A stretch of DNA of 64,000 bases from Afipia sp. P52-10 (GTDB lineage: Bacteria; Pseudomonadota; Alphaproteobacteria; Rhizobiales; Xanthobacteraceae), in contig NZ_AZSJ01000003.1 of the NCBI RefSeq assembly GCF_000516555.1, positions 2,384,814 to 2,448,813 of the forward strand, in the 5' to 3' direction. Positions 1 to 64,000 of the stretch are shown here, piece after piece. Numbering within the stretch: position 1 is the first letter of the stretch; each line of letters starts with the position of its first letter. Below the pieces are notes generated by a model. The model was not told the origin of the DNA, made no database searches, and saw only the letters and a program-made list of their open reading frames with translations. The translations under genes were made by a program, and so were the position numbers.

Positions 1-2564
1 CCTATGCGACCATGGCGTTTCCGGCCGAGGCGCAGATCGCGCGCGAGATCATGAAGTTCGCGCAGAACGGCACGCTCTACCGTGGCAGCAAGCCGGTGAT
101 GTGGTCGGTGGTGGAGAAGACCGCGCTCGCCGAGGCCGAGGTCGAGTACGAGGAACACACCTCGGACATGGTGTGGGTGAAGTTCCCGGTGAAAGACGTC
201 GCGGTGCGCACCTGGGCGGTCGCGAACGATCCGCAGCGTGCGGCGCTCGCGCAATCGGAAGCCGAATGGGAGCAGGCGCTCGCCGCGGTGCGCCAGGCGC
301 ATGTCGTGATCTGGACCACCACGCCGTGGACGCTGCCCGGCAACCGCGCCATCAGCTATTCGGCGAAGATCGCCTATGGCCTCTATCGCGTCACCGATGC
401 GCCCGCCGACAATTGGGCCAAGACCGGCGATCTGTTGATCCTCGCCGACAAGCTCGCCGCGGACGTGTTCAAGCAGGCGCGCGTCACCGCGTTCGAACGG
501 ACAGGTGATGTGACCGCGGAGATGCTTGCGGCCATGGTCTGCGCGCATCCGCTGAACGGATTTGCCGGTGGCTACGGCTTCGACGTGCCGCTGCTCGAAG
601 GTGATCACGTTACCGACGACACCGGCACCGGCTTCGTCCACACCGCGCCGAGCCACGGCCGCGAGGACTTCGACGTCTGGACGGCGAATGCGCGGGCGCT
701 GGAGGCGCGCGGCGTCAACACGACGATTCCTTATACCGTCGATGAGAACGGCGCCTATACCGAACAGGCGCCGGGCTTCACCGGCAAGCGTGTCATCACC
801 GACAAGGGCGAGAAGGGCGACGCCAACGAGGCGGTGATCAAGGCGCTGGTCGAAAAGGGCATGCTGCTCGCGCGCGGTCGGCTGAAGCACCAGTATCCGC
901 ACTCGTGGCGCTCGAAGAAGCCAGTGATCTTCCGCAACACGCCGCAGTGGTTCATCGCCATGGACAAGCCGATCGCCGACAACGGCACGGCGAAGGACGG
1001 CGACACGCTGCGCGCCCGCGCGCTGCAGGCGATTTCGGTGACGCGCTGGGTGCCGCCCGCCGGCCAGAACCGTATCAACGGCATGATCGAAGCGCGCCCG
1101 GACTGGGTGATCTCGCGCCAGCGCGCCTGGGGCGTTCCGATCGCGGTGTTCGTCAGGGAGCAGGGCGACGGCTCGGTCGAGATCCTGAAGGACGAAACCG
1201 TCAACCAGCGCATCGCCGAAGCGTTCATGAACGAGGGCGCGGATGCATGGTACGCGGCCGGCGCGCGCGAGCGCTTCCTCGGGCCCAAGGCCGCCGAGGG
1301 CTGGCAGAAGGTCGATGACATTCTCGACGTCTGGTTCGATTCCGGCTCGACGCACGCGTTCGTGCTAGAGGACCGACAGAACTTCCCGACCTTCGGCAAC
1401 ATCGTCCGCAAGGTCGATGGCGGCCAGGACACGGTGATGTATCTGGAGGGCTCGGACCAGCACCGCGGCTGGTTCCACTCGTCGCTGCTGGAAAGCTGCG
1501 GCACGCGCGGCCGCGCGCCCTATGACGTGGTGCTGACGCACGGTTTCACGCTGGACGAGCACGGCCGCAAGATGTCGAAGTCGCTCGGCAACACGGTCGA
1601 GCCGCAGAAGGTGATCAAGGATTCCGGCGCCGACATCCTGCGCCTGTGGGTGGCGGCATCCGACTATGCCGACGACCAGCGCATCGGCCCCGAGATCCTG
1701 AAGAACACCGTCGAAACCTATCGCAAGCTGCGCAACACCATTCGCTGGATGCTCGGCAGCCTGGCGCATTTCCGCGACGAGGATCGCGTCAAGGCCGATG
1801 TCATGCCGGAGCTGGAGCGGCTGATGCTGCACCGGCTGGCGGAGGTCGATGCGGTCGTGCGCGAGGCGTACGAGAACTTCGACTACAAGACCGTGGTCGC
1901 GACGCTGTCGAACTTCATGAACACCGAGCTGTCGGCGTTCTACTTCGACATCCGCAAGGACACGCTCTACTGCGATCCGCCGTCGTCGCTGGCGCGGAAG
2001 TCGGCACTGACGGTGATCGACTATCTGTTCCGCTGCATCGTCACCTGGCTCGCGCCGATCCTGTGCTTCACCGCGGAGGAGGCGTGGCTGTCGCGCTATG
2101 GCGAGGCCGCGGTCTCGGTGCATCTTGAGCCGTTCCAGCATGTTCTGTCCGCGTGGCGCGACGATGCACTGGCGAAGAAGTGGGAGACGATCCGCGACGT
2201 CCGCCGGGTTGTCACCGGTGCGTTGGAGCTCGAGCGCGCCGCCAAGCGTATCGGCTCGTCGCTGGAGGCCTCGCCCCGCGTCTATGTGGCCGACAAGGAT
2301 GTGTTCGGCATCCTGGCCGGGGTTGATCTGTCCGAGATCTGCATCACCTCGAGTGACGAGGTGACCAATGCGGATGCGCCGGCTGATGCGTTCCGGCTGA
2401 ACGATGTGCCGAACGTGGCGGTGGTGGTCGAACGGGCGCAGGGCAAGAAGTGCGCGCGATCGTGGAAGATCCTGCCGACGGTCGGCGACGATCCGGACTA
2501 TCCGGATGTCACGCCCCGCGACGCGCAGGCGCTGCGCGAGTGGAAGGCGCTCGGTCTGATCTGA
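1..2564 (+). CDS. ileS: Isoleucyl-tRNA synthetase, 5' end cut by window edge
   Basis: Charges tRNA-Ile with isoleucine in the cytoplasm. The reading frame is open from base 3, so about 854 residues are visible. Members of this family are about 950-1000 aa, so roughly the first 150 residues, including the HIGH motif, lie before the window. Visible are the CP1 editing-domain region with [11 protein letters not shown] near bases 313-345, the WFDSG motif near 1332-1346 and the KMSKS loop at 1569-1583, then the anticodon-binding helical domain. The C-terminus keeps a KKCARSW segment but not the CxxC pairs of the zinc finger found in E. coli IleS. It converges with the gene that ends at 2739. lspA, often next to ileS, does not follow here. 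Confidence 0.97.
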
Positions 2565-2738
2565 TCCGATGAAGCGATGACGGCGGCGGTGCGTTACGGC
2601 ACCGCGCCGCGCTGCCTACGCAAAATCACTGCGCAGAGCTGGTTGCGCGTCATGTCAAGGCGGCCTTAAGGCCAGGATTGGCTTTATGCGCGGCTGCCTG
2701 TGCGCTGACACGCGTACCGCGGGATGCGAGCGAATTGA

Positions 2739-4439
2739 TTAACGCGTGAAGAAAAAGTCGCCGGGCGCGTAGGCCGAGCGTCCGACCGGCGCGGGCGGGC
2801 GCCGTGCGGGTTGGCTGGCGCGCGGCGGGGCTCCGGGAACGAAGGCAGGCCAGCTGCCTTGCTCGGTATTGGTGACGGCCGGACGCGGCCGCCGCTTCGT
2901 CGGCTTCGGCGCGGCAGCAGGTGCGGGAGCCGCAGCAGCCGTGGCGGCTGGCGTGGTGCCGGTGTGGCTCGCCGCAACTGGCGTGTCGGTCGCCTTGTCG
3001 TCGATCCGGCCGACCTCGCGGCGCGGCCAGGTGGCGTCGTCGGCGCGGCCGCCGGGCACGGTGAGCGGTTCGCCCTTGATCAGCGTGCGCGCGGCGAGGG
3101 CATCGATCGACGCTGGCCGCGAGCCGGCGCCGCCGAGCAGTTCGGTGGTGCCAACCGAGGAGGCGACCAGCGGCACGATCGGTCCCGCCAGCGGCCGCGG
3201 CGCCGGAGCACCGGGAGCGGGTGCGAGATCCGGCGTGCCGGGATCGCTCGGCAGCGCCACCGGCAGGGCGCGGCTGTTCAGCACCCGCTTGATCTCGCGG
3301 TCGACATAGTGGGCGAGCTTGCGCGCGCCGGCACGGGTGAAGAACACGCCATCGCCGGTACGCAGGCGGCGGGTCTGGCCTTCGAAGTCTGGACCCTGCA
3401 GCATGAAGCGGCCGCCTTCATCGACGAAGCCGTCCCAGACGTCGACATAGGTGATGCCGGCCTTGGTCGCACTCTCGCGATAGAGCGTGTCGAGGAACAG
3501 CATGTCGGAGGTCGCCTTCTGGCCCCGCAGCGCCGGCAGGCCGACCCACAGGATCGGCACGTTCTTGACCTTCAGAACGCCGATCATGTCGTCGATTTTC
3601 TTCTTATAGAGCTCGATCCAGCGTTCGGAGCGGAATTCGGCGAGGCCGTTGGCGGCGCGGGTGGAGCGCTCGGGTGCGGCGATCGTCGGCGTCTCGCCGA
3701 TATCGGCCTGCTCGTCGGCGGGCGGCGCTTCCGCATCCTCATCCGGCTTGCGTGCGGTGCCTTTCGCTCCATCCTTGGCGCCGACCTTGGTCCTGTCGTC
3801 CTTCTTCGGATCGCCTGCGGTCTCGCGGATCGTGGTCCGGTCGTGCAGGCCGAGCATGACGACGATCACGTCGGCCTTCTCCTGAGCGACGATGCCCTTG
3901 GCCGCGGCGACCCAATCGGACGGTTCGCCGCGCGGCTGATAGCGGATCAGGCCGGAGACCGTGCGATGCTTGCGGGTCACCCCCATGTCAGGCTGTTCGG
4001 AGAAGGCGTCTTCCAGGCCATAGGCGAGCCAGTCGGCCATCGCGTCGCCGAGCACGAGCACGTTGCGCTCGGCAACCGCGTCGCCGCGGTCCTTCGGCGG
4101 CGGCGCGCGTGAGTAGTCGACGCGGGGCGCCGACTGTTGCTGTTGCGGCTGTTGTTGTGGATCGGAGCGCAGCGGCGGTGGCGAGAAGAAATCGCCGAAC
4201 GGTGAGAACGGGCGGTATTCCGGACGCGGAACGGCCTGGCGCGGACGGGGCGGCGGCCGATCCTGGAAGCCGAACGGGAAGAACAGCTGCGCCGAAGCCG
4301 GCATCGTGATGCCCAGCAGAAGAGCAATGACCACCGCCACGGCGATCAGCGGTCCGCTCTCGGTCAGCAGGCGCAGCGGGTGTTTCGGGTCCGGCATCGG
4401 ATCGGGTTTCGGTTGAGCCCAAGGCCGCGGCGGGACCAT
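2739..4439 (-). CDS. DUF459 (SGNH-fold) envelope protein, catalytic residues apparently lost
   Basis: Predicted 566 aa. An N-terminal membrane segment lies at about residues 30-50 (LIAVAVVIALLLGIT) and is followed by a Pro/Gln-rich linker. An SGNH-hydrolase-like domain of the DUF459 family begins with NVLVLGDAMADW (GDA at 131-133), and a Pro/Ala-rich tail follows. SGNH enzymes have GDS and a late DxxH. Here the Ser position is Ala and the late block reads TGDGVFFTRAG, with Phe where His is expected, so catalysis is doubtful. I chose the ATG at 4439 because longer versions run into the 3' end of the transglycosylase gene upstream on the same strand. An internal ATG at 4397 is an alternative. 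A role in cell-envelope polysaccharide handling is inference from its neighbour. Confidence 0.8.
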   Translation of the reverse strand: MVPPRPWAQPKPDPMPDPKHPLRLLTESGPLIAVAVVIALLLGITMPASAQLFFPFGFQDRPPPRPRQAVPRPEYRPFSPFGDFFSPPPLRSDPQQQPQQQQSAPRVDYSRAPPPKDRGDAVAERNVLVLGDAMADWLAYGLEDAFSEQPDMGVTRKHRTVSGLIRYQPRGEPSDWVAAAKGIVAQEKADVIVVMLGLHDRTTIRETAGDPKKDDRTKVGAKDGAKGTARKPDEDAEAPPADEQADIGETPTIAAPERSTRAANGLAEFRSERWIELYKKKIDDMIGVLKVKNVPILWVGLPALRGQKATSDMLFLDTLYRESATKAGITYVDVWDGFVDEGGRFMLQGPDFEGQTRRLRTGDGVFFTRAGARKLAHYVDREIKRVLNSRALPVALPSDPGTPDLAPAPGAPAPRPLAGPIVPLVASSVGTTELLGGAGSRPASIDALAARTLIKGEPLTVPGGRADDATWPRREVGRIDDKATDTPVAASHTGTTPAATAAAAPAPAAAPKPTKRRPRPAVTNTEQGSWPAFVPGAPPRASQPARRPPAPVGRSAYAPGDFFFTR

Positions 4440-4548
4440 GACTGATTCTGCCGCACATTCATGCGCTTTCGAGCCCCATAAGGGGACTCGCAAGGTTCCC
4501 GTCAAGTACGGGACAAAGATGTCAACCTCAAGGTTACCCGCGGCATCG

Positions 4549-5967
4549 TTAACGGCCGCCGCGCAGCCGCTCCAGAACGGAGGCGGAGGCAAATCCGTCC
4601 GCGGGCGCGCCGATCGCGGCCTGGAAATGGCGCACCGCCTCGCGGGTTCCGCTGCCGAGATTGCCGTCCGGCTCCCCACGGTAATAGCCATATTGGGCGA
4701 GCAGCTGCTGTAGTTCGAACCGCTCGGCACGGGTCAGAATCCGCTCGCCGCGCGGCCACGCCTGTACCATCGGCGCGCCGCCGCGCAACCGGTCGGCGAA
4801 ATGGCCGATCGCCAGCGCGTACGCCTCCGCCGGGTTGTAACGCATGATCACGCGGAAGTTGTGCAGCATCAGGAAGCCCGGCCCGTCGGCGCCGCCCGGC
4901 ACCAGCAGGAACGCCATGTCGCCCGCGCGGGGGAACGGCCTGCCGCCGGCGCGGCGGATGCCGAGTCGCTCCCACTGGCTGACGCTCATGCTCTTGGAGC
5001 GGTCGGCAAGGGCGTAGTTGAAGCCGCGCGGTACTTCGACTTCGTAGCCCCAGGTCTCGCCGGGGCGCCAGCCGTCCTTTTTGAACTTGTTGGCGGTGGA
5101 GGCGACGATGTCGGCAACGGAATCGACCACGTCGCGGCGGCCGTCGCGATCGAAGTCGACAGCCGAGCGCTTGAACGCGGTCGGCATGAACTGGGTCGCA
5201 CCGAACGCGCCGGCCCACGAGCCCTTCAACTGGTCGGGATGCAGGTCGCCGCGATGCAGGATCTCCAGCGCGCTGAGGAATTCGTCCTTGAAATAGGCTT
5301 GGCGGCGGCCGATGCAGGCAAGCGTCGCGGTCGAGCGCAGCACGCTGCGGTCGCCGCTCTGCGTCGAGTAGTTCGATTCGATGCCCCAGATCGCGGCGAC
5401 GATGTAACGGTCGACGCCATAAGCCTTCTCCACCGCATCGAACACGGCGCGGTTGGCGGCCAGCACCTCGCGACCGCGCTGGATGCGCGCATCGGTGACC
5501 AGGATGTCGAGATAGTCCCACACCGCCTTGGTGAATTCCGGCTGCGCATCGACGAAGTCCATGATGCGTAGGTCCGGCGTCAGCCCGGTGGTGAAGCGCT
5601 CGAAGCTGTCGCGGGAGATGCCGCGCCGTGCGGCGTCCGGCCAGGTGTTGGCGACGCAGCGCGGGAAATTCGCGGCCGCCTGGCGGATCGCGGCCGCCGT
5701 CATCAGCGGATGGCCGGAGGCGCCGTCCTGGCCGCTCCATTCCTTTGGCGGCGTGGGCGGCGTCATCACTCCAAACTGTGCCGAACGGCTGCGCGCCGGC
5801 TGCTGCGGGATCGAGCCGGTGACGTCGCTCTGCTGGCGCGTCAGCACGACCGGGCCGCGGCCCGAGGCGGTCTGCGCATCTGCGCCGCCTGCAAGGACCA
5901 GGTATCCGGCAGCGGCCACGGCCGCCGGCCAACGCCATGCGTTCGTCACTTTTGCATTCAATGTCAT
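4549..5967 (-). CDS. Lytic murein transglycosylase, MltB-type with peptidoglycan-binding domain
   Basis: 472 aa. It cleaves peptidoglycan glycan strands non-hydrolytically in the periplasm. The N-terminus has a signal peptide ending near ADAQT. The central SLT_2/MltB domain carries the catalytic Glu in AAIWGIESNYS and the family segments GSWAGAFGATQFMPT and NFRVIMRYNPAEAYALAIGHF. The last ~60 residues form a PG_binding_1 domain (LQQLLAQYGYYRGEPDG through REAVRHFQAAIG). It lies about 110 bp upstream of the DUF459 gene on the same strand, so the two may be co-transcribed. Confidence 0.93.
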   Translation of the reverse strand: MTLNAKVTNAWRWPAAVAAAGYLVLAGGADAQTASGRGPVVLTRQQSDVTGSIPQQPARSRSAQFGVMTPPTPPKEWSGQDGASGHPLMTAAAIRQAAANFPRCVANTWPDAARRGISRDSFERFTTGLTPDLRIMDFVDAQPEFTKAVWDYLDILVTDARIQRGREVLAANRAVFDAVEKAYGVDRYIVAAIWGIESNYSTQSGDRSVLRSTATLACIGRRQAYFKDEFLSALEILHRGDLHPDQLKGSWAGAFGATQFMPTAFKRSAVDFDRDGRRDVVDSVADIVASTANKFKKDGWRPGETWGYEVEVPRGFNYALADRSKSMSVSQWERLGIRRAGGRPFPRAGDMAFLLVPGGADGPGFLMLHNFRVIMRYNPAEAYALAIGHFADRLRGGAPMVQAWPRGERILTRAERFELQQLLAQYGYYRGEPDGNLGSGTREAVRHFQAAIGAPADGFASASVLERLRGGR

Positions 5968-6173
5968 CTTGCGAACCGTATTGAAATCCCCCGTTAACTA
6001 AGAGGCCCTGCTCAGGTTTCGATCAGCTTAACGATGCAGCTTTTTGACGTCATCAAACCGCCACCGATTGCCGCAGGCCGCAAGGTCCGCTCGTGCCGTA
6101 TGGCCGCAGGCGGCAATCGGACCGGAACTTAACTTGGACTTTTCAATTGGCATGATTTGATCCCGTCGTCTCG

Positions 6174-6225
6174 TGATCCAGGTTCTTGATCCAAGGTCAT
6201 CATCCAGGTCCATCATCCGAGTCCA
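6174..6225. repeat. Degenerate 13-bp tandem repeat, four units, upstream of galU
   Basis: Four consecutive 13-mers: TGATCCAGGTTCT, TGATCCAAGGTCA, TCATCCAGGTCCA, TCATCCGAGTCCA. A fifth, truncated TCGCC follows. The array ends 33 bp before the galU start codon, inside what should be its promoter or leader. The units differ at 3-5 positions, so this is an aged or diverging array. Confidence 0.85.
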
Positions 6226-6258
6226 TCGCCTAACCGCCCTCGTTTCCGAAGAGATCTC

Positions 6259-7134
6259 ATGAAAATCCGCAAAGCTGTGTTTCCGGTCGCCGGTCTCGGC
6301 ACCCGCGTTCTCCCTGCGACCAAGGCCATGCCGAAGGAGATGCTGACGATCGTCGATCGCCCGTTGATCCAGTATGTGGTGGACGAGGCACGCGAGGCCG
6401 GCATCGAGCATTGCGTGTTCGTCACCGGTCGCAACAAGGGCGTGATCGAGGATCACTTCGACCGCCAGTTCGAACTCGACACCACCTTGCGCGAGCGCGC
6501 CAAGACGGCGGAGATGGACGTGCTGGAGCGCGACCAGCCCGAGGCCGGCGCGATGAGCTTCACCCGCCAGCAGGCGCCGCTCGGCCTTGGACACGCGGTG
6601 TGGTGCGCCCGCGATATCGTCGGCAACGAACCGTTCGCGGTGCTGCTGCCGGACGAGCTGGTGCTCAACACGCCAGGCTGCCTGAAGCAGATGATCGAGG
6701 CGATGAACGACCTCGGGCCGAAGGCCAACGTGATCGCGGTCGAGGAAGTGCCGATGGAGCGCGTGCATCAGTACGGTGTGGTCGGTGTCGGCGCGCAGAA
6801 GGGCAAGGCGTTCGAGATCGACGGTATGGTCGAAAAGCCGCCGCGCGAGAAGGCGCCGTCCAACCTGTCGATCACTGGCCGCTACATCCTGCAGCCGGAG
6901 ATCTTCAAGATCCTGGAGACCCAGGAGCGCGGCGCCGGCGGCGAGATCCAGCTCACCGACGGCATGATCGGCCTTGCCAAGACGCAAAAATTCTATGGCT
7001 TGCGCTTTCAGGGCGAGCGCCACGACTGCGGCTCCAAGGCAGGCTTCCTGCGCGCCAACATCGCCTATGGCTTGCGCCGTCCCGAGCTTGCCGATGGCCT
7101 GCGCGAGGACATGGCCCGCTATCTCAAGGGTTGA
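6259..7134 (+). CDS. galU: UTP-glucose-1-phosphate uridylyltransferase
   Basis: 291 aa, the usual length. It makes UDP-glucose from UTP and glucose 1-phosphate for exopolysaccharide, LPS core and periplasmic glucans. The nucleotide-binding N-terminus FPVAGLGTRVLPATKAMPKE is intact, followed by LPDELVLN and the EKPPREKAPSNL segment typical of GalU. It starts at ATG 6259. The gene is monocistronic, with a GC hairpin at 7200-7219 about 65 bp after the stop and a 13-bp tandem array just upstream. Confidence 0.97.
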   Translation: MKIRKAVFPVAGLGTRVLPATKAMPKEMLTIVDRPLIQYVVDEAREAGIEHCVFVTGRNKGVIEDHFDRQFELDTTLRERAKTAEMDVLERDQPEAGAMSFTRQQAPLGLGHAVWCARDIVGNEPFAVLLPDELVLNTPGCLKQMIEAMNDLGPKANVIAVEEVPMERVHQYGVVGVGAQKGKAFEIDGMVEKPPREKAPSNLSITGRYILQPEIFKILETQERGAGGEIQLTDGMIGLAKTQKFYGLRFQGERHDCGSKAGFLRANIAYGLRRPELADGLREDMARYLKG

Positions 7135-7199
7135 GCCTGAAGGCTGGGCTGCGGTCCGCCGCCGCGGTCTTTCGATAAACCAGTATTGGCAGCTCCAAA

Positions 7200-7219
7200 G
7201 CCCGGTCGAGCGACCGGGC
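7200..7219 (+). terminator. Probable terminator hairpin after galU
   Basis: GCCCGGTCG and CGACCGGGC are perfect inverted arms around AG, followed by GAGCCCTTTGT. The T-run is weak, so efficiency is uncertain. Confidence 0.5.
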
Positions 7220-7344
7220 GAGCCCTTTGTCCCGCATGTTTTCTTGCGTGAGGCGCGTCACGGTTCGTCCGGGCGAACCGCGGCATGCTCCTGTCCGTGA
7301 ACAGGGCGGCTCCTGACGGGCCGCCGGATCAAGGGGACAGGGCC

Positions 7345-7620
7345 ATGAACCGCGTCATGAACAGCGTCACAAGCAGCAACACCGTCATCCGCATACTTCG
7401 CGCCGCAGGCTTTGCCGCCGCCGTGATCTTGTCATGCACCGCCTTCACCGGCTCCGCCGATGCCGCCGTCGAGGCCACTGCCGAACAGCGCGCCGCCTGC
7501 ACGCCGGATGCTTTCCGCCTGTGCTCCGGCGAGATCCCGAACATTCCGGCGATCACCGCCTGCATGCGCAAGAACAAGACCAACCTCAGCCCAGCCTGCA
7601 AGGCGGTGTTCGACAAATAA
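7345..7620 (+). CDS. Small secreted protein with conserved cysteines, unknown function
   Basis: 91 aa, starting at ATG 7345 behind AGGGGAC (7333-7339). The N-terminus is a signal peptide (ILRAAGFAAAVILSCTAF...SADA). The mature part, about 45 residues, contains four cysteines in ACTPDAFRLCSGEIP...ACMRKN...ACKAVF, a pattern suited to two disulfides in the periplasm. I recognise this as a small exported-protein type that recurs in Bradyrhizobium-like genomes but know no function. A strong terminator follows at 7668-7701. Confidence 0.8.
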   Translation: MNRVMNSVTSSNTVIRILRAAGFAAAVILSCTAFTGSADAAVEATAEQRAACTPDAFRLCSGEIPNIPAITACMRKNKTNLSPACKAVFDK

Positions 7621-7633
7621 CGGCACCCCAAAC

Positions 7634-7713
7634 GACACCGGCACTCATGGCCGTTTGCCGGTGTCCAGAGCCGGGAGGGCGTCCCCACCACCTCCCGGCT
7701 CGTTCTTCTTCTC
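7634..7713 (+). terminator. Double hairpin with T-rich tail
   Basis: The first stem is GACACCGGCA (7634-7643) with TGCCGGTGTC (7656-7665). The second is GAGCCGGGAGG (7668-7678) with CCTCCCGGCTC (7691-7701), followed by GTTCTTCTTCTCT. Both stems are perfect. The second fits a Rho-independent terminator for the small secreted protein and also separates it from the convergent beta-barrel gene. Confidence 0.8.
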
Positions 7714-7775
7714 TATGAAGCTGGTTGCGTGGCACGGCGGGGCTGCTCGCGAGCCGTGACCGATGGCTTAGGTGC

Positions 7776-9509
7776 TCAGCGTTGCAGCCGGATGCCGAGC
7801 ATGAACAGCGTCGCCTGATAGTCCGCTCCGGTCGCCGTGCTGTTCAGCCAGTCGTGGCGTAGCTGGAGCTTGGCATGGACGTCGCGGGTGAACTTGTAGA
7901 CCAGGTCGCCGCCGACCGAGTAAATCTTGTCGAAGCGGTCGGAGCCATCGTAGTCGGCGGTGGTGTAGCCGAACTTCAGCGTGCCGATCAGGTAGCGGCG
8001 GAAGGCGTGCTCGACCTGGGCGCTGTAGCTGCGCGACAGCACGCCGGAGACGCCCGGGAGGGTGGTCTCGTCGATGGTCGTCAGCGCGTTGAACGACACG
8101 GTGGTCAGCCCGGTCGGTTTCCAGATCAGTGAGGCCGAGACCAGGAAGCCGCTGATGTCGCGCAGCCGTGGGTCCTCGTAGGAGCGGCTGCTGTAGCCGG
8201 CCGACGCCTCGCCAGTGATCAAGCGCGAGAGTTCGAAGGTCGAGCCTGCGCGCACGATGTAGCCGGAGGAGTTGCGCGCATAGCCGTAACGGTCGAATTC
8301 GAGGTCGCGTTCGCGCCGATCGATCGTCGCCTCAACGAACGGCTTGAGCTGCGGCATCACCTCGTAGGACCCGCGCAACAGGCCGCTATACTGGTTGTAG
8401 TCGCGGTCGCGGTTGCTCGACTTGGTGCCGTCGCTCAGAGTCGATTGCTGATAGACGGTGCGGTCCACCAGCCCGTTCGCGGTCACCTCGAAACGGTTGA
8501 AGCTCTGCGTCGCGCCGAGCGTGCCGCCGAACGAGGTGGCGATCGGGTAGCGTTGCAGGTTGGCCTGAATGTTCGGGCTGCCGGGGTTGTCGGTGAAGAC
8601 GCGCAGCCGCGCATCGGTGTTGATGCGGGTGTCGCGGGTCACGTCCCAGCGGCCCTTGACCGCGCCGGTAAAGTCGGGCCGGTCGATGTTGACCGGCAGG
8701 GGCGAGGCGACCGGCGTTCCGGTGGAGCAGTCGCAGCCGCCGTCGTTGCGCATCGAATAGCCGGTGAACGAGCCGCGTAGGTCGGCGATCACCGAATGGC
8801 GTTCCCAGTTGGAGGCGGCCAGCAATTCCGGCGCGATCATGTACAGCCACGAACCCTTGCCGTTGTTGATGCGGCCGGGGTTGCTGTCGTAGCCGGTCCA
8901 GACCTCGATCGCGGGCTTCACCAGGAAGGTGCCCGCATAAATCCCGGCGGGGCCGAATGGATCGTCATCGACCGTCAGGCGGCGGCGCGGCGGCTGGCCT
9001 TCGACGGCGCCGAGGATCGCGGGCGCGAGCTTCGGCCGGTTGGCGGTGGTCATGGCCGAGGGCAGCCGCACCGGAGGTACCACTGGAACGACCATCGGCA
9101 GCAGCGGAGCCGGCGGTTTGGTCGTAGGCACCGGCGGCAGCACGGTCGGCGACACTGCGGGCTTGCGCCGCGGTGGACGTTTCTTGCGGTTCAGCGAGTC
9201 GTAACCCATCGATGATGCGCCGGTGCCGGCCGGCACCGCGAACACCGGCGGCGGCTGTCCGATGCGCGAGGGCGTTGACGTGTCCATGCCGGCGGTTTGC
9301 TGGGCGCTGTCGCCGATGCGGCGGAGGGGGCGGTTCTGACCGGAGAAGCTGTCGGGCTGGCCGTTGAACAGATCCGAGGTCAGAGCCTGAGCGCCCGCAT
9401 CGGAGGTGGCAGCCGCAGCAAGCAGGATGGCGGCCGGCAGCGCCCGGCCGAAGCGATGACGCTTCCGCCGCCCCCGCGGGGGGCCTGGTTCCAGCCAGCC
9501 TGACACCAA
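7776..9509 (-). CDS. Outer-membrane beta-barrel protein
   Basis: 577 aa. A signal peptide of about 40 residues (ALPAAILLAAAATSDAGAQA) leads into a Pro-rich linker to about residue 175. A C-terminal half of alternating aromatic/polar strands follows (VKPAIEVWTGYDSNPG, WLYMIAPELL, YDGSDRFDKIYSVGGDLVYKF) and ends in TLFMLGIRLQR. This looks like the BBP2/OMP_b-brl group of alphaproteobacterial outer-membrane proteins. Substrate and partner are unknown. Its 5' end faces kdsD across a 248-bp divergent promoter region. Confidence 0.8.
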   Translation of the reverse strand: MVSGWLEPGPPRGRRKRHRFGRALPAAILLAAAATSDAGAQALTSDLFNGQPDSFSGQNRPLRRIGDSAQQTAGMDTSTPSRIGQPPPVFAVPAGTGASSMGYDSLNRKKRPPRRKPAVSPTVLPPVPTTKPPAPLLPMVVPVVPPVRLPSAMTTANRPKLAPAILGAVEGQPPRRRLTVDDDPFGPAGIYAGTFLVKPAIEVWTGYDSNPGRINNGKGSWLYMIAPELLAASNWERHSVIADLRGSFTGYSMRNDGGCDCSTGTPVASPLPVNIDRPDFTGAVKGRWDVTRDTRINTDARLRVFTDNPGSPNIQANLQRYPIATSFGGTLGATQSFNRFEVTANGLVDRTVYQQSTLSDGTKSSNRDRDYNQYSGLLRGSYEVMPQLKPFVEATIDRRERDLEFDRYGYARNSSGYIVRAGSTFELSRLITGEASAGYSSRSYEDPRLRDISGFLVSASLIWKPTGLTTVSFNALTTIDETTLPGVSGVLSRSYSAQVEHAFRRYLIGTLKFGYTTADYDGSDRFDKIYSVGGDLVYKFTRDVHAKLQLRHDWLNSTATGADYQATLFMLGIRLQR

Positions 9510-9757
9510 CGAACTCCTGGTCCCCCGGACGCAACCATTGCGGCCGAAAACTTGAACGAATTCAGGATATTGGGCGATGCGCGCGGCCGCGCGCAGGCTC
9601 GCCCGTCCTGACCGAAGCGGTTAAGCGAGTTAAAACAATTATGGTTAATGAGCCGTTGCGGACCGGCTGCCGCCGCGTCGCCTCCGACGCCGGGGCGTGC
9701 TAAGAGACCTGCGTCGCCGCACGCGGCCACCTTATCCACCTGCCGGACCAAGACAGT

Positions 9758-10789
9758 ATGCCGACGCCCAAACCGCGGATCCCTACGCCGTCCGCGCCGA
9801 GCCACGCCGATAATCATGCCAGCGACGCCATTGCATCGGCGTTGCGAACCCTGGATGCGGAGGCGAACGGTATCGCCGCGCTGCGCGCCGCGCTCACCGG
9901 CGGGCTGGGCCCGGCCTTCACCGCCGCCGTCGACCTGATTCGCGCCGCCAAGGGCCGCGTCATCGTCACCGGCCTCGGCAAGTCCGGCCACATCGCCCGC
10001 AAGATCGCAGCGACGCTCGCCTCCACCGGCACGCCGGCTTTCTTCGTGCATGCGGCCGAGGCGGGGCATGGTGATCTCGGCATGATCACCGGCGACGATG
10101 TCATCATCGCGCTGTCGTGGTCGGGCGAGACGGTGGAACTGAAGAACCTGATCACCTATTCGCGACGCTTCCGCATCGGCCTGATCGCGGTGACCGCGGA
10201 CGCAACCTCGACGCTGGGATCGGCGGCGGACGTGGCGCTGACGCTGCCGAAGGCGCTGGAAGCCTGCCCGCACAACCTCGCGCCGACTACCTCGACCCTG
10301 ATGCAGGCCGCGCTGGGCGATGCGCTGGCGATCGCGCTGTTGGAAAGCCGCGGCTTCACCGCGCTGGAGTTCGCGAAATTCCATCCGGGCGGCAAGCTCG
10401 GCGCGATGCTGAAGTCGGTGCGCGACATTATGCATGCGGGCAGCGAGATGCCGGTGAAGCCGCTCGGCACCTCGATGTCGGACGCGCTGGTGGAGATGTC
10501 GTCGAAGGGCTTCGGCTGCGTAGCCATCGTCGATGCGACGGGCGACCTCGCCGGCATCATCACCGATGGCGATCTGCGCCGGCACATGAAGCCGGACCTG
10601 ATGACCACGCTGGTCGATGACGTGATGACGAAGAACCCGCGCACCGTTGCGCCGGGCTTGCTGGCCAGCGGCTTGCTCGACCTGATGAACTCGTTCACGC
10701 CACGGGTGACGGTGCTGATCGTCGCCGAAGGCAAGAAGCCGGTCGGCATCGTCAGCGTGCACGACGTGCTGCGCACCGGCATCGCTTGA
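9758..10789 (+). CDS. kdsD: Arabinose-5-phosphate isomerase, KpsF/GutQ family
   Basis: 343 aa. It interconverts ribulose 5-phosphate and arabinose 5-phosphate, the first step towards Kdo for lipopolysaccharide. An SIS domain covers about residues 50-185 (VIVTGLGKSGHIARKIAATL; ALSWSGETVELKNL; LEFAKFHPGGKLG just after it). Two CBS repeats follow at about 215-340 (MSDALVEMSSKGFGCVAIVD; TVAPGLLASGLLDLMNS). Length and domain order match the family. The waaA and lpxK genes that use the pathway product are at 47-49 kb of this window. Confidence 0.94.
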   Translation: MPTPKPRIPTPSAPSHADNHASDAIASALRTLDAEANGIAALRAALTGGLGPAFTAAVDLIRAAKGRVIVTGLGKSGHIARKIAATLASTGTPAFFVHAAEAGHGDLGMITGDDVIIALSWSGETVELKNLITYSRRFRIGLIAVTADATSTLGSAADVALTLPKALEACPHNLAPTTSTLMQAALGDALAIALLESRGFTALEFAKFHPGGKLGAMLKSVRDIMHAGSEMPVKPLGTSMSDALVEMSSKGFGCVAIVDATGDLAGIITDGDLRRHMKPDLMTTLVDDVMTKNPRTVAPGLLASGLLDLMNSFTPRVTVLIVAEGKKPVGIVSVHDVLRTGIA

Positions 10790-10796
10790 CGCTCGT

Positions 10797-10968
10797 CCTC
10801 ATGGTGGTGAGGAGCGCGCGTCTCGAACCATGAGGCGGCGAAGCCTGCATGAACGAATGCTTCGGCCTCATCCTTCGAGACGCTTGCTTTGCAAGCTCCT
10901 CAGGATGAGGCGTAAACGCCTTGCGCCATCCCCTCACCCCGCCCCTCTCGCCGCAGGCGGGGAGAGGG
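10797..10968. repeat. Cluster of three dispersed palindromic repeats
   Basis: Three different inverted repeats fill the gap between kdsD and the next gene. Arms CCTCATGGT/ACCATGAGG are at 10797-10835. GCCTCATCC/GGATGAGGC are at 10865-10911, with a nested GCTTGC-TTT-GCAAGC stem. CCTCTCGCC-GCA-GGCGGGGAGAGG is at 10933-10967. The second has relatives at 12957 and 53621. These look like the REP-type dispersed elements common in Bradyrhizobium-group genomes. They could also serve as terminators for this convergent pair. Confidence 0.8.
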
Positions 10969-10983
10969 AGCGGAAAGGCGGCT

Positions 10984-11538
10984 TCACATGCTTGGAAACC
11001 GCGCGGCATCGTCCTCCAGCGGCAGCTTCAGGCCGTTCGCGAGATAGGTGACGGTGCGGTAGAAGCCGCACAGCATCAGGATTTCGAGGGTCTGTTTCTC
11101 GTCGTAGTGCAGCCTCAGCGCTGCGAATTCGCTGTCGCTCAGTGTGGCGCGCTCGTGCAGCGCGTCGACGGCGGCGATCAACGCCTTTTCCGATTCGTCC
11201 CAGCAGGCCGCGTCGGCTCCTTCCAGCACGGTGGCGCGCACCTGCGCACTCGTCAGTTGGGCAGCCTCGGCGAAGATCGTGACATGCACGCCCCATTCGT
11301 ATTCGCAAGCCCCGCGCGCGCAGACGCGATCGATGATGATCTCGCGCTGGCGCAGCGACAGCGGGCCGCGATCGAGCAGGCCGGCGGCGCTGAATTTCGT
11401 CCACGCGCGTTCGCTGGTGGCGATCGTGCGAAACAGCACCAGCGGCGGCTTGCCCTGCATGATGCGGTTGAAGGCATCCTGCAGGGCGGGCGGATAGGGT
11501 GGCTGCAGCGGCGCGACGCGGGGAGCGGTCTTCGACAT
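10984..11538 (-). CDS. Carboxymuconolactone decarboxylase-like (AhpD-fold) protein
   Basis: 184 aa. The segment LSLRQREIIIDRVCARGACEYEWGVHVTIF is the hallmark stretch of CMD/AhpD-like proteins. Many of these act on hydroperoxides or cyclic lactones, but the substrate cannot be read from sequence. A CxxC thiol pair like that of AhpD is not evident (the two Cys are spaced CARGAC). The gene is transcribed away from an HxlR regulator. The 70-bp region between the start codons holds two inverted repeats, so HxlR very likely controls it. Confidence 0.85.
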   Translation of the reverse strand: MSKTAPRVAPLQPPYPPALQDAFNRIMQGKPPLVLFRTIATSERAWTKFSAAGLLDRGPLSLRQREIIIDRVCARGACEYEWGVHVTIFAEAAQLTSAQVRATVLEGADAACWDESEKALIAAVDALHERATLSDSEFAALRLHYDEKQTLEILMLCGFYRTVTYLANGLKLPLEDDAARFPSM

Positions 11539-11551
11539 GGCGTGATCCTTG

Positions 11552-11593
11552 TGCTACTATTTCAATAGCATTTGTGCTACATTTTCAGTAGCA
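11552..11593. promoter_or_regulatory. Two tandem 19-bp inverted repeats, likely HxlR operator
   Basis: Site 1 is TGCTACTATTTCAATAGCA (11552-11570). Site 2 is TGCTACATTTTCAGTAGCA (11575-11593). Each is an inverted repeat (TGCTA/TAGCA and TGCTAC/GTAGCA), and the two are offset by 23 bp, about two helical turns. They occupy the centre of the 70-bp gap between divergent starts at 11538 and 11609. This is the layout expected for autoregulation by the adjacent HxlR protein together with control of the CMD gene. Confidence 0.85.
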
Positions 11594-11608
11594 TTACAAG
11601 GAACGTTG

Positions 11609-11947
11609 ATGCCGAAGAGCGACAAGGGCGGCCATCCGGCCGTGCGCGGATCGAAGAGCGGGCGGCCGATCATGGCGCTGCTCGATCTGTTGGGGCGGCG
11701 CTGGACATTGCGGATCGTCTGGGAATTGCGTGCTGGCGCGCTGACCTCGCGAGAATTGCGCGCGGCGTGCGACGACGCTTCGCCGACGGTGATGCAGCAG
11801 CGCGTGACGGAGTTGCGCGAGGCGGGATTCATCGAGGCCTATGAAGGCGGCGGCTATGGCCTGACGGCGTTGGGCAAGGACCTGTTCGCGACGTTCATGC
11901 CGCTGCACCAGTTCGCCGACCGCTGGAGCAAGGTCCACAAACCGTGA
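11609..11947 (+). CDS. HxlR-family winged-helix transcriptional regulator
   Basis: 112 aa from ATG 11609. A longer in-frame start at 11549 would place coding sequence across the operator repeats and is unlikely. The HxlR winged helix is clear: MALLDLLGRRWTLRIVWELR, then SRELRAACDDASPTVMQQRV and the wing EGGGYGLTALG. No HxlR-typical Cys sensor is seen. It probably binds the paired 19-bp inverted repeats just upstream as a dimer on each and regulates itself and the divergent CMD-like gene. Confidence 0.9.
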   Translation: MPKSDKGGHPAVRGSKSGRPIMALLDLLGRRWTLRIVWELRAGALTSRELRAACDDASPTVMQQRVTELREAGFIEAYEGGGYGLTALGKDLFATFMPLHQFADRWSKVHKP

Positions 11948-12041
11948 GTCTGAGCCAGCGAATTGCTGCCGGAAGGTTGTCGTCTTGGTCTCGGCACCAG
12001 TTCCCGCACTTTCTGTGATGATCCGGTCTTGCCATCTATTC

Positions 12042-12055
12042 TGAACTAGTGTTCA
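12042..12055. promoter_or_regulatory. Inverted repeat TGAAC-TAGT-GTTCA, possible TetR operator
   Basis: A 5-bp inverted repeat with a 4-bp spacer lies 135 bp upstream of the TetR-family gene, in otherwise AT-richer DNA. The size suits TetR-type sites, but only one copy is present and no promoter could be fixed beside it. Confidence 0.4.
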
Positions 12056-12189
12056 TTTCTTACTGTGCGCAGCTTGGGGACTTCGGACCGCCACTCGGGT
12101 CAGGACTTGGCCATTGGATGGACCGAAGCAGGCGACAAGACGCAGGACCAGGTCTTCGTTCCGGAGATCGCGTGGGGAGGTGATGCCCA

Positions 12190-12894
12190 GTGGTGTATCG
12201 ACGGACTCAGCAGGTGATGCGAAGACTAGCGGCGCGACGCCGCGCGATCCTGGCTGCCGCCCGTGACACCGCCGCCGAATCCGGCATGACCGCCGTGCAG
12301 ATCGCGCCGATCGCGACCCGCGCCAATGTCGCCGCCGGCACCGTCTATCGTTATTTCCCGTCCAAGGCCGAATTGATCTCGGAGTTGATTTCCGACGTCT
12401 CGCGCGAGCAGCTCGATTCGGTGCGCCGCGCCGCCGACGCCGCGCCGGGACCGCTGTCGGCGCTCGCCGCCGCCGTGACCACCATCGCCGTCGACGTGCT
12501 GTCGCACCGCAAGCTCGCCTGGGGGATCCTCGCCGAGCCGATCGATGTCGATGTCACGCCGTCGCGGATCGAGAGCCGCAAGGCGATCGTCGCCGAAATC
12601 GAGGCCCGCATCGCCGCCGCCACCCGCGCCGGTCACCTGCCGACCCAGGATGCGTCGCTCACCGCCGCTGCACTGATCGGCGCGCTGCATGAGGCGCTTG
12701 TCGGTCCGCTCGCGCCCGACAACCTCGACGATCCGGTGAAGCTGCGCGACGCGGTGCAGACGATGACGCTGATGGCGCTGCGTGCGGTCGGCGTGATGGA
12801 TGCGCGGGCGCGCGGTCTCGTGGTGCAGGCGATCCTGCCCGTCGCGGTCGACCCGAAGGTCGCCGCCGCAACCCCGACGTCACTGTCGGCTTAG
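12190..12894 (+). CDS. TetR/AcrR-family transcriptional regulator
   Basis: 234 aa. The N-terminal HTH is typical: ILAAARDTAAESGMTAVQIAPIATRANVAAGTVYRYFPSKAEL. The ligand-binding part is helical and Ala-rich. The start is GTG 12190, with GGGGAGG about 9 bp before it. ATG 12217 is a possible later start. It sits 131 bp upstream of glcD in the same direction, with a dispersed palindrome between them. Control of glcDEF is possible but not shown; the usual E. coli regulator GlcC belongs to GntR, not TetR. Confidence 0.9.
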   Translation: MVYRRTQQVMRRLAARRRAILAAARDTAAESGMTAVQIAPIATRANVAAGTVYRYFPSKAELISELISDVSREQLDSVRRAADAAPGPLSALAAAVTTIAVDVLSHRKLAWGILAEPIDVDVTPSRIESRKAIVAEIEARIAAATRAGHLPTQDASLTAAALIGALHEALVGPLAPDNLDDPVKLRDAVQTMTLMALRAVGVMDARARGLVVQAILPVAVDPKVAAATPTSLSA

Positions 12895-12956
12895 AGACTT
12901 TTAGCAACAGGGTCAGGCGCATCTCGGAGCATAAAGCCGGATCGTCTGCAGCCCGT

Positions 12957-13000
12957 GCTCATCCTTCGAGATGCTTGATCCACAAGCTTCTCAGGATGCG
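12957..13000. repeat. Dispersed palindromic repeat, CTCATCC...GGATG family
   Basis: The sequence runs GCTCATCCTTCGAGATGC...AAGCTTCTCAGGATGCG. It is closely related to the copy at 10865-10911 (CTCATCCTTCGAGACGC). It lies between the TetR gene and glcD, ending about 25 bp before the glcD start. Confidence 0.75.
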
Positions 13001-13025
13001 GAGATGACGATCTGACTGGGAGAGC

Positions 13026-14522
13026 ATGATGTCGATCGCGATGCCCGAGGCCGATGCGAACGTGCTGGCGCGCCGATCCGAGATCGTCGCGGCGTTGCGG
13101 GCGATCGTGCCGGGCGAGGGCGTGATCGATTCCGCCGCCGAGATGGTGCCATACGAGTCCGACGGGCTGACCGCCTACCGCCAGCCGCCGATGGTGGTTG
13201 TGCTGCCGGACACCACCGAACAGGTCAGCCGCGTGCTGCGCTACTGTCACGAGAACCGCATCCGCGTGGTGCCGCGCGGGGCGGGAACCTCGCTCTCCGG
13301 TGGCGCGCTGCCGCTGAAGGACGGCGTGCTGCTGGGACTCGGCAAGTTCAAGCGCATCCGCGAGATCGATTTCGACAACCGCTGCGCCGTGGTCGAGCCC
13401 GGCGTCACCAACCTTGCCATCAGCCAGGCGGTGGCGCATGCGGACTTCTATTATGCCCCCGATCCGTCGTCGCAGATCGCCTGCACCATCGGCGGCAACG
13501 TGGCGGAGAATTCCGGCGGTGTGCACTGCCTGAAATACGGCATGACCACCAACAACGTGCTCGGCTGCGAGTTCGTGCTGATGACCGGGGAAATCCTGCG
13601 CATCGGCGGCAAGGCGGCAGAAACCGCAGGCTACGACCTGATGGGCATCATCACCGGCTCGGAAGGGTTGCTCGGCGTCGTCACCGAGGTGACCGTACGT
13701 ATCCTGCGCAAGCCGGAGACGGCGCGGGCGATGATGGTCGGTTTCAACGAGGTCGAGCAGGCGGGGCGCTGCGTCGCCGACATCATCGGCGCCGGCATCA
13801 TTCCAGGCGGCATGGAGATGATGGACAGGCCCGCGATCCATGCGGCGGAGGCGTTCGTGCATGCGGGCTATCCGCTCGATGTCGAGGCGCTCTTGATCAT
13901 CGAGCTGGATGGGCCGACGGTGGAGGTGGACGAACTGATCCGCCGGGTCGAGGCGATCGCGCTCGGCTGCGGCGCCACCACCTGCCGCATCTCCGGCAGC
14001 GAGGATGAACGGCTGTTGTTCTGGGCCGGGCGCAAGGCGGCGTTCCCGGCGGTGGGGCGAATCTCGCCGGACTATCTCTGCATGGACGGCACCATCCCGC
14101 GCGGCAAGCTGCCGGAGGTGCTGGCCCGCATCCGCAAGCTGTCGGAGACATACGGGCTCGGCGTCGCCAACGTGTTCCATGCTGGCGACGGCAACCTGCA
14201 TCCGCTGATCCTCTACGATGCCAATAAGCCCGGCGAGATGGACGCGGCCGAGAAGTTCGGCGCCGACATCTTGCGCGCCTGCGTCGAACTCGGCGGCGTC
14301 CTGACCGGCGAGCATGGCGTCGGTGTCGAGAAGCGCGACCTGATGGGCGACATGTTCACCGAGATCGATCTGAACCAGCAGCAGCGGCTGAAATGCGCGT
14401 TCGACGAGGAGGGGCTGCTCAATCCGGGCAAGGTGTTCCCGACGCTCTGTCGTTGCGCCGAACTCGGCCGGGTGCATGTGCGCGGCGGCAAGCTGGCATT
14501 TCCGGACATTCCGCGGTTCTAG
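13026..14522 (+). CDS. glcD: Glycolate oxidase, FAD-binding subunit GlcD
   Basis: 498 aa, the normal size. It is the flavoprotein subunit that oxidises glycolate to glyoxylate at the inner membrane together with GlcE and GlcF. The FAD_binding_4 (PCMH) domain spans about residues 50-230, with RVVPRGAGTSLSGGALP and CTIGGNVAENSGGVHCLKYG. The C-terminal FAD-oxidase domain has VFHAGDGNLHPLILYD and LTGEHGVGVEKRDL. The ATG at 13026 follows GGGAGAG. It is the first gene of glcDEF; a 167-bp gap separates it from glcE. Confidence 0.96.
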   Translation: MMSIAMPEADANVLARRSEIVAALRAIVPGEGVIDSAAEMVPYESDGLTAYRQPPMVVVLPDTTEQVSRVLRYCHENRIRVVPRGAGTSLSGGALPLKDGVLLGLGKFKRIREIDFDNRCAVVEPGVTNLAISQAVAHADFYYAPDPSSQIACTIGGNVAENSGGVHCLKYGMTTNNVLGCEFVLMTGEILRIGGKAAETAGYDLMGIITGSEGLLGVVTEVTVRILRKPETARAMMVGFNEVEQAGRCVADIIGAGIIPGGMEMMDRPAIHAAEAFVHAGYPLDVEALLIIELDGPTVEVDELIRRVEAIALGCGATTCRISGSEDERLLFWAGRKAAFPAVGRISPDYLCMDGTIPRGKLPEVLARIRKLSETYGLGVANVFHAGDGNLHPLILYDANKPGEMDAAEKFGADILRACVELGGVLTGEHGVGVEKRDLMGDMFTEIDLNQQQRLKCAFDEEGLLNPGKVFPTLCRCAELGRVHVRGGKLAFPDIPRF

Positions 14523-14689
14523 CGGTCCGACGTCACGACAGAGCGCAGCTGGGAATGCCGCGGCCAGCTTGATCACGCGCCCTGCCATAGGGATGCAAGC
14601 GGTTTGACCAGGATTAGCGAAACCGGCTATCCGCTGTGATCGTGCGGCGAGGCGTTGTCTGCCGCGCAGGCCAAGCGGAGTGCGGACGC

Positions 14690-15919
14690 GTGAAGGCGAG
14701 GGATGCCAAGGATGTCGAGACGGCGGTGCGCGACGCGATCGGCGCGGGCCAGCCGCTGGCGATCGTCGGCCACGGCACCAAGGCTGTGGTCGGCCACCGG
14801 ATGGCGACCAATGCGGTGCTGGACCTGTCGGCGCTGAACGCTGTCACCGCCTATGAGCCGAACGAACTGATCCTCACCGTGCAGGCGGGCGCGGCGCTCA
14901 GCGAAATCGTGCCGCTGCTCGCCGCCAAGAACCAGGAATTCGCATTCGAGCCCATGAACACCGCGGCGCTGCTCGGCACGCCGGAGGGCGCGGGCACCAT
15001 CGGCGGCATGATCGCGGCCGGGCTCGCCGGACCGCGGCGGGTCAAGGCCGGTGCCGCGCGCGATCACCTGCTGGGCATTTCAGCGGTGTCCGGCTTCGGC
15101 GAAAGCTTCAAGGCCGGTGGGCGGGTGGTGAAGAACGTCACCGGCTACGACCTCTGCAAGCTGGTCGCGGGCTCCTGGGGCACGCTGGCAGTGATGACTG
15201 AGGTGACGCTGAAGGTGATGCCGAAAGCCGAGAGCGAGACGACGCTGGTGCTGCGCGGTCTCGACGAGGGCACCGCCGTCCGGGCGATGGGGGTGGCGCT
15301 CGGCTCGCCCTATGATGTCTCCGCTGCCGCCCATGTTCCGGCGTCGTCGCTGCGGGCTGCCGGTGTGCTGGGTGATGGCGTAACGGCCGATTCGGCGCTG
15401 ACGCTGCTTCGCCTCGAAGGAATCGCCGCCTCGGTCGCTCATCGCGCGGAGACGTTGACGGCGGCGCTGGATGCGTTCGGGCCGCTGGAGCGGATCGACG
15501 GCGATCCATCGCGCCGGATTTGGGCGGCGATCCGCGATGTGACGCCGTTTGCCGCGTCGGGGCCGCTCGGCGCCTGGCCGGTCTGGCGCATCGTCTGTCC
15601 GCCGGCGGCGGGCGGTACGCTCGGCCAGCAGCTTGCGCGCGAGACCGGCGGCGACCTGATCTACGACTGGGGCGGCGGATTGATCTGGGCGGCGCTGCCG
15701 CCGGCGCAAGATGCTCATGCGGCATTGGTGCGCGCGCGCGTTGCGGCGAGCGGCGGCCATGCGACATTGATTCGCGCCAGCGATGCGGTGCGCGCGGCGG
15801 TGGATGTGTTCCATCCGCTCGATGCGGGCGTCGCGGCGCTGACGGCGCGGGTGAAGGCGGCCTTCGATCCGTCCGACGTGTTCAACCGCGGACGACTCAC
15901 GCGGGCGGGGGCACGATGA
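14690..15919 (+). CDS. glcE: Glycolate oxidase subunit GlcE
   Basis: 409 aa from GTG 14690, which has GGAG 9 bp upstream. The alternative start at 14636 adds 18 residues that do not resemble the start of GlcE as I know it. It carries the FAD-binding region LAIVGHGTKAVVGHR and the PEGAGTIGGMIAAGLAGPRR segment, then GGRVVKNVTGYDLCKLVAGS, all typical of GlcE. It is needed with GlcD for glycolate oxidation. Its TGA overlaps the glcF ATG (ATGA, 15916-15919), indicating translational coupling. Confidence 0.93.
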   Translation: MKARDAKDVETAVRDAIGAGQPLAIVGHGTKAVVGHRMATNAVLDLSALNAVTAYEPNELILTVQAGAALSEIVPLLAAKNQEFAFEPMNTAALLGTPEGAGTIGGMIAAGLAGPRRVKAGAARDHLLGISAVSGFGESFKAGGRVVKNVTGYDLCKLVAGSWGTLAVMTEVTLKVMPKAESETTLVLRGLDEGTAVRAMGVALGSPYDVSAAAHVPASSLRAAGVLGDGVTADSALTLLRLEGIAASVAHRAETLTAALDAFGPLERIDGDPSRRIWAAIRDVTPFAASGPLGAWPVWRIVCPPAAGGTLGQQLARETGGDLIYDWGGGLIWAALPPAQDAHAALVRARVAASGGHATLIRASDAVRAAVDVFHPLDAGVAALTARVKAAFDPSDVFNRGRLTRAGAR

Positions 15920-17283
15920 AGACCGAATTCACCCTGGAACAGCTTGCCGACCCGAACATCCGCGAGGCCGACAAGATCCTGCGCGCTTGCGTGCATTGTG
16001 GCTTCTGCACCGCTACCTGCCCGACCTACGTGCTGCTCGGCGACGAGCTCGATAGCCCGCGCGGCCGCATCTACCTGATAAAGGAGATGCTGGAGAAGAA
16101 CCAGGCGCCGACCGCCAACGTGGTCAAGCATGTGGACCGCTGCCTGTCGTGTCTCGCCTGCATGACGACCTGCCCGTCGGGGGTGAACTACATGCACCTG
16201 GTGGACCAGGCGCGGGTCCGGATCGCCGAGCAGTATGTGCGGCCGCTCAGCGAACGGCTGCTGCGGTCGGTGCTGGCATGGGTGCTGCCCCGGCCGGAGC
16301 TGTTTCGTCTCAGCCTCGCGCTCGCGCGCATCGGCCGGCCGTTCGCGAGCCTGCTGCTGCCGGGGGAGAAGGGCGATCCGGCCAATCCGTCTTTCCTCAG
16401 GCGGATCAAGGCGATGCTGTCGCTTGCCCCGTCCCGTTTGCCGCAGCGATCCGCTCGAGCCGGCACGGTGTTTCCGCCGCAGGGCGACCATCAGGAGAAG
16501 CCTCGCGGCCGCGTCGCATTGCTGCAGGGCTGTGCCCAGCAGGTGCTCTCGCCCGGCATCAACGACGCGGCGATCCGCGTGCTGACGCGGCATGGCATCG
16601 CGGTTGCCTTGGTCAAGGACGAGCAGTGCTGCGGGGCGCTGACCCATCACATGGGCAACGATCATGCCGCGCTCGCCAGCGCCCGCGCCAACATCGATGC
16701 CTGGATCGCGGAGGCAGACGCGCATGGCCTGGATGCGATCCTTGTCACCACATCGGGCTGCGGCACGGTGATCAAAGACTACGGCTACATGCTGCGCGAG
16801 GACAAAGCCTATGCGGCGAAGGCTGCGCGGGTGTCGGCGATGGCGAAGGACATCACCGAGTATCTTGCGGAACTCGATCTGTCGTTTCCCACGACGCGCA
16901 GTGATCTTGTCGTCGCCTACCATGCGGCCTGTTCGCTACAGCACGGGCAAAAGATTCTGCGTGCTCCGAAAGAATTGCTTTTCAAAAGTGGCTTCGTGGT
17001 GAAAGATGTGCCCGAAGGTCATTTGTGTTGTGGCTCGGCGGGCACCTACAACATCCTCCAGCCCGACATTGCGGAGAGATTGCGCGAGCGGAAGATCTCC
17101 AACATCGCAACCTTGAAGCCGGATGTGATCGCCGCCGGCAATATCGGATGCATGGTGCAGATCTCCGGTGCGACGGACGAGCGGGGCAACCCGCTGCCGG
17201 TGGTGCACACGATCGAACTTGTGGACTGGGCAACAGGAGGACCGAAGCCGAACATCGGGAGTGAAGCTTTAGGCGGGCGCTGA
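15916..17283 (+). CDS. glcF: Glycolate oxidase iron-sulfur subunit GlcF
   Basis: 455 aa. It transfers electrons from GlcD/GlcE to the quinone pool. Two [4Fe-4S] motifs are present near the N-terminus: CVHCGFCTATCP (about residues 24-35) and CLSCLACMTTCP (about 76-87). Two CCG domains follow, with EQCCGALTHH and HLCCGSAGTYN. The start is the ATG overlapping the glcE stop; the open frame further upstream is glcE in another frame. It is the last gene of the operon, and the next 520 bp are non-coding. Confidence 0.96.
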   Translation: MKTEFTLEQLADPNIREADKILRACVHCGFCTATCPTYVLLGDELDSPRGRIYLIKEMLEKNQAPTANVVKHVDRCLSCLACMTTCPSGVNYMHLVDQARVRIAEQYVRPLSERLLRSVLAWVLPRPELFRLSLALARIGRPFASLLLPGEKGDPANPSFLRRIKAMLSLAPSRLPQRSARAGTVFPPQGDHQEKPRGRVALLQGCAQQVLSPGINDAAIRVLTRHGIAVALVKDEQCCGALTHHMGNDHAALASARANIDAWIAEADAHGLDAILVTTSGCGTVIKDYGYMLREDKAYAAKAARVSAMAKDITEYLAELDLSFPTTRSDLVVAYHAACSLQHGQKILRAPKELLFKSGFVVKDVPEGHLCCGSAGTYNILQPDIAERLRERKISNIATLKPDVIAAGNIGCMVQISGATDERGNPLPVVHTIELVDWATGGPKPNIGSEALGGR

Positions 17284-17807
17284 CTGACGGATGATTGGCC
17301 AGGCGTCGTACGGGGATCGTGCTGGGGGTGGCCAAGCATACAGCTTCGATCTCACAGAGGATCTGGCAAAGATCCTGCATTCTGACGCTGCTGGATTGGA
17401 TCTGCATCGTGGCGGCCCGAGTCTTGGTCCAAGATTCTCGGTTCAAGGTTCTCGGTTCAAGATTCTCGGTTCAAATCTCTCGGCCCGAATTTCTTGCCCT
17501 GAGTCCCTAGGCCAGAGCCTCTTAGCCTGCGTTTCTTGGCCCGTGTGTCTTGGCCCGTGTGTCTTGGCCCGTGTGTGTCTTGGCCCGTGTGTGTCTTGGC
17601 CCCAGCATCGTGGGTTTGCCCAGTGGGCCACAAGGAAGGCCGCGATCAACGGGTCGCGGCGATAACTGCAGCGACAAAATGACTGCAGATGATGCGATCG
17701 TGGGTGGTGCGTTTCAGAAGGTAGCGCGTTTCAGATGATCAGGGGCACGGCGCGATCATGCGGACGGGATGAGCCGATCCGGATCGACGGCAACAGGAGA
17801 AGGGTGA
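17284..17807. other. Non-coding region dominated by a tandem array
   Basis: No convincing gene lies between glcF and the H1-like gene. An open frame that crosses most of it exists only because the 14-bp repeat lacks stops. The last 200 bp before 17808 hold a CGCGGC-rich stretch and the GGAGAAGGG ribosome site of the H1-like gene (about 17796-17804). No T-tailed glcF terminator was found. Confidence 0.7.
17431..17602. repeat. Degenerate 14-bp tandem repeat, 12 units
   Basis: Twelve head-to-tail units start at 17431. The left part reads AAGATTCTCGGTTC, AAGGTTCTCGGTTC, AAGATTCTCGGTTC. The middle is diverged (GAATTTCTTGCCCT, GAGTCCCTAGGCCA, GAGCCTCTTAGCCT). The right part is homogeneous GTGTGTCTTGGCCC, where the last two units gain an extra GT (16 bp). 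The gradient suggests local duplication at both ends around an old core. Confidence 0.92.
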
Positions 17808-18164
17808 ATGGCTAAGAAGGCGAAGAAAGCGAAAGCAAAGAAGTCGAAGAAGGCAAAAAAGGTCGTCGTTGCCAAAAAGAAGAAGGGCGCGAAGGCCGCC
17901 GCCAAGCGATCGGCGAAGAAGAGCGTAAAGAAGTCGGCCAAGAAGGCGGGTAAGAAAACCGCAAAGAAGGCTGCGAAGAAGGCTGCCAGAAAGTCCGGTC
18001 CGTCAGCCGCAAAGAAGGCCGCTCCCAAGAAGAAGGCCGCCAAGAGGACGTCGGCGCCGCGTAAGCCGCCAACTGCTCCGGCTCCGGTCGAGACCCCGCA
18101 GCCGGCGCCCGCTTGGACCCCGCCGCCAATGGGTGGCTCCGATTCCGGCGATGAGACGCGCTGA
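17808..18164 (+). CDS. Histone H1-like Lys/Ala-rich DNA-binding protein
   Basis: 118 aa. Residues 1-85 are almost entirely Lys and Ala, with repeated KKAAKKAA-type blocks (KKAGKKTAKKAAKKAARKSG). A Pro-rich stretch follows, then a short acidic end (GSDSGDETR). This matches bacterial H1-like proteins that coat DNA through Lys-rich tails. The composition is low-complexity, so homology by sequence is weak, and an RNA-binding role is equally possible. A good ribosome site precedes ATG 17808. It stands alone, flanked by two tandem-repeat arrays. Confidence 0.85.
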   Translation: MAKKAKKAKAKKSKKAKKVVVAKKKKGAKAAAKRSAKKSVKKSAKKAGKKTAKKAAKKAARKSGPSAAKKAAPKKKAAKRTSAPRKPPTAPAPVETPQPAPAWTPPPMGGSDSGDETR

Positions 18165-18193
18165 AGCGCACTGGGGTCAAAGCGCACGAGCAT

Positions 18194-18229
18194 AGAGCGC
18201 GATGGGGTTCGAACGAACCCTCGCGCTCT
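18194..18229 (+). terminator. Large stem-loop after H1-like gene
   Basis: AGAGCGCGA (18194-18202) pairs perfectly with TCGCGCTCT (18221-18229). Inside, GGGTTC pairs with GAACCC around GAAC. It lies 30 bp after the H1-like stop. There is no T-run, so it may be a processing or dispersed element rather than an intrinsic terminator. Confidence 0.5.
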
Positions 18230-18319
18230 GGCGTGGTGATGAGCGGAGCAAAGCGGCCTCGCTTAGGTCTTCTGCGCCACGCGCGCCGACACAATCAGGA
18301 CGATGGTCGCAGGGAAGAT

Positions 18320-18345
18320 CGCGGCGGGTGCATCACCCCGCCGCG
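18320..18345. other. GC-rich inverted repeat
   Basis: CGCGGCGGG (18320-18328) and CCCGCCGCG (18337-18345) are perfect arms around an 8-base loop TGCATCAC. No adjacent gene explains it. Confidence 0.6.
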
Positions 18346-18404
18346 GACCTGATCCCGCGAGACGGCGACCGCGACGGTGGCCCGACGGCCGATTGCGGTC
18401 TCTC

Positions 18405-18500
18405 TGTCTTTGGGTCCTTGGTTTTGAGGCCACTTGGTTTTGAGGACCCATGGTTTTGGGGACTCGTGTCCTTTCGGATCCTTGTCTCCTGGGATTTCTC
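18405..18500. repeat. Degenerate 16-bp tandem repeat, six units
   Basis: Six 16-mers run without gaps: TGTCTTTGGGTCCTTG, GTTTTGAGGCCACTTG, GTTTTGAGGACCCATG, GTTTTGGGGACTCGTG, TCCTTTCGGATCCTTG, TCTCCTGGGATTTCTC. The three central units are the most alike. It is unrelated in period to the 14-bp array on the other side of the H1-like gene but shares T-rich/GG composition and a CTTG motif. Confidence 0.85.
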
Positions 18501-18926
18501 TTGCCCCCTCCTGGGATAGATCCTCGTCGTCCGGGATTTGGGTTTGGGCTTTGCATATGGGCGCCGCCCTGGGCTTTCGCGGTCCGTGTTCTGGTCGCTC
18601 CGCGCGAATCGCCCAGCCGCGCGCGTGACGTCATCGTCAGATCAGCCGCGAATCCCGCCGCGCCGGCAACGCGCGTGGCCATCGCGCCCCAAATTATTGT
18701 GACGCGAAAGCAACACCTGTTCCGCAACGTGTATCGAGATGCCGTCTACAAGCCTTGATTGCCTAAAAAGGCGGCACTTGCTTGGGTTTTTTGCTTTCCG
18801 CACAAGGCCAACACCCGCAGATTGTGGCCATCGCAGGGTCGTTCCGCGGCAGGATTGTCTGAGCCTGAGGGGTAACAGGGGCTTAGGGGGCTCGCCGCAC
18901 CAGTTTTTTGATCAATGGGGATCACA

Positions 18927-19943
18927 ATGAAGAAAGTTGGTTTGACAATCGCGGCGGTGCTCGCATTCGGCGGCTCCGCGTACGCGGCTGATATGCGGAT
19001 GCCGTACAAGGCGCCTCCGGCTCCCATCGTCGTTTCTCCGTGGGACTTCGCGTTCGGAGCGTCGATCAGCAGCGACTATCGCTTCCGTGGCATCGCCCAG
19101 TCGAACCGGAATCCGTCGGTCTCCGCCTATTTCGAGCCGCGCTACAACATCAACGACTCGCTGCAGCTCTACGCCGGTGTCGGCGGCGCCAGCATCTCGT
19201 TCCCGAACCGCGCCGCGGCTGAGATCGACGTCTACGGCGGTATCCGCCCGACCTTCGGCGCATTCGCCTTCGACTTCGGCGTGTGGGGCTACCTGTATCC
19301 GGGCGGCAAGTGCCAGTACGGCGCGGCCACCGACACCGCTGGCAATCCGCTCAGCGCCGAGTGTGCGGCCAACGTCATCGCGCCGAGCGGCAACGTGATG
19401 AAGAAGGACGTCAGCTTCTTCGAGGTCTACGGCAAGGTGCTGTGGACGATCAACGACCAGTGGGGTATCGGCGCGAACTACTACTACACGCCGTCGTACC
19501 TGAACTCCGGCGCCGACGGCCACTACGTGTCGGGCACCTTGAAGTGGACGGCTCCGGGCACGTTCCTGCCGGGCGGCGTCGGCATGTACGTCTCGGGTGA
19601 GTTCGGCCATCAGTTCCTCGGCACCACCGACTCGTTCTACGGCACCGGCATTCCCGACCCGGTCTCGGGTCTCGGCCCGTACCTGAACGGCATCAAGTTC
19701 AAGGACTACAGCACCTGGAACGCCGGCATCGGCTTCACCTACAAGGTGTTCACCCTCGACCTGCGCTACTCGGGCACCGACCTGAAGAAGGCCGACTGTA
19801 ACGCCTTCACCGGTGACTTCGGCGCCAGCTTCTCGTCTTCGTATTCGCCGATCAATCCGAGCGGCTATGGCTCCAAGTGGTGCGGTGACACGTTCATCGC
19901 CAAGTTCTCGGCCGACCTGGTTGCCTCGCAGCACCTGAAGTAA
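18927..19943 (+). CDS. TorF-family putative porin
   Basis: 338 aa. The start at ATG 18927 gives a clean signal peptide (MKKVGLTIAAVLAFGGSAYA); an upstream ATG at 18915 adds four residues. The mature protein reads as a beta-barrel: FAFGASISSDYRFRGIAQS (the Gcw_chp/TorF hallmark), QLYAGVGGASISF, GIRPTFGAFAFDFGVWGYLYPG. Four Cys occur in extracellular-type loops. It is an outer-membrane channel of unknown substrate and is probably abundant, as codon use is strongly biased. A strong terminator follows. Confidence 0.88.
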   Translation: MKKVGLTIAAVLAFGGSAYAADMRMPYKAPPAPIVVSPWDFAFGASISSDYRFRGIAQSNRNPSVSAYFEPRYNINDSLQLYAGVGGASISFPNRAAAEIDVYGGIRPTFGAFAFDFGVWGYLYPGGKCQYGAATDTAGNPLSAECAANVIAPSGNVMKKDVSFFEVYGKVLWTINDQWGIGANYYYTPSYLNSGADGHYVSGTLKWTAPGTFLPGGVGMYVSGEFGHQFLGTTDSFYGTGIPDPVSGLGPYLNGIKFKDYSTWNAGIGFTYKVFTLDLRYSGTDLKKADCNAFTGDFGASFSSSYSPINPSGYGSKWCGDTFIAKFSADLVASQHLK

Positions 19944-19967
19944 GCCGGACACCAACGATCGGGACGA

Positions 19968-20000
19968 GGGCGGCAGAGCGATCTGCCGCCCTTTCTCTTT
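19968..20000 (+). terminator. Rho-independent terminator of the porin gene
   Basis: GGGCGGCAGA (19968-19977) and TCTGCCGCCC (19982-19991) form a perfect 10-bp stem with loop GCGA, followed by TTTCTCTTT. Confidence 0.9.
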
Positions 20001-20092
20001 GCGGTTTCCTCCCCGTGCCTTGCGCGTCATGCGCGCCGCCGGCGAATGGTCCGCCGCTTGCTTCGATGAGGCGAGACTCGCGAGGAGGCACG

Positions 20093-20629
20093 ATGAGCCT
20101 GGATCTTAGGCCGAGCAACAAGCAGTGGGGCTGGAGAGCGGTGCGGGAGAGAGGCGCAGGCGGTGGCCTGGCGCGGCTCGCCGCGGCCGCGCTCGCCGGC
20201 CTTGGCTGCGGGCTTGCGATCTATGTGATGGAGCAGTCGTCGGCGCTGACGGCCTATCCGTTGGCGATGATCCCGTTCGCGACCTCGATCGTGCTGGTGA
20301 TCTGTCAGCCCGAGGCGCGCCCGGCCCGGCCACGGGCACTGATCGGCGGCCATCTGCTGTCCGCGCTGGTTGGCCTGCTGGTGCTCGGCCTCACCGGGCC
20401 CGGTTCCGTGGCCGCCGCAGCCGCCGTGGCGCTAGCTGTGCTGGCGATGATCCTCACCGATACGCTGCACCCGCCGGCCGGCATCAGCCCGCTGCTGGTG
20501 GTTGCGGGCAATCTGCCCTGGTCGTTCCTGATCGCGCCGGTGCTGGTTGGTGCGCTGATGCTGGCGGCGTTCGCCTTTCTCTGGCACCGCCTGGTGCTGC
20601 GCAACGGCTGGCCGGATCGCTGGCTCTGA
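20093..20629 (+). CDS. HPP-family integral membrane protein
   Basis: 178 aa from ATG 20093 with GAGGAGG at 20082-20088. It has four or five hydrophobic segments and the family's HPPAG motif in LTDTLHPPAGISPLLVV, preceded by PRALIGGHLLSALVGLL. HPP proteins are inner-membrane proteins; some plant and cyanobacterial members transport nitrite, but the role in this group is unknown. It converges with the ABC exporter gene, with only 9 bp between stops. Confidence 0.88.
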   Translation: MSLDLRPSNKQWGWRAVRERGAGGGLARLAAAALAGLGCGLAIYVMEQSSALTAYPLAMIPFATSIVLVICQPEARPARPRALIGGHLLSALVGLLVLGLTGPGSVAAAAAVALAVLAMILTDTLHPPAGISPLLVVAGNLPWSFLIAPVLVGALMLAAFAFLWHRLVLRNGWPDRWL

Positions 20630-20638
20630 CGTTTGGGC

Positions 20639-22375
20639 TCATGGTGCGGTTGCGCGCGGCGCCATCGCGAAGTGATCGCCCTTGCGTTCGAACGCAACGT
20701 TGCGGGTGTGGAAGGCGTGCAGCGTCGTGCGATGGCCGATCGAGACGATCGTCGTCTCCGGCAGTTGCTTCTGCACGAGCTGGTAGAGCGCGGCTTCCGA
20801 CGGCTCGTCCAGCGAGGCCGTGGCTTCGTCGAGGAACAGGATTTGCGGCTTCTGCAGCAGCGCGCGTGCCAGTCCGAGCCGCTGCTGTTCGCCGAGCGAC
20901 AGCGTTCGGTTCCAGTGGCCCTGTTCGTCGAGGCGGCTCGCCAGCACCGGCAGGCCGACTGCGTTCAGCGCGTCGCGCACCTGCTCGGCGCTGAAGGCAT
21001 TCTCCGATGACGGGTAAGCGATCGCGCCGTGCAGCGAGCCGACCGGGAAGTAAGGCCGCTGCGGCAGCATCATCAGTTTCGTGTTGGCCGGGACCGCGAT
21101 CTCGCCCTTGCCGAACGGCCAGATGCCGGCGATCGCCCGGAACAGTGTCGACTTGCCCGAGCCAGAGGGGCCCGTCACCAGCACATGCTCGCCGGCCTTA
21201 ACCGCAAAGCCATCGGCGGTCACCAGCGGTCGGCCGTCGGGGAGTTGCACGGTGAGATCCTTGATCGCCAGCGTGCCGCCATCCGCTGGCGTCACGCGCA
21301 CCGTGTCATCGCGCGCGGCGAGGTCGCGGGCTTTGTCGATCGAGGCCTCGAAGCCGTCGAGACGGGCGACCACCGCGCGCCACTCGGCCAGCGAGCGGTA
21401 GGCGGTGACGAAGAACGACAGCGCGGTGCGCACGCTGTCGAAGGCCGACGCGGTCTGCATCATGCCGCCGAGTTGCATCTTCTCGCCGAAATAGGCCGGC
21501 GCCACCAGGATGAAGGGGAACACGACGGCGGCCTGTCCGTAGCTCGCGGTGAAGGCCGTCAGCCGCTTGGTGCGGCTCATGATCTGCATCCAGTTCTCCA
21601 CCACCCGGCCGAATCGCTCCGTCAGCCGCTCGCGCTCGGCGTCCTCGCCGCGCAAAAGGGCGATCTGCTCGGCGTTCTCGCGCACCCGCACGAGGTTGAA
21701 GCGGAAGTCGGCCTCGACCCGCTGTTTGGTGAAGTTCAGCGCCACCAGCGGCTTGCCGATCCAGTGCGTCAGCAGCGTGCCGAAGATCGCATAGATCAGT
21801 GCACCCCAGACCAGATAACCGGGAAAGCTGACGTCCTTGCCGCCGATCTGCAGCGGCGCCGCCGCCGACAATCCCCACAGGATGACCACGAACGAGCCGA
21901 GCGTCACCACCGAATTCAACAAGCCAAGGCCGATCGTCAGCGTGCTCTCGACGAACTGGTTGACGTCCTCGGTCAGACGCTGGTCCGGGTTGTCGGCGGC
22001 ATCACCGGTGAGCTGCATGCGGTAGTGGTTGGCCCCCGTCAGCCAGCTGCCGAGATAGCGCTGCGTCAGCCAGCGGCGCCAGCGGATCTGCAGCCATTGG
22101 TTGAGGTAGATCTGGTAGACGGCAAGGGCGATGAACAGCGCCGCCAGCACCGAGAAGTAGATCAGCTCACTGACGAAGGTGTCCCAGTTGCGCTCCTGCA
22201 GCGCATTGTAGAACCGGCTGTTCCACTGGTTCAGCAGCACGTTGATGGTGACGATCGCCAGCTCGATCGCGATCACCACCGCGAGCAGGCCGCGCCCCGC
22301 CCATTTGTCTTCGGAGCGGAAGTAGGGCGCCGCAAGCCGCCATACGGTCGCAAGCGTCGAGCCGAGATTCTTCAC
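20639..22375 (-). CDS. ABC exporter, fused permease/ATPase, SbmA/BacA-YddA type
   Basis: 578 aa. The N-terminal half is an SbmA/BacA-like membrane domain (segment NVLLNQWNSRFYNALQERNW, then LTEDVNQFVESTLTIGLGLLNS). The C-terminal half is an ATPase with Walker A GPSGSGKST, Q-loop MMLPQRPYF, signature LSLGEQQRLGLAR and Walker B ILFLDEATASLDE. The signature has Leu where LSGGE has Gly, which is common in this subfamily. Such proteins move peptides, cobalamin-like molecules or long-chain fatty acyls; the substrate here is open. Transcribed alone. Confidence 0.9.
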   Translation of the reverse strand: MKNLGSTLATVWRLAAPYFRSEDKWAGRGLLAVVIAIELAIVTINVLLNQWNSRFYNALQERNWDTFVSELIYFSVLAALFIALAVYQIYLNQWLQIRWRRWLTQRYLGSWLTGANHYRMQLTGDAADNPDQRLTEDVNQFVESTLTIGLGLLNSVVTLGSFVVILWGLSAAAPLQIGGKDVSFPGYLVWGALIYAIFGTLLTHWIGKPLVALNFTKQRVEADFRFNLVRVRENAEQIALLRGEDAERERLTERFGRVVENWMQIMSRTKRLTAFTASYGQAAVVFPFILVAPAYFGEKMQLGGMMQTASAFDSVRTALSFFVTAYRSLAEWRAVVARLDGFEASIDKARDLAARDDTVRVTPADGGTLAIKDLTVQLPDGRPLVTADGFAVKAGEHVLVTGPSGSGKSTLFRAIAGIWPFGKGEIAVPANTKLMMLPQRPYFPVGSLHGAIAYPSSENAFSAEQVRDALNAVGLPVLASRLDEQGHWNRTLSLGEQQRLGLARALLQKPQILFLDEATASLDEPSEAALYQLVQKQLPETTIVSIGHRTTLHAFHTRNVAFERKGDHFAMAPRATAP

Positions 22376-22706
22376 CAGGCGGTCTCCTTAAACGACCGCC
22401 GGCGCGAGCGGCCGGCGGGGCAAATCATCGAGAGAGGAAAGGTTCGCAGATTTCGATTGCGGCGTCATCGGGCCGGGCAGGGAAAGGGCCGTCATTCTCC
22501 GCTCCCGCCGTGATGGCGAAAGCGTGGCGGCATCGTGCATCGTCGCCGGGCTGTGCAAGCGGTGTGCGCGCAAGGGTCTTGTTAAGGGGCTTGTTCGAAT
22601 GTCCGCTAGGGCGTGATGAGATTGGGATGAATCAGCCTCGCGCTTTAGCTTATTGTTTAAGCATGATCTTTTCGGAAAAACCCTTCGCACTTTTCCGGAT
22701 CATGCT
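22376..22706. other. Non-coding region between ABC exporter and hydrolase
   Basis: About 330 bp with no gene. The first ~230 bp are the upstream region of the ABC exporter, including GC inverted arms near 22389-22418. The last 100 bp are a composite dispersed repeat that touches the stop codon of the hydrolase gene. Confidence 0.65.
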
Positions 22707-22709
22707 TTA
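22607..22709. repeat. Composite dispersed palindromic repeat
   Basis: The right half has arms AGCATGATC (22660-22668) and GGATCATGCT (22697-22706), plus inner GGAAAA/TTTTCC. The left half begins AGGGCGTGATGAGATTGGG. I recall this two-part element as very frequent in Bradyrhizobium-group genomes. It abuts the hydrolase stop codon (TAA on the minus strand, 22709-22707), so the hairpin may serve as its transcript end. Related copies are near 40889, 43041, 53542 and 57194. Confidence 0.8.
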
Positions 22710-23582
22710 GCTCGCGGGCGGCTCGCCGACATTCTGCTTGAGGAAGGCAACCGTGCGCGACCAGGCGAGGTCCGCCGCCGCTTTGTTATAACGCGGGCCG
22801 CCGGTGTCGTTGTTGAAGGCGTGGTTGACACCCTCGTACACGTAGACGGTGTAGCGCTTGCCGGCGTCCTTCAGCGCCTGCTCCCAGGCGGGAATGCCGG
22901 GATTGACGGCGGTGTCGAGCCCCGCATAGTGCAGCAGCAGCGGCGCGGTGATGGCCTTCACCCGCGACTTGTCGGCCGGCACCGGGCCGTAATAGGCGAC
23001 GCCCGCGGCAAGCTCCGGGCTGGTCATGGCGAGGCGGTTGATCATGCCGCCGCCCCAGCAGAAGCCGATCGCGCCGGTCTTGCCGGTCGATTCCGGATGC
23101 TTGTTCAGGAAGCTGACGGCGGCGGCCGCCTGCTCCTGCACGTCCTCGAGACTGAGATTGCCGATCATGCTGCGCGCCTTGTCCTCGTCGGCGGGCGTGC
23201 CGCCGACCGTCGAGAGCAGGTCGACCGCGAGCACGAGAAAGCCCTCCAGCGCCATTCGTCGCGCCACATCCTGGATGTGCGGCGTCAGTCCGCGGTTCTC
23301 GTGGATGACCAGCACCGCCGGCCGTTTCACCTTGTTGGCCAGGCGCACCAGGTTGCCGTGCACATCGCCCTGCATGGTGTCGAACGAGGCCTTGTCCTGC
23401 ACCAGCCGCGGATCGTTCTCGGCGACGATCGCGGCGCGCGCATAGTTCGGCCGCAAGGTTTCGTAGGCGGCGGTGGCCGCAGCCGCAGAGCCCGCAAGCG
23501 CAGTGAGACGGTCGAAGAAATCGCGGCGGCTGATGCGGCCGTGGGTGAACCCGTCGTAGAGATCGATGATGCGCTGATCCAT
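22707..23582 (-). CDS. Dienelactone hydrolase family protein, probably Tat-exported
   Basis: 291 aa from ATG 23582. It has the alpha/beta-hydrolase core with the Cys-His-Asp triad of dienelactone hydrolases: Cys in GFCWGGG, Asp in HYAGLDTAVNPG and His in EGVNHAF. The motif HENRGLTPHIQDVARR is typical of the group. SRRDFFDR at residues 18-25 followed by an Ala-rich stretch resembles a twin-arginine signal, so a periplasmic location is likely. The substrate is unknown. A longer start at 23627 is possible. Confidence 0.88.
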   Translation of the reverse strand: MDQRIIDLYDGFTHGRISRRDFFDRLTALAGSAAAATAAYETLRPNYARAAIVAENDPRLVQDKASFDTMQGDVHGNLVRLANKVKRPAVLVIHENRGLTPHIQDVARRMALEGFLVLAVDLLSTVGGTPADEDKARSMIGNLSLEDVQEQAAAAVSFLNKHPESTGKTGAIGFCWGGGMINRLAMTSPELAAGVAYYGPVPADKSRVKAITAPLLLHYAGLDTAVNPGIPAWEQALKDAGKRYTVYVYEGVNHAFNNDTGGPRYNKAAADLAWSRTVAFLKQNVGEPPAS

Positions 23583-23855
23583 GGCGGTCGGTTCCTCATG
23601 AGACGTCGTGTTTGCGGCGGCGATCATGTCACGGCGATGATGGCGGATCATGGCGCGCAGTGTCACAGGCGCGTGATTGGCGCGATCCTTGCCCCGCGAG
23701 GACTTGGTGCTCGGTCTGCACGGCTGTCAAGACTAGTCATCGCGATCCGGACTCTTTAAAGCGCGAGGTGCTTGGGGTGAGTGATCAACGCGCCCGGGTT
23801 CTGTTTCGCATGAGCGTGCGGAGAGCGGCATCGCGTTCCGGCTGCATGCGTTGGA

Positions 23856-24296
23856 ATGGCGCGTCGCGTGATGGAGATGGATGTGCGATCGGTGGTGCAA
23901 TGGGGTGGCGTGTGGGTTGGTCTGTTGGTGGCCGCACTTGGTTCAAGCGTAGCGCCGTCGGCGGCGCAGAACGGATTTCCCTTCAACACCGAACTCACTC
24001 TGGAAGCGGCACCGATGCGCGGTTCGAAGCGGATTCCCAATCTCGAGATCGGTCCGAGCGGCGAGGTAATCATCGAACTGTGGTGCAAGGGCGCGCGCGG
24101 CCGCTTCTCGGTCGCCGGAGACACCATCGTCTTCGTGCCGGGCGCGGTGGACGATCGCGGCTGTCCGGCCGATCGCGCTGCGGCGGACGATGCGCTGCTG
24201 GCGGCGCTCGCCGATATCAGCGGCTGGCGGCGGCAGGGCGACGTGCTGGTACTAACGGGAACGAGGGAGCTACGCTTTCGCCGCAACACCAACTGA
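23856..24296 (+). CDS. Secreted META/HslJ-like small protein
   Basis: 146 aa at most. A signal peptide (VVQWGGVWVGLLVAALGSSVAPSAA) is followed by about 105 residues: ELTLEAAPMRGSKRIPNLEIG, ELWCKGARGRFSVAGDTIVFVPG, then two Cys-bearing segments. The pattern resembles proteins annotated as META-domain in Bradyrhizobium, but I assign this from memory only. ATGs at 23856, 23871 and 23877 are all possible; none has a strong ribosome site. It converges with the CrtI-like gene, 18 bp apart. Confidence 0.6.
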   Translation: MARRVMEMDVRSVVQWGGVWVGLLVAALGSSVAPSAAQNGFPFNTELTLEAAPMRGSKRIPNLEIGPSGEVIIELWCKGARGRFSVAGDTIVFVPGAVDDRGCPADRAAADDALLAALADISGWRRQGDVLVLTGTRELRFRRNTN

Positions 24297-24314
24297 TCGT
24301 GTCGCCGATGCGGC

Positions 24315-25853
24315 TCAGCCGCCGGCGATGATCGTGTCGGCGCAGGCTTGTCCGGCCTGGATCACGCCGTTGTAGCCGCCATACCCTCCATAGGCGGAGG
24401 CGAGATAGAGGCCATCGACCACCGTGCGCGGCGAGCGCGGCGTTTTCAACGGTGCTGTCGGTGGCACCGGTGCGAAGCCGTAGGCGGCACCGTTCGGCGC
24501 ATTGAGATAGCTCACCATCGAGCTCGCGGTGTTGAACGAGATCGCGGCGACGGCGGCCTGCAATCCCGGATAGAGCCGGTCGAGATAGGCGACTATCGCC
24601 TCCTGCCAGCGTGCGCGCTTGGCGGTGTAGACCGGTCGCTCCACGCCGCTCCAGTTGCTCAGGCGGTCGGTGCCGACGATGGAGATGATGTGCGGGTGCG
24701 CGGGCACGCCGGAATCGATTGCCGAATAGTTGACGATCGACATCGGCGGCATCGCGCTGCCGGGCTCGCCTGCGAACAGCGCCGTGCCTTTGGCATAGTC
24801 GTCGAGCGTGCTCATCCAGGGCGGCAGCAACTGGGTCGAATAGGCGGTGAGGCCGACCTCCGCCGGTGGGCGTGACAGGCCGAGGGTGAGCGCGAACAGC
24901 GACACCGACGGCGGGCGATCCGCGTAGCTCTCGCTCAGCGCGGTGCCTTCGGGGCGCGGCAGCAGCGCAGCGGCGATGCCGGGCGCGGCGTTGCTGACGA
25001 TGCGATCGGCTTCCACCGTCTGCGGATCGCCGCCGGCCTTGGCAACATGGGTAACGGCGCGGACGCGGCCCTTGCCGTCGGTCTCGATGCCGGTGGCGAC
25101 GCGGCGCAGGATCACCTCGCCGCCCGCCTGCTTGATCGCGCGGGCCAGCGCACTGGAAAGCCGCTGCGAACCGGTCTTCACATAGCGGCCGCCACTCTGC
25201 ACGTAGCCACCCTGTGCGCTCGCGAACACGATCCACCACAGCGTCGCCGGATCGTCGTGATAGTGCCAGAGATTGCCGGCGAGCGCGCATTTCACCCCTT
25301 CGTCGCGACCGAACGCCTGCTCGAGCCGCTGCGCCAATGACGCGTCCCAGTGGTTCAGCCCGGGCAGCGCGGCCTTCAGCCGGTCGAGGCTGTGCAGCGG
25401 GTTGTCGAACGTGCCTTCGCCCGCAAGCTTGCCGACCGCCTCGGCGATCTGCTCCATGTCGCTGAGGATCGCCGCGATGCCCGCGCGCGAATCCGGGAAG
25501 GCCTGCGCCAGTGCTGCCTGCGCGGCATCGAAGCCCGCGGGCAGAACGAACGGAGCCCGCAGCGGCCCGCCGCGCACCTCGTAGATCGATCCGGTGGAGA
25601 CCCATTCCAGCTTGTCCAGCACGCCGGCGCGGGTCAGCGCGCGGTGCTTCGGGTCGCGGGTATCTTCCGGACTGGAGGTTTTGTGCAGCGACGCCTCGAT
25701 GAACAGGTCGCCGGCCTTGTAGCTGGAGGCGGCGCCGCCGACCGAGTTGCCGCGCTCGATCACGAGCACCTTGCGCCCCTCGCGCGCGAGGATCGCTGCC
25801 GTCGTCAGCCCGCCGAGACCGGCGCCGATCACCACCACGTCATAGCGCGCCAT
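24315..25853 (-). CDS. FAD-dependent oxidoreductase, phytoene desaturase (CrtI)-like
   Basis: 512 aa. The N-terminal dinucleotide-binding motif VVVIGAGLGGLTTAAILAREG is followed by VIERGNSVGGAASSYKAGD, as in CrtI/carotene isomerase-like proteins (COG1233). The C-terminal FAD motif is VDGLYLASAYGGYGGYNGVIQAG. No other carotenoid genes are nearby, so a role in pigment synthesis is not supported; NAD(P)/FAD oxidoreductases of this family act on varied lipids. The exported unknown lies 88 bp upstream on the same strand and may be co-transcribed. Confidence 0.85.
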   Translation of the reverse strand: MARYDVVVIGAGLGGLTTAAILAREGRKVLVIERGNSVGGAASSYKAGDLFIEASLHKTSSPEDTRDPKHRALTRAGVLDKLEWVSTGSIYEVRGGPLRAPFVLPAGFDAAQAALAQAFPDSRAGIAAILSDMEQIAEAVGKLAGEGTFDNPLHSLDRLKAALPGLNHWDASLAQRLEQAFGRDEGVKCALAGNLWHYHDDPATLWWIVFASAQGGYVQSGGRYVKTGSQRLSSALARAIKQAGGEVILRRVATGIETDGKGRVRAVTHVAKAGGDPQTVEADRIVSNAAPGIAAALLPRPEGTALSESYADRPPSVSLFALTLGLSRPPAEVGLTAYSTQLLPPWMSTLDDYAKGTALFAGEPGSAMPPMSIVNYSAIDSGVPAHPHIISIVGTDRLSNWSGVERPVYTAKRARWQEAIVAYLDRLYPGLQAAVAAISFNTASSMVSYLNAPNGAAYGFAPVPPTAPLKTPRSPRTVVDGLYLASAYGGYGGYNGVIQAGQACADTIIAGG

Positions 25854-25941
25854 GATCAGTCACACTCCATCGATCGTCACGCGAGGAAGCGTCGCGCGTC
25901 GGCGAAGGATTATAGCGCCGCCCGCGATCATCTCCGCGCGA

Positions 25942-27144
25942 TCATTTCCAGGACGAGGTCTCCGCATCCCAGCGCTGCGCATCAAATGCCTGCGTCAAGG
26001 CATTGAGCGTCTGATTGTCGTTCAGCGACAGGCTTTCCTCGTCGTTGCCGCTGGCGTTCTCGTCGATGTTCAGCTTCGGCCCCGCGCTCTCGTCGACGGT
26101 TTCGATCGACGGGCTGCCGACCCACAATAGCAGGTGGTCGGAGCCGCCCGGTTTGTCGGCGGCGGCGAGGGCGGTGACGGTGATGGCCTCGGTCAGGCCA
26201 AGCGCCGGCACCACCGCGCTCGGCCGCTTCAGGCTGATCTTCAGTTCGCCGGTCACGTCATTCCAGGCCGACGAGATCAGCGTCGCCGGCAGCGCCTTCG
26301 CCAGCGCGGTTGCTACCGCGTTGGCGATTTTGTCGCGGTTGAGCTTGCCGCCCTCGCGCCAGCCGGCCGCGGGAAAGCGGAGCGTCCGCTCCATGTCCAT
26401 GGTGCCGTCGGTCCAGCCGGCTGCGATCACGCCGGGTTGGCCGCGCAGCTTGGTGAGGGTGTCCTGCGCGCGCTCCGGATCGACGGTGAGGTGCAGCACC
26501 TGTTCGCCGGAGCGCAGTTCGGCGCAGGACGCGATCAGGCCGTAGAGCGCGACCTGGACCGGCTGGCCGCGCAGACCCTTGGCGAAATCGGCGACCGCCT
26601 CGCGTGTCACCTTCACCGCGAGCGCTTCCGGCGAAACTTCGGTGAAATCGTCGGGCGTGCTGACGATGGTATCGTCGGACGCCTGCTGCTCCTGGAATTC
26701 CTTCTCGCTCGTGTCGGCGGTTTCGCTCGATGCGATCTCCGACATGGTGTCGCCGATCGTCACCATGCCGGTGAAGTCGAACGTCTTGCCGTTCGGCTTG
26801 CGCGTCAGATCGACCGTGATCGGCAGCTTGTCGTCCTGGCTCTGGGTCTTGCCGGCGAGCTTTTCGCCCGTGACGCTCAGATTGAGCACGAACCGATCGG
26901 TGCGTTCGCTGCGGCCGGGCACCGGAAAGCAGACGTCGAGGGTGGCGGCCGTCAGTTTACCGCTCTGGCGCGTCTCTTTCAGGATCACGTCGGCGCGGTC
27001 GTCGGCGAGACCGCTCAGATAGGTGAAGTAGCGGATTTCGTTTGCGGGCGGGGCCTTGGCGGCCTTGTTGGCTTGGGCGTAGGCCGTCGAGAGAGCGGCC
27101 AGACCGGTCAGGGCCAGGATCGAAAGCGAAGCCGTCGCGCGCAT
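25942..27144 (-). CDS. Exported protein of unknown function
   Basis: 400 aa from ATG 27144, which begins a clear signal peptide (MRATASLSILALTGLAALSTAYAQ). I do not recognise a domain. An acidic, Ser/Thr-rich segment near residues 140-170 (SETADTSEKEFQEQQASDD) divides two folded-looking parts. The second half has repeated VTGELKISLKRP-type strands and ends in an acidic tail with DENASGNDEESLS. Only two Cys are present. It lies between groEL and the CrtI-like gene on the same strand, but the groEL terminator separates it from groEL. Confidence 0.75.
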   Translation of the reverse strand: MRATASLSILALTGLAALSTAYAQANKAAKAPPANEIRYFTYLSGLADDRADVILKETRQSGKLTAATLDVCFPVPGRSERTDRFVLNLSVTGEKLAGKTQSQDDKLPITVDLTRKPNGKTFDFTGMVTIGDTMSEIASSETADTSEKEFQEQQASDDTIVSTPDDFTEVSPEALAVKVTREAVADFAKGLRGQPVQVALYGLIASCAELRSGEQVLHLTVDPERAQDTLTKLRGQPGVIAAGWTDGTMDMERTLRFPAAGWREGGKLNRDKIANAVATALAKALPATLISSAWNDVTGELKISLKRPSAVVPALGLTEAITVTALAAADKPGGSDHLLLWVGSPSIETVDESAGPKLNIDENASGNDEESLSLNDNQTLNALTQAFDAQRWDAETSSWK

Positions 27145-27285
27145 TGCAGTCCCCAAAAGCAATCAGATTCGAGGGCAATGTACAGTCCCGCGCCGTCCGG
27201 CGATACGCCGGAATGCGCGCATCGCGCGGGAGCGCGCGGAACCATGTGGCGGGAACGCGAAGCTCCATCGTCCTGTCACAAAAAA

Positions 27286-27309
27286 GAAGGCCGCCCGCAG
27301 GCGGCCTTC
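27286..27309 (-). terminator. Rho-independent terminator of groES-groEL
   Basis: On the minus strand a perfect 10-bp stem (GAAGGCCGCC with GGCGGCCTTC, loop CGCA or TGCG) is followed by TTTTTT. It ends about 25 bp after the groEL stop codon. Confidence 0.93.
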
Positions 27310-27333
27310 GATCGTTTTCGCCGGGTGGCGGGC

Positions 27334-28983
<1,650 letters not shown>

Positions 28984-29099
28984 TTACTCCTGAGAGGGAC
29001 TGGTCTTGCCGGCCTTGCGGGGCGGCCTTGGCCGCGAACCACAAGGACGGCAGATGTCTTGCAGACGGATATGACGAGGATCGTGAACGGGACGGCTGC

Positions 29100-29396
29100 T
29101 TACGACAGCACGCCCATGATGTCGGACTCCTTCATGATCAGGAGCTCTTCACCATCGAGCTTGACCTCGGTGCCGGACCACTTGCCGAACAGCACCTTGT
29201 CGCCGACCTTGATGTCGATCGGGATCAGCTTGCCGGTCTCGTCGCGGCCGCCCGGGCCGACGGCGACCACCTGGCCCTGCGAGGGCTTCTCCTTGGCGGA
29301 GTCGGGGATGATGATGCCGCCCGCGGTCTTCTCTTCAGCGTCGATGCGCTTGACGACGACACGATCGTGGAGCGGACGGAACTTCGTCTTGGCCAT
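29100..29396 (-). CDS. groES: Co-chaperonin GroES
   Basis: 98 aa from ATG 29396, giving the usual [17 protein letters not shown] start; an upstream in-frame start at 29408 is unlikely. The mobile loop [21 protein letters not shown] and the [16 protein letters not shown] segment are standard. It is the first gene of the operon, with a CIRCE element 65 bp upstream of the start codon. Confidence 0.97.
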
Positions 29397-29460
29397 AGGG
29401 GTCCTCACTGGTACGTTTGGGTAGGTGGCGCGTGGTGCCGGTTGCCCGGAGAAACGGGAT

Positions 29461-29487
29461 TTAGCAATCTCATTATGAGAGTGCTAG
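29461..29487. promoter_or_regulatory. CIRCE element (HrcA operator)
   Basis: TTAGCAATC-TCATTATGA-GAGTGCTAG follows the consensus TTAGCACTC-N9-GAGTGCTAA with two deviations in the left arm (A for C, and the matching T) and one in the right. Spacing is exactly 9. It sits where the groES promoter is expected. Confidence 0.93.
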
Positions 29488-29690
29488 CGGGCAGCGGAAT
29501 ATGGCCTGGGCATGTTTCTGTCAAGCAAACGCCGCTTAAGGCCTTGGTGAGGCCGATATTGCATGATCATGAGGGCGAAGCAGCCGGATCATGCCGGTTG
29601 GGGGTGTAATCCAGGGGTCTTGCTTAACGGTCGGTGCTTGCCAGATGGGGCTGGCGCGTCCAGAGTCACCACGTTTGGGGATGTTTCGTG

Positions 29691-30215
29691 ATGGTCAGTT
29701 CAGATTTCGCGCGCGCAATCGCTAAGGTCACAGTGGTCGCGGCTTGCGCCAGTTTGCTGTCCGCGTGCGGCGGCGGCATGAGCCTTGGCGGCATGTTCGG
29801 CGGTTCCTCGTCGCCGCCGCCGCCGGACCCGCCGCCGGTTGCGGAACTTCCGGCGAGCATTCGCGCCGAAGAGATCGTCGGCCGCTGGGGACTTGCCGCC
29901 TACCACAAGCCGGAGGACCGGGCGCGGACGGAAGCCAATGCGCGCACCCAGTGCCGCCAGCCTTATGTCATCAACGCCGGCGCGAATGGCGGCGTCATCA
30001 TGCATCTGGCCGACGAGGCCCAGCCGCAGGAACTGCGCCTGAAGGGCGGACCGGGCGGTAAGAACTACATCGGCCCGCCAGGCCCCGGCGGTGCCGAGAA
30101 GGATCGCGAGATCCTGTCGTTCGACGGTCGCGTCATGACCACGCGCTTCGTCGATCCGGATGCGAACTCGCGCTACGGCACGATGATCTACGTGCGCTGC
30201 GCGCCGCGCGCCTGA
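29691..30215 (+). CDS. Lipoprotein of unknown function
   Basis: 174 aa from ATG 29691. The signal peptide ends in a lipobox, SLLSACGGG, with Cys near residue 25, so it is probably lipid-anchored. A Gly/Pro-rich linker (SSPPPPDPPPVAELP) precedes a compact C-terminal domain with EEIVGRWGLAAYHKPED, NAGANGGVIMHLADEAQPQE and RYGTMIYVRC. The domain is of a kind found in Rhizobiales lipoproteins; no function is known to me. It is expressed divergently from groES across the CIRCE region. Confidence 0.8.
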   Translation: MVSSDFARAIAKVTVVAACASLLSACGGGMSLGGMFGGSSSPPPPDPPPVAELPASIRAEEIVGRWGLAAYHKPEDRARTEANARTQCRQPYVINAGANGGVIMHLADEAQPQELRLKGGPGGKNYIGPPGPGGAEKDREILSFDGRVMTTRFVDPDANSRYGTMIYVRCAPRA

Positions 30216-30280
30216 TCCACGCCGGCATCGCGGGCGGCCGGCGTCATTGTTGATTCCCCCGACTTTGTCTTCCGGGCTAG

Positions 30281-30344
30281 GACTGCAAGGTGGCCTTGCA
30301 GTCTCAACTTGCGGTCCAACTCGCAGTCCAAGGCGCAGTCCAAG
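30281..30344. repeat. Perfect hairpin merging into a 12-13-bp tandem array
   Basis: GACTGCAAGG (30281-30290) and CCTTGCAGTC (30294-30303) are perfect arms around TGG. The right arm is also the first unit of an array: TTGCAGTCTCAAC, TTGCGGTCCAAC, TCGCAGTCCAAG, GCGCAGTCCAAG (30296-30344). It lies 80 bp upstream of the MFS gene. Confidence 0.85.
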
Positions 30345-30423
30345 GCTGGGAATCAGCACGCCCGTTTGTTAAAGCGCGATGGCCGTCATGGCCGTTTGAG
30401 CATGGCGAACCGTTTGCAAGGCC

Positions 30424-31611
30424 ATGCTGCACAGCATCTTCACAGGTCCCACGCGCGCGATCACCGTTCTGTCGGTGACGCAGATTCTCGGCTGGGGCGC
30501 GCTGTATTACCCGCCGGCGCTGGTCTCCTCGCTGATTACCGCCGAATATGGCTGGTCGTTCGCGGTGGCGATGCTCGGCCTGTCGGTCGGGCTCGGCGTA
30601 TCCGGACTGCTCTCGCCCTATGCCTGCGGCCTCGTCGACAAGCACGGCGGCAACCGGGTGATGGCGATCGGCGCGCTGATCGGCGCCTGCGGCCTGGTGG
30701 GGGTCGTACTGGCGGTCGATCCGGTCACCTACCTGCTGGCGTGGGTGTTGATCGGCGCGGCGATGGCTTCGACGCTGTATGACGCCTCGTTCGCGACGCT
30801 GACCTATCTCTACGGCCCGGCGGCCCGGCGGCCGATCACCATCGTCACCTTCGCCGGCGGACTTGCATCCACCATCGCCTGGCCGGCGACGCACCTGCTG
30901 ATCGAGATGATCGGCTGGCGCGGCGCCTATCTGGTGTTCGCCGCCCTGCTCGCCTTCGTCGTCGCACCGTTGCATGCCTTCGCGCTTCCGCGCGAGCGGA
31001 TCAAGGACAGCGCGCCGCAGCCCGCCCAGCAGGCCGCGCCGCCAGCGAAACTGCTGCCGCCGCGCGGCTGGCCGTTCGTTTTGATCGCGGCCGGCTTTTC
31101 GATGGGGGCGTTCGTGATGTCGGGGATCGCCGCGCATCTGCTCGGCATGCTGCAGCGGGGTGGCCTCGATGCGGGTGCGGCCGTGACGGTCGGCGCGCTG
31201 ATCGGCCCGGCCCAGGTCGCCTCGCGCTTCGCTGATTTCGCGACCAAGGGCCGGGCGCATCCGTTGTGGATCGCCCGCGGCGGCATGGCGCTGATGACGC
31301 TGGCGTTCGTCATGCTGCTGGTCGCGGGCATTTCGTTCCCGATGGCGGTGCTGTTCGCCGTGCTTTACGGGGCCGCGAACGGCATCATGACGATTGCCCG
31401 CGGCGCATTGACCCTGCTGCTGTTCGGCCCCGTCGGCTATGGTCATGTGCTCGGCCGCATCGCCCGCCCGGCGCAGATCCTGCAGGCGACCGCGCCGTTC
31501 GTACTGGCGTTCGCGGTGGAGCATGCGTCGGATCAGGTGGTGCTGGCAGTGTCCGCCTGCGGCACGCTGCTGGCGCTGATCTGCTTCGTGCTGCTCAAGC
31601 GGCCGGCCTGA
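30424..31611 (+). CDS. MFS transporter
   Basis: 395 aa with about 12 hydrophobic segments. The loop after the second segment reads GLVDKHGGNRVMAIG, an MFS motif-A variant. The central loop (PRERIKDSAPQPAQQAAPP) divides the two halves. This resembles the small-molecule/oxalate-type MFS group of proteobacteria, but no substrate can be read. The start at ATG 30424 has AAGG just before it. It converges with cheZ. Confidence 0.88.
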   Translation: MLHSIFTGPTRAITVLSVTQILGWGALYYPPALVSSLITAEYGWSFAVAMLGLSVGLGVSGLLSPYACGLVDKHGGNRVMAIGALIGACGLVGVVLAVDPVTYLLAWVLIGAAMASTLYDASFATLTYLYGPAARRPITIVTFAGGLASTIAWPATHLLIEMIGWRGAYLVFAALLAFVVAPLHAFALPRERIKDSAPQPAQQAAPPAKLLPPRGWPFVLIAAGFSMGAFVMSGIAAHLLGMLQRGGLDAGAAVTVGALIGPAQVASRFADFATKGRAHPLWIARGGMALMTLAFVMLLVAGISFPMAVLFAVLYGAANGIMTIARGALTLLLFGPVGYGHVLGRIARPAQILQATAPFVLAFAVEHASDQVVLAVSACGTLLALICFVLLKRPA

Positions 31612-31699
31612 CGTCGCCGGCCGATCGCTCACGGCTCAAATAGTCCCATGAATGAAAGCGGCCCGCGGGTGCGAGCCGCCCGGATTGTTCAGATTTGAT

Positions 31700-32476
31700 T
31701 CAGCCGAACAGCGCGTCGATGTCGTTCTGCGAGGCGTGTCCATCCTCGCCGGGGCCTTTCGGTCCGTTCAGCAGGCGGGCATCGCCGATGCGGTCGTCGA
31801 CGATCGGCGGCGCGTGCGCCTTGATGTGATCGACACCACCCCAGATCTCCATCATGACGTTGATGTGATGCTCGATGAACTTCATCGTCGCCATCACCTT
31901 GCTGATGCGCTGGCCGGTGAGATCCTGGAAGTTGCAGGCTTCGAAGATCGAGATCACCCGCTCCTGGATGTCTTGGGCGAGTTGCGCCTGGATATCCGCA
32001 GTGGGCGCCTTCGCCAGCGCGCTGGCGGCTTCGTCGATCGCCTCCGCCGCTTCGAGAATTTGCTGGGTCGCCTCTTCGGTGCCGCCGACCACGGCGCCGA
32101 GTTCACCGGTGACCTTGGTCATCTCGTCGCCATCGAAGCTCTTGCCGTGCAGCACGGCGATCTCTCGCTTGGTGCGATTGATCGCCTCATGGATCAGGTC
32201 GAGCTCGACCTTGAGCTTCTCGCACTGCTCGATCTGGGCGCGATAGGCTTCGAGCGTCGCCTGCATGCTGTCGGTCCACTGCGAGGAGGCTGAGGCGGCG
32301 ACGGCGGGAGTGATGCCGCTCTCGCGATGCGGCGCGGCCATCTGGGCGCGGATCGCGCGCAGCTCGGCCATGATGTCGTTGTGATAGGCCATCAGCGCGG
32401 CGTCTGCGTCCGCCGGCACGACCATGCTCTCAGGTCCGATTTCTTCGATGCGAAAGCGCTTGCGTTGAACAGCCAT
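31700..32476 (-). CDS. cheZ: CheY phosphatase CheZ
   Basis: 258 aa. It dephosphorylates CheY-P in chemotaxis. The active-site helix carries FQDLTGQRISKVM (residues 183-195), and the catalytic Gln of the DLTGQ region is present at 184 or 189 by comparison with E. coli. The C-terminus (249-258, SQNDIDALFG) is the CheY-binding tail and closely resembles the N-terminal CheY-binding motif of FliM (LSQxEIDALL). No other chemotaxis or flagellar gene is in the window, so this is an orphan locus. Confidence 0.93.
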   Translation of the reverse strand: MAVQRKRFRIEEIGPESMVVPADADAALMAYHNDIMAELRAIRAQMAAPHRESGITPAVAASASSQWTDSMQATLEAYRAQIEQCEKLKVELDLIHEAINRTKREIAVLHGKSFDGDEMTKVTGELGAVVGGTEEATQQILEAAEAIDEAASALAKAPTADIQAQLAQDIQERVISIFEACNFQDLTGQRISKVMATMKFIEHHINVMMEIWGGVDHIKAHAPPIVDDRIGDARLLNGPKGPGEDGHASQNDIDALFG

Positions 32477-32798
32477 TCTTGACCACCCCCAACCAGATTT
32501 TCTTCAGCCTTCTAGCGAATGGGATTTAACGCGGAGTTCACGGGCGGAACCCGGCGTTGCGATCGGGGCGAGGCGACGCAAAGCTGCGGTTAACCATGGC
32601 CCTGTGCCATTCACTGAAAATAAACGCTGTCGGCAGGAAGGGCCAACGTGCCGCATCGTGGTGAATCGAAACGGCCGGCTCGTTTACCAAACCGCATGGG
32701 GTTTCGCCTTTGATGAACCGGTGCGGCGGCTTCGCCGACAACGTCTCGCCGGACGAGGTGGGGCGTTCAACCAACGACGCAAAGTGCAGAGTACGTCG
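32477..32798. other. Divergent promoter region cheZ / L,D-transpeptidase
   Basis: About 320 bp with no convincing gene. A GTG-initiated in-frame extension of the transpeptidase to 32604 gives an Arg-rich N-terminus without a signal peptide and is rejected. No repeats or clear operators were seen. Confidence 0.6.
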
Positions 32799-33566
32799 AT
32801 GTTCAGGAAAACTGTCCGTGCGCTGGTGCTCAGCGCTGCCGTCCTCGTGACGGCTCTCACCGACCAGGCGGCGGCGCAATACGCTGCGCAGTATCCCGCT
32901 CAGGCCGGCTACGACAGCCGCTCCAATATGGGCGGCGGCTTCATCGAATTCCTGTTCGGCGAGCAGCCGCAGGCTTCGCCCTATCAAGAGCGCTATCAGC
33001 GGCCGCGTTACGCGCCGCAGGCGGACCCGTATCAGCCGCCGCAATCGTATCAGCGCCGGCCGATGTATCGCGAGGAGCGCGAAGAGGCTTATGAGCCGGC
33101 GACGCCCGGACGTCCGGCGATGGACCCGAAATACCTGAAGCAGGCGGTTAGCTATTCCGGCCGCGAGCCGGCAGGCACGATCGTCATCGATACGCCAAAC
33201 AAGTTTCTCTATCTCGTGCAGGCCGACGGCCAGGCGCTGCGCTATGGTATCGGCGTCGGCCGTCCGGGCTTTACCTGGTCGGGCGTGAAGACGGTCACGG
33301 CGAAGAAGGAATGGCCATCATGGGTGCCGCCGGCGGAAATGCTGAAGCGCCGCCCCGACCTGCCGCGCTACATGGAGGGCGGCCCGGACAATCCGCTCGG
33401 CGCGCGGGCGATGTATCTCGGCTCCACGCTGTACCGCATCCATGGCTCGAACGAGCCGTGGACGATCGGCACCTCGGTCTCGTCGGGCTGCATTCGCATG
33501 CGCAACGAGGACGTGATCGACCTCTATGAACGCGTCAAGGTCGGCACCCGCGTCGTGGTGATCTGA
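32799..33566 (+). CDS. L,D-transpeptidase (ErfK/YbiS/YcfS/YnhG)
   Basis: 255 aa from ATG 32799, giving a signal peptide (ALVLSAAVLVTALTDQAAAQ). It cross-links peptidoglycan stems or attaches outer-membrane proteins in the periplasm. A Tyr/Pro/Gln-rich linker spans about residues 28-105. The YkuD domain follows: IVIDTPNKFLYLVQADG, the family-typical VTAKKEWPSWVPP, and the catalytic HGSNEP...SSGCIRMRNEDV. A strong terminator follows. Confidence 0.93.
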   Translation: MFRKTVRALVLSAAVLVTALTDQAAAQYAAQYPAQAGYDSRSNMGGGFIEFLFGEQPQASPYQERYQRPRYAPQADPYQPPQSYQRRPMYREEREEAYEPATPGRPAMDPKYLKQAVSYSGREPAGTIVIDTPNKFLYLVQADGQALRYGIGVGRPGFTWSGVKTVTAKKEWPSWVPPAEMLKRRPDLPRYMEGGPDNPLGARAMYLGSTLYRIHGSNEPWTIGTSVSSGCIRMRNEDVIDLYERVKVGTRVVVI

Positions 33567-33590
33567 CTATCGTCGCAGACAGACCTGCAG

Positions 33591-33627
33591 CGGCCGCCTC
33601 CGGACAGAGGCGGCCGCTTTTGTTTTC
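33591..33627 (+). terminator. Rho-independent terminator of the L,D-transpeptidase gene
   Basis: GCGGCCGCCTC (33591-33601) and GAGGCGGCCGC (33608-33618) form a perfect 11-bp stem with loop CGGACA, followed by TTTTGTTTT. Confidence 0.95.
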
Positions 33628-33796
33628 GCATCCCGCACGGCACTGCTGCGGATGCGGTCGCGCAAAGCCGGGCCCATCGGGCGGGCGGCTGCTCTCCTGC
33701 GGGGAATGCGTTTTCTTGGTGCGAACCGGTCTCCACTTCGCTCAAAAACACGCGTATGGTCCGCTGCAATCATCGGACAACAGAAGGAACAACACG

Positions 33797-34609
33797 ATGA
33801 GCGAATACGATGTCGAGCAGGTCACGCCGTACAAGGGGCTGCGCTACAAGAAGCGGACCATGAAGGTGGACGCCGAGGACGAAGCGCGGCTGATGGGCCT
33901 GTGCGGCATCGACCCGGCGGTGTTCCGCGGCTGTGCCGATCCGTCCGCGTTCATCAGCTTCGCCATTCGCGAGGGCGATCGCAACGGCATCTCCTCGAAT
34001 GGCGGCGTCAACATGGTGCAGGGGCTGGTGCAGTCGCGGCCGTTGCGGCTCGATGAAACCATCACCGTGACTGGCGAGATCCTGGACGTGCAGCAGTCGC
34101 CGCGCGGCCGCGTCACCACCAGCGAGACCTGGTATCATGGCGAGAACGGCGAACTCGGCATCACCTCCAAGCGTACGTCGCTGAAGACGGATCCGACCCA
34201 GTATGCCGACCCGAAGCTGCGCGGCGCGGGCGAGCGGCCGGCGCCGGTGGTGGCCGATCCGTCGAAGCTGCGCGCGTTCGGCCGCTTCACGCTGACGCCG
34301 GCGGATGTCGTGGCCTATGGCCGCGACACCACCAACCCGATCCACACCCATGAGGACGCCGCCAAGCGCGCCGGCTATCGCGCGCCGATCATCGGCGGCG
34401 GGCAGGGCGTGCGCTTCCTCACCGCAGCGCTCTGGAAGGAGTTCGCGCCGAAGGCGGTGGACATGGACATCTACTTCCGCCGTCCGCTGTTCTGGGACGA
34501 CAGCTTCGACATCATGGTCGAGGAGACGGGTGGCAAATGGACGGCGATGTGCCTCGCCAAGGACGGCAAGGTCGCGACCGAAATGCGGATCAATGCGCTG
34601 ACGGCTTAA
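33797..34609 (+). CDS. MaoC-like dehydratase / hydratase (FAS1-like)
   Basis: 270 aa. Two hot-dog halves appear. The N-terminal half is FAS1-like dehydratase; the C-terminal half has the hydratase-2 motif YGRDTTNPIHTHEDAAKRAG followed by APIIGGGQGVRF, with Asp and His as likely catalytic residues. Such proteins hydrate enoyl-CoA thioesters, for example in mesaconyl-CoA or beta-oxidation-like routes; the exact substrate is unknown. ATG 33797 has AGAAGGA upstream. It stands alone. Confidence 0.85.
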   Translation: MSEYDVEQVTPYKGLRYKKRTMKVDAEDEARLMGLCGIDPAVFRGCADPSAFISFAIREGDRNGISSNGGVNMVQGLVQSRPLRLDETITVTGEILDVQQSPRGRVTTSETWYHGENGELGITSKRTSLKTDPTQYADPKLRGAGERPAPVVADPSKLRAFGRFTLTPADVVAYGRDTTNPIHTHEDAAKRAGYRAPIIGGGQGVRFLTAALWKEFAPKAVDMDIYFRRPLFWDDSFDIMVEETGGKWTAMCLAKDGKVATEMRINALTA

Positions 34610-34637
34610 GCTGACGGCTGAAGAAGGCGGCTTGTGC

Positions 34638-34749
34638 GTCATTCCGGACGCCGCGAGGCGGCGATCCGGAATCCCACAATTGCAAATCTTTAGAGTTCAT
34701 CACCTGCGAGATTCCGGGGCCGCGCCTTAACGGCGCGCCCCGGAATGAC
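34638..34749. repeat. Dispersed palindromic repeat, GTCATTCCGG family
   Basis: Outer arms GTCATTCCGG (34638-34647) and CCGGAATGAC (34740-34749) are perfect. An internal copy is GGCGGCGATCCGGAATCCC and a second internal part is GAGATTCCGGGGCCGCGCC. A related copy is at 57068-57167. The type is familiar from Bradyrhizobium-group genomes. It sits between two convergent genes. Confidence 0.85.
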
Positions 34750-34762
34750 ACCTACGGAGGGC

Positions 34763-35557
34763 TTACGCAAAGTCGCTGTCGCCGCCATCGTCGAAATCGT
34801 CGGAGTCGTAATCGTCCCCGTCGTCATCATCGTCATAGTTCTCGTTCGAGGCCTGATCGAACATGCCCTGACGGGACTCCGTATCGTTCTGGGCCGAGCG
34901 GCCGACGTCGTTGACGCCGGCATCGCGGGCGAGGTCGCCCTTCGACTGGTCGCCGCCGCTGCTCCAGGGATTGCTGCCGCCGCTCTCCTTGCCGGCGGCG
35001 GACGCATCGCCGAAGCCGTGCTTGGCGCCGCCCATCAGCCCGCCGATGCTGTTCATCAGGAGCGAACCGCCGATCACGCCCGCAGCGGCTGCCGCTGCGG
35101 TGCCGAGGAACGAGCCGCCACCGCCGACCGGGCCGCCTGGTTGCGGCGCGCCTGGTTGCGGCGGCGTCATGCGGGGATCGGCTTGCCGTGGATCAGCCTG
35201 ATAGGCAGGATTGCTGTTCCAGACCGGGCGGTCGCCGGAGCCCGCGCGTACGTTCGGGACCGAGCCGCCACGGCTCGGCTGGCCGAGGATCGCGCTGCGC
35301 ATGCTGTCGAGGAAGCCGCCCTGCTGCTCCTGCGGCGCGGGAGCCATGGCCTGCTCCAGCTCTTCGATGCGCGCGTCGGCGCGTTTCAGCGCCTCGTCCT
35401 GCACCAGCACCGTCTGCACCAGCGCATAGACGGCGTTCGGCGCACGCGACAACCCTTGCGAAATGGCGGCCATCGCATCGGGGTCGCGCGGTGAATTCTC
35501 CAACTTGCTCAGACGCTCGAACAGGTCATCGACCAGTGCGCGTTCTTCGCGGTTCAT
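34763..35557 (-). CDS. DUF2076 protein with acidic tail
   Basis: 264 aa from ATG 35557 behind a good GGAGG. The N-terminal 75 residues form a coiled-coil-like DUF2076 domain (MNREERALVDDLFERLSKLE; LKRADARIEELEQAM). Pro/Gly-rich stretches follow, then a short hydrophobic Gly/Ala segment (GTAAAAAAGVIGGSLLMNS) around 155-175. The tail is extremely acidic, mostly Asp (YDDDDDGDDYDSDDFDD). DUF2076 proteins were described as periplasmic ligand-binding sensors, but no signal peptide is visible here. Confidence 0.85.
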   Translation of the reverse strand: MNREERALVDDLFERLSKLENSPRDPDAMAAISQGLSRAPNAVYALVQTVLVQDEALKRADARIEELEQAMAPAPQEQQGGFLDSMRSAILGQPSRGGSVPNVRAGSGDRPVWNSNPAYQADPRQADPRMTPPQPGAPQPGGPVGGGGSFLGTAAAAAAGVIGGSLLMNSIGGLMGGAKHGFGDASAAGKESGGSNPWSSGGDQSKGDLARDAGVNDVGRSAQNDTESRQGMFDQASNENYDDDDDGDDYDSDDFDDGGDSDFA

Positions 35558-35645
35558 CCTTGCCTCCTCCATGAGAGTCCGTTCCGGCTTGCGGCCGGAT
35601 CGGACAGGCCGCATGTAGGGAACGCTTGTGGCGGCACAAAGCCGG

Positions 35646-35665
35646 GGCTGAAAATATTTTCAGCC
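35646..35665. promoter_or_regulatory. Perfect 20-bp palindrome
   Basis: GGCTGAAAAT is followed directly by ATTTTCAGCC. It is 89 bp upstream of the DUF2076 start and 38 bp past the stop of the deacetylase gene on the same strand. It could be an operator for DUF2076 or a transcript-end hairpin for the upstream operon. No second copy was seen in the window. Confidence 0.6.
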
Positions 35666-35703
35666 GCGGGGTGCGGCACTTTCGACGTGAACAATTCGTA
35701 AGG

Positions 35704-36549
35704 TCATGCCAACGTTACATTGTTCGCCGCGAGCATGCGGGGGAAGTCGTCGCTCATCAGCCAGTCGTATTCGGCCCGGCGCTGATCGGTCAGCGGGTCG
35801 AGCGCGACCAGCGTCGCATCAACGAATCCCGGATGGCACATGATCAATCCGCCGTCCGGCAGCCGGTGCAGGAAGCGTTCGAACAGCTTGCCGAAATCCG
35901 GCTTCTTCGAGAATTTGTAGGCGCCGGCGAAGGCCGGATTGAAGCGCAGCCCGGCGCGCGTCGCGCGCTCGCGGAACGCGACGCTCAGTACGTCCAGCAT
36001 CAACGCTTTCGCGTCCTTGACGGGGCGCGGCTTCTCGCCGCCGCGGCCGCACTGCCGCACCCAGGCGTTCGGCGCATGCTCCTTCACCGCCGAGAGGAAG
36101 GCATCGCGCACCTGCGGAAAGAGCTGCGCGTGCTGATGGCCATCGACATAGTCGGGGGCGCGACCGAGCATCGTGGTAAAGGCCTCGATCTGGGCGACGA
36201 TCTCGGCGCGGAAGATCTCGACGTCCAACCGACGCAGCAGTGCGGTCTGCAGCAGCTTGCCGAGTTTCAGGAATTCGCCATGCTTCTGCGGCCGGAAATG
36301 CAGGGTGAGGGGGTGATACGGCGCCGTCAGCGTCAGGTGCAGGCCGATCGAAAAGCCCGGCCGGTCGCGGGCAACGGCCTTGAGATCGTCGATCTCGTTG
36401 CGGGTGAAGGCCGGCCCCACCACCATCACCGAGGTCGCGCTGAGCCGGCCCTTGCCGATCAAGTCGCGGATCGCGCGGTTGACGCCTTCGCTCATGCCGT
36501 AGTCGTCGGCACAGAGCGAGATCCGGCGGGGCGCAGGCGCTGCGGTCAT
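35704..36549 (-). CDS. YdjC/ChbG/HpnK-family carbohydrate deacetylase
   Basis: 281 aa. Metal-dependent deacetylase fold: ISLCADDYGMSEGVN holds the first Asp pair, IGLHLTLTAPYHP the His, and DGHQHAQLFPQV the second metal/His region. HpnK removes an acetyl group in hopanoid side-chain synthesis, while ChbG acts on chitobiose; the context here (next to a polyprenyl-type glycosyltransferase) suggests a lipid-linked sugar. The start ATG overlaps the glycosyltransferase stop (ATGA at 36546-36549), so the two are translationally coupled. Confidence 0.88.
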   Translation of the reverse strand: MTAAPAPRRISLCADDYGMSEGVNRAIRDLIGKGRLSATSVMVVGPAFTRNEIDDLKAVARDRPGFSIGLHLTLTAPYHPLTLHFRPQKHGEFLKLGKLLQTALLRRLDVEIFRAEIVAQIEAFTTMLGRAPDYVDGHQHAQLFPQVRDAFLSAVKEHAPNAWVRQCGRGGEKPRPVKDAKALMLDVLSVAFRERATRAGLRFNPAFAGAYKFSKKPDFGKLFERFLHRLPDGGLIMCHPGFVDATLVALDPLTDQRRAEYDWLMSDDFPRMLAANNVTLA

Positions 36550-37628
36550 TCGGCCGCGGTCCGGGATGTTGGCGAGCGGGCCTGGTCGGGAAGCGGCAGA
36601 CTGCCCTGCATGCTGTCGGCTCCCGCCCGCTTGACGATCTTTTCGGCCACGAAGTAGACCGGCCGCGCCTTCAGTTCGTAGATGATCTTGCCGATGTATT
36701 CGCCGACGACGCCGATCATCACCAATTGCATGCCGCCGAGCACCATCACGCCGACGATCACCGACGCATAGCCGGGGACGGATTTGCCGTCGATGAACGT
36801 CTCCCACAGGATCGACAGGCCGAACAAGAAGGCGGCGAAGGCGATCGCCGCACCGAACAGGCTGGCGAGGCGCAGCGGCGCCACCGAGAACGACGTCAGG
36901 CCGTCGATCGACAGGCCGATCAGCCGCGCCGGATTGAACGAGGACTGGCCATGGGCGCGCGGCGCAGGCTCGTAGTCCACCCGCATCTGGCGGAAGCCGA
37001 TCCAGCTCGACAGCCCCTTGAAGAAGCGGTTGCGCTCGGGCAGTTGCCGCAGCGCCGCCGCTGCGCGCGGCGAGAGCAGGCGAAAGTCGCCCGCATCCTC
37101 CGGAATCTTGTGCCGGGCGCGGAAGTTCATCAGCGCATAGAATCCCTTCACCGAAAGCCGCAGCACGGCGGATTCGTTCTTGCGGTGCGCCTTCGCGGTG
37201 TAGACGACGTCGTAGCCGCCCTCGATCCAGTGCTTGACCAGCGTCTCCACCAGGGCCGGCGGGTGTTGGCCGTCGCCGTCCATGAACAGCACCGCGCCGC
37301 CGCGCTGGGCATGGTCGAGCCCCGCCATCAGCGCGGCCTCCTTGCCGAAGTTGCGCGACAACGAGATCACGCTGACGTCGAGAGTGGTGGCCGGCAGGGC
37401 CTGTGCCACTTCCAGCGTATCGTCGGCGCTGCCGTCGTTCACGTACACCACCTCGCAGCGCAGGCCGTAGGCGTCTTTCAACGTGGTCGCGAGGGCGGCG
37501 ATGTTGTCATGCAGCCGCTTGAGTCCCGCGCCCTCGTTGTAAAGCGGCACGACGATCGACAGGCCCTTGGCCGCGGCGGACCGCGCGTCGGCAGTGAGAT
37601 CGGAGATGTCGGCACCTAGCGTCGTCAT
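36546..37628 (-). CDS. Family 2 glycosyltransferase with C-terminal membrane anchor
   Basis: 360 aa from ATG 37628; a GTG at 37664 is possible. GT-A core: IVVPLYNEGAGLKRLHDN, YVNDGSADDTLE, ALFMDGDGQHPPALVE-type DxD segment and PERNRFFKGLSSWIGFRQ. Two membrane segments follow at about 255-325. This is the polyprenyl-phosphate glycosyltransferase pattern (DPM1/GtrB/ArnC-like), in which the sugar is moved onto undecaprenyl phosphate. Coupled to the deacetylase downstream. What the pair modifies is unknown. Confidence 0.88.
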   Translation of the reverse strand: MTTLGADISDLTADARSAAAKGLSIVVPLYNEGAGLKRLHDNIAALATTLKDAYGLRCEVVYVNDGSADDTLEVAQALPATTLDVSVISLSRNFGKEAALMAGLDHAQRGGAVLFMDGDGQHPPALVETLVKHWIEGGYDVVYTAKAHRKNESAVLRLSVKGFYALMNFRARHKIPEDAGDFRLLSPRAAAALRQLPERNRFFKGLSSWIGFRQMRVDYEPAPRAHGQSSFNPARLIGLSIDGLTSFSVAPLRLASLFGAAIAFAAFLFGLSILWETFIDGKSVPGYASVIVGVMVLGGMQLVMIGVVGEYIGKIIYELKARPVYFVAEKIVKRAGADSMQGSLPLPDQARSPTSRTAAE

Positions 37629-37762
37629 CGTCTGTTTCCGTCGGCAGAGCGCGCTGTCGGACACGGCCGTCGGACCACGCTTCGCATCGTCAGGATATGG
37701 TCATGCTGCCGCGCTGTGAACACCCCCGCCGGCGCACTGCCGCATATGGGGCAGAGGCGCTG

Positions 37763-38740
37763 TCAGGATTTCAGAAATGCCTCCAGCCGGGCAAACAGCG
37801 GATTGGCACGGTCGAACACGTAATCGAGCGAGGCGACCGAGACCGCCTCCGCGCCACGCTCGCGCAGGAAGCTCGCCAGCCCGTACAGGTGCTTCGGCGG
37901 GCAGTGCAGCGTCACCATGCCGGACGAGGTCGGTCCGCCGAACGGCGAGACCACGCCGAACCGGCGATGGGCCTCAGTGAGCAGCTCGGCGTTGCAGCCC
38001 TGGAAGCGGGTACGGACCTCCTTGAAGGCTTTCGCGCGCGCGCAGGCGGAGATGTGGTCGAAGATGATGCGCGCGGTGTCGAGCGCATGGCCGTTCCATT
38101 CGGCGGCGCGCGAGGCGACAAGGTTCGCCTGGCTCTTCAGCATCACGCCGTCGTCGAGCACCTTCAGCCCGTTGGCGGCGAGCGTTGCGCCGGTGGTTGT
38201 GATATCGACGATCAGTTCCGCCGTGCCGGAGGCGGGCGCGCCTTCGGTGGCGCCGGCGCTCTCGACAATGCGATAATCGACGACGCCGTGACGGGCGAAG
38301 AAGCCGCGCGTCAGATTGATGTACTTGGTCGCCACCCGCATGCGGCGGTTGTGCTGGGTGCGGAATTCGGTCGAGACGTCGTCGAGGTCGGCCATCGTGC
38401 GCACGTCGATCCAGGCCTGCGGCACGGCGACCACCACATTGGCATAGCCGAAGCCGAGCCCCTGGATCAGCGCGACCTTGTCGTCGGCGTTGACGATGCT
38501 CTCGCGCACCAGATCTTCGCCGGTGACGCCGAGATGCACGGTGCCGCGGGCGAGCTGTGACGCGATCTCGCTCGCCGACAGATAGGCCACCTCGACATTG
38601 TCGAAGCCGGTGATGCTACCGCGATAGTCGCGGGCGCCGCCGCCCTTGGCCATGGCGAGGCCGGCGTTGTTGAAGAACGCGTCGGTGTTTTCCTGCAGCC
38701 GTCCCTTGGAGGGAACGGCGATGACGAATGGCTGGGTCAT
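37763..38740 (-). CDS. hisG: ATP phosphoribosyltransferase HisG, long form
   Basis: 325 aa. It catalyses the first step of histidine synthesis (ATP + PRPP). The HisG core shows [24 protein letters not shown] and [29 protein letters not shown]. The last ~80 residues ([38 protein letters not shown]) resemble the ACT-like regulatory domain of long HisG. Long HisG usually works without HisZ, yet hisZ overlaps upstream (ATGA at 38737-38740), so this gene pair is unusual. Confidence 0.95.
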
Positions 38741-39882
38741 GCGATGTCTCCGGCTTGCGCCAGCGCGTCGATCCAGACCGAGAAGCCGACCGCCGGGATC
38801 GGCGCTTCGGCGCCGAGCCGTGTCAGCAGGCCGTCATAGCGGCCGCCGGCGACCAGCGGCTCCGCGCCGTTGCCTCGCGCGTGCAACTCAAACTCGAAGC
38901 CGGTGTAGTAGTCGATGCCGCGGCCGAACGCGGTGGCAAAGCGGATCGAGGCGACGTCGAGGCCACGCGCCGCCATGAAGCCGATCCGCTGTTCGAGCAG
39001 GTCGATCGCGGTTGCGATGTCGAGCTTGGCGTCCGCAGCAAGCGCGCGCAGCTGCGCTACCGCATCGTCCGGCTCGCCGGTGATTGCCAGGAAGCGCTCG
39101 ATCGCCATCACGGTTTCCTTCGGCAGCGCGCCGCCGGCCATGGTCGATTGCTCGAGGAAGCGGTCGGCGATCTCGGCATTGCTGCGGCCGGAGAGGTTGG
39201 TCGCGCCGGCGATCGAGATCAGGTCGCGCACCAGCGCCAGCGCCGCCTTGCGGTCGGAGCCGGCGAGCGCTGCCAGCACGCCGTGATAGTCGGTGCGGCT
39301 TGCGCTGGTGGCGAGCGTCATGCGCTGCAGATCCTGCGCGAGGCTGATCTTGCGGTTGAAATCCTTCATCAGTCGCCGCTTCCATACCGGCGCGAGGTCG
39401 AGCGCGGCAATCAGCGCAGCGAACAGGCCGACATCGCCGGTGCGGATCTCCACGTCCTTCAGGCCGAAGGCGGCGGTGGCTTCCAGGCCCAGCGCCAGCA
39501 TCTCCGCGTCGGCGGCGGCGCTGTCCTTGCGGCCGAACGACTCGACGCCGGCCTGCACGAATTCGCTCGCGCGGCCGTCGCGATAGCGGAACACCGGGCC
39601 GAGATAGCAGAAGCCTTTCGGCTCGCCGGCCTTGCCGGACGCGAGGTAGTCCCGCGCCACCGGAATGGTCAGGTCTGGGCGCAGACACAGCTCGTCGCCG
39701 CTGGCATCGGTGGTCAGGTACAGGCTCTTGCGGATGTCCTCGCCCGACAGGTCGAGGAACGGCTCGGCCGGCTGCAGGATCGAGGGGTGCGCCGGCGCAT
39801 AGCCGGCCGCCGCAAACGACGCCAGCAGGGCGTCCGCGCGGGCGGCGGAGCCGGTCGCTGAGGGCGCGGCGGGGGTGGTCAT
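38737..39882 (-). CDS. hisZ: HisZ, regulatory subunit of ATP phosphoribosyltransferase
   Basis: 381 aa. It is a paralogue of the histidyl-tRNA synthetase catalytic core without anticodon-binding domain, and pairs with HisG. Class II motif 1/2-like segments are visible ([34 protein letters not shown]), and the C-terminal motif is [17 protein letters not shown] with [10 protein letters not shown]. Its stop overlaps the hisG start. A perfect 17-bp palindrome with further GTTGCGA copies lies 44 bp upstream of the start. Confidence 0.95.
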
Positions 39883-39904
39883 CGATAAATTCCGCTCAAC
39901 AGAT

Positions 39905-39942
39905 GTTGCGATCGTTGCGACATGTGTTGCGATAATCGCAAC
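39905..39942. promoter_or_regulatory. Palindrome and direct repeats of GTTGCGA upstream of hisZG
   Basis: GTTGCGAT-A-ATCGCAAC (39926-39942) is a perfect palindrome. Two further GTTGCGA copies lie at 39905 and 39914. They sit 20-60 bp upstream of the hisZ start, in a region AT-richer than its surroundings. This fits a repressor or activator site, but I know no matching regulator. Confidence 0.6.
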
Positions 39943-40089
39943 GTTGCGCGGCGTTTAGCACGCGCCGCCGCAACTTTCATCTGGCGATCGAGCAACCCGG
40001 CGTGGCAGCTGCCAAATACCTTAACGCCTTCATATCCAAGGTGGAATTCGCCTAACGGGCGGATTTGGCGTCCCGAGCGGGGCCGTGTG

Positions 40090-40827
40090 TCACCCCAGCA
40101 CGGCCTGCACCAGCGCCAGCGCCGCCACCGCCGCGGTATCGGCCCGCAGGATGCGCGGCCCGAGCGACAGGCGGACGTGGTTCTCCTGCCGCAGCAGCCA
40201 GGCGCGTTCCGCCTCGGAGAACCCGCCCTCAGGGCCGATTAGCACATCGATGCCGCCAGCGGCCCGGTCGCGGACCGCCTCCAGCGCTGCCACCGGGCTC
40301 TGCACTTCGGCGTCCTCGTCACAGAACACCAGGAGGTCCATAGGGTCGCGCTGGTCGAGGAAGCGCTCCAGCGGCACTGGCTCGCTGACCTCGGCGATGG
40401 TCAGGATACCGCACTGCTCGGCGGCTTCGATGACATTGGCCCGCATGCGCTCCAGGTTGAGCCGCGAAACCTGGGTGTGCTGGGTCAGCACTGGACAGAG
40501 CGCGGCTGCGCCCATCTCGACCGCCTTCTGCGCCATGTAGTCGAGCCGCGCATGCTTCAGCGGCGCAAAGACGTACCGCAGACGCGTCGGCGGCTGCTGC
40601 GCGCGCTGCTGCGTGTCGATCACCAGGGCGTCGATGCGCTTGCGGCCGGCGAGGCTGGCGCGCCATTCGCCGTCGCGGCCGTTGAAGGCCAGCACGGCGT
40701 CACCGGCGCCGAGCCGCAGCACGTTGCCGAGATAATTGGCCTGCGCCTTGTCGAGCGGAACGGCGGCGCCCGGCATGAGCGGGGCGTCAAGATAGAGGCG
40801 CGGCGTGCGGAAGTCGTAGCGAGGCAT
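40090..40827 (-). CDS. rsmE: 16S rRNA (uracil-1498 N3)-methyltransferase
   Basis: 245 aa from ATG 40827. RsmE methylates U1498 of 16S rRNA using SAM. The C-terminal SPOUT knot is clear: DVLIGPEGGFSEAERAWL and LSLGPRILRADTAAVAALAL. The N-terminal PUA-like part has NYLGNVLRLGAGDAVLAFNG. In-frame sequence upstream is open but has no good start or homology, so the shorter start is used. It faces away from the unknown secreted gene. Confidence 0.94.
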   Translation of the reverse strand: MPRYDFRTPRLYLDAPLMPGAAVPLDKAQANYLGNVLRLGAGDAVLAFNGRDGEWRASLAGRKRIDALVIDTQQRAQQPPTRLRYVFAPLKHARLDYMAQKAVEMGAAALCPVLTQHTQVSRLNLERMRANVIEAAEQCGILTIAEVSEPVPLERFLDQRDPMDLLVFCDEDAEVQSPVAALEAVRDRAAGGIDVLIGPEGGFSEAERAWLLRQENHVRLSLGPRILRADTAAVAALALVQAVLG

Positions 40828-41321
40828 CGAGCCTGATCCTGGCAGGTGAGAGCCGGTTCGGAGCCGGATCAGGCTGATCCAGACCCAGGCATGACCCCGA
40901 GAAGGGAAACCGGTTTTCCGATACGGATCATGCTCATACAGAAAGATGCGGCCCTGCCTAGAGTGTTTCGAGCGGCCCAGGCTCGCGCGATCGATACCGT
41001 CAGGACCGGCAGGTATGGTCCGGTGCGAAACGGCCGACCGGCCTCCTGCCCGTTCGACCCGGAGCCGTGCGCTTTGGCCGCGTCCGGAAATGGAACCATG
41101 CCGCGGGAATGCCGAAATCATCGGGTTGTTAACGGGATTGGGTCATCGTAAAATTCGCTTGCGCGGGGTGGTCCGGGAGGCCTTCTGTTGGCTCTGGCAC
41201 CTCCGGTCGGGCCCCAAACCGCGCAAGACCCATAAGTTTCCGGTTCGCTGATCCGGTATTCGCAGGGCCGCCCTGCGGGCCCGGTTCGAGACATGGACAG
41301 CTTATCGTTGAGGGAATCATC
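40828..41321. other. Long intergenic region with palindromes
   Basis: About 490 bp without a convincing gene. GCCTGATCC (40831-40839) and GGATCAGGC (40866-40874) are perfect inverted arms. GCATGACC...GGATCATGC (40889-40934) is a member of the dispersed repeat family at 22660. Downstream, a GC arm pair lies near 41263-41283 (GCAGGGCCGCCCTGCGGGCCC). The last 20 bp contain GAGGGA, the ribosome site of the following gene. Confidence 0.65.
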
Positions 41322-42068
41322 TTGACCGTTCGACGCTTTTCGATCCCGTTGAGCTTCGCTGCCACCTTCGGCGTCACCGTTGCGGTCATAGCCGCGATGA
41401 CCACCGGAGCAGCCGCGCAGGGGGCGTTCCCGGCGCCGCTGCCGAATCAGTCCGGCGGCGCGGCCTCGCCGTTCCCGCCAGTGAACGGTGCGGGGGCGAG
41501 CCCGAGCAACGCCGCCGCGTCTCCATTCCCGCCGGTCAATTCGGCCGCCGCGCCCCCGAGCGCATTCCCCTCGCAAGGCGCGGCACCGCTCGGCGGTGGA
41601 CTGGGCGGCGGCGCGTTTGGCGGTGGCGGTGCGCCCGGCGGCGGGGGCGGTGCATCCGAGCAGGAACAGTGCATGAAGCAGTTCGGGCCGCTGCGCGAGG
41701 AGGCCCAGCGCCGCGCCAACCTGATCAAGGCCGCGAGCGAGCGCAAAGCGCCGGCGCAGGAAGCCTGCAAGCTGATCAACAACTTCGTGCAGGCGGAAGC
41801 CAAGCTGGTGGCGTTCGTCACCTCCAAGCAGAGCCTCTGTCATATTCCAGCGGATATTCCGAAGCAGATGAAGACGGGGCATGCCCGCACGCTTGAATTG
41901 CGCAAGAACGTCTGCGCGGCGGCGACCGCCCAGCAGCAGGGCGGGCCGGCTGCGCCGCCGAGCCTGAGCGAGGTGCTGAGCTCCTCGGGCGGCGTCGAGA
42001 CGCGGGCCGCCACCCGCAGCGGCGGTAGTACATTCGACACGATCAATGGTAACGTGCTGGCGCGCTGA
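41322..42068 (+). CDS. Secreted protein with Cys-containing C-terminal domain, unknown
   Basis: 248 aa starting at TTG 41322, with GAGGGA 6 bp upstream. The N-terminus is a signal peptide (LSFAATFGVTVAVIAAMTTGAAAQ). Residues 30-110 are Pro/Ala/Gly-rich and low-complexity (ASPFPPVNG occurs as a near-repeat). A helical C-terminal domain of about 90 residues has four Cys (QEQCMKQFG, QEACKLIN, SLCHIPADI, KNVCAAAT). The Cys spacing suggests disulfides in the periplasm. I do not know its family. It lies 29 bp upstream of ubiA. Confidence 0.75.
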   Translation: MTVRRFSIPLSFAATFGVTVAVIAAMTTGAAAQGAFPAPLPNQSGGAASPFPPVNGAGASPSNAAASPFPPVNSAAAPPSAFPSQGAAPLGGGLGGGAFGGGGAPGGGGGASEQEQCMKQFGPLREEAQRRANLIKAASERKAPAQEACKLINNFVQAEAKLVAFVTSKQSLCHIPADIPKQMKTGHARTLELRKNVCAAATAQQQGGPAAPPSLSEVLSSSGGVETRAATRSGGSTFDTINGNVLAR

Positions 42069-42097
42069 TCCGGCGCGCTGATGCTGACATGGTTCCC

Positions 42098-43030
42098 ATG
42101 AGCGACATCTCCGGCCGCGTTGCCGATTCCACCGGCAACTGGGTCGATTCGCTGGCGCCCGAATGGGCCAAGCCCTACCTGCGCCTGGCGCGTTATGACC
42201 GGCCGATCGGCTCGTGGCTGTTGCTGCTGCCGTGCTGGTGGTCGGCGGCGCTGGCGGCCGGAATCGCGCACGACGTTCGTTCGCTGCCCTGGGTGCTGGC
42301 GTTGTTCTTCGTCGGCGCGTTCGTGATGCGCGGCGCGGGCTGCACCTGGAACGACATCACCGACCGCGATCTCGACGCCAAAGTGGAACGGACGCGGTCG
42401 CGGCCAATTCCGGCCGGGCAGGTGAGCGTCACCGGCGCCGTCCTGTTCCTGGTGGTGCAGGCGCTGATCGGCCTTGCCGTGCTGCTGCAGTTCAGCACCT
42501 ACGCCATCGTCGTCGGCATCGCCTCGCTCGGCGTCGTCGCGATCTATCCATTCATGAAGCGCATCACCTACTGGCCGCAGGTCGTGCTCGGGCTCGCCTT
42601 CTCTTGGGGCGCGCTGATGGGCTTCGCAGTGACGCTCGGCATGCTCGGATGGGCGGCGCTCGCGCTCTACGCCGGATCGATCGCCTGGGTGATCGCCTAC
42701 GACACCATCTATGCGCATCAGGACCGCGAGGACGATGCGCTGATCGGGGTGAAATCGACGGCGCTGCTGTTCGGCGCGAACACGCCGCGGATGCTCGCGT
42801 TGTTCTACAGCGTTGCAGTGGTGCTGATCGGCGTGTCGATCTGGTTTGCGCGCGGTGGCTGGCTCGCGGGTCTCGGCCTGCTGGCGTTCGCCGCGCATCT
42901 GGCCTGGCAGGTGCGCGCGATCCGGATCGACGATCCGGCGCTCTGTCTGCGCCTGTTCAAATCGAATCGCGATGCGGGCCTCTTGCTGTTCGCAGGCCTC
43001 GCCGCCGACGCGTTGGTTCGTTCGCTTTAA
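42098..43030 (+). CDS. ubiA: 4-hydroxybenzoate polyprenyltransferase
   Basis: 310 aa from ATG 42098 (ATG 42089 also in frame). It prenylates 4-hydroxybenzoate in ubiquinone synthesis in the inner membrane. Asp-rich motif 1 is NDITDRDLDAKVERTRSRP and motif 2 is AYDTIYAHQDREDD. About eight membrane segments separate and follow them. The length is standard. It may be co-transcribed with the secreted unknown upstream, as only 29 bp separate them. Confidence 0.95.
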   Translation: MSDISGRVADSTGNWVDSLAPEWAKPYLRLARYDRPIGSWLLLLPCWWSAALAAGIAHDVRSLPWVLALFFVGAFVMRGAGCTWNDITDRDLDAKVERTRSRPIPAGQVSVTGAVLFLVVQALIGLAVLLQFSTYAIVVGIASLGVVAIYPFMKRITYWPQVVLGLAFSWGALMGFAVTLGMLGWAALALYAGSIAWVIAYDTIYAHQDREDDALIGVKSTALLFGANTPRMLALFYSVAVVLIGVSIWFARGGWLAGLGLLAFAAHLAWQVRAIRIDDPALCLRLFKSNRDAGLLLFAGLAADALVRSL

Positions 43031-43040
43031 GGTGCCCTGA

Positions 43041-43070
43041 GTGGGAGCCGGTTTTCGGGACAGATCATGC
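43041..43070. repeat. Partial dispersed repeat (GTGGGAGCCGGTTTTCGG type)
   Basis: Read from 43041, GTGGGAGCCGGTTTTCGG and GATCATGC match the right part of the copies at 40889 and 53542. The left arm is missing. It follows the ubiA stop by about 10 bp. Confidence 0.55.
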
Positions 43071-43154
43071 CCGAAACAAGAATCCGAAGCGCGATAACAC
43101 TCGATCCGGATCGCGCTTGAGCAGTCTCAACTGAGAGATGTTAGGCAAGCGAGA

Positions 43155-43682
43155 TTAGGTGCGCGCGATGATCTCGCGCTCGCCGCGATGAATGCTCATG
43201 GTGGCGATGCTGCCGCCGGCCTTGCGGCGTAGCAGGATCGACGGCCTGCGGGTCTTGATGGCGTTGCGGCGACGACGACGCGGCGCGGGCTTGCGAACCG
43301 CGTCGGCGGCCTGCTCGTCGAGGCGCGGCAGCGCCAAAGTATCCGACCAGACCTGCCAGTCGGTGTCGACGCTGTCGTCGCTCACCGTCAGCGGCACCGA
43401 CAGCGACGGATCGCGATGTTTCAGGATCAGCGTCGGTGCACCCTCGATGGTGCGCAGCGCGACGCCGAGATAATCGCTGATGCGGACGTTGATCGCCATC
43501 CGCATACCCCGCACCGCGCGGTGCAACGTCACACGGTCGCGGCGGATTTCGATGCGGCGGACACCGCCATCGGCGCGCGTGTCGCGCGCCTCGAAGCTCG
43601 CCGGTAGAGAAAGAGGGTCGAGCCGCTCAGCACGGCTCGACCCGGCGGGTGCAACCCCGCTGGTGGATGTTTGACGCCTCAC
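43155..43682 (-). CDS. DUF6101 family protein
   Basis: 175 aa. The N-terminus has RRQTSTSGVAPAGSSRAERLDP and a central part VTLHRAVRGMRMAINVRISDYLGVALR, followed by a basic C-terminal segment RRRRRNAIKTRRPSILLRR. I recall the same architecture in Rhizobiales proteins annotated DUF6101. There is no signal peptide. Function is unknown; the basic tail could bind nucleic acid, which is only a guess. It converges with ubiA. Confidence 0.75.
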   Translation of the reverse strand: MRRQTSTSGVAPAGSSRAERLDPLSLPASFEARDTRADGGVRRIEIRRDRVTLHRAVRGMRMAINVRISDYLGVALRTIEGAPTLILKHRDPSLSVPLTVSDDSVDTDWQVWSDTLALPRLDEQAADAVRKPAPRRRRRNAIKTRRPSILLRRKAGGSIATMSIHRGEREIIART

Positions 43683-43928
43683 GGCTTTCGTCTCCCCGCC
43701 GGAATTATTGCCCGGTCGATGGGAGGACTTTGCCAGAGCCGCGGCCGGATTCGCTTAACGAGGCTGGTTAAAAGACTCTACCCTCGCCGCATACTTGACG
43801 AGTCCTTGCCGATTTCCTGAAAAACCCTTTATGTGCAGGGTGAATCACGGTTGAAACCCGCATCAATCAAGCACATCTCTAGCGTTCCATCTCTGTCGCA
43901 TTCTGCGACACCCAATCAGGATCGTTCT

Positions 43929-45320
43929 GTGTCCCAATCCACGACAGCCTCCCGCGGCACTCTTTCGGACAAAACCGGCCTGCTCGATCAATCCGCGCTG
44001 ACGGAACTCGCACAACGTCTCGTTGAGGCGGCCAAGCGTGCCGGTGCGGACGCCGCCGACGCGGTCGCCGTGCGCGGCGTTTCGCAAAGCGTGGAGATCC
44101 GCGACGGCAATGTCGAAGCATCCGAGCGTTCGGAAGGCGACGACGTCGGCTTGCGTGTGCTGGTGGGGCGCCGCCAGGCAGTGGTATCGACCAACGATAT
44201 CGCCGCCGATGCCGCAGCGCTCGCCGAACGCGCGGTGGCGATGGCGCGGATCGCGCCGGACGATCCCTATGCCGGATTGGCCGATCCGGCGCTGCTGGCG
44301 AAGACGTTTCCCGAGCTCGACCTGCTCGATCCGCATCTGCCGTCGGTTGATGAACTCGAACGGCGCGCGCACGAAGCGGAGGCGGCGGGCCTTGCGGTCA
44401 ACGGCGTGAGCAAGTCCGATGGCGCCGGGGCGTCGGCCGGTATCGGCGGCATGGTGCTGGTCACCAGCACCGGCTTCTGCGGCGCCTACCTGCGGTCGAG
44501 CCAGGGCATCTCGATGACGGCCATCGCCGGCGAGGGCACCGGCATGGAACGCGACTACGATTTCACTTCAGCGATCCATGCCTCCGACCTCGCGACGCCA
44601 GAGAGCGTCGGCAAGGGCGCGGCCGCGCGCGCGGTGGCGCGGATCAATCCGCGCAAGGTCGCAACCACCAAGGTTCCGGTGGTGTTCGATCCGCGTGTGG
44701 CGGGGTCGTTGGTCGGCCATCTGATGGGCGCGATCAACGGCGCGTCGATCGCCCGCAAGACCAGCTTCCTGAAGGACCGGATGGGCCAGCAGCTGTTCGA
44801 CAAGGCCATCAGCATCATCGACGATCCGTTGCGCCTGCGCGGCCTGCGCTCGCAGCCGTTCGATGCTGAGGGCGTCGCGGTGAAGCCGCTTGCGTTCATC
44901 GAGAATGGTGTGCTGACGTCGTGGGTGCTGGACTCGACCACCGCGCGCGAGCTCGGGCTCGTCACCAACGGCCGCGCGCATCGTGGCGTGTCGTCATCGC
45001 CGTCGCCGGGCGGCTACAACCTGCACATGACCGCAGGCAAGCTGTCGCCGGCGGAGTTGATCGCCGACATCAAGAGCGGCTTCTACGTCACCGAGCTGAT
45101 CGGCTCCGGCGTCAACGGCGTCACGGGCGACTATAGCCGCGGCGCCAGCGGATTCTGGATCGAGAACGGGCAGATCGCCTATCCGGTCAGCGAGGTGACG
45201 ATCGCCGGGCATCTGCTCGACATCTTCAAGTCGCTGACCCCGGCGAACGATCTCGTCTTCAAATACGGCGTCAACGCGCCGACACTGCGTATCGAAGGGC
45301 TGACGATTGCAGGCCGCTGA
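43929..45320 (+). CDS. pmbA: TldD/PmbA family metalloprotease-like protein, PmbA-type
   Basis: 463 aa from GTG 43929 with AGGA at 43918-43921. The open frame reaches back to 43833, where a GTG also exists; the added N-terminus has no homology that I see. PmbA (TldE) partners TldD, which holds the metal site, in processing peptides such as microcins or trimming pyrroloquinoline quinone precursors. The typical GVNGVTGDYSRGASGFWIENG and NNLVTNGRAHRG-like segments are present; HExxH is absent, as expected for this subunit. cysQ overlaps its 3' end by 14 bp. Confidence 0.9.
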   Translation: MSQSTTASRGTLSDKTGLLDQSALTELAQRLVEAAKRAGADAADAVAVRGVSQSVEIRDGNVEASERSEGDDVGLRVLVGRRQAVVSTNDIAADAAALAERAVAMARIAPDDPYAGLADPALLAKTFPELDLLDPHLPSVDELERRAHEAEAAGLAVNGVSKSDGAGASAGIGGMVLVTSTGFCGAYLRSSQGISMTAIAGEGTGMERDYDFTSAIHASDLATPESVGKGAAARAVARINPRKVATTKVPVVFDPRVAGSLVGHLMGAINGASIARKTSFLKDRMGQQLFDKAISIIDDPLRLRGLRSQPFDAEGVAVKPLAFIENGVLTSWVLDSTTARELGLVTNGRAHRGVSSSPSPGGYNLHMTAGKLSPAELIADIKSGFYVTELIGSGVNGVTGDYSRGASGFWIENGQIAYPVSEVTIAGHLLDIFKSLTPANDLVFKYGVNAPTLRIEGLTIAGR

Positions 45321-46098
45321 CGCCGAGATCGCGCACGACGCCGCGTTGCTGACGCAAACGGTGCGCGCAGCGGGCGCGCTCGCGCGCACGATGTATCGCA
45401 CCGATATCAGGCAGTGGACCAAGAGCGGTTCCTCGCCGGTGTCGGAGGCTGACATCGCGGTGGACGAGCTGATCCGCCAGCGGCTGCAGGCGGCGACGCC
45501 GGATTACGGCTGGCTGTCGGAGGAGAGTGTCGACGATCGCTCGCGTCTGCGGAAGCAGCGGGTGTGGATCGTCGATCCGATCGACGGCACGCGCGCCTAT
45601 CTCGGCGGGCGGCAGGACTGGTCGGTCAGCGTCGCGCTGGTGCAGGATGGACGGCCGAAGCTCGCGGCTGTGTTCGCGCCCGCTACCGACGAATTCTTCT
45701 TCGCGAGCGACGGCGGCGGCGCCACCCTCAATGGCGAGCCGATCGCGGCGTCCGCCGGCGACGCGTTCGACATCGATCGCATGGCGGGACCGCACTTCCT
45801 GCTCAACCGCGTGCGCGGCGCATCATCGCCGGAGCTGCGCAACTACAAGATCGGCTCGCTTGCGCTGCGCATCAGCCGCGTCGCGCAGGGGGCGCTGGAT
45901 GCAGCCTTCGTCGGTGGCAACAGCCGCGACTGGGATCTCGCCGCCGCCGACCTGCTGCTGCACGAAGCGGGTGGGCGGCTGACGTCGTTGCAAGGCGAGG
46001 CGCTGGCGTACAATCGCGTCGAGGTGACCCATCAGGTGCTGGTGGCGGCGGGGGCTGCACGCAGCGCGCGTCTGATCGCGCATCTCGCGACCCACTGA
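45307..46098 (+). CDS. cysQ: Inositol monophosphatase family, CysQ-like 3'(2'),5'-bisphosphate nucleotidase
   Basis: 263 aa from TTG 45307, overlapping the end of pmbA. It belongs to the Mg-dependent phosphatase superfamily: LSEESVDD, then WIVDPIDGTRAYLGG as motif A, and the second metal motif DWDLAAADLLLHEAGG. CysQ removes the 3'-phosphate of PAP from sulfate assimilation. The assignment within the superfamily (CysQ versus inositol monophosphatase) is not certain from motifs alone. Confidence 0.85.
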   Translation: MQAADAEIAHDAALLTQTVRAAGALARTMYRTDIRQWTKSGSSPVSEADIAVDELIRQRLQAATPDYGWLSEESVDDRSRLRKQRVWIVDPIDGTRAYLGGRQDWSVSVALVQDGRPKLAAVFAPATDEFFFASDGGGATLNGEPIAASAGDAFDIDRMAGPHFLLNRVRGASSPELRNYKIGSLALRISRVAQGALDAAFVGGNSRDWDLAAADLLLHEAGGRLTSLQGEALAYNRVEVTHQVLVAAGAARSARLIAHLATH

Positions 46099-46351
46099 AC
46101 GGGTGACGGCGGTTGCCATCCCGGCGATGGCATGAAATTGCGCGATTTCGCGTTGGTGCGCATGTTCTTTTCGCCGTCGCCGGGCCTAGGGCGCCGCTGG
46201 ACCTGCGATGACGATGCCATGTGCCCGAGATCGCACGCAGGTCCTTGTCGGACATGATTTTTTTGGCCCGGGCCAGGCTGAAAGGACGCGATCGGAGTGG
46301 TCTTTCCGCTGCGTTTTTGATATCTGGCCGTGCAAACCCAGGATTCCTTCG

Positions 46352-46594
46352 ATGGCCGATCAGGCGCAAACCCAACTGCTTCATCTCGTGCTCGGCGGTG
46401 AACTCACCGACCTCGATCACGTCACGTTCAAGGACCTCGACAAGCTCGATATCGTCGGTGTGTTTCCGAACTATGCGAGCGCCTACGCGGCCTGGAAGGC
46501 CAAGGCGCAGCAGACCGTCGACAACGCGCACATGCGGTACTTCATCGTCCATCTGCATCGGCTGCTCGATCCCACGACCGATACCAAGCGCTGA
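46352..46594 (+). CDS. DUF4170 small protein
   Basis: 80 aa from ATG 46352 with AGGA about 8 bp upstream. No signal peptide or membrane segment. Conserved stretches are LLHLVLGGELTDL and TVDNAHMRYFIVHLHRLLDP, familiar from Rhizobiales proteins annotated DUF4170. It precedes the acyltransferase by 8 bp, so it belongs to the lipid A cluster transcript. Function unknown. Confidence 0.85.
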   Translation: MADQAQTQLLHLVLGGELTDLDHVTFKDLDKLDIVGVFPNYASAYAAWKAKAQQTVDNAHMRYFIVHLHRLLDPTTDTKR

Positions 46595-46602
46595 CGCGGA
46601 CG

Positions 46603-47304
46603 ATGAAACTCAGCGACCTGACGCGCGCGCCGGCCTTCCAGCGCATGGTGGGAACTTTGGCGGCGGAATATTTGCGGCTGGTTTGGCTGACCAACAAGTT
46701 CAGCTACTATCCGGAGAATTTCTACGAGCGCTTCGATCCGCATCTGCCGGCGATCATCACGTTCTGGCACGGTCAGCATTTCATGATTCCGTTTCTCAAG
46801 CGCGACTATCACAAGGCCAAGGTGCTGATCTCGCGCCACCGCGATGGCGAGATGAACGCGATTGCGGCGGAGCGGCTTGGGGTCGGCACCGTGCGCGGCT
46901 CCGGCGATCACGGCGGTGATTTCCGCCGCAAGGGCGGCGTCACTGCATTCAAGAGCATGCTCCAGGTGCTCGAGGACGGCTGCAACATGGCGACCACCGC
47001 CGATGTGCCGAAGGTGTCGCGCGTCGCCGGCCGCGGTGTCATCATGCTGGCGCGCGAATCCGGGCGGCCGATCTTTCCGTTCGCGCTGGCCACGAGCCGG
47101 TTCCGCCGCTTGAACAACTGGGACCGTTCGGTGATCCATCTGCCGTTCGGCCGTGGAGCGATGGTGGCGGGCGATCCGATCTATGTCCCACGCGACGCGA
47201 CCGACGAGGACATCGAGCGCTTTCGTCAGCAGCTCGAAACCGATCTGCGGGATGTGACGCGGCGCGCCTATGCCACGGTCGGGCGCGAGGATGATCATGG
47301 CTGA
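46603..47304 (+). CDS. Lysophospholipid acyltransferase-like protein (DUF374 type)
   Basis: 233 aa. The motif FWHGQHFMIPFLKRDY holds a His, and ISRHRDGEMNAIAAERLGV and GSGDHGGDFRRKGG follow, as in DUF374 acyltransferase-like proteins of Rhizobiales. No membrane segment is evident beyond a hydrophobic start. It lies immediately upstream of waaA and overlaps it by 8 bp (47297-47304), which fits a job in lipid A or Kdo attachment. The acyl donor is unknown. Confidence 0.85.
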   Translation: MKLSDLTRAPAFQRMVGTLAAEYLRLVWLTNKFSYYPENFYERFDPHLPAIITFWHGQHFMIPFLKRDYHKAKVLISRHRDGEMNAIAAERLGVGTVRGSGDHGGDFRRKGGVTAFKSMLQVLEDGCNMATTADVPKVSRVAGRGVIMLARESGRPIFPFALATSRFRRLNNWDRSVIHLPFGRGAMVAGDPIYVPRDATDEDIERFRQQLETDLRDVTRRAYATVGREDDHG

Positions 47305-48601
47305 TGGTCTGCCGCTGACCTTGCGGGTCTATCGCGGGCTGTCGTCCGCGGCGACGCCGTTCGCGGGCGCGCTTGCCAAGCATCGGCTGCGGCAGGGCAA
47401 GGAAGACGAGGCCCGCGTCGGCGAGCGCAAGGGACTGAGCGGCGCCGCGCGTCCCGACGGACCGCTGATCTGGGTGCATGGCGCGAGCGTCGGCGAGGTG
47501 CTGGCGGTGGCCGCGCTGGTCGAGCGTATGCGGGCGATGAACATCCGTGTGCTGTTGACCTCGGGGACGGTGACGTCGGCGGCGATCGTCGCCAAGCGTT
47601 TCCCGAGCGACGTCATCCACCAGTTCGTGCCCTATGACTCGCCGCGCTTCGTTGCGCGCTTTCTCGATCACTGGCAGCCGAGCTTCGCCCTGTTCGTCGA
47701 ATCCGATCTCTGGCCGAACCTCATCCTGTCGGCGTCGGAGCGACGCATTCCAATGATCGTCGTCAATGGTCGGATGTCGCAGCGCTCGTTCCATCGCTGG
47801 CGTGCGGCACCGGCGACGATGCATGCGCTGCTCAGCCAGTTCGAGATGTGCCTGGCGCAATCGCAAGGCGATGCCGATCGCTTTTCCGCGCTCGGCAGCT
47901 CGCACGTCTTCAATGTCGGCAACCTGAAGTTCGACGTGCCGGCGCCGCCGGCCGATCCGCAGAAGCTGGAGCAACTGACGGCGGCCACGCGCGGCCGGAC
48001 AGTCGTCGTGGCGTCCTCGACCCATCCGGGCGAGGAGGAGATCGTGCTCGATGCGCACCGGCGGCTGACCGCATACTTCCCGCAGCTCCTCACCGTGATC
48101 GTTCCGCGCCATCCGGAGCGCGGGGCGCAAGTGGCGCAGGCGACACAGGCGATGGGCTTGCGCGGCGCGGTGCGCTCGCAGGGTGAACTGCCGTCGCCGG
48201 AAACGGATGTGTATGTCGCCGACACGCTCGGCGAGCTCGGACTGTTCTATCGCCTGTCGCCGGTGGTGTTCGTCGGCGGCTCGCTGGTCAATCATGGCGG
48301 TCAGAATCCGATCGAACCGATCAAGCTCGGCGCTTCGGTGCTGCACGGCCCGCACGTCACCAACTTCACCGACGTCTATCGCGCGCTCGACGAGGCGGGT
48401 GGCGCGCAATTGGTGCAGAGCGGCGAGACCCTGGTGAAGCAGATCGGTCGTTGGCTTGAGGACAAGGAGGCGCGTCGGCGCGCTGGCGTCTCGGGGCGCG
48501 TGGTGGTGGAGAAACTCGGCGGCGCGCTGGAGCGGACGCTGACCGCGCTCGAGCCCTACCTGCTGCAACTGCGGCTGGAAAGCGGACCCACCCATGCGTG
48601 A
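47297..48601 (+). CDS. waaA: 3-deoxy-D-manno-octulosonic acid (Kdo) transferase
   Basis: 434 aa from ATG 47297, with AGG 6 bp upstream; an in-frame ATG at 47291 is too near it. It transfers Kdo to lipid IVA at the inner membrane face. The N-terminal segment includes LIWVHGASVGEVLAVAALVE with the catalytic Glu. Further family segments are ALFVESDLWPNLI and FVGGSLVNHGGQNPIEP, the latter binding CMP-Kdo. Its 3' end overlaps lpxK by 8 bp (48594-48601). Confidence 0.95.
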   Translation: MADGLPLTLRVYRGLSSAATPFAGALAKHRLRQGKEDEARVGERKGLSGAARPDGPLIWVHGASVGEVLAVAALVERMRAMNIRVLLTSGTVTSAAIVAKRFPSDVIHQFVPYDSPRFVARFLDHWQPSFALFVESDLWPNLILSASERRIPMIVVNGRMSQRSFHRWRAAPATMHALLSQFEMCLAQSQGDADRFSALGSSHVFNVGNLKFDVPAPPADPQKLEQLTAATRGRTVVVASSTHPGEEEIVLDAHRRLTAYFPQLLTVIVPRHPERGAQVAQATQAMGLRGAVRSQGELPSPETDVYVADTLGELGLFYRLSPVVFVGGSLVNHGGQNPIEPIKLGASVLHGPHVTNFTDVYRALDEAGGAQLVQSGETLVKQIGRWLEDKEARRRAGVSGRVVVEKLGGALERTLTALEPYLLQLRLESGPTHA

Positions 48602-49604
48602 GCCGGCATTCTGGTGGCGGCCTGCCTCTTGGATGTCCCGCGCGCTATCGCCTGTCGCGTATGTGTATGGCAGCATCGCCGCCCGGCGTATGCGGCAGGC
48701 CGGACGCCGCGCGGCCGTGCCGGTGATCTGCGTCGGCAGCTACCATGTTGGCGGCGCCGGCAAGACGCCCACCGTCATGGCCTTGATCACGATGCTGCAG
48801 GCGGCGGGCGAAACGCCGGTGGTGTTGAGCCGCGGTTATGGCGGCCGTCTTGCGGGACCGGTGCGGGTCGATCCGGCGCGCCACCGCGCTGCGGATGTCG
48901 GTGACGAGCCGCTGCTGCTCGCACGCGCCGCTCCCGTGATCGTCGCGCGCGATCGCATCGCAGGCGCGGAGGCCGCGCATGCGGCCGGCGCGAGCGTCAT
49001 CGTCATGGACGACGGCTTCCAGAATCCATCGTTGCACAAGGACCTGTCGCTGGCGGTGATCGACGGCGGCCGCGGCGTCGGCAATGCCTGCGTGTTTCCG
49101 GCCGGACCTCTGCGGGCGCCGCTCGCCGTGCAGACCGAGCGAACGGATGCGCTGGTGCTGGTGGGCGAAGGCGGAGCCGCGAATGGCATCGCCGCCGGGC
49201 TGGCTCAGCGTGGAGTGCCGGTGCTGCGGGCGCAGATCGTGCCGGAGGAGCGTGCGGTGTCGGCCTTGCAGGGCAAGCGCGTGCTGGCCTTCGCAGGGAT
49301 CGGCGATCCGGAGCGATTCTTCCAGACACTGCGGGCGAGAGGCATCGCGGTTGCGGCGACCGTGGCGTTTGCCGATCATCACGCCTTCACGGCGGCCGAG
49401 ATCGACCGCCTGCTCGCCCAGGCGCGGGCGGAGTCGTTGATCGCGGTGACAACGGAGAAGGATCTGGCGCGCCTGCGTGGATTGCCTGGTGTCGATATCG
49501 CGGCAATCCGCGGCTTTCCGGTCGCGTTGCAGATCGATGAGGGGGCAGCGCTCGCGGCGCTGGTGCGGAACGCGCTGGCGATGGTGCGCGCACGGTCTGC
49601 CTGA
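48594..49604 (+). CDS. lpxK: Tetraacyldisaccharide 4'-kinase
   Basis: 336 aa. It phosphorylates the 4' position of lipid A disaccharide. The P-loop is GGAGKTPTVMALI in SYHVGGAGKTPTV, and the family motif DDGFQNPSLHKDL follows at about 140. The start overlaps waaA, which ties the two in translation. Last gene of the run pmbA to lpxK; only 16 bp separate it from the convergent DUF2093 gene. Confidence 0.95.
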   Translation: MREPAFWWRPASWMSRALSPVAYVYGSIAARRMRQAGRRAAVPVICVGSYHVGGAGKTPTVMALITMLQAAGETPVVLSRGYGGRLAGPVRVDPARHRAADVGDEPLLLARAAPVIVARDRIAGAEAAHAAGASVIVMDDGFQNPSLHKDLSLAVIDGGRGVGNACVFPAGPLRAPLAVQTERTDALVLVGEGGAANGIAAGLAQRGVPVLRAQIVPEERAVSALQGKRVLAFAGIGDPERFFQTLRARGIAVAATVAFADHHAFTAAEIDRLLAQARAESLIAVTTEKDLARLRGLPGVDIAAIRGFPVALQIDEGAALAALVRNALAMVRARSA

Positions 49605-49620
49605 GGCGGTCGCCGGCCAG

Positions 49621-49839
49621 TTACGTCGCGAGCTTGAGGTTGTGGCGCTCCAGCGCCGCCTCCGGCGTCGCATAGGCTTCCTGGCGGTCCACGCTCCAGT
49701 ACTTCAAATCTTCCAACGGAATCCGCGTGCCGGTGACGGCACAGCGCACATAGGCGCCCGGCGAGATCACCCGGAAGTCGCCATCGAGATACTGCACTTT
49801 CGCTTCGCCCTGGCCGGACGATCCGAATTTGTTGAGCAC
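49621..49839 (-). CDS. DUF2093 small protein
   Basis: 72 aa from GTG 49839, preceded by GGAG at 9 bp. Typical stretches are GQGEAKVQYLDGDFRVISPG, YVRCAVTG and IPLEDLKYWSVDRQEAY. The two-residue Cys and the RYW-like SVDRQEAY block recur in DUF2093 proteins. Function unknown. xseA lies upstream on the same strand, separated by a degenerate repeat. Confidence 0.85.
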   Translation of the reverse strand: MLNKFGSSGQGEAKVQYLDGDFRVISPGAYVRCAVTGTRIPLEDLKYWSVDRQEAYATPEAALERHNLKLAT

Positions 49840-49880
49840 GAAAAAGGTCTCCAATCTGCCCGCGGCGTACTGCCAGCGCA

Positions 49881-49960
49881 CGCCGCTACTAAACCGGCAC
49901 GGCGGCAATGCCGCCGCTAAACTGCATAGCGGCAACGCCACCAATAAACCGTATGCCTCA
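49881..49960. repeat. Degenerate ~28-bp tandem repeat, three units
   Basis: Units start CGCCGCTACTAAACCGGCAC, GCCGCCGCTAAACTGCATAG and CGCCACCAATAAACCGTATG, each with a CTAAAC-like core followed by GGC-rich ends. The array is between xseA and the DUF2093 gene. Confidence 0.6.
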
Positions 49961-50089
49961 TACCATGACAACCGCGACAAAGCGTCGATTTCAAGTCCGC
50001 GCCACGGGGCCTTGGCAGATGGCGGCCATGCGCGTGTATGGCGGCGGCACGACGTGTGGACAGGGGACAGGTGAGACCGAATAGTTCTG

Positions 50090-51688
50090 TCAGAACAGCT
50101 TGCCCTGGCCGGCATCCTGGTTCCGCGGCCGAGCGGCGGTGGGGCGCTTGACCGGGACAGGCGCGGGCGCCGCCTCGCCATCGGCGGTGGCGCCGACGGT
50201 GCCATCAGCGAATTCCAGCGTCAGGTGGGTGCCTGGCTTGACCGCGGCGGCATCGCGCAGTGTCGCTCCGTCCGCATCCCGCACCAGTGCATAGCCGCGC
50301 GCCAATACGCTGCGATACGACAGCGCGTTCAGCAGCAGCATCGTGCTGTCGAGGCGGGCGGCGCGCGCCTGGATCAGCACGCGAATGGCGCGGGCGGCGC
50401 GCTCGGCCAGCCGGTGGGTGCGGTCGAGATCGCGGGCGAGGCGGTGGCGATGCGCGTCGGCATTGGCGCGAAGCGAGATGCCGAGCCGCGCGGTCAGCGT
50501 CGCGAACCGATCGCGCCGCTGACGCGCCAACGACGCGGTGGTTTGCGTCGCGCGGGCGTCCAGGTTGCGCAGCCGGTCGAAGGCGCGCTCGATCTGCATG
50601 CGCAACGTGCGCGGCGTCAGCGCGGCGCTGGCGATGGTGAGGCGGCGGTGATGCACATGGGCCGAGGCCCGCAAGGCGCGGGGCAGGGCGGCGGCGGCAT
50701 GATCCAATCGCTGGCGCGGGATCGCGAACAGGCTCTCGCGGCTCGGCAGCGCGCGCGCGGCCGCGCGCAGCTCGTTGCGGCGGGCTTCGTGCCCGCGTTG
50801 CCAGCAGGCAAAGGCGCGGCGTGCCAGGGTTGCGACTTCGATCGTAAGTTCGGAGCGGACCGGCACCGCCATTTCGGCAGCCGCCGTCGGCGTCGGCGCG
50901 CGCTTGTCGGCGGCGAAGTCGATCAGCGTCACGTCGGTCTCGTGACCGACCGCCGAAATCAGCGGGATCATGCTTTCGGCGGCGGCGCGAACGACGATCT
51001 CCTCGTTGAACGACCACAGGTCTTCCAGCGAACCGCCGCCGCGGGCGACGATCAACAGGTCCGGACGTGGGATCTTGCCGTTCGGCAAGAGCGCATTGAA
51101 GCCGCGGATCGCCGCGGCCACCTGCTCGGCGGAACCTTCGCCCTGCACGCGCACCGGCCACACCAGCACGCGGCGGGGAAAGCGATCCTCCAGCCGGTGC
51201 AAGATATCGCGGATCACGGCGCCGGTCGGCGAGGTGACGATGCCGATCACCTCCGGCAGCCACGGCAGCAGCTGCTTGCGGCCCTCGTCGAACAGGCCTT
51301 CGGCGGCAAGCTTGCGCTTACGCTCCTCCATCAGCGCCATTAGCGCGCCGATGCCGGCTGGCTCCAGCGCCTCGATCACGATCTGGTACTTCGAGGAACC
51401 GGGGTAGGTGGTGAGCTTGCCGGTGGCGATCACCTCAAGCCCTTCCTGCGGCTTGAAGCGCATCCGTCCGTGCACGCCCTTCCAGATCACCGCCTCGATC
51501 TTGGCGGTCTGGTCCTTCAGGGCGAAATAGCAGTGGCCGGAGGAGTGCGGTCCGCGGAAACCGGAGATCTCGCCGCGCACCCGCACATGGCCAAAGGCGT
51601 CCTCCACCGTCCGCTTCAGCGATGCGGACAGTTCGGACACGGTGAATTCGGCGGTATTCACCCGTATTTCGGGCGCCACGGCAGTCAT
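50090..51688 (-). CDS. xseA: Exodeoxyribonuclease VII large subunit
   Basis: 532 aa from ATG 51688. With XseB it degrades single-stranded DNA. The N-terminal OB domain ([26 protein letters not shown]) is followed by the nuclease core with [42 protein letters not shown] and [29 protein letters not shown] long, Arg/Ala-rich coiled-coil occupies about 280-450. The divergent purD begins 87 bp away. The small-subunit gene xseB is not in the window. Confidence 0.95.
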
Positions 51689-51774
51689 GAGCAATGCGAA
51701 TCTTTGGACTGTTTCTCTGCATATGTTACATGCTTTCGCGTCCCGTTTAACCCCTGTGATTCCAAGCTTTTCCC

Positions 51775-53058
51775 ATGAAAATTCTCGTCCTCGGTTCCGG
51801 CGGCCGCGAGCATGCCCTGTGCTGGAAGATCGCCGCCTCGCCGCTGGTGACGAAGCTGTGGTGCCTGCCGGGCAATGCGGGCATCGCCAACGATGCCGAG
51901 TGCGTTCCGATCGACCTGACCGATCACGCGGCGGTGATCGCCTTCTGCAAGGCGAACGCGGTGGATTTCGTCGTGGTCGGTCCCGATGCCGCGATCGCTG
52001 CGGGCATCGTGGACGACCTCAACGCGGCGCGCTTCAAGGCGTTCGGTCCGACGAAGGCGGCAGGCCAACTTGAGAGCTCGAAGAGCTTCACCAAGGCGCT
52101 CTGCCGCGACAACAACATTCCGACCGCAGCCTACGGCCATTTCGACAAGGCCGAGGCGGCGAAGGCGTATATCCGCCAGCAGGGCGCGCCGATCGTGGTG
52201 AAGGCGGATGGGCTCGCGGCGGGCAAGGGCGTCGTCGTGGCGATGACGCTCGATGAGGCGCTCGCCGCCGTCGAGATGATGTTCGGCGGCGCATTTGGTG
52301 AGTCTGGCGCCGAAGTGGTGGTCGAGGAGTTCATGCAGGGCGAGGAGGCCTCGTTCTTCGTGCTGTGCGACGGCGAGCATGCATTGCCGCTCGCGACCGT
52401 CCAGGACCACAAGCGCGCGTTCGACGGCGACCAGGGCCCGAACACCGGCGGCATGGGCGCCTATTCGCCCGCGCCGGTGATGACGGAAGCGCTGTGCCAG
52501 CAGGTGATGGACGAGATCATCCATCCGACGCTGCGGGCGATGAAGGCCAAAGGCATGCCGTACAAGGGCGTGCTGTATGCGGGCATCATGCTGACCGACA
52601 ACGGGCCGAAGCTGGTCGAATACAACGCCCGCTTCGGCGATCCCGAATGCCAGGTGTTGATGCTGCGGATGATGTCGGACATCGTGCCCGCGCTGATCGC
52701 CTGTGCCGACGGACAACTGGGGCACATGTCGCTGCGCTGGTATGACGAGGTGGCGATCACCGTGATCATGGCGACCAAGGGCTATCCCGGCGATGCGCCG
52801 AAGGGCTCGCGCATCGAAGGGCTGGACGAGGCGGCCAAGGGCGAGGGCGTCGAGATCTTCCATGCCGGCACCAAGCGCATCGATGGTCACATCACTGCCA
52901 ATGGCGGACGGGTGCTGAACGTCTGCGCGCTCGGCAAGAGCGTCAGCGAAGCGCGCGAGCGCGCTTATGCGGCGATCGACAAGATCAACTGGCCGGAGGG
53001 TTTCTGCCGCCGCGACATCGGCTGGCGCGCGGTGGAGCGGGAGCAGGCCAAGCGATAA
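51775..53058 (+). CDS. purD: Phosphoribosylamine-glycine ligase (GARS)
   Basis: 427 aa, the standard length. It joins glycine to phosphoribosylamine with ATP in purine synthesis. The N-terminus [19 protein letters not shown] is the family start. ATP-grasp features: [34 protein letters not shown], and the signature RFGDPECQ in [15 protein letters not shown]. The ATG at 51775 is 87 bp from divergent xseA. Confidence 0.97.
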
Positions 53059-53098
53059 CGGCGAAGCGGACGTTCGATAAGAAGCGGAGGGAGCGGCC

Positions 53099-53542
53099 AT
53101 GGGCTTGCGGGAAGCGCGGCGCGACGAGGTGCCGCTGATCGTGGCGATGCTGCTCGACGATCACCTCGGTAAGGGGCGCGAGGACATGGGCGACATGACG
53201 CCGTATCTGAAGGCGTTCGACGCCATCGCCGCCGATCCATTCAACACGCAATATGTCTGGGACGAGAACGGCGAGGTGCTCGGCTGCCTGCAACTCACCG
53301 TCATTCCCGGCATCTCCCAGCAGGGCGCCTGGCGGGCGCAGATCGAGGGCGTGCGGGTGGCGGGGGCCAAGCGCGGCAGCGGCATCGGCCACAAGATGAT
53401 GCATGCGGTGATGGCGATCGCCCGCGAGCGCGGCTGCGTGCAGATGCAGCTTACCACCAACAAGGTGCGGCACGACGCGCAGCGCTTCTACGAGACGCTG
53501 GGGTTCGAGAAGTCGCATGAGGGCATGAAGGTGAAGCTCTAA
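53099..53542 (+). CDS. GNAT-family N-acetyltransferase
   Basis: 147 aa. The acetyl-CoA pocket motif is VAGAKRGSGIGHKMMHAVM, preceded by the central beta-strand segment GCLQLTVIPGISQQGAWRAQIEGV. The C-terminal NKVRHDAQRFYETLGFEKSH is typical. Target unknown. It lies 40 bp downstream of purD on the same strand with AGCGGAGGGAG just before the ATG, so it may be read as part of the same transcript. Confidence 0.9.
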   Translation: MGLREARRDEVPLIVAMLLDDHLGKGREDMGDMTPYLKAFDAIAADPFNTQYVWDENGEVLGCLQLTVIPGISQQGAWRAQIEGVRVAGAKRGSGIGHKMMHAVMAIARERGCVQMQLTTNKVRHDAQRFYETLGFEKSHEGMKVKL

Positions 53543-53724
53543 GCATGATCCCGAAAAGTGGGAACCGGTTTCCGGTGTTCGGATCAGATCATGTCAAAGG
53601 CGCGCGTCGAGCATCCTGCCTCATCCTGAGGAGCCCGTGGAAGACGGGCGTCTCGAAGGATGTGATTCAGGAACAATGTGGCCTCATGCTTCAAGACGGT
53701 CTTGCAGACCTCCTCAGCATGAGG
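53542..53724. repeat. Three dispersed palindromic repeats in a row
   Basis: AGCATGATCCCGAAAAGTGGGAACCGG through GATCATG at 53542-53593 belongs to the 22660 family. TCATCCTGAGGAGC...GTCTCGAAGGATG at 53621-53662 and GCCTCATGCT...AGCATGAGG at 53681-53724 belong to the 10865 family. Together they fill the gap to the convergent tadA. Confidence 0.8.
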
Positions 53725-53749
53725 ATGAAGGCCGTGCCTTCGCGGCCCG

Positions 53750-54193
53750 CTACCGCCGCGCCTTGAAGAAATCCTTCAGCAGCATCGCTGCCGCCTCCTC
53801 GCCGACGGCGCCATAGACCTCCGGCGCGTGATGGCAGGTGGGGGAGGCGAAGAAGCGCACGCCGTTGTCGACCGCGCCGCCTTTCGGGTCGCCCGCCCCA
53901 TAGTAAAGCCTGCGGATGCGGGCGAACGAGATCGCGCCCGCGCACATCGCGCAGGGCTCCAGCGTTACGTAAAGATCGCAGTCGGTCAGCCGCTCGCTGC
54001 CCAGCGCCCGCGCGGCGTCGCGGATGGCCAGGATTTCGGCATGGGCGGTCGGGTCGCGATCGGCAATCGTGCGATTACCGGCGCTGGCGACCACGCGGCC
54101 GTTGGCCACCACCACGCAGCCGATCGGAACCTCGCCGGCGGCCTGCGCCGCCCGGGCCTCCTCAAGCGCCAAATCCATGAAAGATCGTGTCAT
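53750..54193 (-). CDS. tadA: tRNA adenosine(34) deaminase
   Basis: 147 aa from ATG 54193. It converts A34 to inosine in tRNA-Arg(ACG). Zinc-binding and catalytic residues are complete: HAE at residues 51-53 and PCAMC at 80-84. The N-terminal MDLALEEARAAQAAGEVPIGCVVV is typical. The frame stays open far upstream because the opposite strand codes the RluB-like extension, so the true start is the short one. It diverges from the pseudouridine synthase gene. Confidence 0.95.
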   Translation of the reverse strand: MTRSFMDLALEEARAAQAAGEVPIGCVVVANGRVVASAGNRTIADRDPTAHAEILAIRDAARALGSERLTDCDLYVTLEPCAMCAGAISFARIRRLYYGAGDPKGGAVDNGVRFFASPTCHHAPEVYGAVGEEAAAMLLKDFFKARR

Positions 54194-54341
54194 TCGTCTC
54201 TCGTATCGCCGGACGAACTCTGATATCAGCCCCACAACCTTGGGGACAATGTCCGGGCGGCCAGAAAGCCTGTATCCGGACCGGACCCGACCCCCGACGA
54301 ACTGATATGCGGCCTGCCCGGCGATGCCGGGGCGAGGTCCA

Positions 54342-56429
54342 ATGGCGAGATCCTTCATGCCCCGCGATCGCGATAACGACAGAAGCAGCCGTCCGCCCGG
54401 ACGCCGTGGACCCGCGCGGGGGGGCGGCGGCTTCGGCGGCAAGGGTGGCGGCGGACGCGGTGAACGTTCGGGTGGCGGTTTCCGCCGCGGCGGCGATGAC
54501 GCGCCGCGCGGCCGGCGCGACGGTGCTCCGGCCAAGCGTTTCGGCGACAAGCGCGAGGGCGGCGGTCGCGATGGCAAATCGTTTGGTGGCGGCAAGTCGT
54601 TCGGTGACAGGTCTTCCGGCGGCGGAAAATCGTTCGGCGGTAAGTCGTTTGGCGGGAAGCGGCCGTTCCGGAAAGAAGGCGAGCGGGCGGAGAGCCGCAG
54701 CTTCAGCCGCGACGACCGGCCGAAACGCGATTTCAATCGCGCGGATCGTCCCGCGCGTGACGTCAAGCGGAACGATCGCCCGCAGCGCTCGTTCGATGAG
54801 CGGCCGAAGCGGAATTTCCGGGATCGCGATGACGGCGAGCGGCGTCCGCGCAGCGACCGGCCGCGCGATGCGTTCCGCAAGGATGGCGATCGCGGGCCCC
54901 GCCGGGATTTCGGCGGCCGTGACGATCGTCCGCGCAGCGGCGGCTTCAAGCGCGACGACGCGCGCCGGGGTGACCGTGGCGAAGGCCGTTCGTTCGACCG
55001 GCCGCGACGGGAGTATCCGCGCCGCGACGACGCCGGCGGTGAGGGGCGTCAGGAAAAATCTTGGCACACCCGCTCGGCGGCGCCGCGCGGCGATTTCAAG
55101 CGCGGCGAACGCTTCGATCGTAACAGTGAGCGTGGCGCGGGCCACGGCGAGAAGCGGTTCGACCGACCGCGCGGCGAGCGTTCATTCGATGACAAGCCGC
55201 GCGGCCGGTTCAATCGCGATCGCGACGACCGTGGCGGCGATCGGCCGCGGTTTTCGCGCGACCGCGATGATCGTTCCCGGAGCGAGCGCTTCGAGGGCGA
55301 CCGTGCGAAGCCTGAGCGCGCCCGCAACGATCGTGGCCCGCGGCCGAGCCATGTGTGGCGCGATCATCCGCGCAGCGAGGAGGGCGAAGAGCGGGGCGGT
55401 TACGAACGCCGTCCGTTCGGCGGCCGTGGCGAGTATCGCGAGCGCCGGCCCGACAGCGATCGGCGCAAGCGCGATGCGGAGACCCCGGCCAAGCCGAAAA
55501 AGGCCGGCGAGCGGATCGCCAAGCTGATGGCGCGCGCCGGGCTGTGCTCGCGCCGCGACGCCGAGGTGTGGATTCGCGAAGGCCGCGTCGCCGTCAACGG
55601 CATGGTGATCGATTCGCCCGCGCTGGATGTGAAGCCGGACGACAAGGTGACGGTGGACGGTGCGCCGCTGCCCGAGCGCGAGCGCACGCGGCTGTTCCTC
55701 TATCACAAGCCGAAGGGGCTGGTGACGACCCATGCCGATCCGGAAGGACGGCCGACCGTGTTCGACTCGCTGCCGGCAGACTTGCCGCGGCTGATCAGCA
55801 TCGGCCGGCTCGACTTCAACACCGAAGGCCTGCTGCTGCTCACCAATGACGGCGGGCTGGCGCGCGTGCTGGAATTGCCGGACACCGCCTGGCTGCGGCG
55901 CTATCGCGTGCGCGCCCACGGCGACGTGACGCAGGAGCAGCTCGACGCGCTGCGCAACGGCGTTGAGGTCGATGGCGTGAAGTACGGTCCGATCGAGGCG
56001 ACGCTGGAGCGCGACCAGGGCGCCAACGTCTGGCTGCTGTTCGCGATCCGCGAAGGCAAGAACCGCGAGGTGCGCAACGTGATGGCGCATCTCGAACTCG
56101 AGGTGAACCGGCTGATCCGCGTGTCCTATGGCCCGTTCCAGCTCGGCGAGTTGGCCGAGGGCCAGGTGGAGGAGGTTCGCAGCCGCAAGCTGCGCGATCA
56201 GCTCGGTGAGCGCATTGCTGCCGCTGCCGGATGCGACTTCGGCCTGCCGACACGCAGCGATGGCGATGAGTATGAGGAGCCGGTCGAGAAGCCGCGCAAG
56301 CGGGCCGGCGTCCTGGCCGATCGCAAGGGTCGTCGTGTCGTGGTCGAGCGGGCGGGCAGCGATGGCGATACCAAGCCGCGCCGGAAGGGGCCGGGCGGTT
56401 ACAAGGGCAAGCGCGAGCGTGACGCTTAG
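54342..56429 (+). CDS. RluB-type 23S rRNA pseudouridine synthase with giant disordered N-terminus
   Basis: 695 aa from ATG 54342 with GAGG at 54334-54337. Residues 1 to about 385 are low-complexity, rich in Arg, Gly and Asp: Gly-rich with KSFGG repeats up to ~110, then RD/RDDR-rich. The enzyme part follows: S4 domain (GERIAKLMARAGLCSRRDAEVWI) at about 390-450, then the RsuA/RluB catalytic motif ISIGRLDFNTEGLLLLTNDG and a C-terminal basic tail. RluB modifies U2605 of 23S rRNA in E. coli; the exact site here is unproven. Confidence 0.93.
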   Translation: MARSFMPRDRDNDRSSRPPGRRGPARGGGGFGGKGGGGRGERSGGGFRRGGDDAPRGRRDGAPAKRFGDKREGGGRDGKSFGGGKSFGDRSSGGGKSFGGKSFGGKRPFRKEGERAESRSFSRDDRPKRDFNRADRPARDVKRNDRPQRSFDERPKRNFRDRDDGERRPRSDRPRDAFRKDGDRGPRRDFGGRDDRPRSGGFKRDDARRGDRGEGRSFDRPRREYPRRDDAGGEGRQEKSWHTRSAAPRGDFKRGERFDRNSERGAGHGEKRFDRPRGERSFDDKPRGRFNRDRDDRGGDRPRFSRDRDDRSRSERFEGDRAKPERARNDRGPRPSHVWRDHPRSEEGEERGGYERRPFGGRGEYRERRPDSDRRKRDAETPAKPKKAGERIAKLMARAGLCSRRDAEVWIREGRVAVNGMVIDSPALDVKPDDKVTVDGAPLPERERTRLFLYHKPKGLVTTHADPEGRPTVFDSLPADLPRLISIGRLDFNTEGLLLLTNDGGLARVLELPDTAWLRRYRVRAHGDVTQEQLDALRNGVEVDGVKYGPIEATLERDQGANVWLLFAIREGKNREVRNVMAHLELEVNRLIRVSYGPFQLGELAEGQVEEVRSRKLRDQLGERIAAAAGCDFGLPTRSDGDEYEEPVEKPRKRAGVLADRKGRRVVVERAGSDGDTKPRRKGPGGYKGKRERDA

Positions 56430-56485
56430 ACGAGGAGCATGATGGTGTCGGACAGCCTGCATCCTCGTTTGCGAATCGTGCGCTG

Positions 56486-57040
56486 ATGCGTGTCGTCGGC
56501 GGACGGCTGCGGGGCCGCACCATCGCGTCGCCCGCCTCGCGCGACATCCGCCCGACGGCGGATCGCCTGCGCGAGTCGCTGTTCAACATCCTGATGCATG
56601 CCTACGGCGATCCGGTCACCGACGCCCGGGTGCTGGACCTGTTCGCCGGCACCGGCGCGCTCGGCATCGAGGCGATCTCACGTGGCGCCGGCTTTGCGCT
56701 GTTCATCGACAACGGCGCGGAGGCGCGGGCGCTGCTCCGGCAGAACGTCGAGGCGCTGGGGCTCGGCGGTGTGACCAAGGTGTTTCGCCGCGATGCGACC
56801 GTGCTGGGGCCTGCGCATCCGGTCGAGCCGTTCGCGCTGGCGTTTCTCGATCCGCCCTATGGCAAGGGTCTCGGCGAGAGGGCACTCGCCTCGCTGCGCG
56901 ATGGCGGCTGGCTGACGCCGCAGGCGCTCGTGGTGGTCGAGGAGGCGACGGCCGCCGCGTTCAAGGCGCCGGATCGATTCGAGGAGCTCGAACGCCGCGC
57001 TTATGACGATACCGAGTTCGTCATTCTGCGGGCAGTGTAG
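56486..57040 (+). CDS. rsmD: 16S rRNA (guanine-966 N2)-methyltransferase
   Basis: 184 aa. It methylates G966 of 16S rRNA. N-terminal MRVVGGRLRGRTIASPAS is typical, followed by the SAM motif VLDLFAGTGALGIEAISRGA and the target-base motif LDPPYGKGLGE. It follows the pseudouridine synthase by 56 bp on the same strand, so the two RNA-modifying genes are probably one operon. Confidence 0.95.
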   Translation: MRVVGGRLRGRTIASPASRDIRPTADRLRESLFNILMHAYGDPVTDARVLDLFAGTGALGIEAISRGAGFALFIDNGAEARALLRQNVEALGLGGVTKVFRRDATVLGPAHPVEPFALAFLDPPYGKGLGERALASLRDGGWLTPQALVVVEEATAAAFKAPDRFEELERRAYDDTEFVILRAV

Positions 57041-57067
57041 AGCTTAGGCTCTCTTGCTGAAAGGCCA

Positions 57068-57226
57068 TCATTCCGGGGCGCGAGCAAAGCTCGCGAAACT
57101 CAATCCATAACCACCACCGGGCGTATGGATTCCGGGCCCGTGAGAACAATCGCGCGTCCCGGAATGACAGAGAGATTTGAGACGTCTCGCATGGCATGAT
57201 CCTTGGGTCACGCTTTTCCGGATCAT
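57068..57226. repeat. Two dispersed palindromic repeats between rsmD and mutL
   Basis: TCATTCCGGG (57068) through CCCGGAATGA (57158-57167) is a second copy of the family at 34638, with a nested GCGCGAG...CTCGCG stem. GCATGATCCTTGGG...TTTTCCGGATCAT (57194-57226) is a variant of the 22660 family and abuts the mutL stop. Confidence 0.8.
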
Positions 57227-57228
57227 CT

Positions 57229-59070
<1,842 letters not shown>

Positions 59071-59193
59071 CGGGACGTTTTCGGAGCGATTCGGAAAGGT
59101 CCGGGCAACTTAAGCCTTCGGAGCCGGCTCCGGGAGGGCGACCGCAGGCTTATCCGCGCTGTTTTTGCCGCAAGTGAAAGTCGGTTCCGCCGC

Positions 59194-59622
59194 TCAGTCG
59201 TCGAAGCGCTTGCTGCCGCGCATCGACTTGATGCTGGCGCGGCGCTTCTTGCCTTCGAGACGGCGCTGCTTGGAGCCGTAGGTCGGCTTGGTGGCGCGCC
59301 GCGGCGTCGGCCGGACGCTCGCCTCGCGCAGCATCTCGGTGAGGCGATCGATCGCATCCTGCCGGTTGCGCTCCTGGGTGCGGAAGCGCTGCGCGTGGAT
59401 GACGACGATGCCGTCCTTGGTCAGGCGCTGGCCGGCGATGCGGGCGAAGCGCTCCAGCACGTCCGGCGCGAGGTTGGCGCGGGTGATGTCATAGCGCAGC
59501 TGCGCGGCGGTAGAGAGCTTGTTGACGTTCTGCCCGCCGGGGCCGGAGGCGCGCACGAACGCGATGTCGAGATCGTCTTCGTCGACGACGATGTCGCGGT
59601 TGATCCGCAGCAGGGACTTCAT
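59194..59622 (-). CDS. arfB: Alternative ribosome-rescue factor ArfB (peptidyl-tRNA hydrolase)
   Basis: 142 aa. It releases peptides from stalled ribosomes. The GGQ motif is ASGPGGQNVNK with GGQ at residues 29-31. The long basic tail (PTYGSKQRRLEGKKRRASIKS) enters the empty mRNA channel in ArfB. The same fold in peptide-release factor domains lacks such a tail, so ArfB is favoured. It lies 123 bp from mutL on the same strand. Confidence 0.95.
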   Translation of the reverse strand: MKSLLRINRDIVVDEDDLDIAFVRASGPGGQNVNKLSTAAQLRYDITRANLAPDVLERFARIAGQRLTKDGIVVIHAQRFRTQERNRQDAIDRLTEMLREASVRPTPRRATKPTYGSKQRRLEGKKRRASIKSMRGSKRFDD

Positions 59623-59684
59623 GGCGCTCGCATGATCGTATGTTGACCCGGCGCCATAAGATCATGCTGCGCGCGTAAAAGCCA

Positions 59685-59743
59685 CTCAGCCTTAAAGCCC
59701 TCAGCCTTGGTCGCTCAGCCCTTGGTCATTTAGCCTTCGGTCA
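59685..59743. repeat. Degenerate 14-15-bp tandem repeat over the pgi stop codon
   Basis: Plus-strand units are CTCAGCCTTAAAGCC, CTCAGCCTTGGTCG, CTCAGCCCTTGGTCA and TTTAGCCTTCGGTCA. The last is the end of pgi itself. In the coding direction pgi ends GTG-ACC-GAA-GGC-TAA and is followed in frame by ATG-ACC-AAG-GGC-TGA. The array therefore duplicates the last five codons. Confidence 0.85.
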
Positions 59744-61070
59744 CGTAGCGCTTGGCGAGCACCTTGCCTTCCTCGACCGCCGGCTGGTCGAACGCATCGA
59801 CGCCGAGCAGCTTCGAGGCGATCATCGTTTCCAGCATGTAGTGCATCAGCAGTTCGCCCATCGCCGCCTCGTCGACGGTCTCGATGTGGAAGGTCCGCAC
59901 CGGGCAGCCGTTCTTGGCGAGCGTCTCGGCCGTGGCTCGGCCTTGTGCGGCGACGAGATCGCCGATGGTCTTGCCGGCGAAGTCGCCCTCGCCGCAGAGC
60001 GCGGTGAGATCGGCCGGCATGCGCAGGCCCTTGCCCTTGGCGCCGACGGTGATGATGGTGAACAGCTTGTCGCGCGGGCCGGAGATGAAGAGTTGCAACT
60101 GGCTGTGCTGATCGACCGGGCCGAGGGCCGCGAGTGGCGTGGTGCCTTCGCCGTCCTTGCCGAGGCTCTCGGCCCAGAGCTGCACATACCACTTGGCGAG
60201 CCAGGCGAGCCGGTCGGCATACGGCATCAGCACGGTGATGGTTTTGCCGGTGTTGGCGAGCGCGATCGACAGCGCCGCGCCCACCGCGGCCGGCACTTCG
60301 GCGGCCGGCTTCTTGGCGAGCACCGGCGCGACGGCCTTCGCAGCGCCGGCGCGGATCGCAGCGATATCGAGACCCGCCACGGCCGCCGGCAGCAGGCCGA
60401 CATTGGTCAGCACCGAGAAACGGCCACCGATACCGGTGTGGTGATCGAGCATCGGCACCTTGAAGTGCTCCAGCATGGTGCGCAGGCCGTTCTTGCCGCC
60501 GGGCTTGGCCGGTTCCGACAGGCCGAGCACCAGCTCGGGAATCTTCTTCTCCAGGCCGGCACGGCGGAGCGACTCAAGCACGGCCATCGTCTGCATCAAT
60601 GTTTCGCCGGTGCCGCCGGATTTCGAGATCGCGACGAACTTGGTGGTCGCGAGCGGCAGCTTGCCGAGCATCTCGGTGAAGGTCTGCGGATCGAGATTGT
60701 CGAGGAAGTGCAGCCGCGGCTTGTCGCGCAGCGTGCCGATACCGGGCACGTTGTGTCCGGCGAGTTGCAGCAGCGTCTGACCGCCGAGGCTGGAGCCGCC
60801 GGTACCGAGAAACACGACATCGGTCGCGCCGTTGCGCAGTTTCGCGGCAGCGTCTTCGATCGCCGCCAGATCGCTGCGCTCCTGCGGAATCGTCAGGTGC
60901 GGCAGGCTGCCGTCGGCGTAACCTGCGCGGAGCCAGTCGAGCGCGGGCTCCGTCTGCTTCAGCATCGCGTCATATGTCTGTTCTGTGACGCCATGGCTGC
61001 CGATGCGTTCGGAACGCGCAAGCGCGATCGATTGCTCAAGCGAGGAGGCAGCTTTCGGAGAATCCAGCAT
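59730..61070 (-). CDS. pgi: Glucose-6-phosphate isomerase
   Basis: 446 aa from ATG 61070 with AGGAAG 8 bp upstream; a TTG at 61091 is the alternative. It interconverts glucose 6-phosphate and fructose 6-phosphate. Signatures: GTGGSSLGGQTLLQLAG, SKSGGTGETLMQ, GIGGRFSVLTNVGLLPA and FDQPAVEEGK near the C-terminus. It is shorter than the 549-aa E. coli enzyme, in line with the shorter subtype of PGI. The stop lies in a tandem repeat. Confidence 0.95.
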   Translation of the reverse strand: MLDSPKAASSLEQSIALARSERIGSHGVTEQTYDAMLKQTEPALDWLRAGYADGSLPHLTIPQERSDLAAIEDAAAKLRNGATDVVFLGTGGSSLGGQTLLQLAGHNVPGIGTLRDKPRLHFLDNLDPQTFTEMLGKLPLATTKFVAISKSGGTGETLMQTMAVLESLRRAGLEKKIPELVLGLSEPAKPGGKNGLRTMLEHFKVPMLDHHTGIGGRFSVLTNVGLLPAAVAGLDIAAIRAGAAKAVAPVLAKKPAAEVPAAVGAALSIALANTGKTITVLMPYADRLAWLAKWYVQLWAESLGKDGEGTTPLAALGPVDQHSQLQLFISGPRDKLFTIITVGAKGKGLRMPADLTALCGEGDFAGKTIGDLVAAQGRATAETLAKNGCPVRTFHIETVDEAAMGELLMHYMLETMIASKLLGVDAFDQPAVEEGKVLAKRYVTEG

Positions 61071-61142
61071 CGGCAGGGCTTCCTGGAACAAAAGGGGAGG
61101 GGACGCCTTCGAGAACGCCCGAGCGTTATAACAGTTCCGAGA

Positions 61143-62477
61143 TCAGTTGGCTGTGGGCTGTGCAACCCGGCCAACGACGACGGTGAGGAAGCGCTGGTCC
61201 CAGAGCCGCTTCGCCACGCGCTTGGCGTCCGCGAGCGTGACTGCATCGATCAGGCCGTTGCGGCGGTCGAGGTAGTCGATGCCGAGGTTGTCGATCTGAT
61301 ATTGCAGCAGTGCGGTCGCGATCTTCGACGAGGTGTCGAGCGAGAGCATCTGCGAGCCTTTCAGATATGACTTTGCTTCCTCCAGTTCAGTCTCGGTCGG
61401 CCCCTCGGCGGCGATCCGGCGGATTTCGGATTCGGTCGTCTCGATCGTCTCGTTGGCGCGATCGGCGCGGGTTGCGGTCGAGCCCATCACCAGCGCCGAT
61501 TGCCGCAGCCAGATCAGCGCTTCGGAAATGCCATAGACGAGGCCGCGCTTCTCGCGCACCTCGCGATAGAGGCGGGAGTTCATGCTGCCGGCCAGGATGT
61601 GGTTCAGCACATAAGCGGTCATGAAGTCGGGATCGGCGCGGGCGATGCCGGGCGCGCCGAACAGGATGACGGTCTGCGGCACGTCGAGCGTTACGTTGAC
61701 GCGTCCCGGCGGCACCTGCGGCAGCATCGGCGAAATCGGCCGCAGGTCGGCCTTCGCCGGCAGCGAGCCGAACACGCGGTCGAGCTGGGTCTTCAAGGTG
61801 TCCGCATCGATATCGCCGACCACGGTGATCTTCAGCGTGTCGCGTGCCAGCACGCGCTTGGCGTAACCGCGTAGGTCGTCGGCGGTGATCGTTTGCACGC
61901 TTTCGGGCGTGCCGTTCGGTGGCCAGGCGTAGGGATGGTCGCCATAGGCTTCCTGGAAGAAGCGGCGACTGGCGATGTCGTTCGGATTGGTGCTCTGCCG
62001 GCGCAGGATCGACAGCGCCTGCGCCCGTCCGCGCTCCAGCGCCTCGGCGTCGAAGCGCGGCTGATTGAGGGCGAGCCGCAGCAATTCGAACGCCTCGTCG
62101 CGGTTCTCCTTCAGCGTGCGCATCGAGCCGCGCAGGTGGTCGCGGGTGTCGTTGAAGGAGATGTCGATCGCCCGCCGCTCCAGCCGCTCGCGGAAAGCCT
62201 TCGAGTCGTACTCGCCCGCGCCCTCGTCGAGCAGGCCCGCGACCAGGTCGGCGACGCCAGGTTTGCCGGCAGGGTCCTGAGTCGAGCCGCCGGCGAAGGC
62301 GAGTTCAACGGCGATGACCGGTACGGTCGCATCCTGCACCAGCCATGCCTCGATCCCGCCCGGCGAGATCACGCGCTGGATGCTGGTGGCGGCGGCGGGC
62401 GCGAACTGGCCCAGCAGGAATGCGGCGGCGAGCGCCGGCAGGGCCGCGTGGCGGAGGTTCGCGAAGAAGCGCGTCAT
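61143..62477 (-). CDS. M16 peptidase-like subunit without zinc motif
   Basis: 444 aa. A signal peptide (FANLRHAALPALAAAFLLGQFAPAAA) leads into two M16 domains. Where active M16 enzymes have HxxEH, this one reads GVADLVAGLLDEGA, with no His, so it should be the non-catalytic partner. Its start ATG overlaps the end of the active subunit gene (62474-62477), so the two proteins are made together, probably as a heterodimer in the periplasm. Substrate unknown. Confidence 0.92.
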   Translation of the reverse strand: MTRFFANLRHAALPALAAAFLLGQFAPAAATSIQRVISPGGIEAWLVQDATVPVIAVELAFAGGSTQDPAGKPGVADLVAGLLDEGAGEYDSKAFRERLERRAIDISFNDTRDHLRGSMRTLKENRDEAFELLRLALNQPRFDAEALERGRAQALSILRRQSTNPNDIASRRFFQEAYGDHPYAWPPNGTPESVQTITADDLRGYAKRVLARDTLKITVVGDIDADTLKTQLDRVFGSLPAKADLRPISPMLPQVPPGRVNVTLDVPQTVILFGAPGIARADPDFMTAYVLNHILAGSMNSRLYREVREKRGLVYGISEALIWLRQSALVMGSTATRADRANETIETTESEIRRIAAEGPTETELEEAKSYLKGSQMLSLDTSSKIATALLQYQIDNLGIDYLDRRNGLIDAVTLADAKRVAKRLWDQRFLTVVVGRVAQPTAN

Positions 62478-63874
62478 GAGCGTTTGTCCTCGCGCTTGGC
62501 CGCGGAATCCTTGATCAGATAGCCGGTGACCGAGCGCTCCTTGGTGAGCCAGCTCTGCGCCGCGGCGCGCACCTGGTCGGCGGTGACGGCGCGCACCTTC
62601 TCGGGCCAGGCGATGATCTGGTCGATGCTGAGGCCGATCGTCAGCGCGCCGCCATACCAGCGTGCCATCGTGCTCTGGTTGTCGCGAGCGTAGATCGCCT
62701 CGGAGATGAGCTGCGTCTTGACGCGCTCGAGGTCTTCGGCGCGGACGCCGTTCTGCGCGACATCGGCGATCACGGCATCGACGGCGTTCTCGATCTCGGG
62801 GAAACCGACGCCGGGCTTCGGCGTTGCCGACACCGCGAACTGAGTGGGATCAAGGGACGTGCCCTGGTACCAGGCACCGGTGGAGACCGCGAGCTGCTTG
62901 TCCACCACCAGCGCGCGATAGAGATAGGAGTTGCTGCCGCCGCCGAGAATCTGCGCCAGAACCTCCAGCGCGGTGCTGTCAGAACTGTCGGCGGAGGCGG
63001 TGCTGGTGACGGAAGGAACGAGGTAATAGCGGCGGAGGCTCGGCTGCTCGACGCGCGGATCGGCGAGCGTCACCGTGCGCGGCGCGATCGGCGGCGGCTC
63101 CTGTGGCCGCACCCGTTGCGCCGGAATCGCCGGTTGGCTCGGCTGCAGGCCATAGGTTTTTTCGGCGAGCGCGCGCACCTCGTCGGGCTGCACGTCGCCG
63201 GCCACGATCAAGGTCGCATTGTTGGGAGCGTAGAAGCGCTTGTAGAACGCCAGCGCATCCTCGCGCGTCAGTTTCTCGATCTCGTGCTTCCAGCCGATCA
63301 CCGGACGACCGTAGGGGTGATTGAGATAGAGCGCCGCCATGATCTGTTCGGTCAGCTTCGCATCCGGCGAGTTGGCGACGCGCATGTTGTACTCCTCGAG
63401 TACGACATCGCGCTCGGGCAATACGTTCTCATCCTTGAGGGTGAGGCCGGTCATGCGGTCGGCCTCGAACTCCATCACGGTGGCGAGCTTGTCGCGCGGC
63501 ACCCGCTGGAAGTAGCCGGTGTAATCGGTAGAGGTGAACGCGTTTTCCTGGCCGCCGATGCGGATCACGGTCTGAGAGAACTGCCCTGCGGGATGCCGCT
63601 CGGTCCCCTTGAACATCAGGTGTTCGAGGAAGTGGGCGAGCCCGGATTTGCCGGGCGTCTCATCCGCCGAGCCGACCTTGTACCAGATCATATGGGTGAC
63701 GACCGGCGTGCGGTGATCCGGGATCACCACGACCTGCAGGCCGTTGGCGAGGCTGAAGCTCGCCGGGCGCTGAACGACCGGGGTTTCGGCAGCGGCGGGC
63801 GCGGCCGGCAGCGCGGCCGCGATGGCGAGGGCGCCAAGCGCCGCGAGCAGAGGTAAGCGGAGTGACAGCGTCAT
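62474..63874 (-). CDS. M16 zinc metallopeptidase, catalytic subunit
   Basis: 466 aa from ATG 63874, giving the signal peptide LRLPLLAALGALAIAAALPAAPAAA. The inverzincin motif HFLEH is in KSGLAHFLEHLMFKG, and the third zinc ligand is in a glutamate-rich helix further on (VVLEEYNMR). The R/Y pair of the second domain is present (ALEVLAQILGGGSNSYLYRAL). It is expressed with the inactive M16 partner downstream. It may degrade signal or other peptides in the periplasm. The upstream gene lies outside the window. Confidence 0.93.
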   Translation of the reverse strand: MTLSLRLPLLAALGALAIAAALPAAPAAAETPVVQRPASFSLANGLQVVVIPDHRTPVVTHMIWYKVGSADETPGKSGLAHFLEHLMFKGTERHPAGQFSQTVIRIGGQENAFTSTDYTGYFQRVPRDKLATVMEFEADRMTGLTLKDENVLPERDVVLEEYNMRVANSPDAKLTEQIMAALYLNHPYGRPVIGWKHEIEKLTREDALAFYKRFYAPNNATLIVAGDVQPDEVRALAEKTYGLQPSQPAIPAQRVRPQEPPPIAPRTVTLADPRVEQPSLRRYYLVPSVTSTASADSSDSTALEVLAQILGGGSNSYLYRALVVDKQLAVSTGAWYQGTSLDPTQFAVSATPKPGVGFPEIENAVDAVIADVAQNGVRAEDLERVKTQLISEAIYARDNQSTMARWYGGALTIGLSIDQIIAWPEKVRAVTADQVRAAAQSWLTKERSVTGYLIKDSAAKREDKRS

Positions 63875-64000
63875 AGGCCTGCTTCTTGTCGTGGCGCGGA
63901 TCGTGATGCGATCGGGTGATCGATACACGGGTTAAGGGGGCGCCCGCTGCGCGGCAAATCACGCATCCGCGAACACGTTACCGGATATGGTGTGGCGCAG

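Follow-up and report, generated by a model that had tools for sequence, protein, structure and literature searches.

The spacer between glcF and an H1-like open reading frame (ORF) carries a tandem array of short head-to-tail units. We consider it highly probable that this array is a young non-coding minisatellite, most likely functionless itself, that was born by duplication and then grew by slippage. Dozens of arrays were sampled in this Bradyrhizobium-related genome, every one with a sequence of its own, and this is the strongest of them; it therefore resembles a by-product of the DNA copying or repair of this lineage and not a gene or a switch. The single array is ordinary in kind; more interesting are the population to which it belongs and the narrow size range of that population. 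Coordinates without a locus name refer to the window, which is the whole stretch of 64,000 nucleotides that was analysed.

Anatomy of the array and its neighbourhood

The array, its parts and its neighbours are as follows.

15916–17283, plus strand: glcF, glycolate oxidase iron-sulfur subunit, the upstream neighbour (NCBIfam NF008434 (GlcF), 448 bits; cut-off 333)
17284–17807, no strand: the glcF–H1 spacer holding the array, 524 bp
17422–17602, no strand: the whole tandem array, a 9-bp leading partial unit and twelve units of 14 or 16 bp
17422–17477, no strand: left block, four units of the TCTYGGTYCAAGAT type, from the unit identity matrix (Tandem Repeats Finder (TRF) score 87)
17478–17533, no strand: eroded middle, four units, in which 7–10 of 14 positions match neighbouring units
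17534–17602, no strand: right block, five exact TCTTGGCCC cores (TRF score 106)
17808–18164, plus strand: lysine-rich H1-like ORF, the downstream neighbour

The original prediction described twelve units of 14 bp that arose by repeated local duplication, and both parts of this description were borne out. Positions 17431–17602 (172 bp) parse into ten units of 14 bp and two of 16 bp, all in the phase NNNNN-TCTYGGYYC, and the two blocks and the growth by GT were confirmed. A 9-bp partial unit, TCTTGGTCC, lies at 17422–17430 directly ahead of the twelve full units; it belongs to the array, and the bounds are therefore better set at 17422–17602. The left-block units are of the TCTCGGTTCAAGAT type. 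In the right block, the spacers between cores read, in order, GTGTG, GTGTG, GTGTGTG and GTGTGTG, so that the last two are longer by GT. The second half of the core in the left block is unlike that in the right block, and TCTYGG is the best-preserved part of the unit within the eroded middle.

In support of local duplication, the units fall into blocks of identity, and the TRF scores of the left and right blocks (87 and 106) far exceed those of shuffled sequence, the top score among 200 dinucleotide shuffles of the spacer being 42. The array fits a minisatellite in its twelve head-to-tail units of 14–16 bp, which lie in the range of roughly 10–60 bp, in a self-similarity above chance (106 versus a shuffle maximum of 42), and in having no conserved coding sequence behind the repeat. 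Four terminator-like matches were found versus 1.5 expected, none of them inside the array. The RNA structure z-scores were −1.77 on the plus strand and −2.97 on the minus strand; tandem self-complementary units such as TCTTGGTCCAAGA could yield such values, and we therefore draw no inference from them. The H1-like ORF had no match in Pfam or NCBIfam.

The same spacer in related genomes

An H1-like ORF, identified in relatives by a simple lysine-count rule, came next after glcF in 79 of the 80 relatives fetched. In Bradyrhizobium sp. LHD-71, the sole congener compared, the spacer measures 129 bp, versus 524 bp here, and contains no array; recognizable conservation between the two spacers is limited to the final 70 bp before the H1-like start. 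Further relatives have either a short spacer with no array or an unrelated unit at this place.

A second 14-bp unit, CCTGACGCAACGTG or a close variant of it, occupies the spacer of other Bradyrhizobium. It is present in one copy in B. pachyrhizi and B. embrapense (L076, L138), in two copies in B. uaiense (L078), in three copies at L083, L092 and L117, and in four copies in B. macuxiense BR 10355 (L084), and its flanks are nearly identical across the 1- to 4-copy species. The birth and growth of an array are thus visible across species. As the CCTGACGCAACGTG unit is unrelated to that of the window array, 14-bp arrays have arisen and grown in the glcF–H1 spacer on at least two independent occasions. 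The array had also been predicted to be mutable; this has only indirect support, from comparisons between species, through its absence from the congener and the copy ladder of the other 14-bp unit.

These comparisons also bear on what the array might do. One possibility, which we consider unlikely, is that it acts in cis, with a protein binding to the TCTTGGCCC/TCTCGGTTC core ahead of the H1-like gene, whose expression would be tuned by the number of copies. The position of the array, about 200 bp ahead of the H1-like start, the preservation of TCTYGG among the eroded middle units and the over-representation of CAAG/CTTG among the array units of this genome (described below) would all be consistent with such a role. 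However, the congener lacks the array despite keeping glcF, the H1-like gene and the final 70 bp before its start, and the spacers of the other relatives are array-less or hold an unrelated unit. Moreover, no sigma-70-like promoter was found in 17200–18500 at the consensus settings used, and the core differs in its second half between the left and right blocks.

It is less probable still, indeed very improbable, that the array is what remains of a dispersed element, mobile or palindromic (MITE-like or REP-like), which carried a minisatellite and had entered the longer spacer of this species. Relative to the congener, the spacer has about 400 bp extra, more than the array alone accounts for, and a minisatellite inside a MITE is known from Porphyromonas gingivalis (PMC4596501). 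Nevertheless, nowhere else in the genome does any stretch of the spacer recur above chance (best other match, E 0.015), which led us to reject a dispersed element, and no Rfam family matched in the window, on which ground a known RNA was rejected too. A unit common to several genomes was also rejected, because pairs of TCTTGGCCC, with one mismatch allowed, were confined to 3 of 150 family genomes, of which this is one, and were no commoner than a reversed control pattern.

That the repeat encodes protein, either by itself or as part of a small protein, can practically be discounted: frames are open across the array on both strands (17291–17665, plus; 17443–17649, minus), but the 124-residue plus-strand frame, which the protein search covered, belongs to no Pfam family and, in 150 family genomes, matches elsewhere only another 14-bp array, through a stop codon, the array DNA is missing in the congener, and a 14-bp period rotates the frame, with the 16-bp units altering the rotation. 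The missing family and the absence of the array DNA from LHD-71 agree with the prediction that the array is non-coding. The other array matched by this frame lies in a family genome (G156; L264, 1499–1615) and consists of eight copies of the 14-bp unit AATACACTTGGGCC just upstream of a start codon; it has the same period and a CTTGG core and is otherwise unrelated to the window array.

A population of short tandem duplications

We surveyed a 1.24-Mb sample of the same genome, with genes called by a simple hexamer model, and counted an intergenic tandem duplication wherever 11 or more of 12 positions matched at a given lag. The first 844 kb held 46 duplications at lags of 14–18 versus 1.2 in shuffles, 14 at lags of 12–13 versus 1.4, and 2 at lags of 5–8 versus 1.8. 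Once 400 kb more had been added, the most frequent lag was 15 (21 cases). The whole sample held 67 arrays with a period of 11–20 and a TRF score of at least 45, the unit differing at nearly every site, and the glcF–H1 array had the top score among them; some of these intergenic arrays may sit in uncalled genes, because the gene calls were crude and the model missed the H1-like gene itself. Spacer orientation made little difference: per 100 kb, duplications of 12–20 bp numbered 50 in tandem, 40 in divergent and 36 in convergent spacers, and we dropped the idea of a position bias.

Several relatives carry such duplications as well. Per 100 kb of intergenic DNA, those at lags of 14–18 numbered 33 here, 23 in the congener, 23 in G025 and 13 in G020, 20 in G055, which belongs to another family, and 0–9 in G014, G026 and G028, a ranking that is rough because it rests on small samples from single relatives. 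An Escherichia coli control gave 3 duplications at these lags in 37 kb of roughly called intergenic DNA, a number too small to yield a firm rate. The original prediction held that no established family of the clade explains the array; this found no support, as intergenic duplications of about 12–18 bp are common here and present in several relatives. Our searches of the open-access literature yielded no account of a population of this kind in the clade.

Within the window, further tandem arrays of this intergenic population have a 16-bp unit, CTTGGTTTTGAGGACA (18417–18463, just past the H1-like gene), a 15-bp unit, CTCAGCCCTTGGTCG (59678–59755), a 13-bp unit, ATCCAAGTCCATC (6174–6227), and a 12-bp unit, GCAGTCCAACTC (30298–30346).

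Repeats of other kinds were also seen. Two tandem inverted repeats of the form TGCTAC-N-GTAGCA (window 11549–11595; L167, 11605–11653) look like a conserved operator and not a minisatellite, because a similar, diverged pair occurs in the congener. Outside the window, the same genome has a CRISPR array with the 36-bp repeat AGAATAGCTAGTTAGAGATCGTGGTCTAGCGGCAAC (L145, 7740–8634). In the congener, a 36-bp unit with the inverted repeat GCCGTTCGAAGAACGGC is a dispersed palindromic repeat family and is found in three tandem copies per site (L164, 523–630; L177, 3000–3107).

The duplications turn over between species. At 134 alignable spacers of this genome and the congener, no duplication of 12–20 bp was common to both, and at three of them the two genomes had different arrays. 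The summed length of the aligned spacers was 64.7 kb in this genome versus 46.0 kb in the congener.

The junctions of these duplications show little homology. Among 39 near-perfect two-copy duplications (unit 10–30 bp, pooled over all genomes sampled), the match run exceeded the unit by at most 3 bp in 37, with a mode of 0. This is close to the distribution from simulated blunt duplication in random sequence, in which 56% of cases had no excess, 28% had 1 bp and 11% had 2 bp. Slippage between pre-existing direct repeats would give longer overlaps than those found. The founding event of the glcF–H1 array itself is no longer readable, and the low junction homology is that of the pooled two-copy duplications.

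The units of this genome also showed a sequence preference. CAAG/CTTG occurred in 24 of the 67 array units, versus about 9 expected from random intergenic DNA or composition shuffles, and ranked first among 4-mers in both tests; its enrichment was borderline when set against dinucleotide shuffles (z = 3.62; 95% of null maxima, 3.58). No such enrichment was seen in 25 arrays of other genomes. We regard this preference as a lead and not as a result. It could mark a site where breaks form preferentially or a binding site, or be peculiar to one genome. It would be unexpected if all sequences were equally prone to duplicate, and it counts against our best explanation.

Origin of the array and comparison with known systems

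We propose that the minisatellite began when about 14 bp of the glcF–H1 spacer was doubled head to tail, a step that would need no prior repeat. This could have occurred through a staggered break followed by fill-in and end joining (Ku, LigD), or through a polymerase restarting slightly upstream of its stopping point. Slippage or unequal exchange between the copies would then have added units in at least two bouts, yielding the left block and later the right one, and may also have inserted GT within GTGTG; point mutation would have eroded the middle units. The block gradient fits two separate expansions, with the right the more recent and the middle decaying. The same process may operate at many intergenic sites of this genome; because it would act on local sequence each time, units would vary by site and be lost or replaced between species. 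In this scheme we infer the enzymes, the order of events in the array and its neutrality, whereas the anatomy, the absence from the congener, the size preference across the genome, the site-specific units, the lack of shared duplications at orthologous spacers, the near-zero junction homology and the copy ladder in relatives were observed.

This genome has genes for Ku and LigD, but so do relatives with few arrays, and end joining therefore does not stand out as the route. We rejected Ku/LigD as the cause of the high array density, because their presence fails to separate rich from poor genomes. That Ku-dependent fill-in joining is the duplication route in these bacteria is a guess by analogy.

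It is conceivable, although rather doubtful, that the lineage has a size-selective, homology-independent process that repeatedly doubles segments of about 15 bp in tandem, perhaps with a preference for CTTG/CAAG; the glcF–H1 array would be the strongest of its products sampled. If so, the narrow size would report a physical step, such as paired-nick spacing or a polymerase or end-joining footprint. The population offers dozens of candidate typing loci. It also makes it testable why intergenic duplications are mostly 12–18 bp with no junction homology, and whether bacterial Ku/LigD produces such duplications.

Among known systems, the array resembles the bacterial minisatellites, or VNTR loci, used for MLVA typing in having short head-to-tail units in a spacer, in being degenerate and homogenized in blocks, and in being missing from a related species. 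It differs in that the evidence for unit number here lies between species, with one genome per species, and its 14-bp unit is at the short end of the minisatellite range. In mammalian cells, fill-in and Ku-dependent end joining gives homology-independent small tandem duplications with the involvement of Pol alpha-primase and CST (PMC8355091). The two-copy duplications pooled here likewise consist of exact tandem copies whose junctions have little or no homology, and Ku and LigD genes are present in this genome, whereas the mammalian process was shown in eukaryotic cells with overhangs of at least 43 nt, versus units of 12–18 bp here. The palindromic units of E. coli (REP/PU) are dispersed intergenic repeats (PMC2884548) and share with these arrays an intergenic place within a bacterial genome; they form one family spread genome-wide, whereas the unit of each array here is specific to its site.
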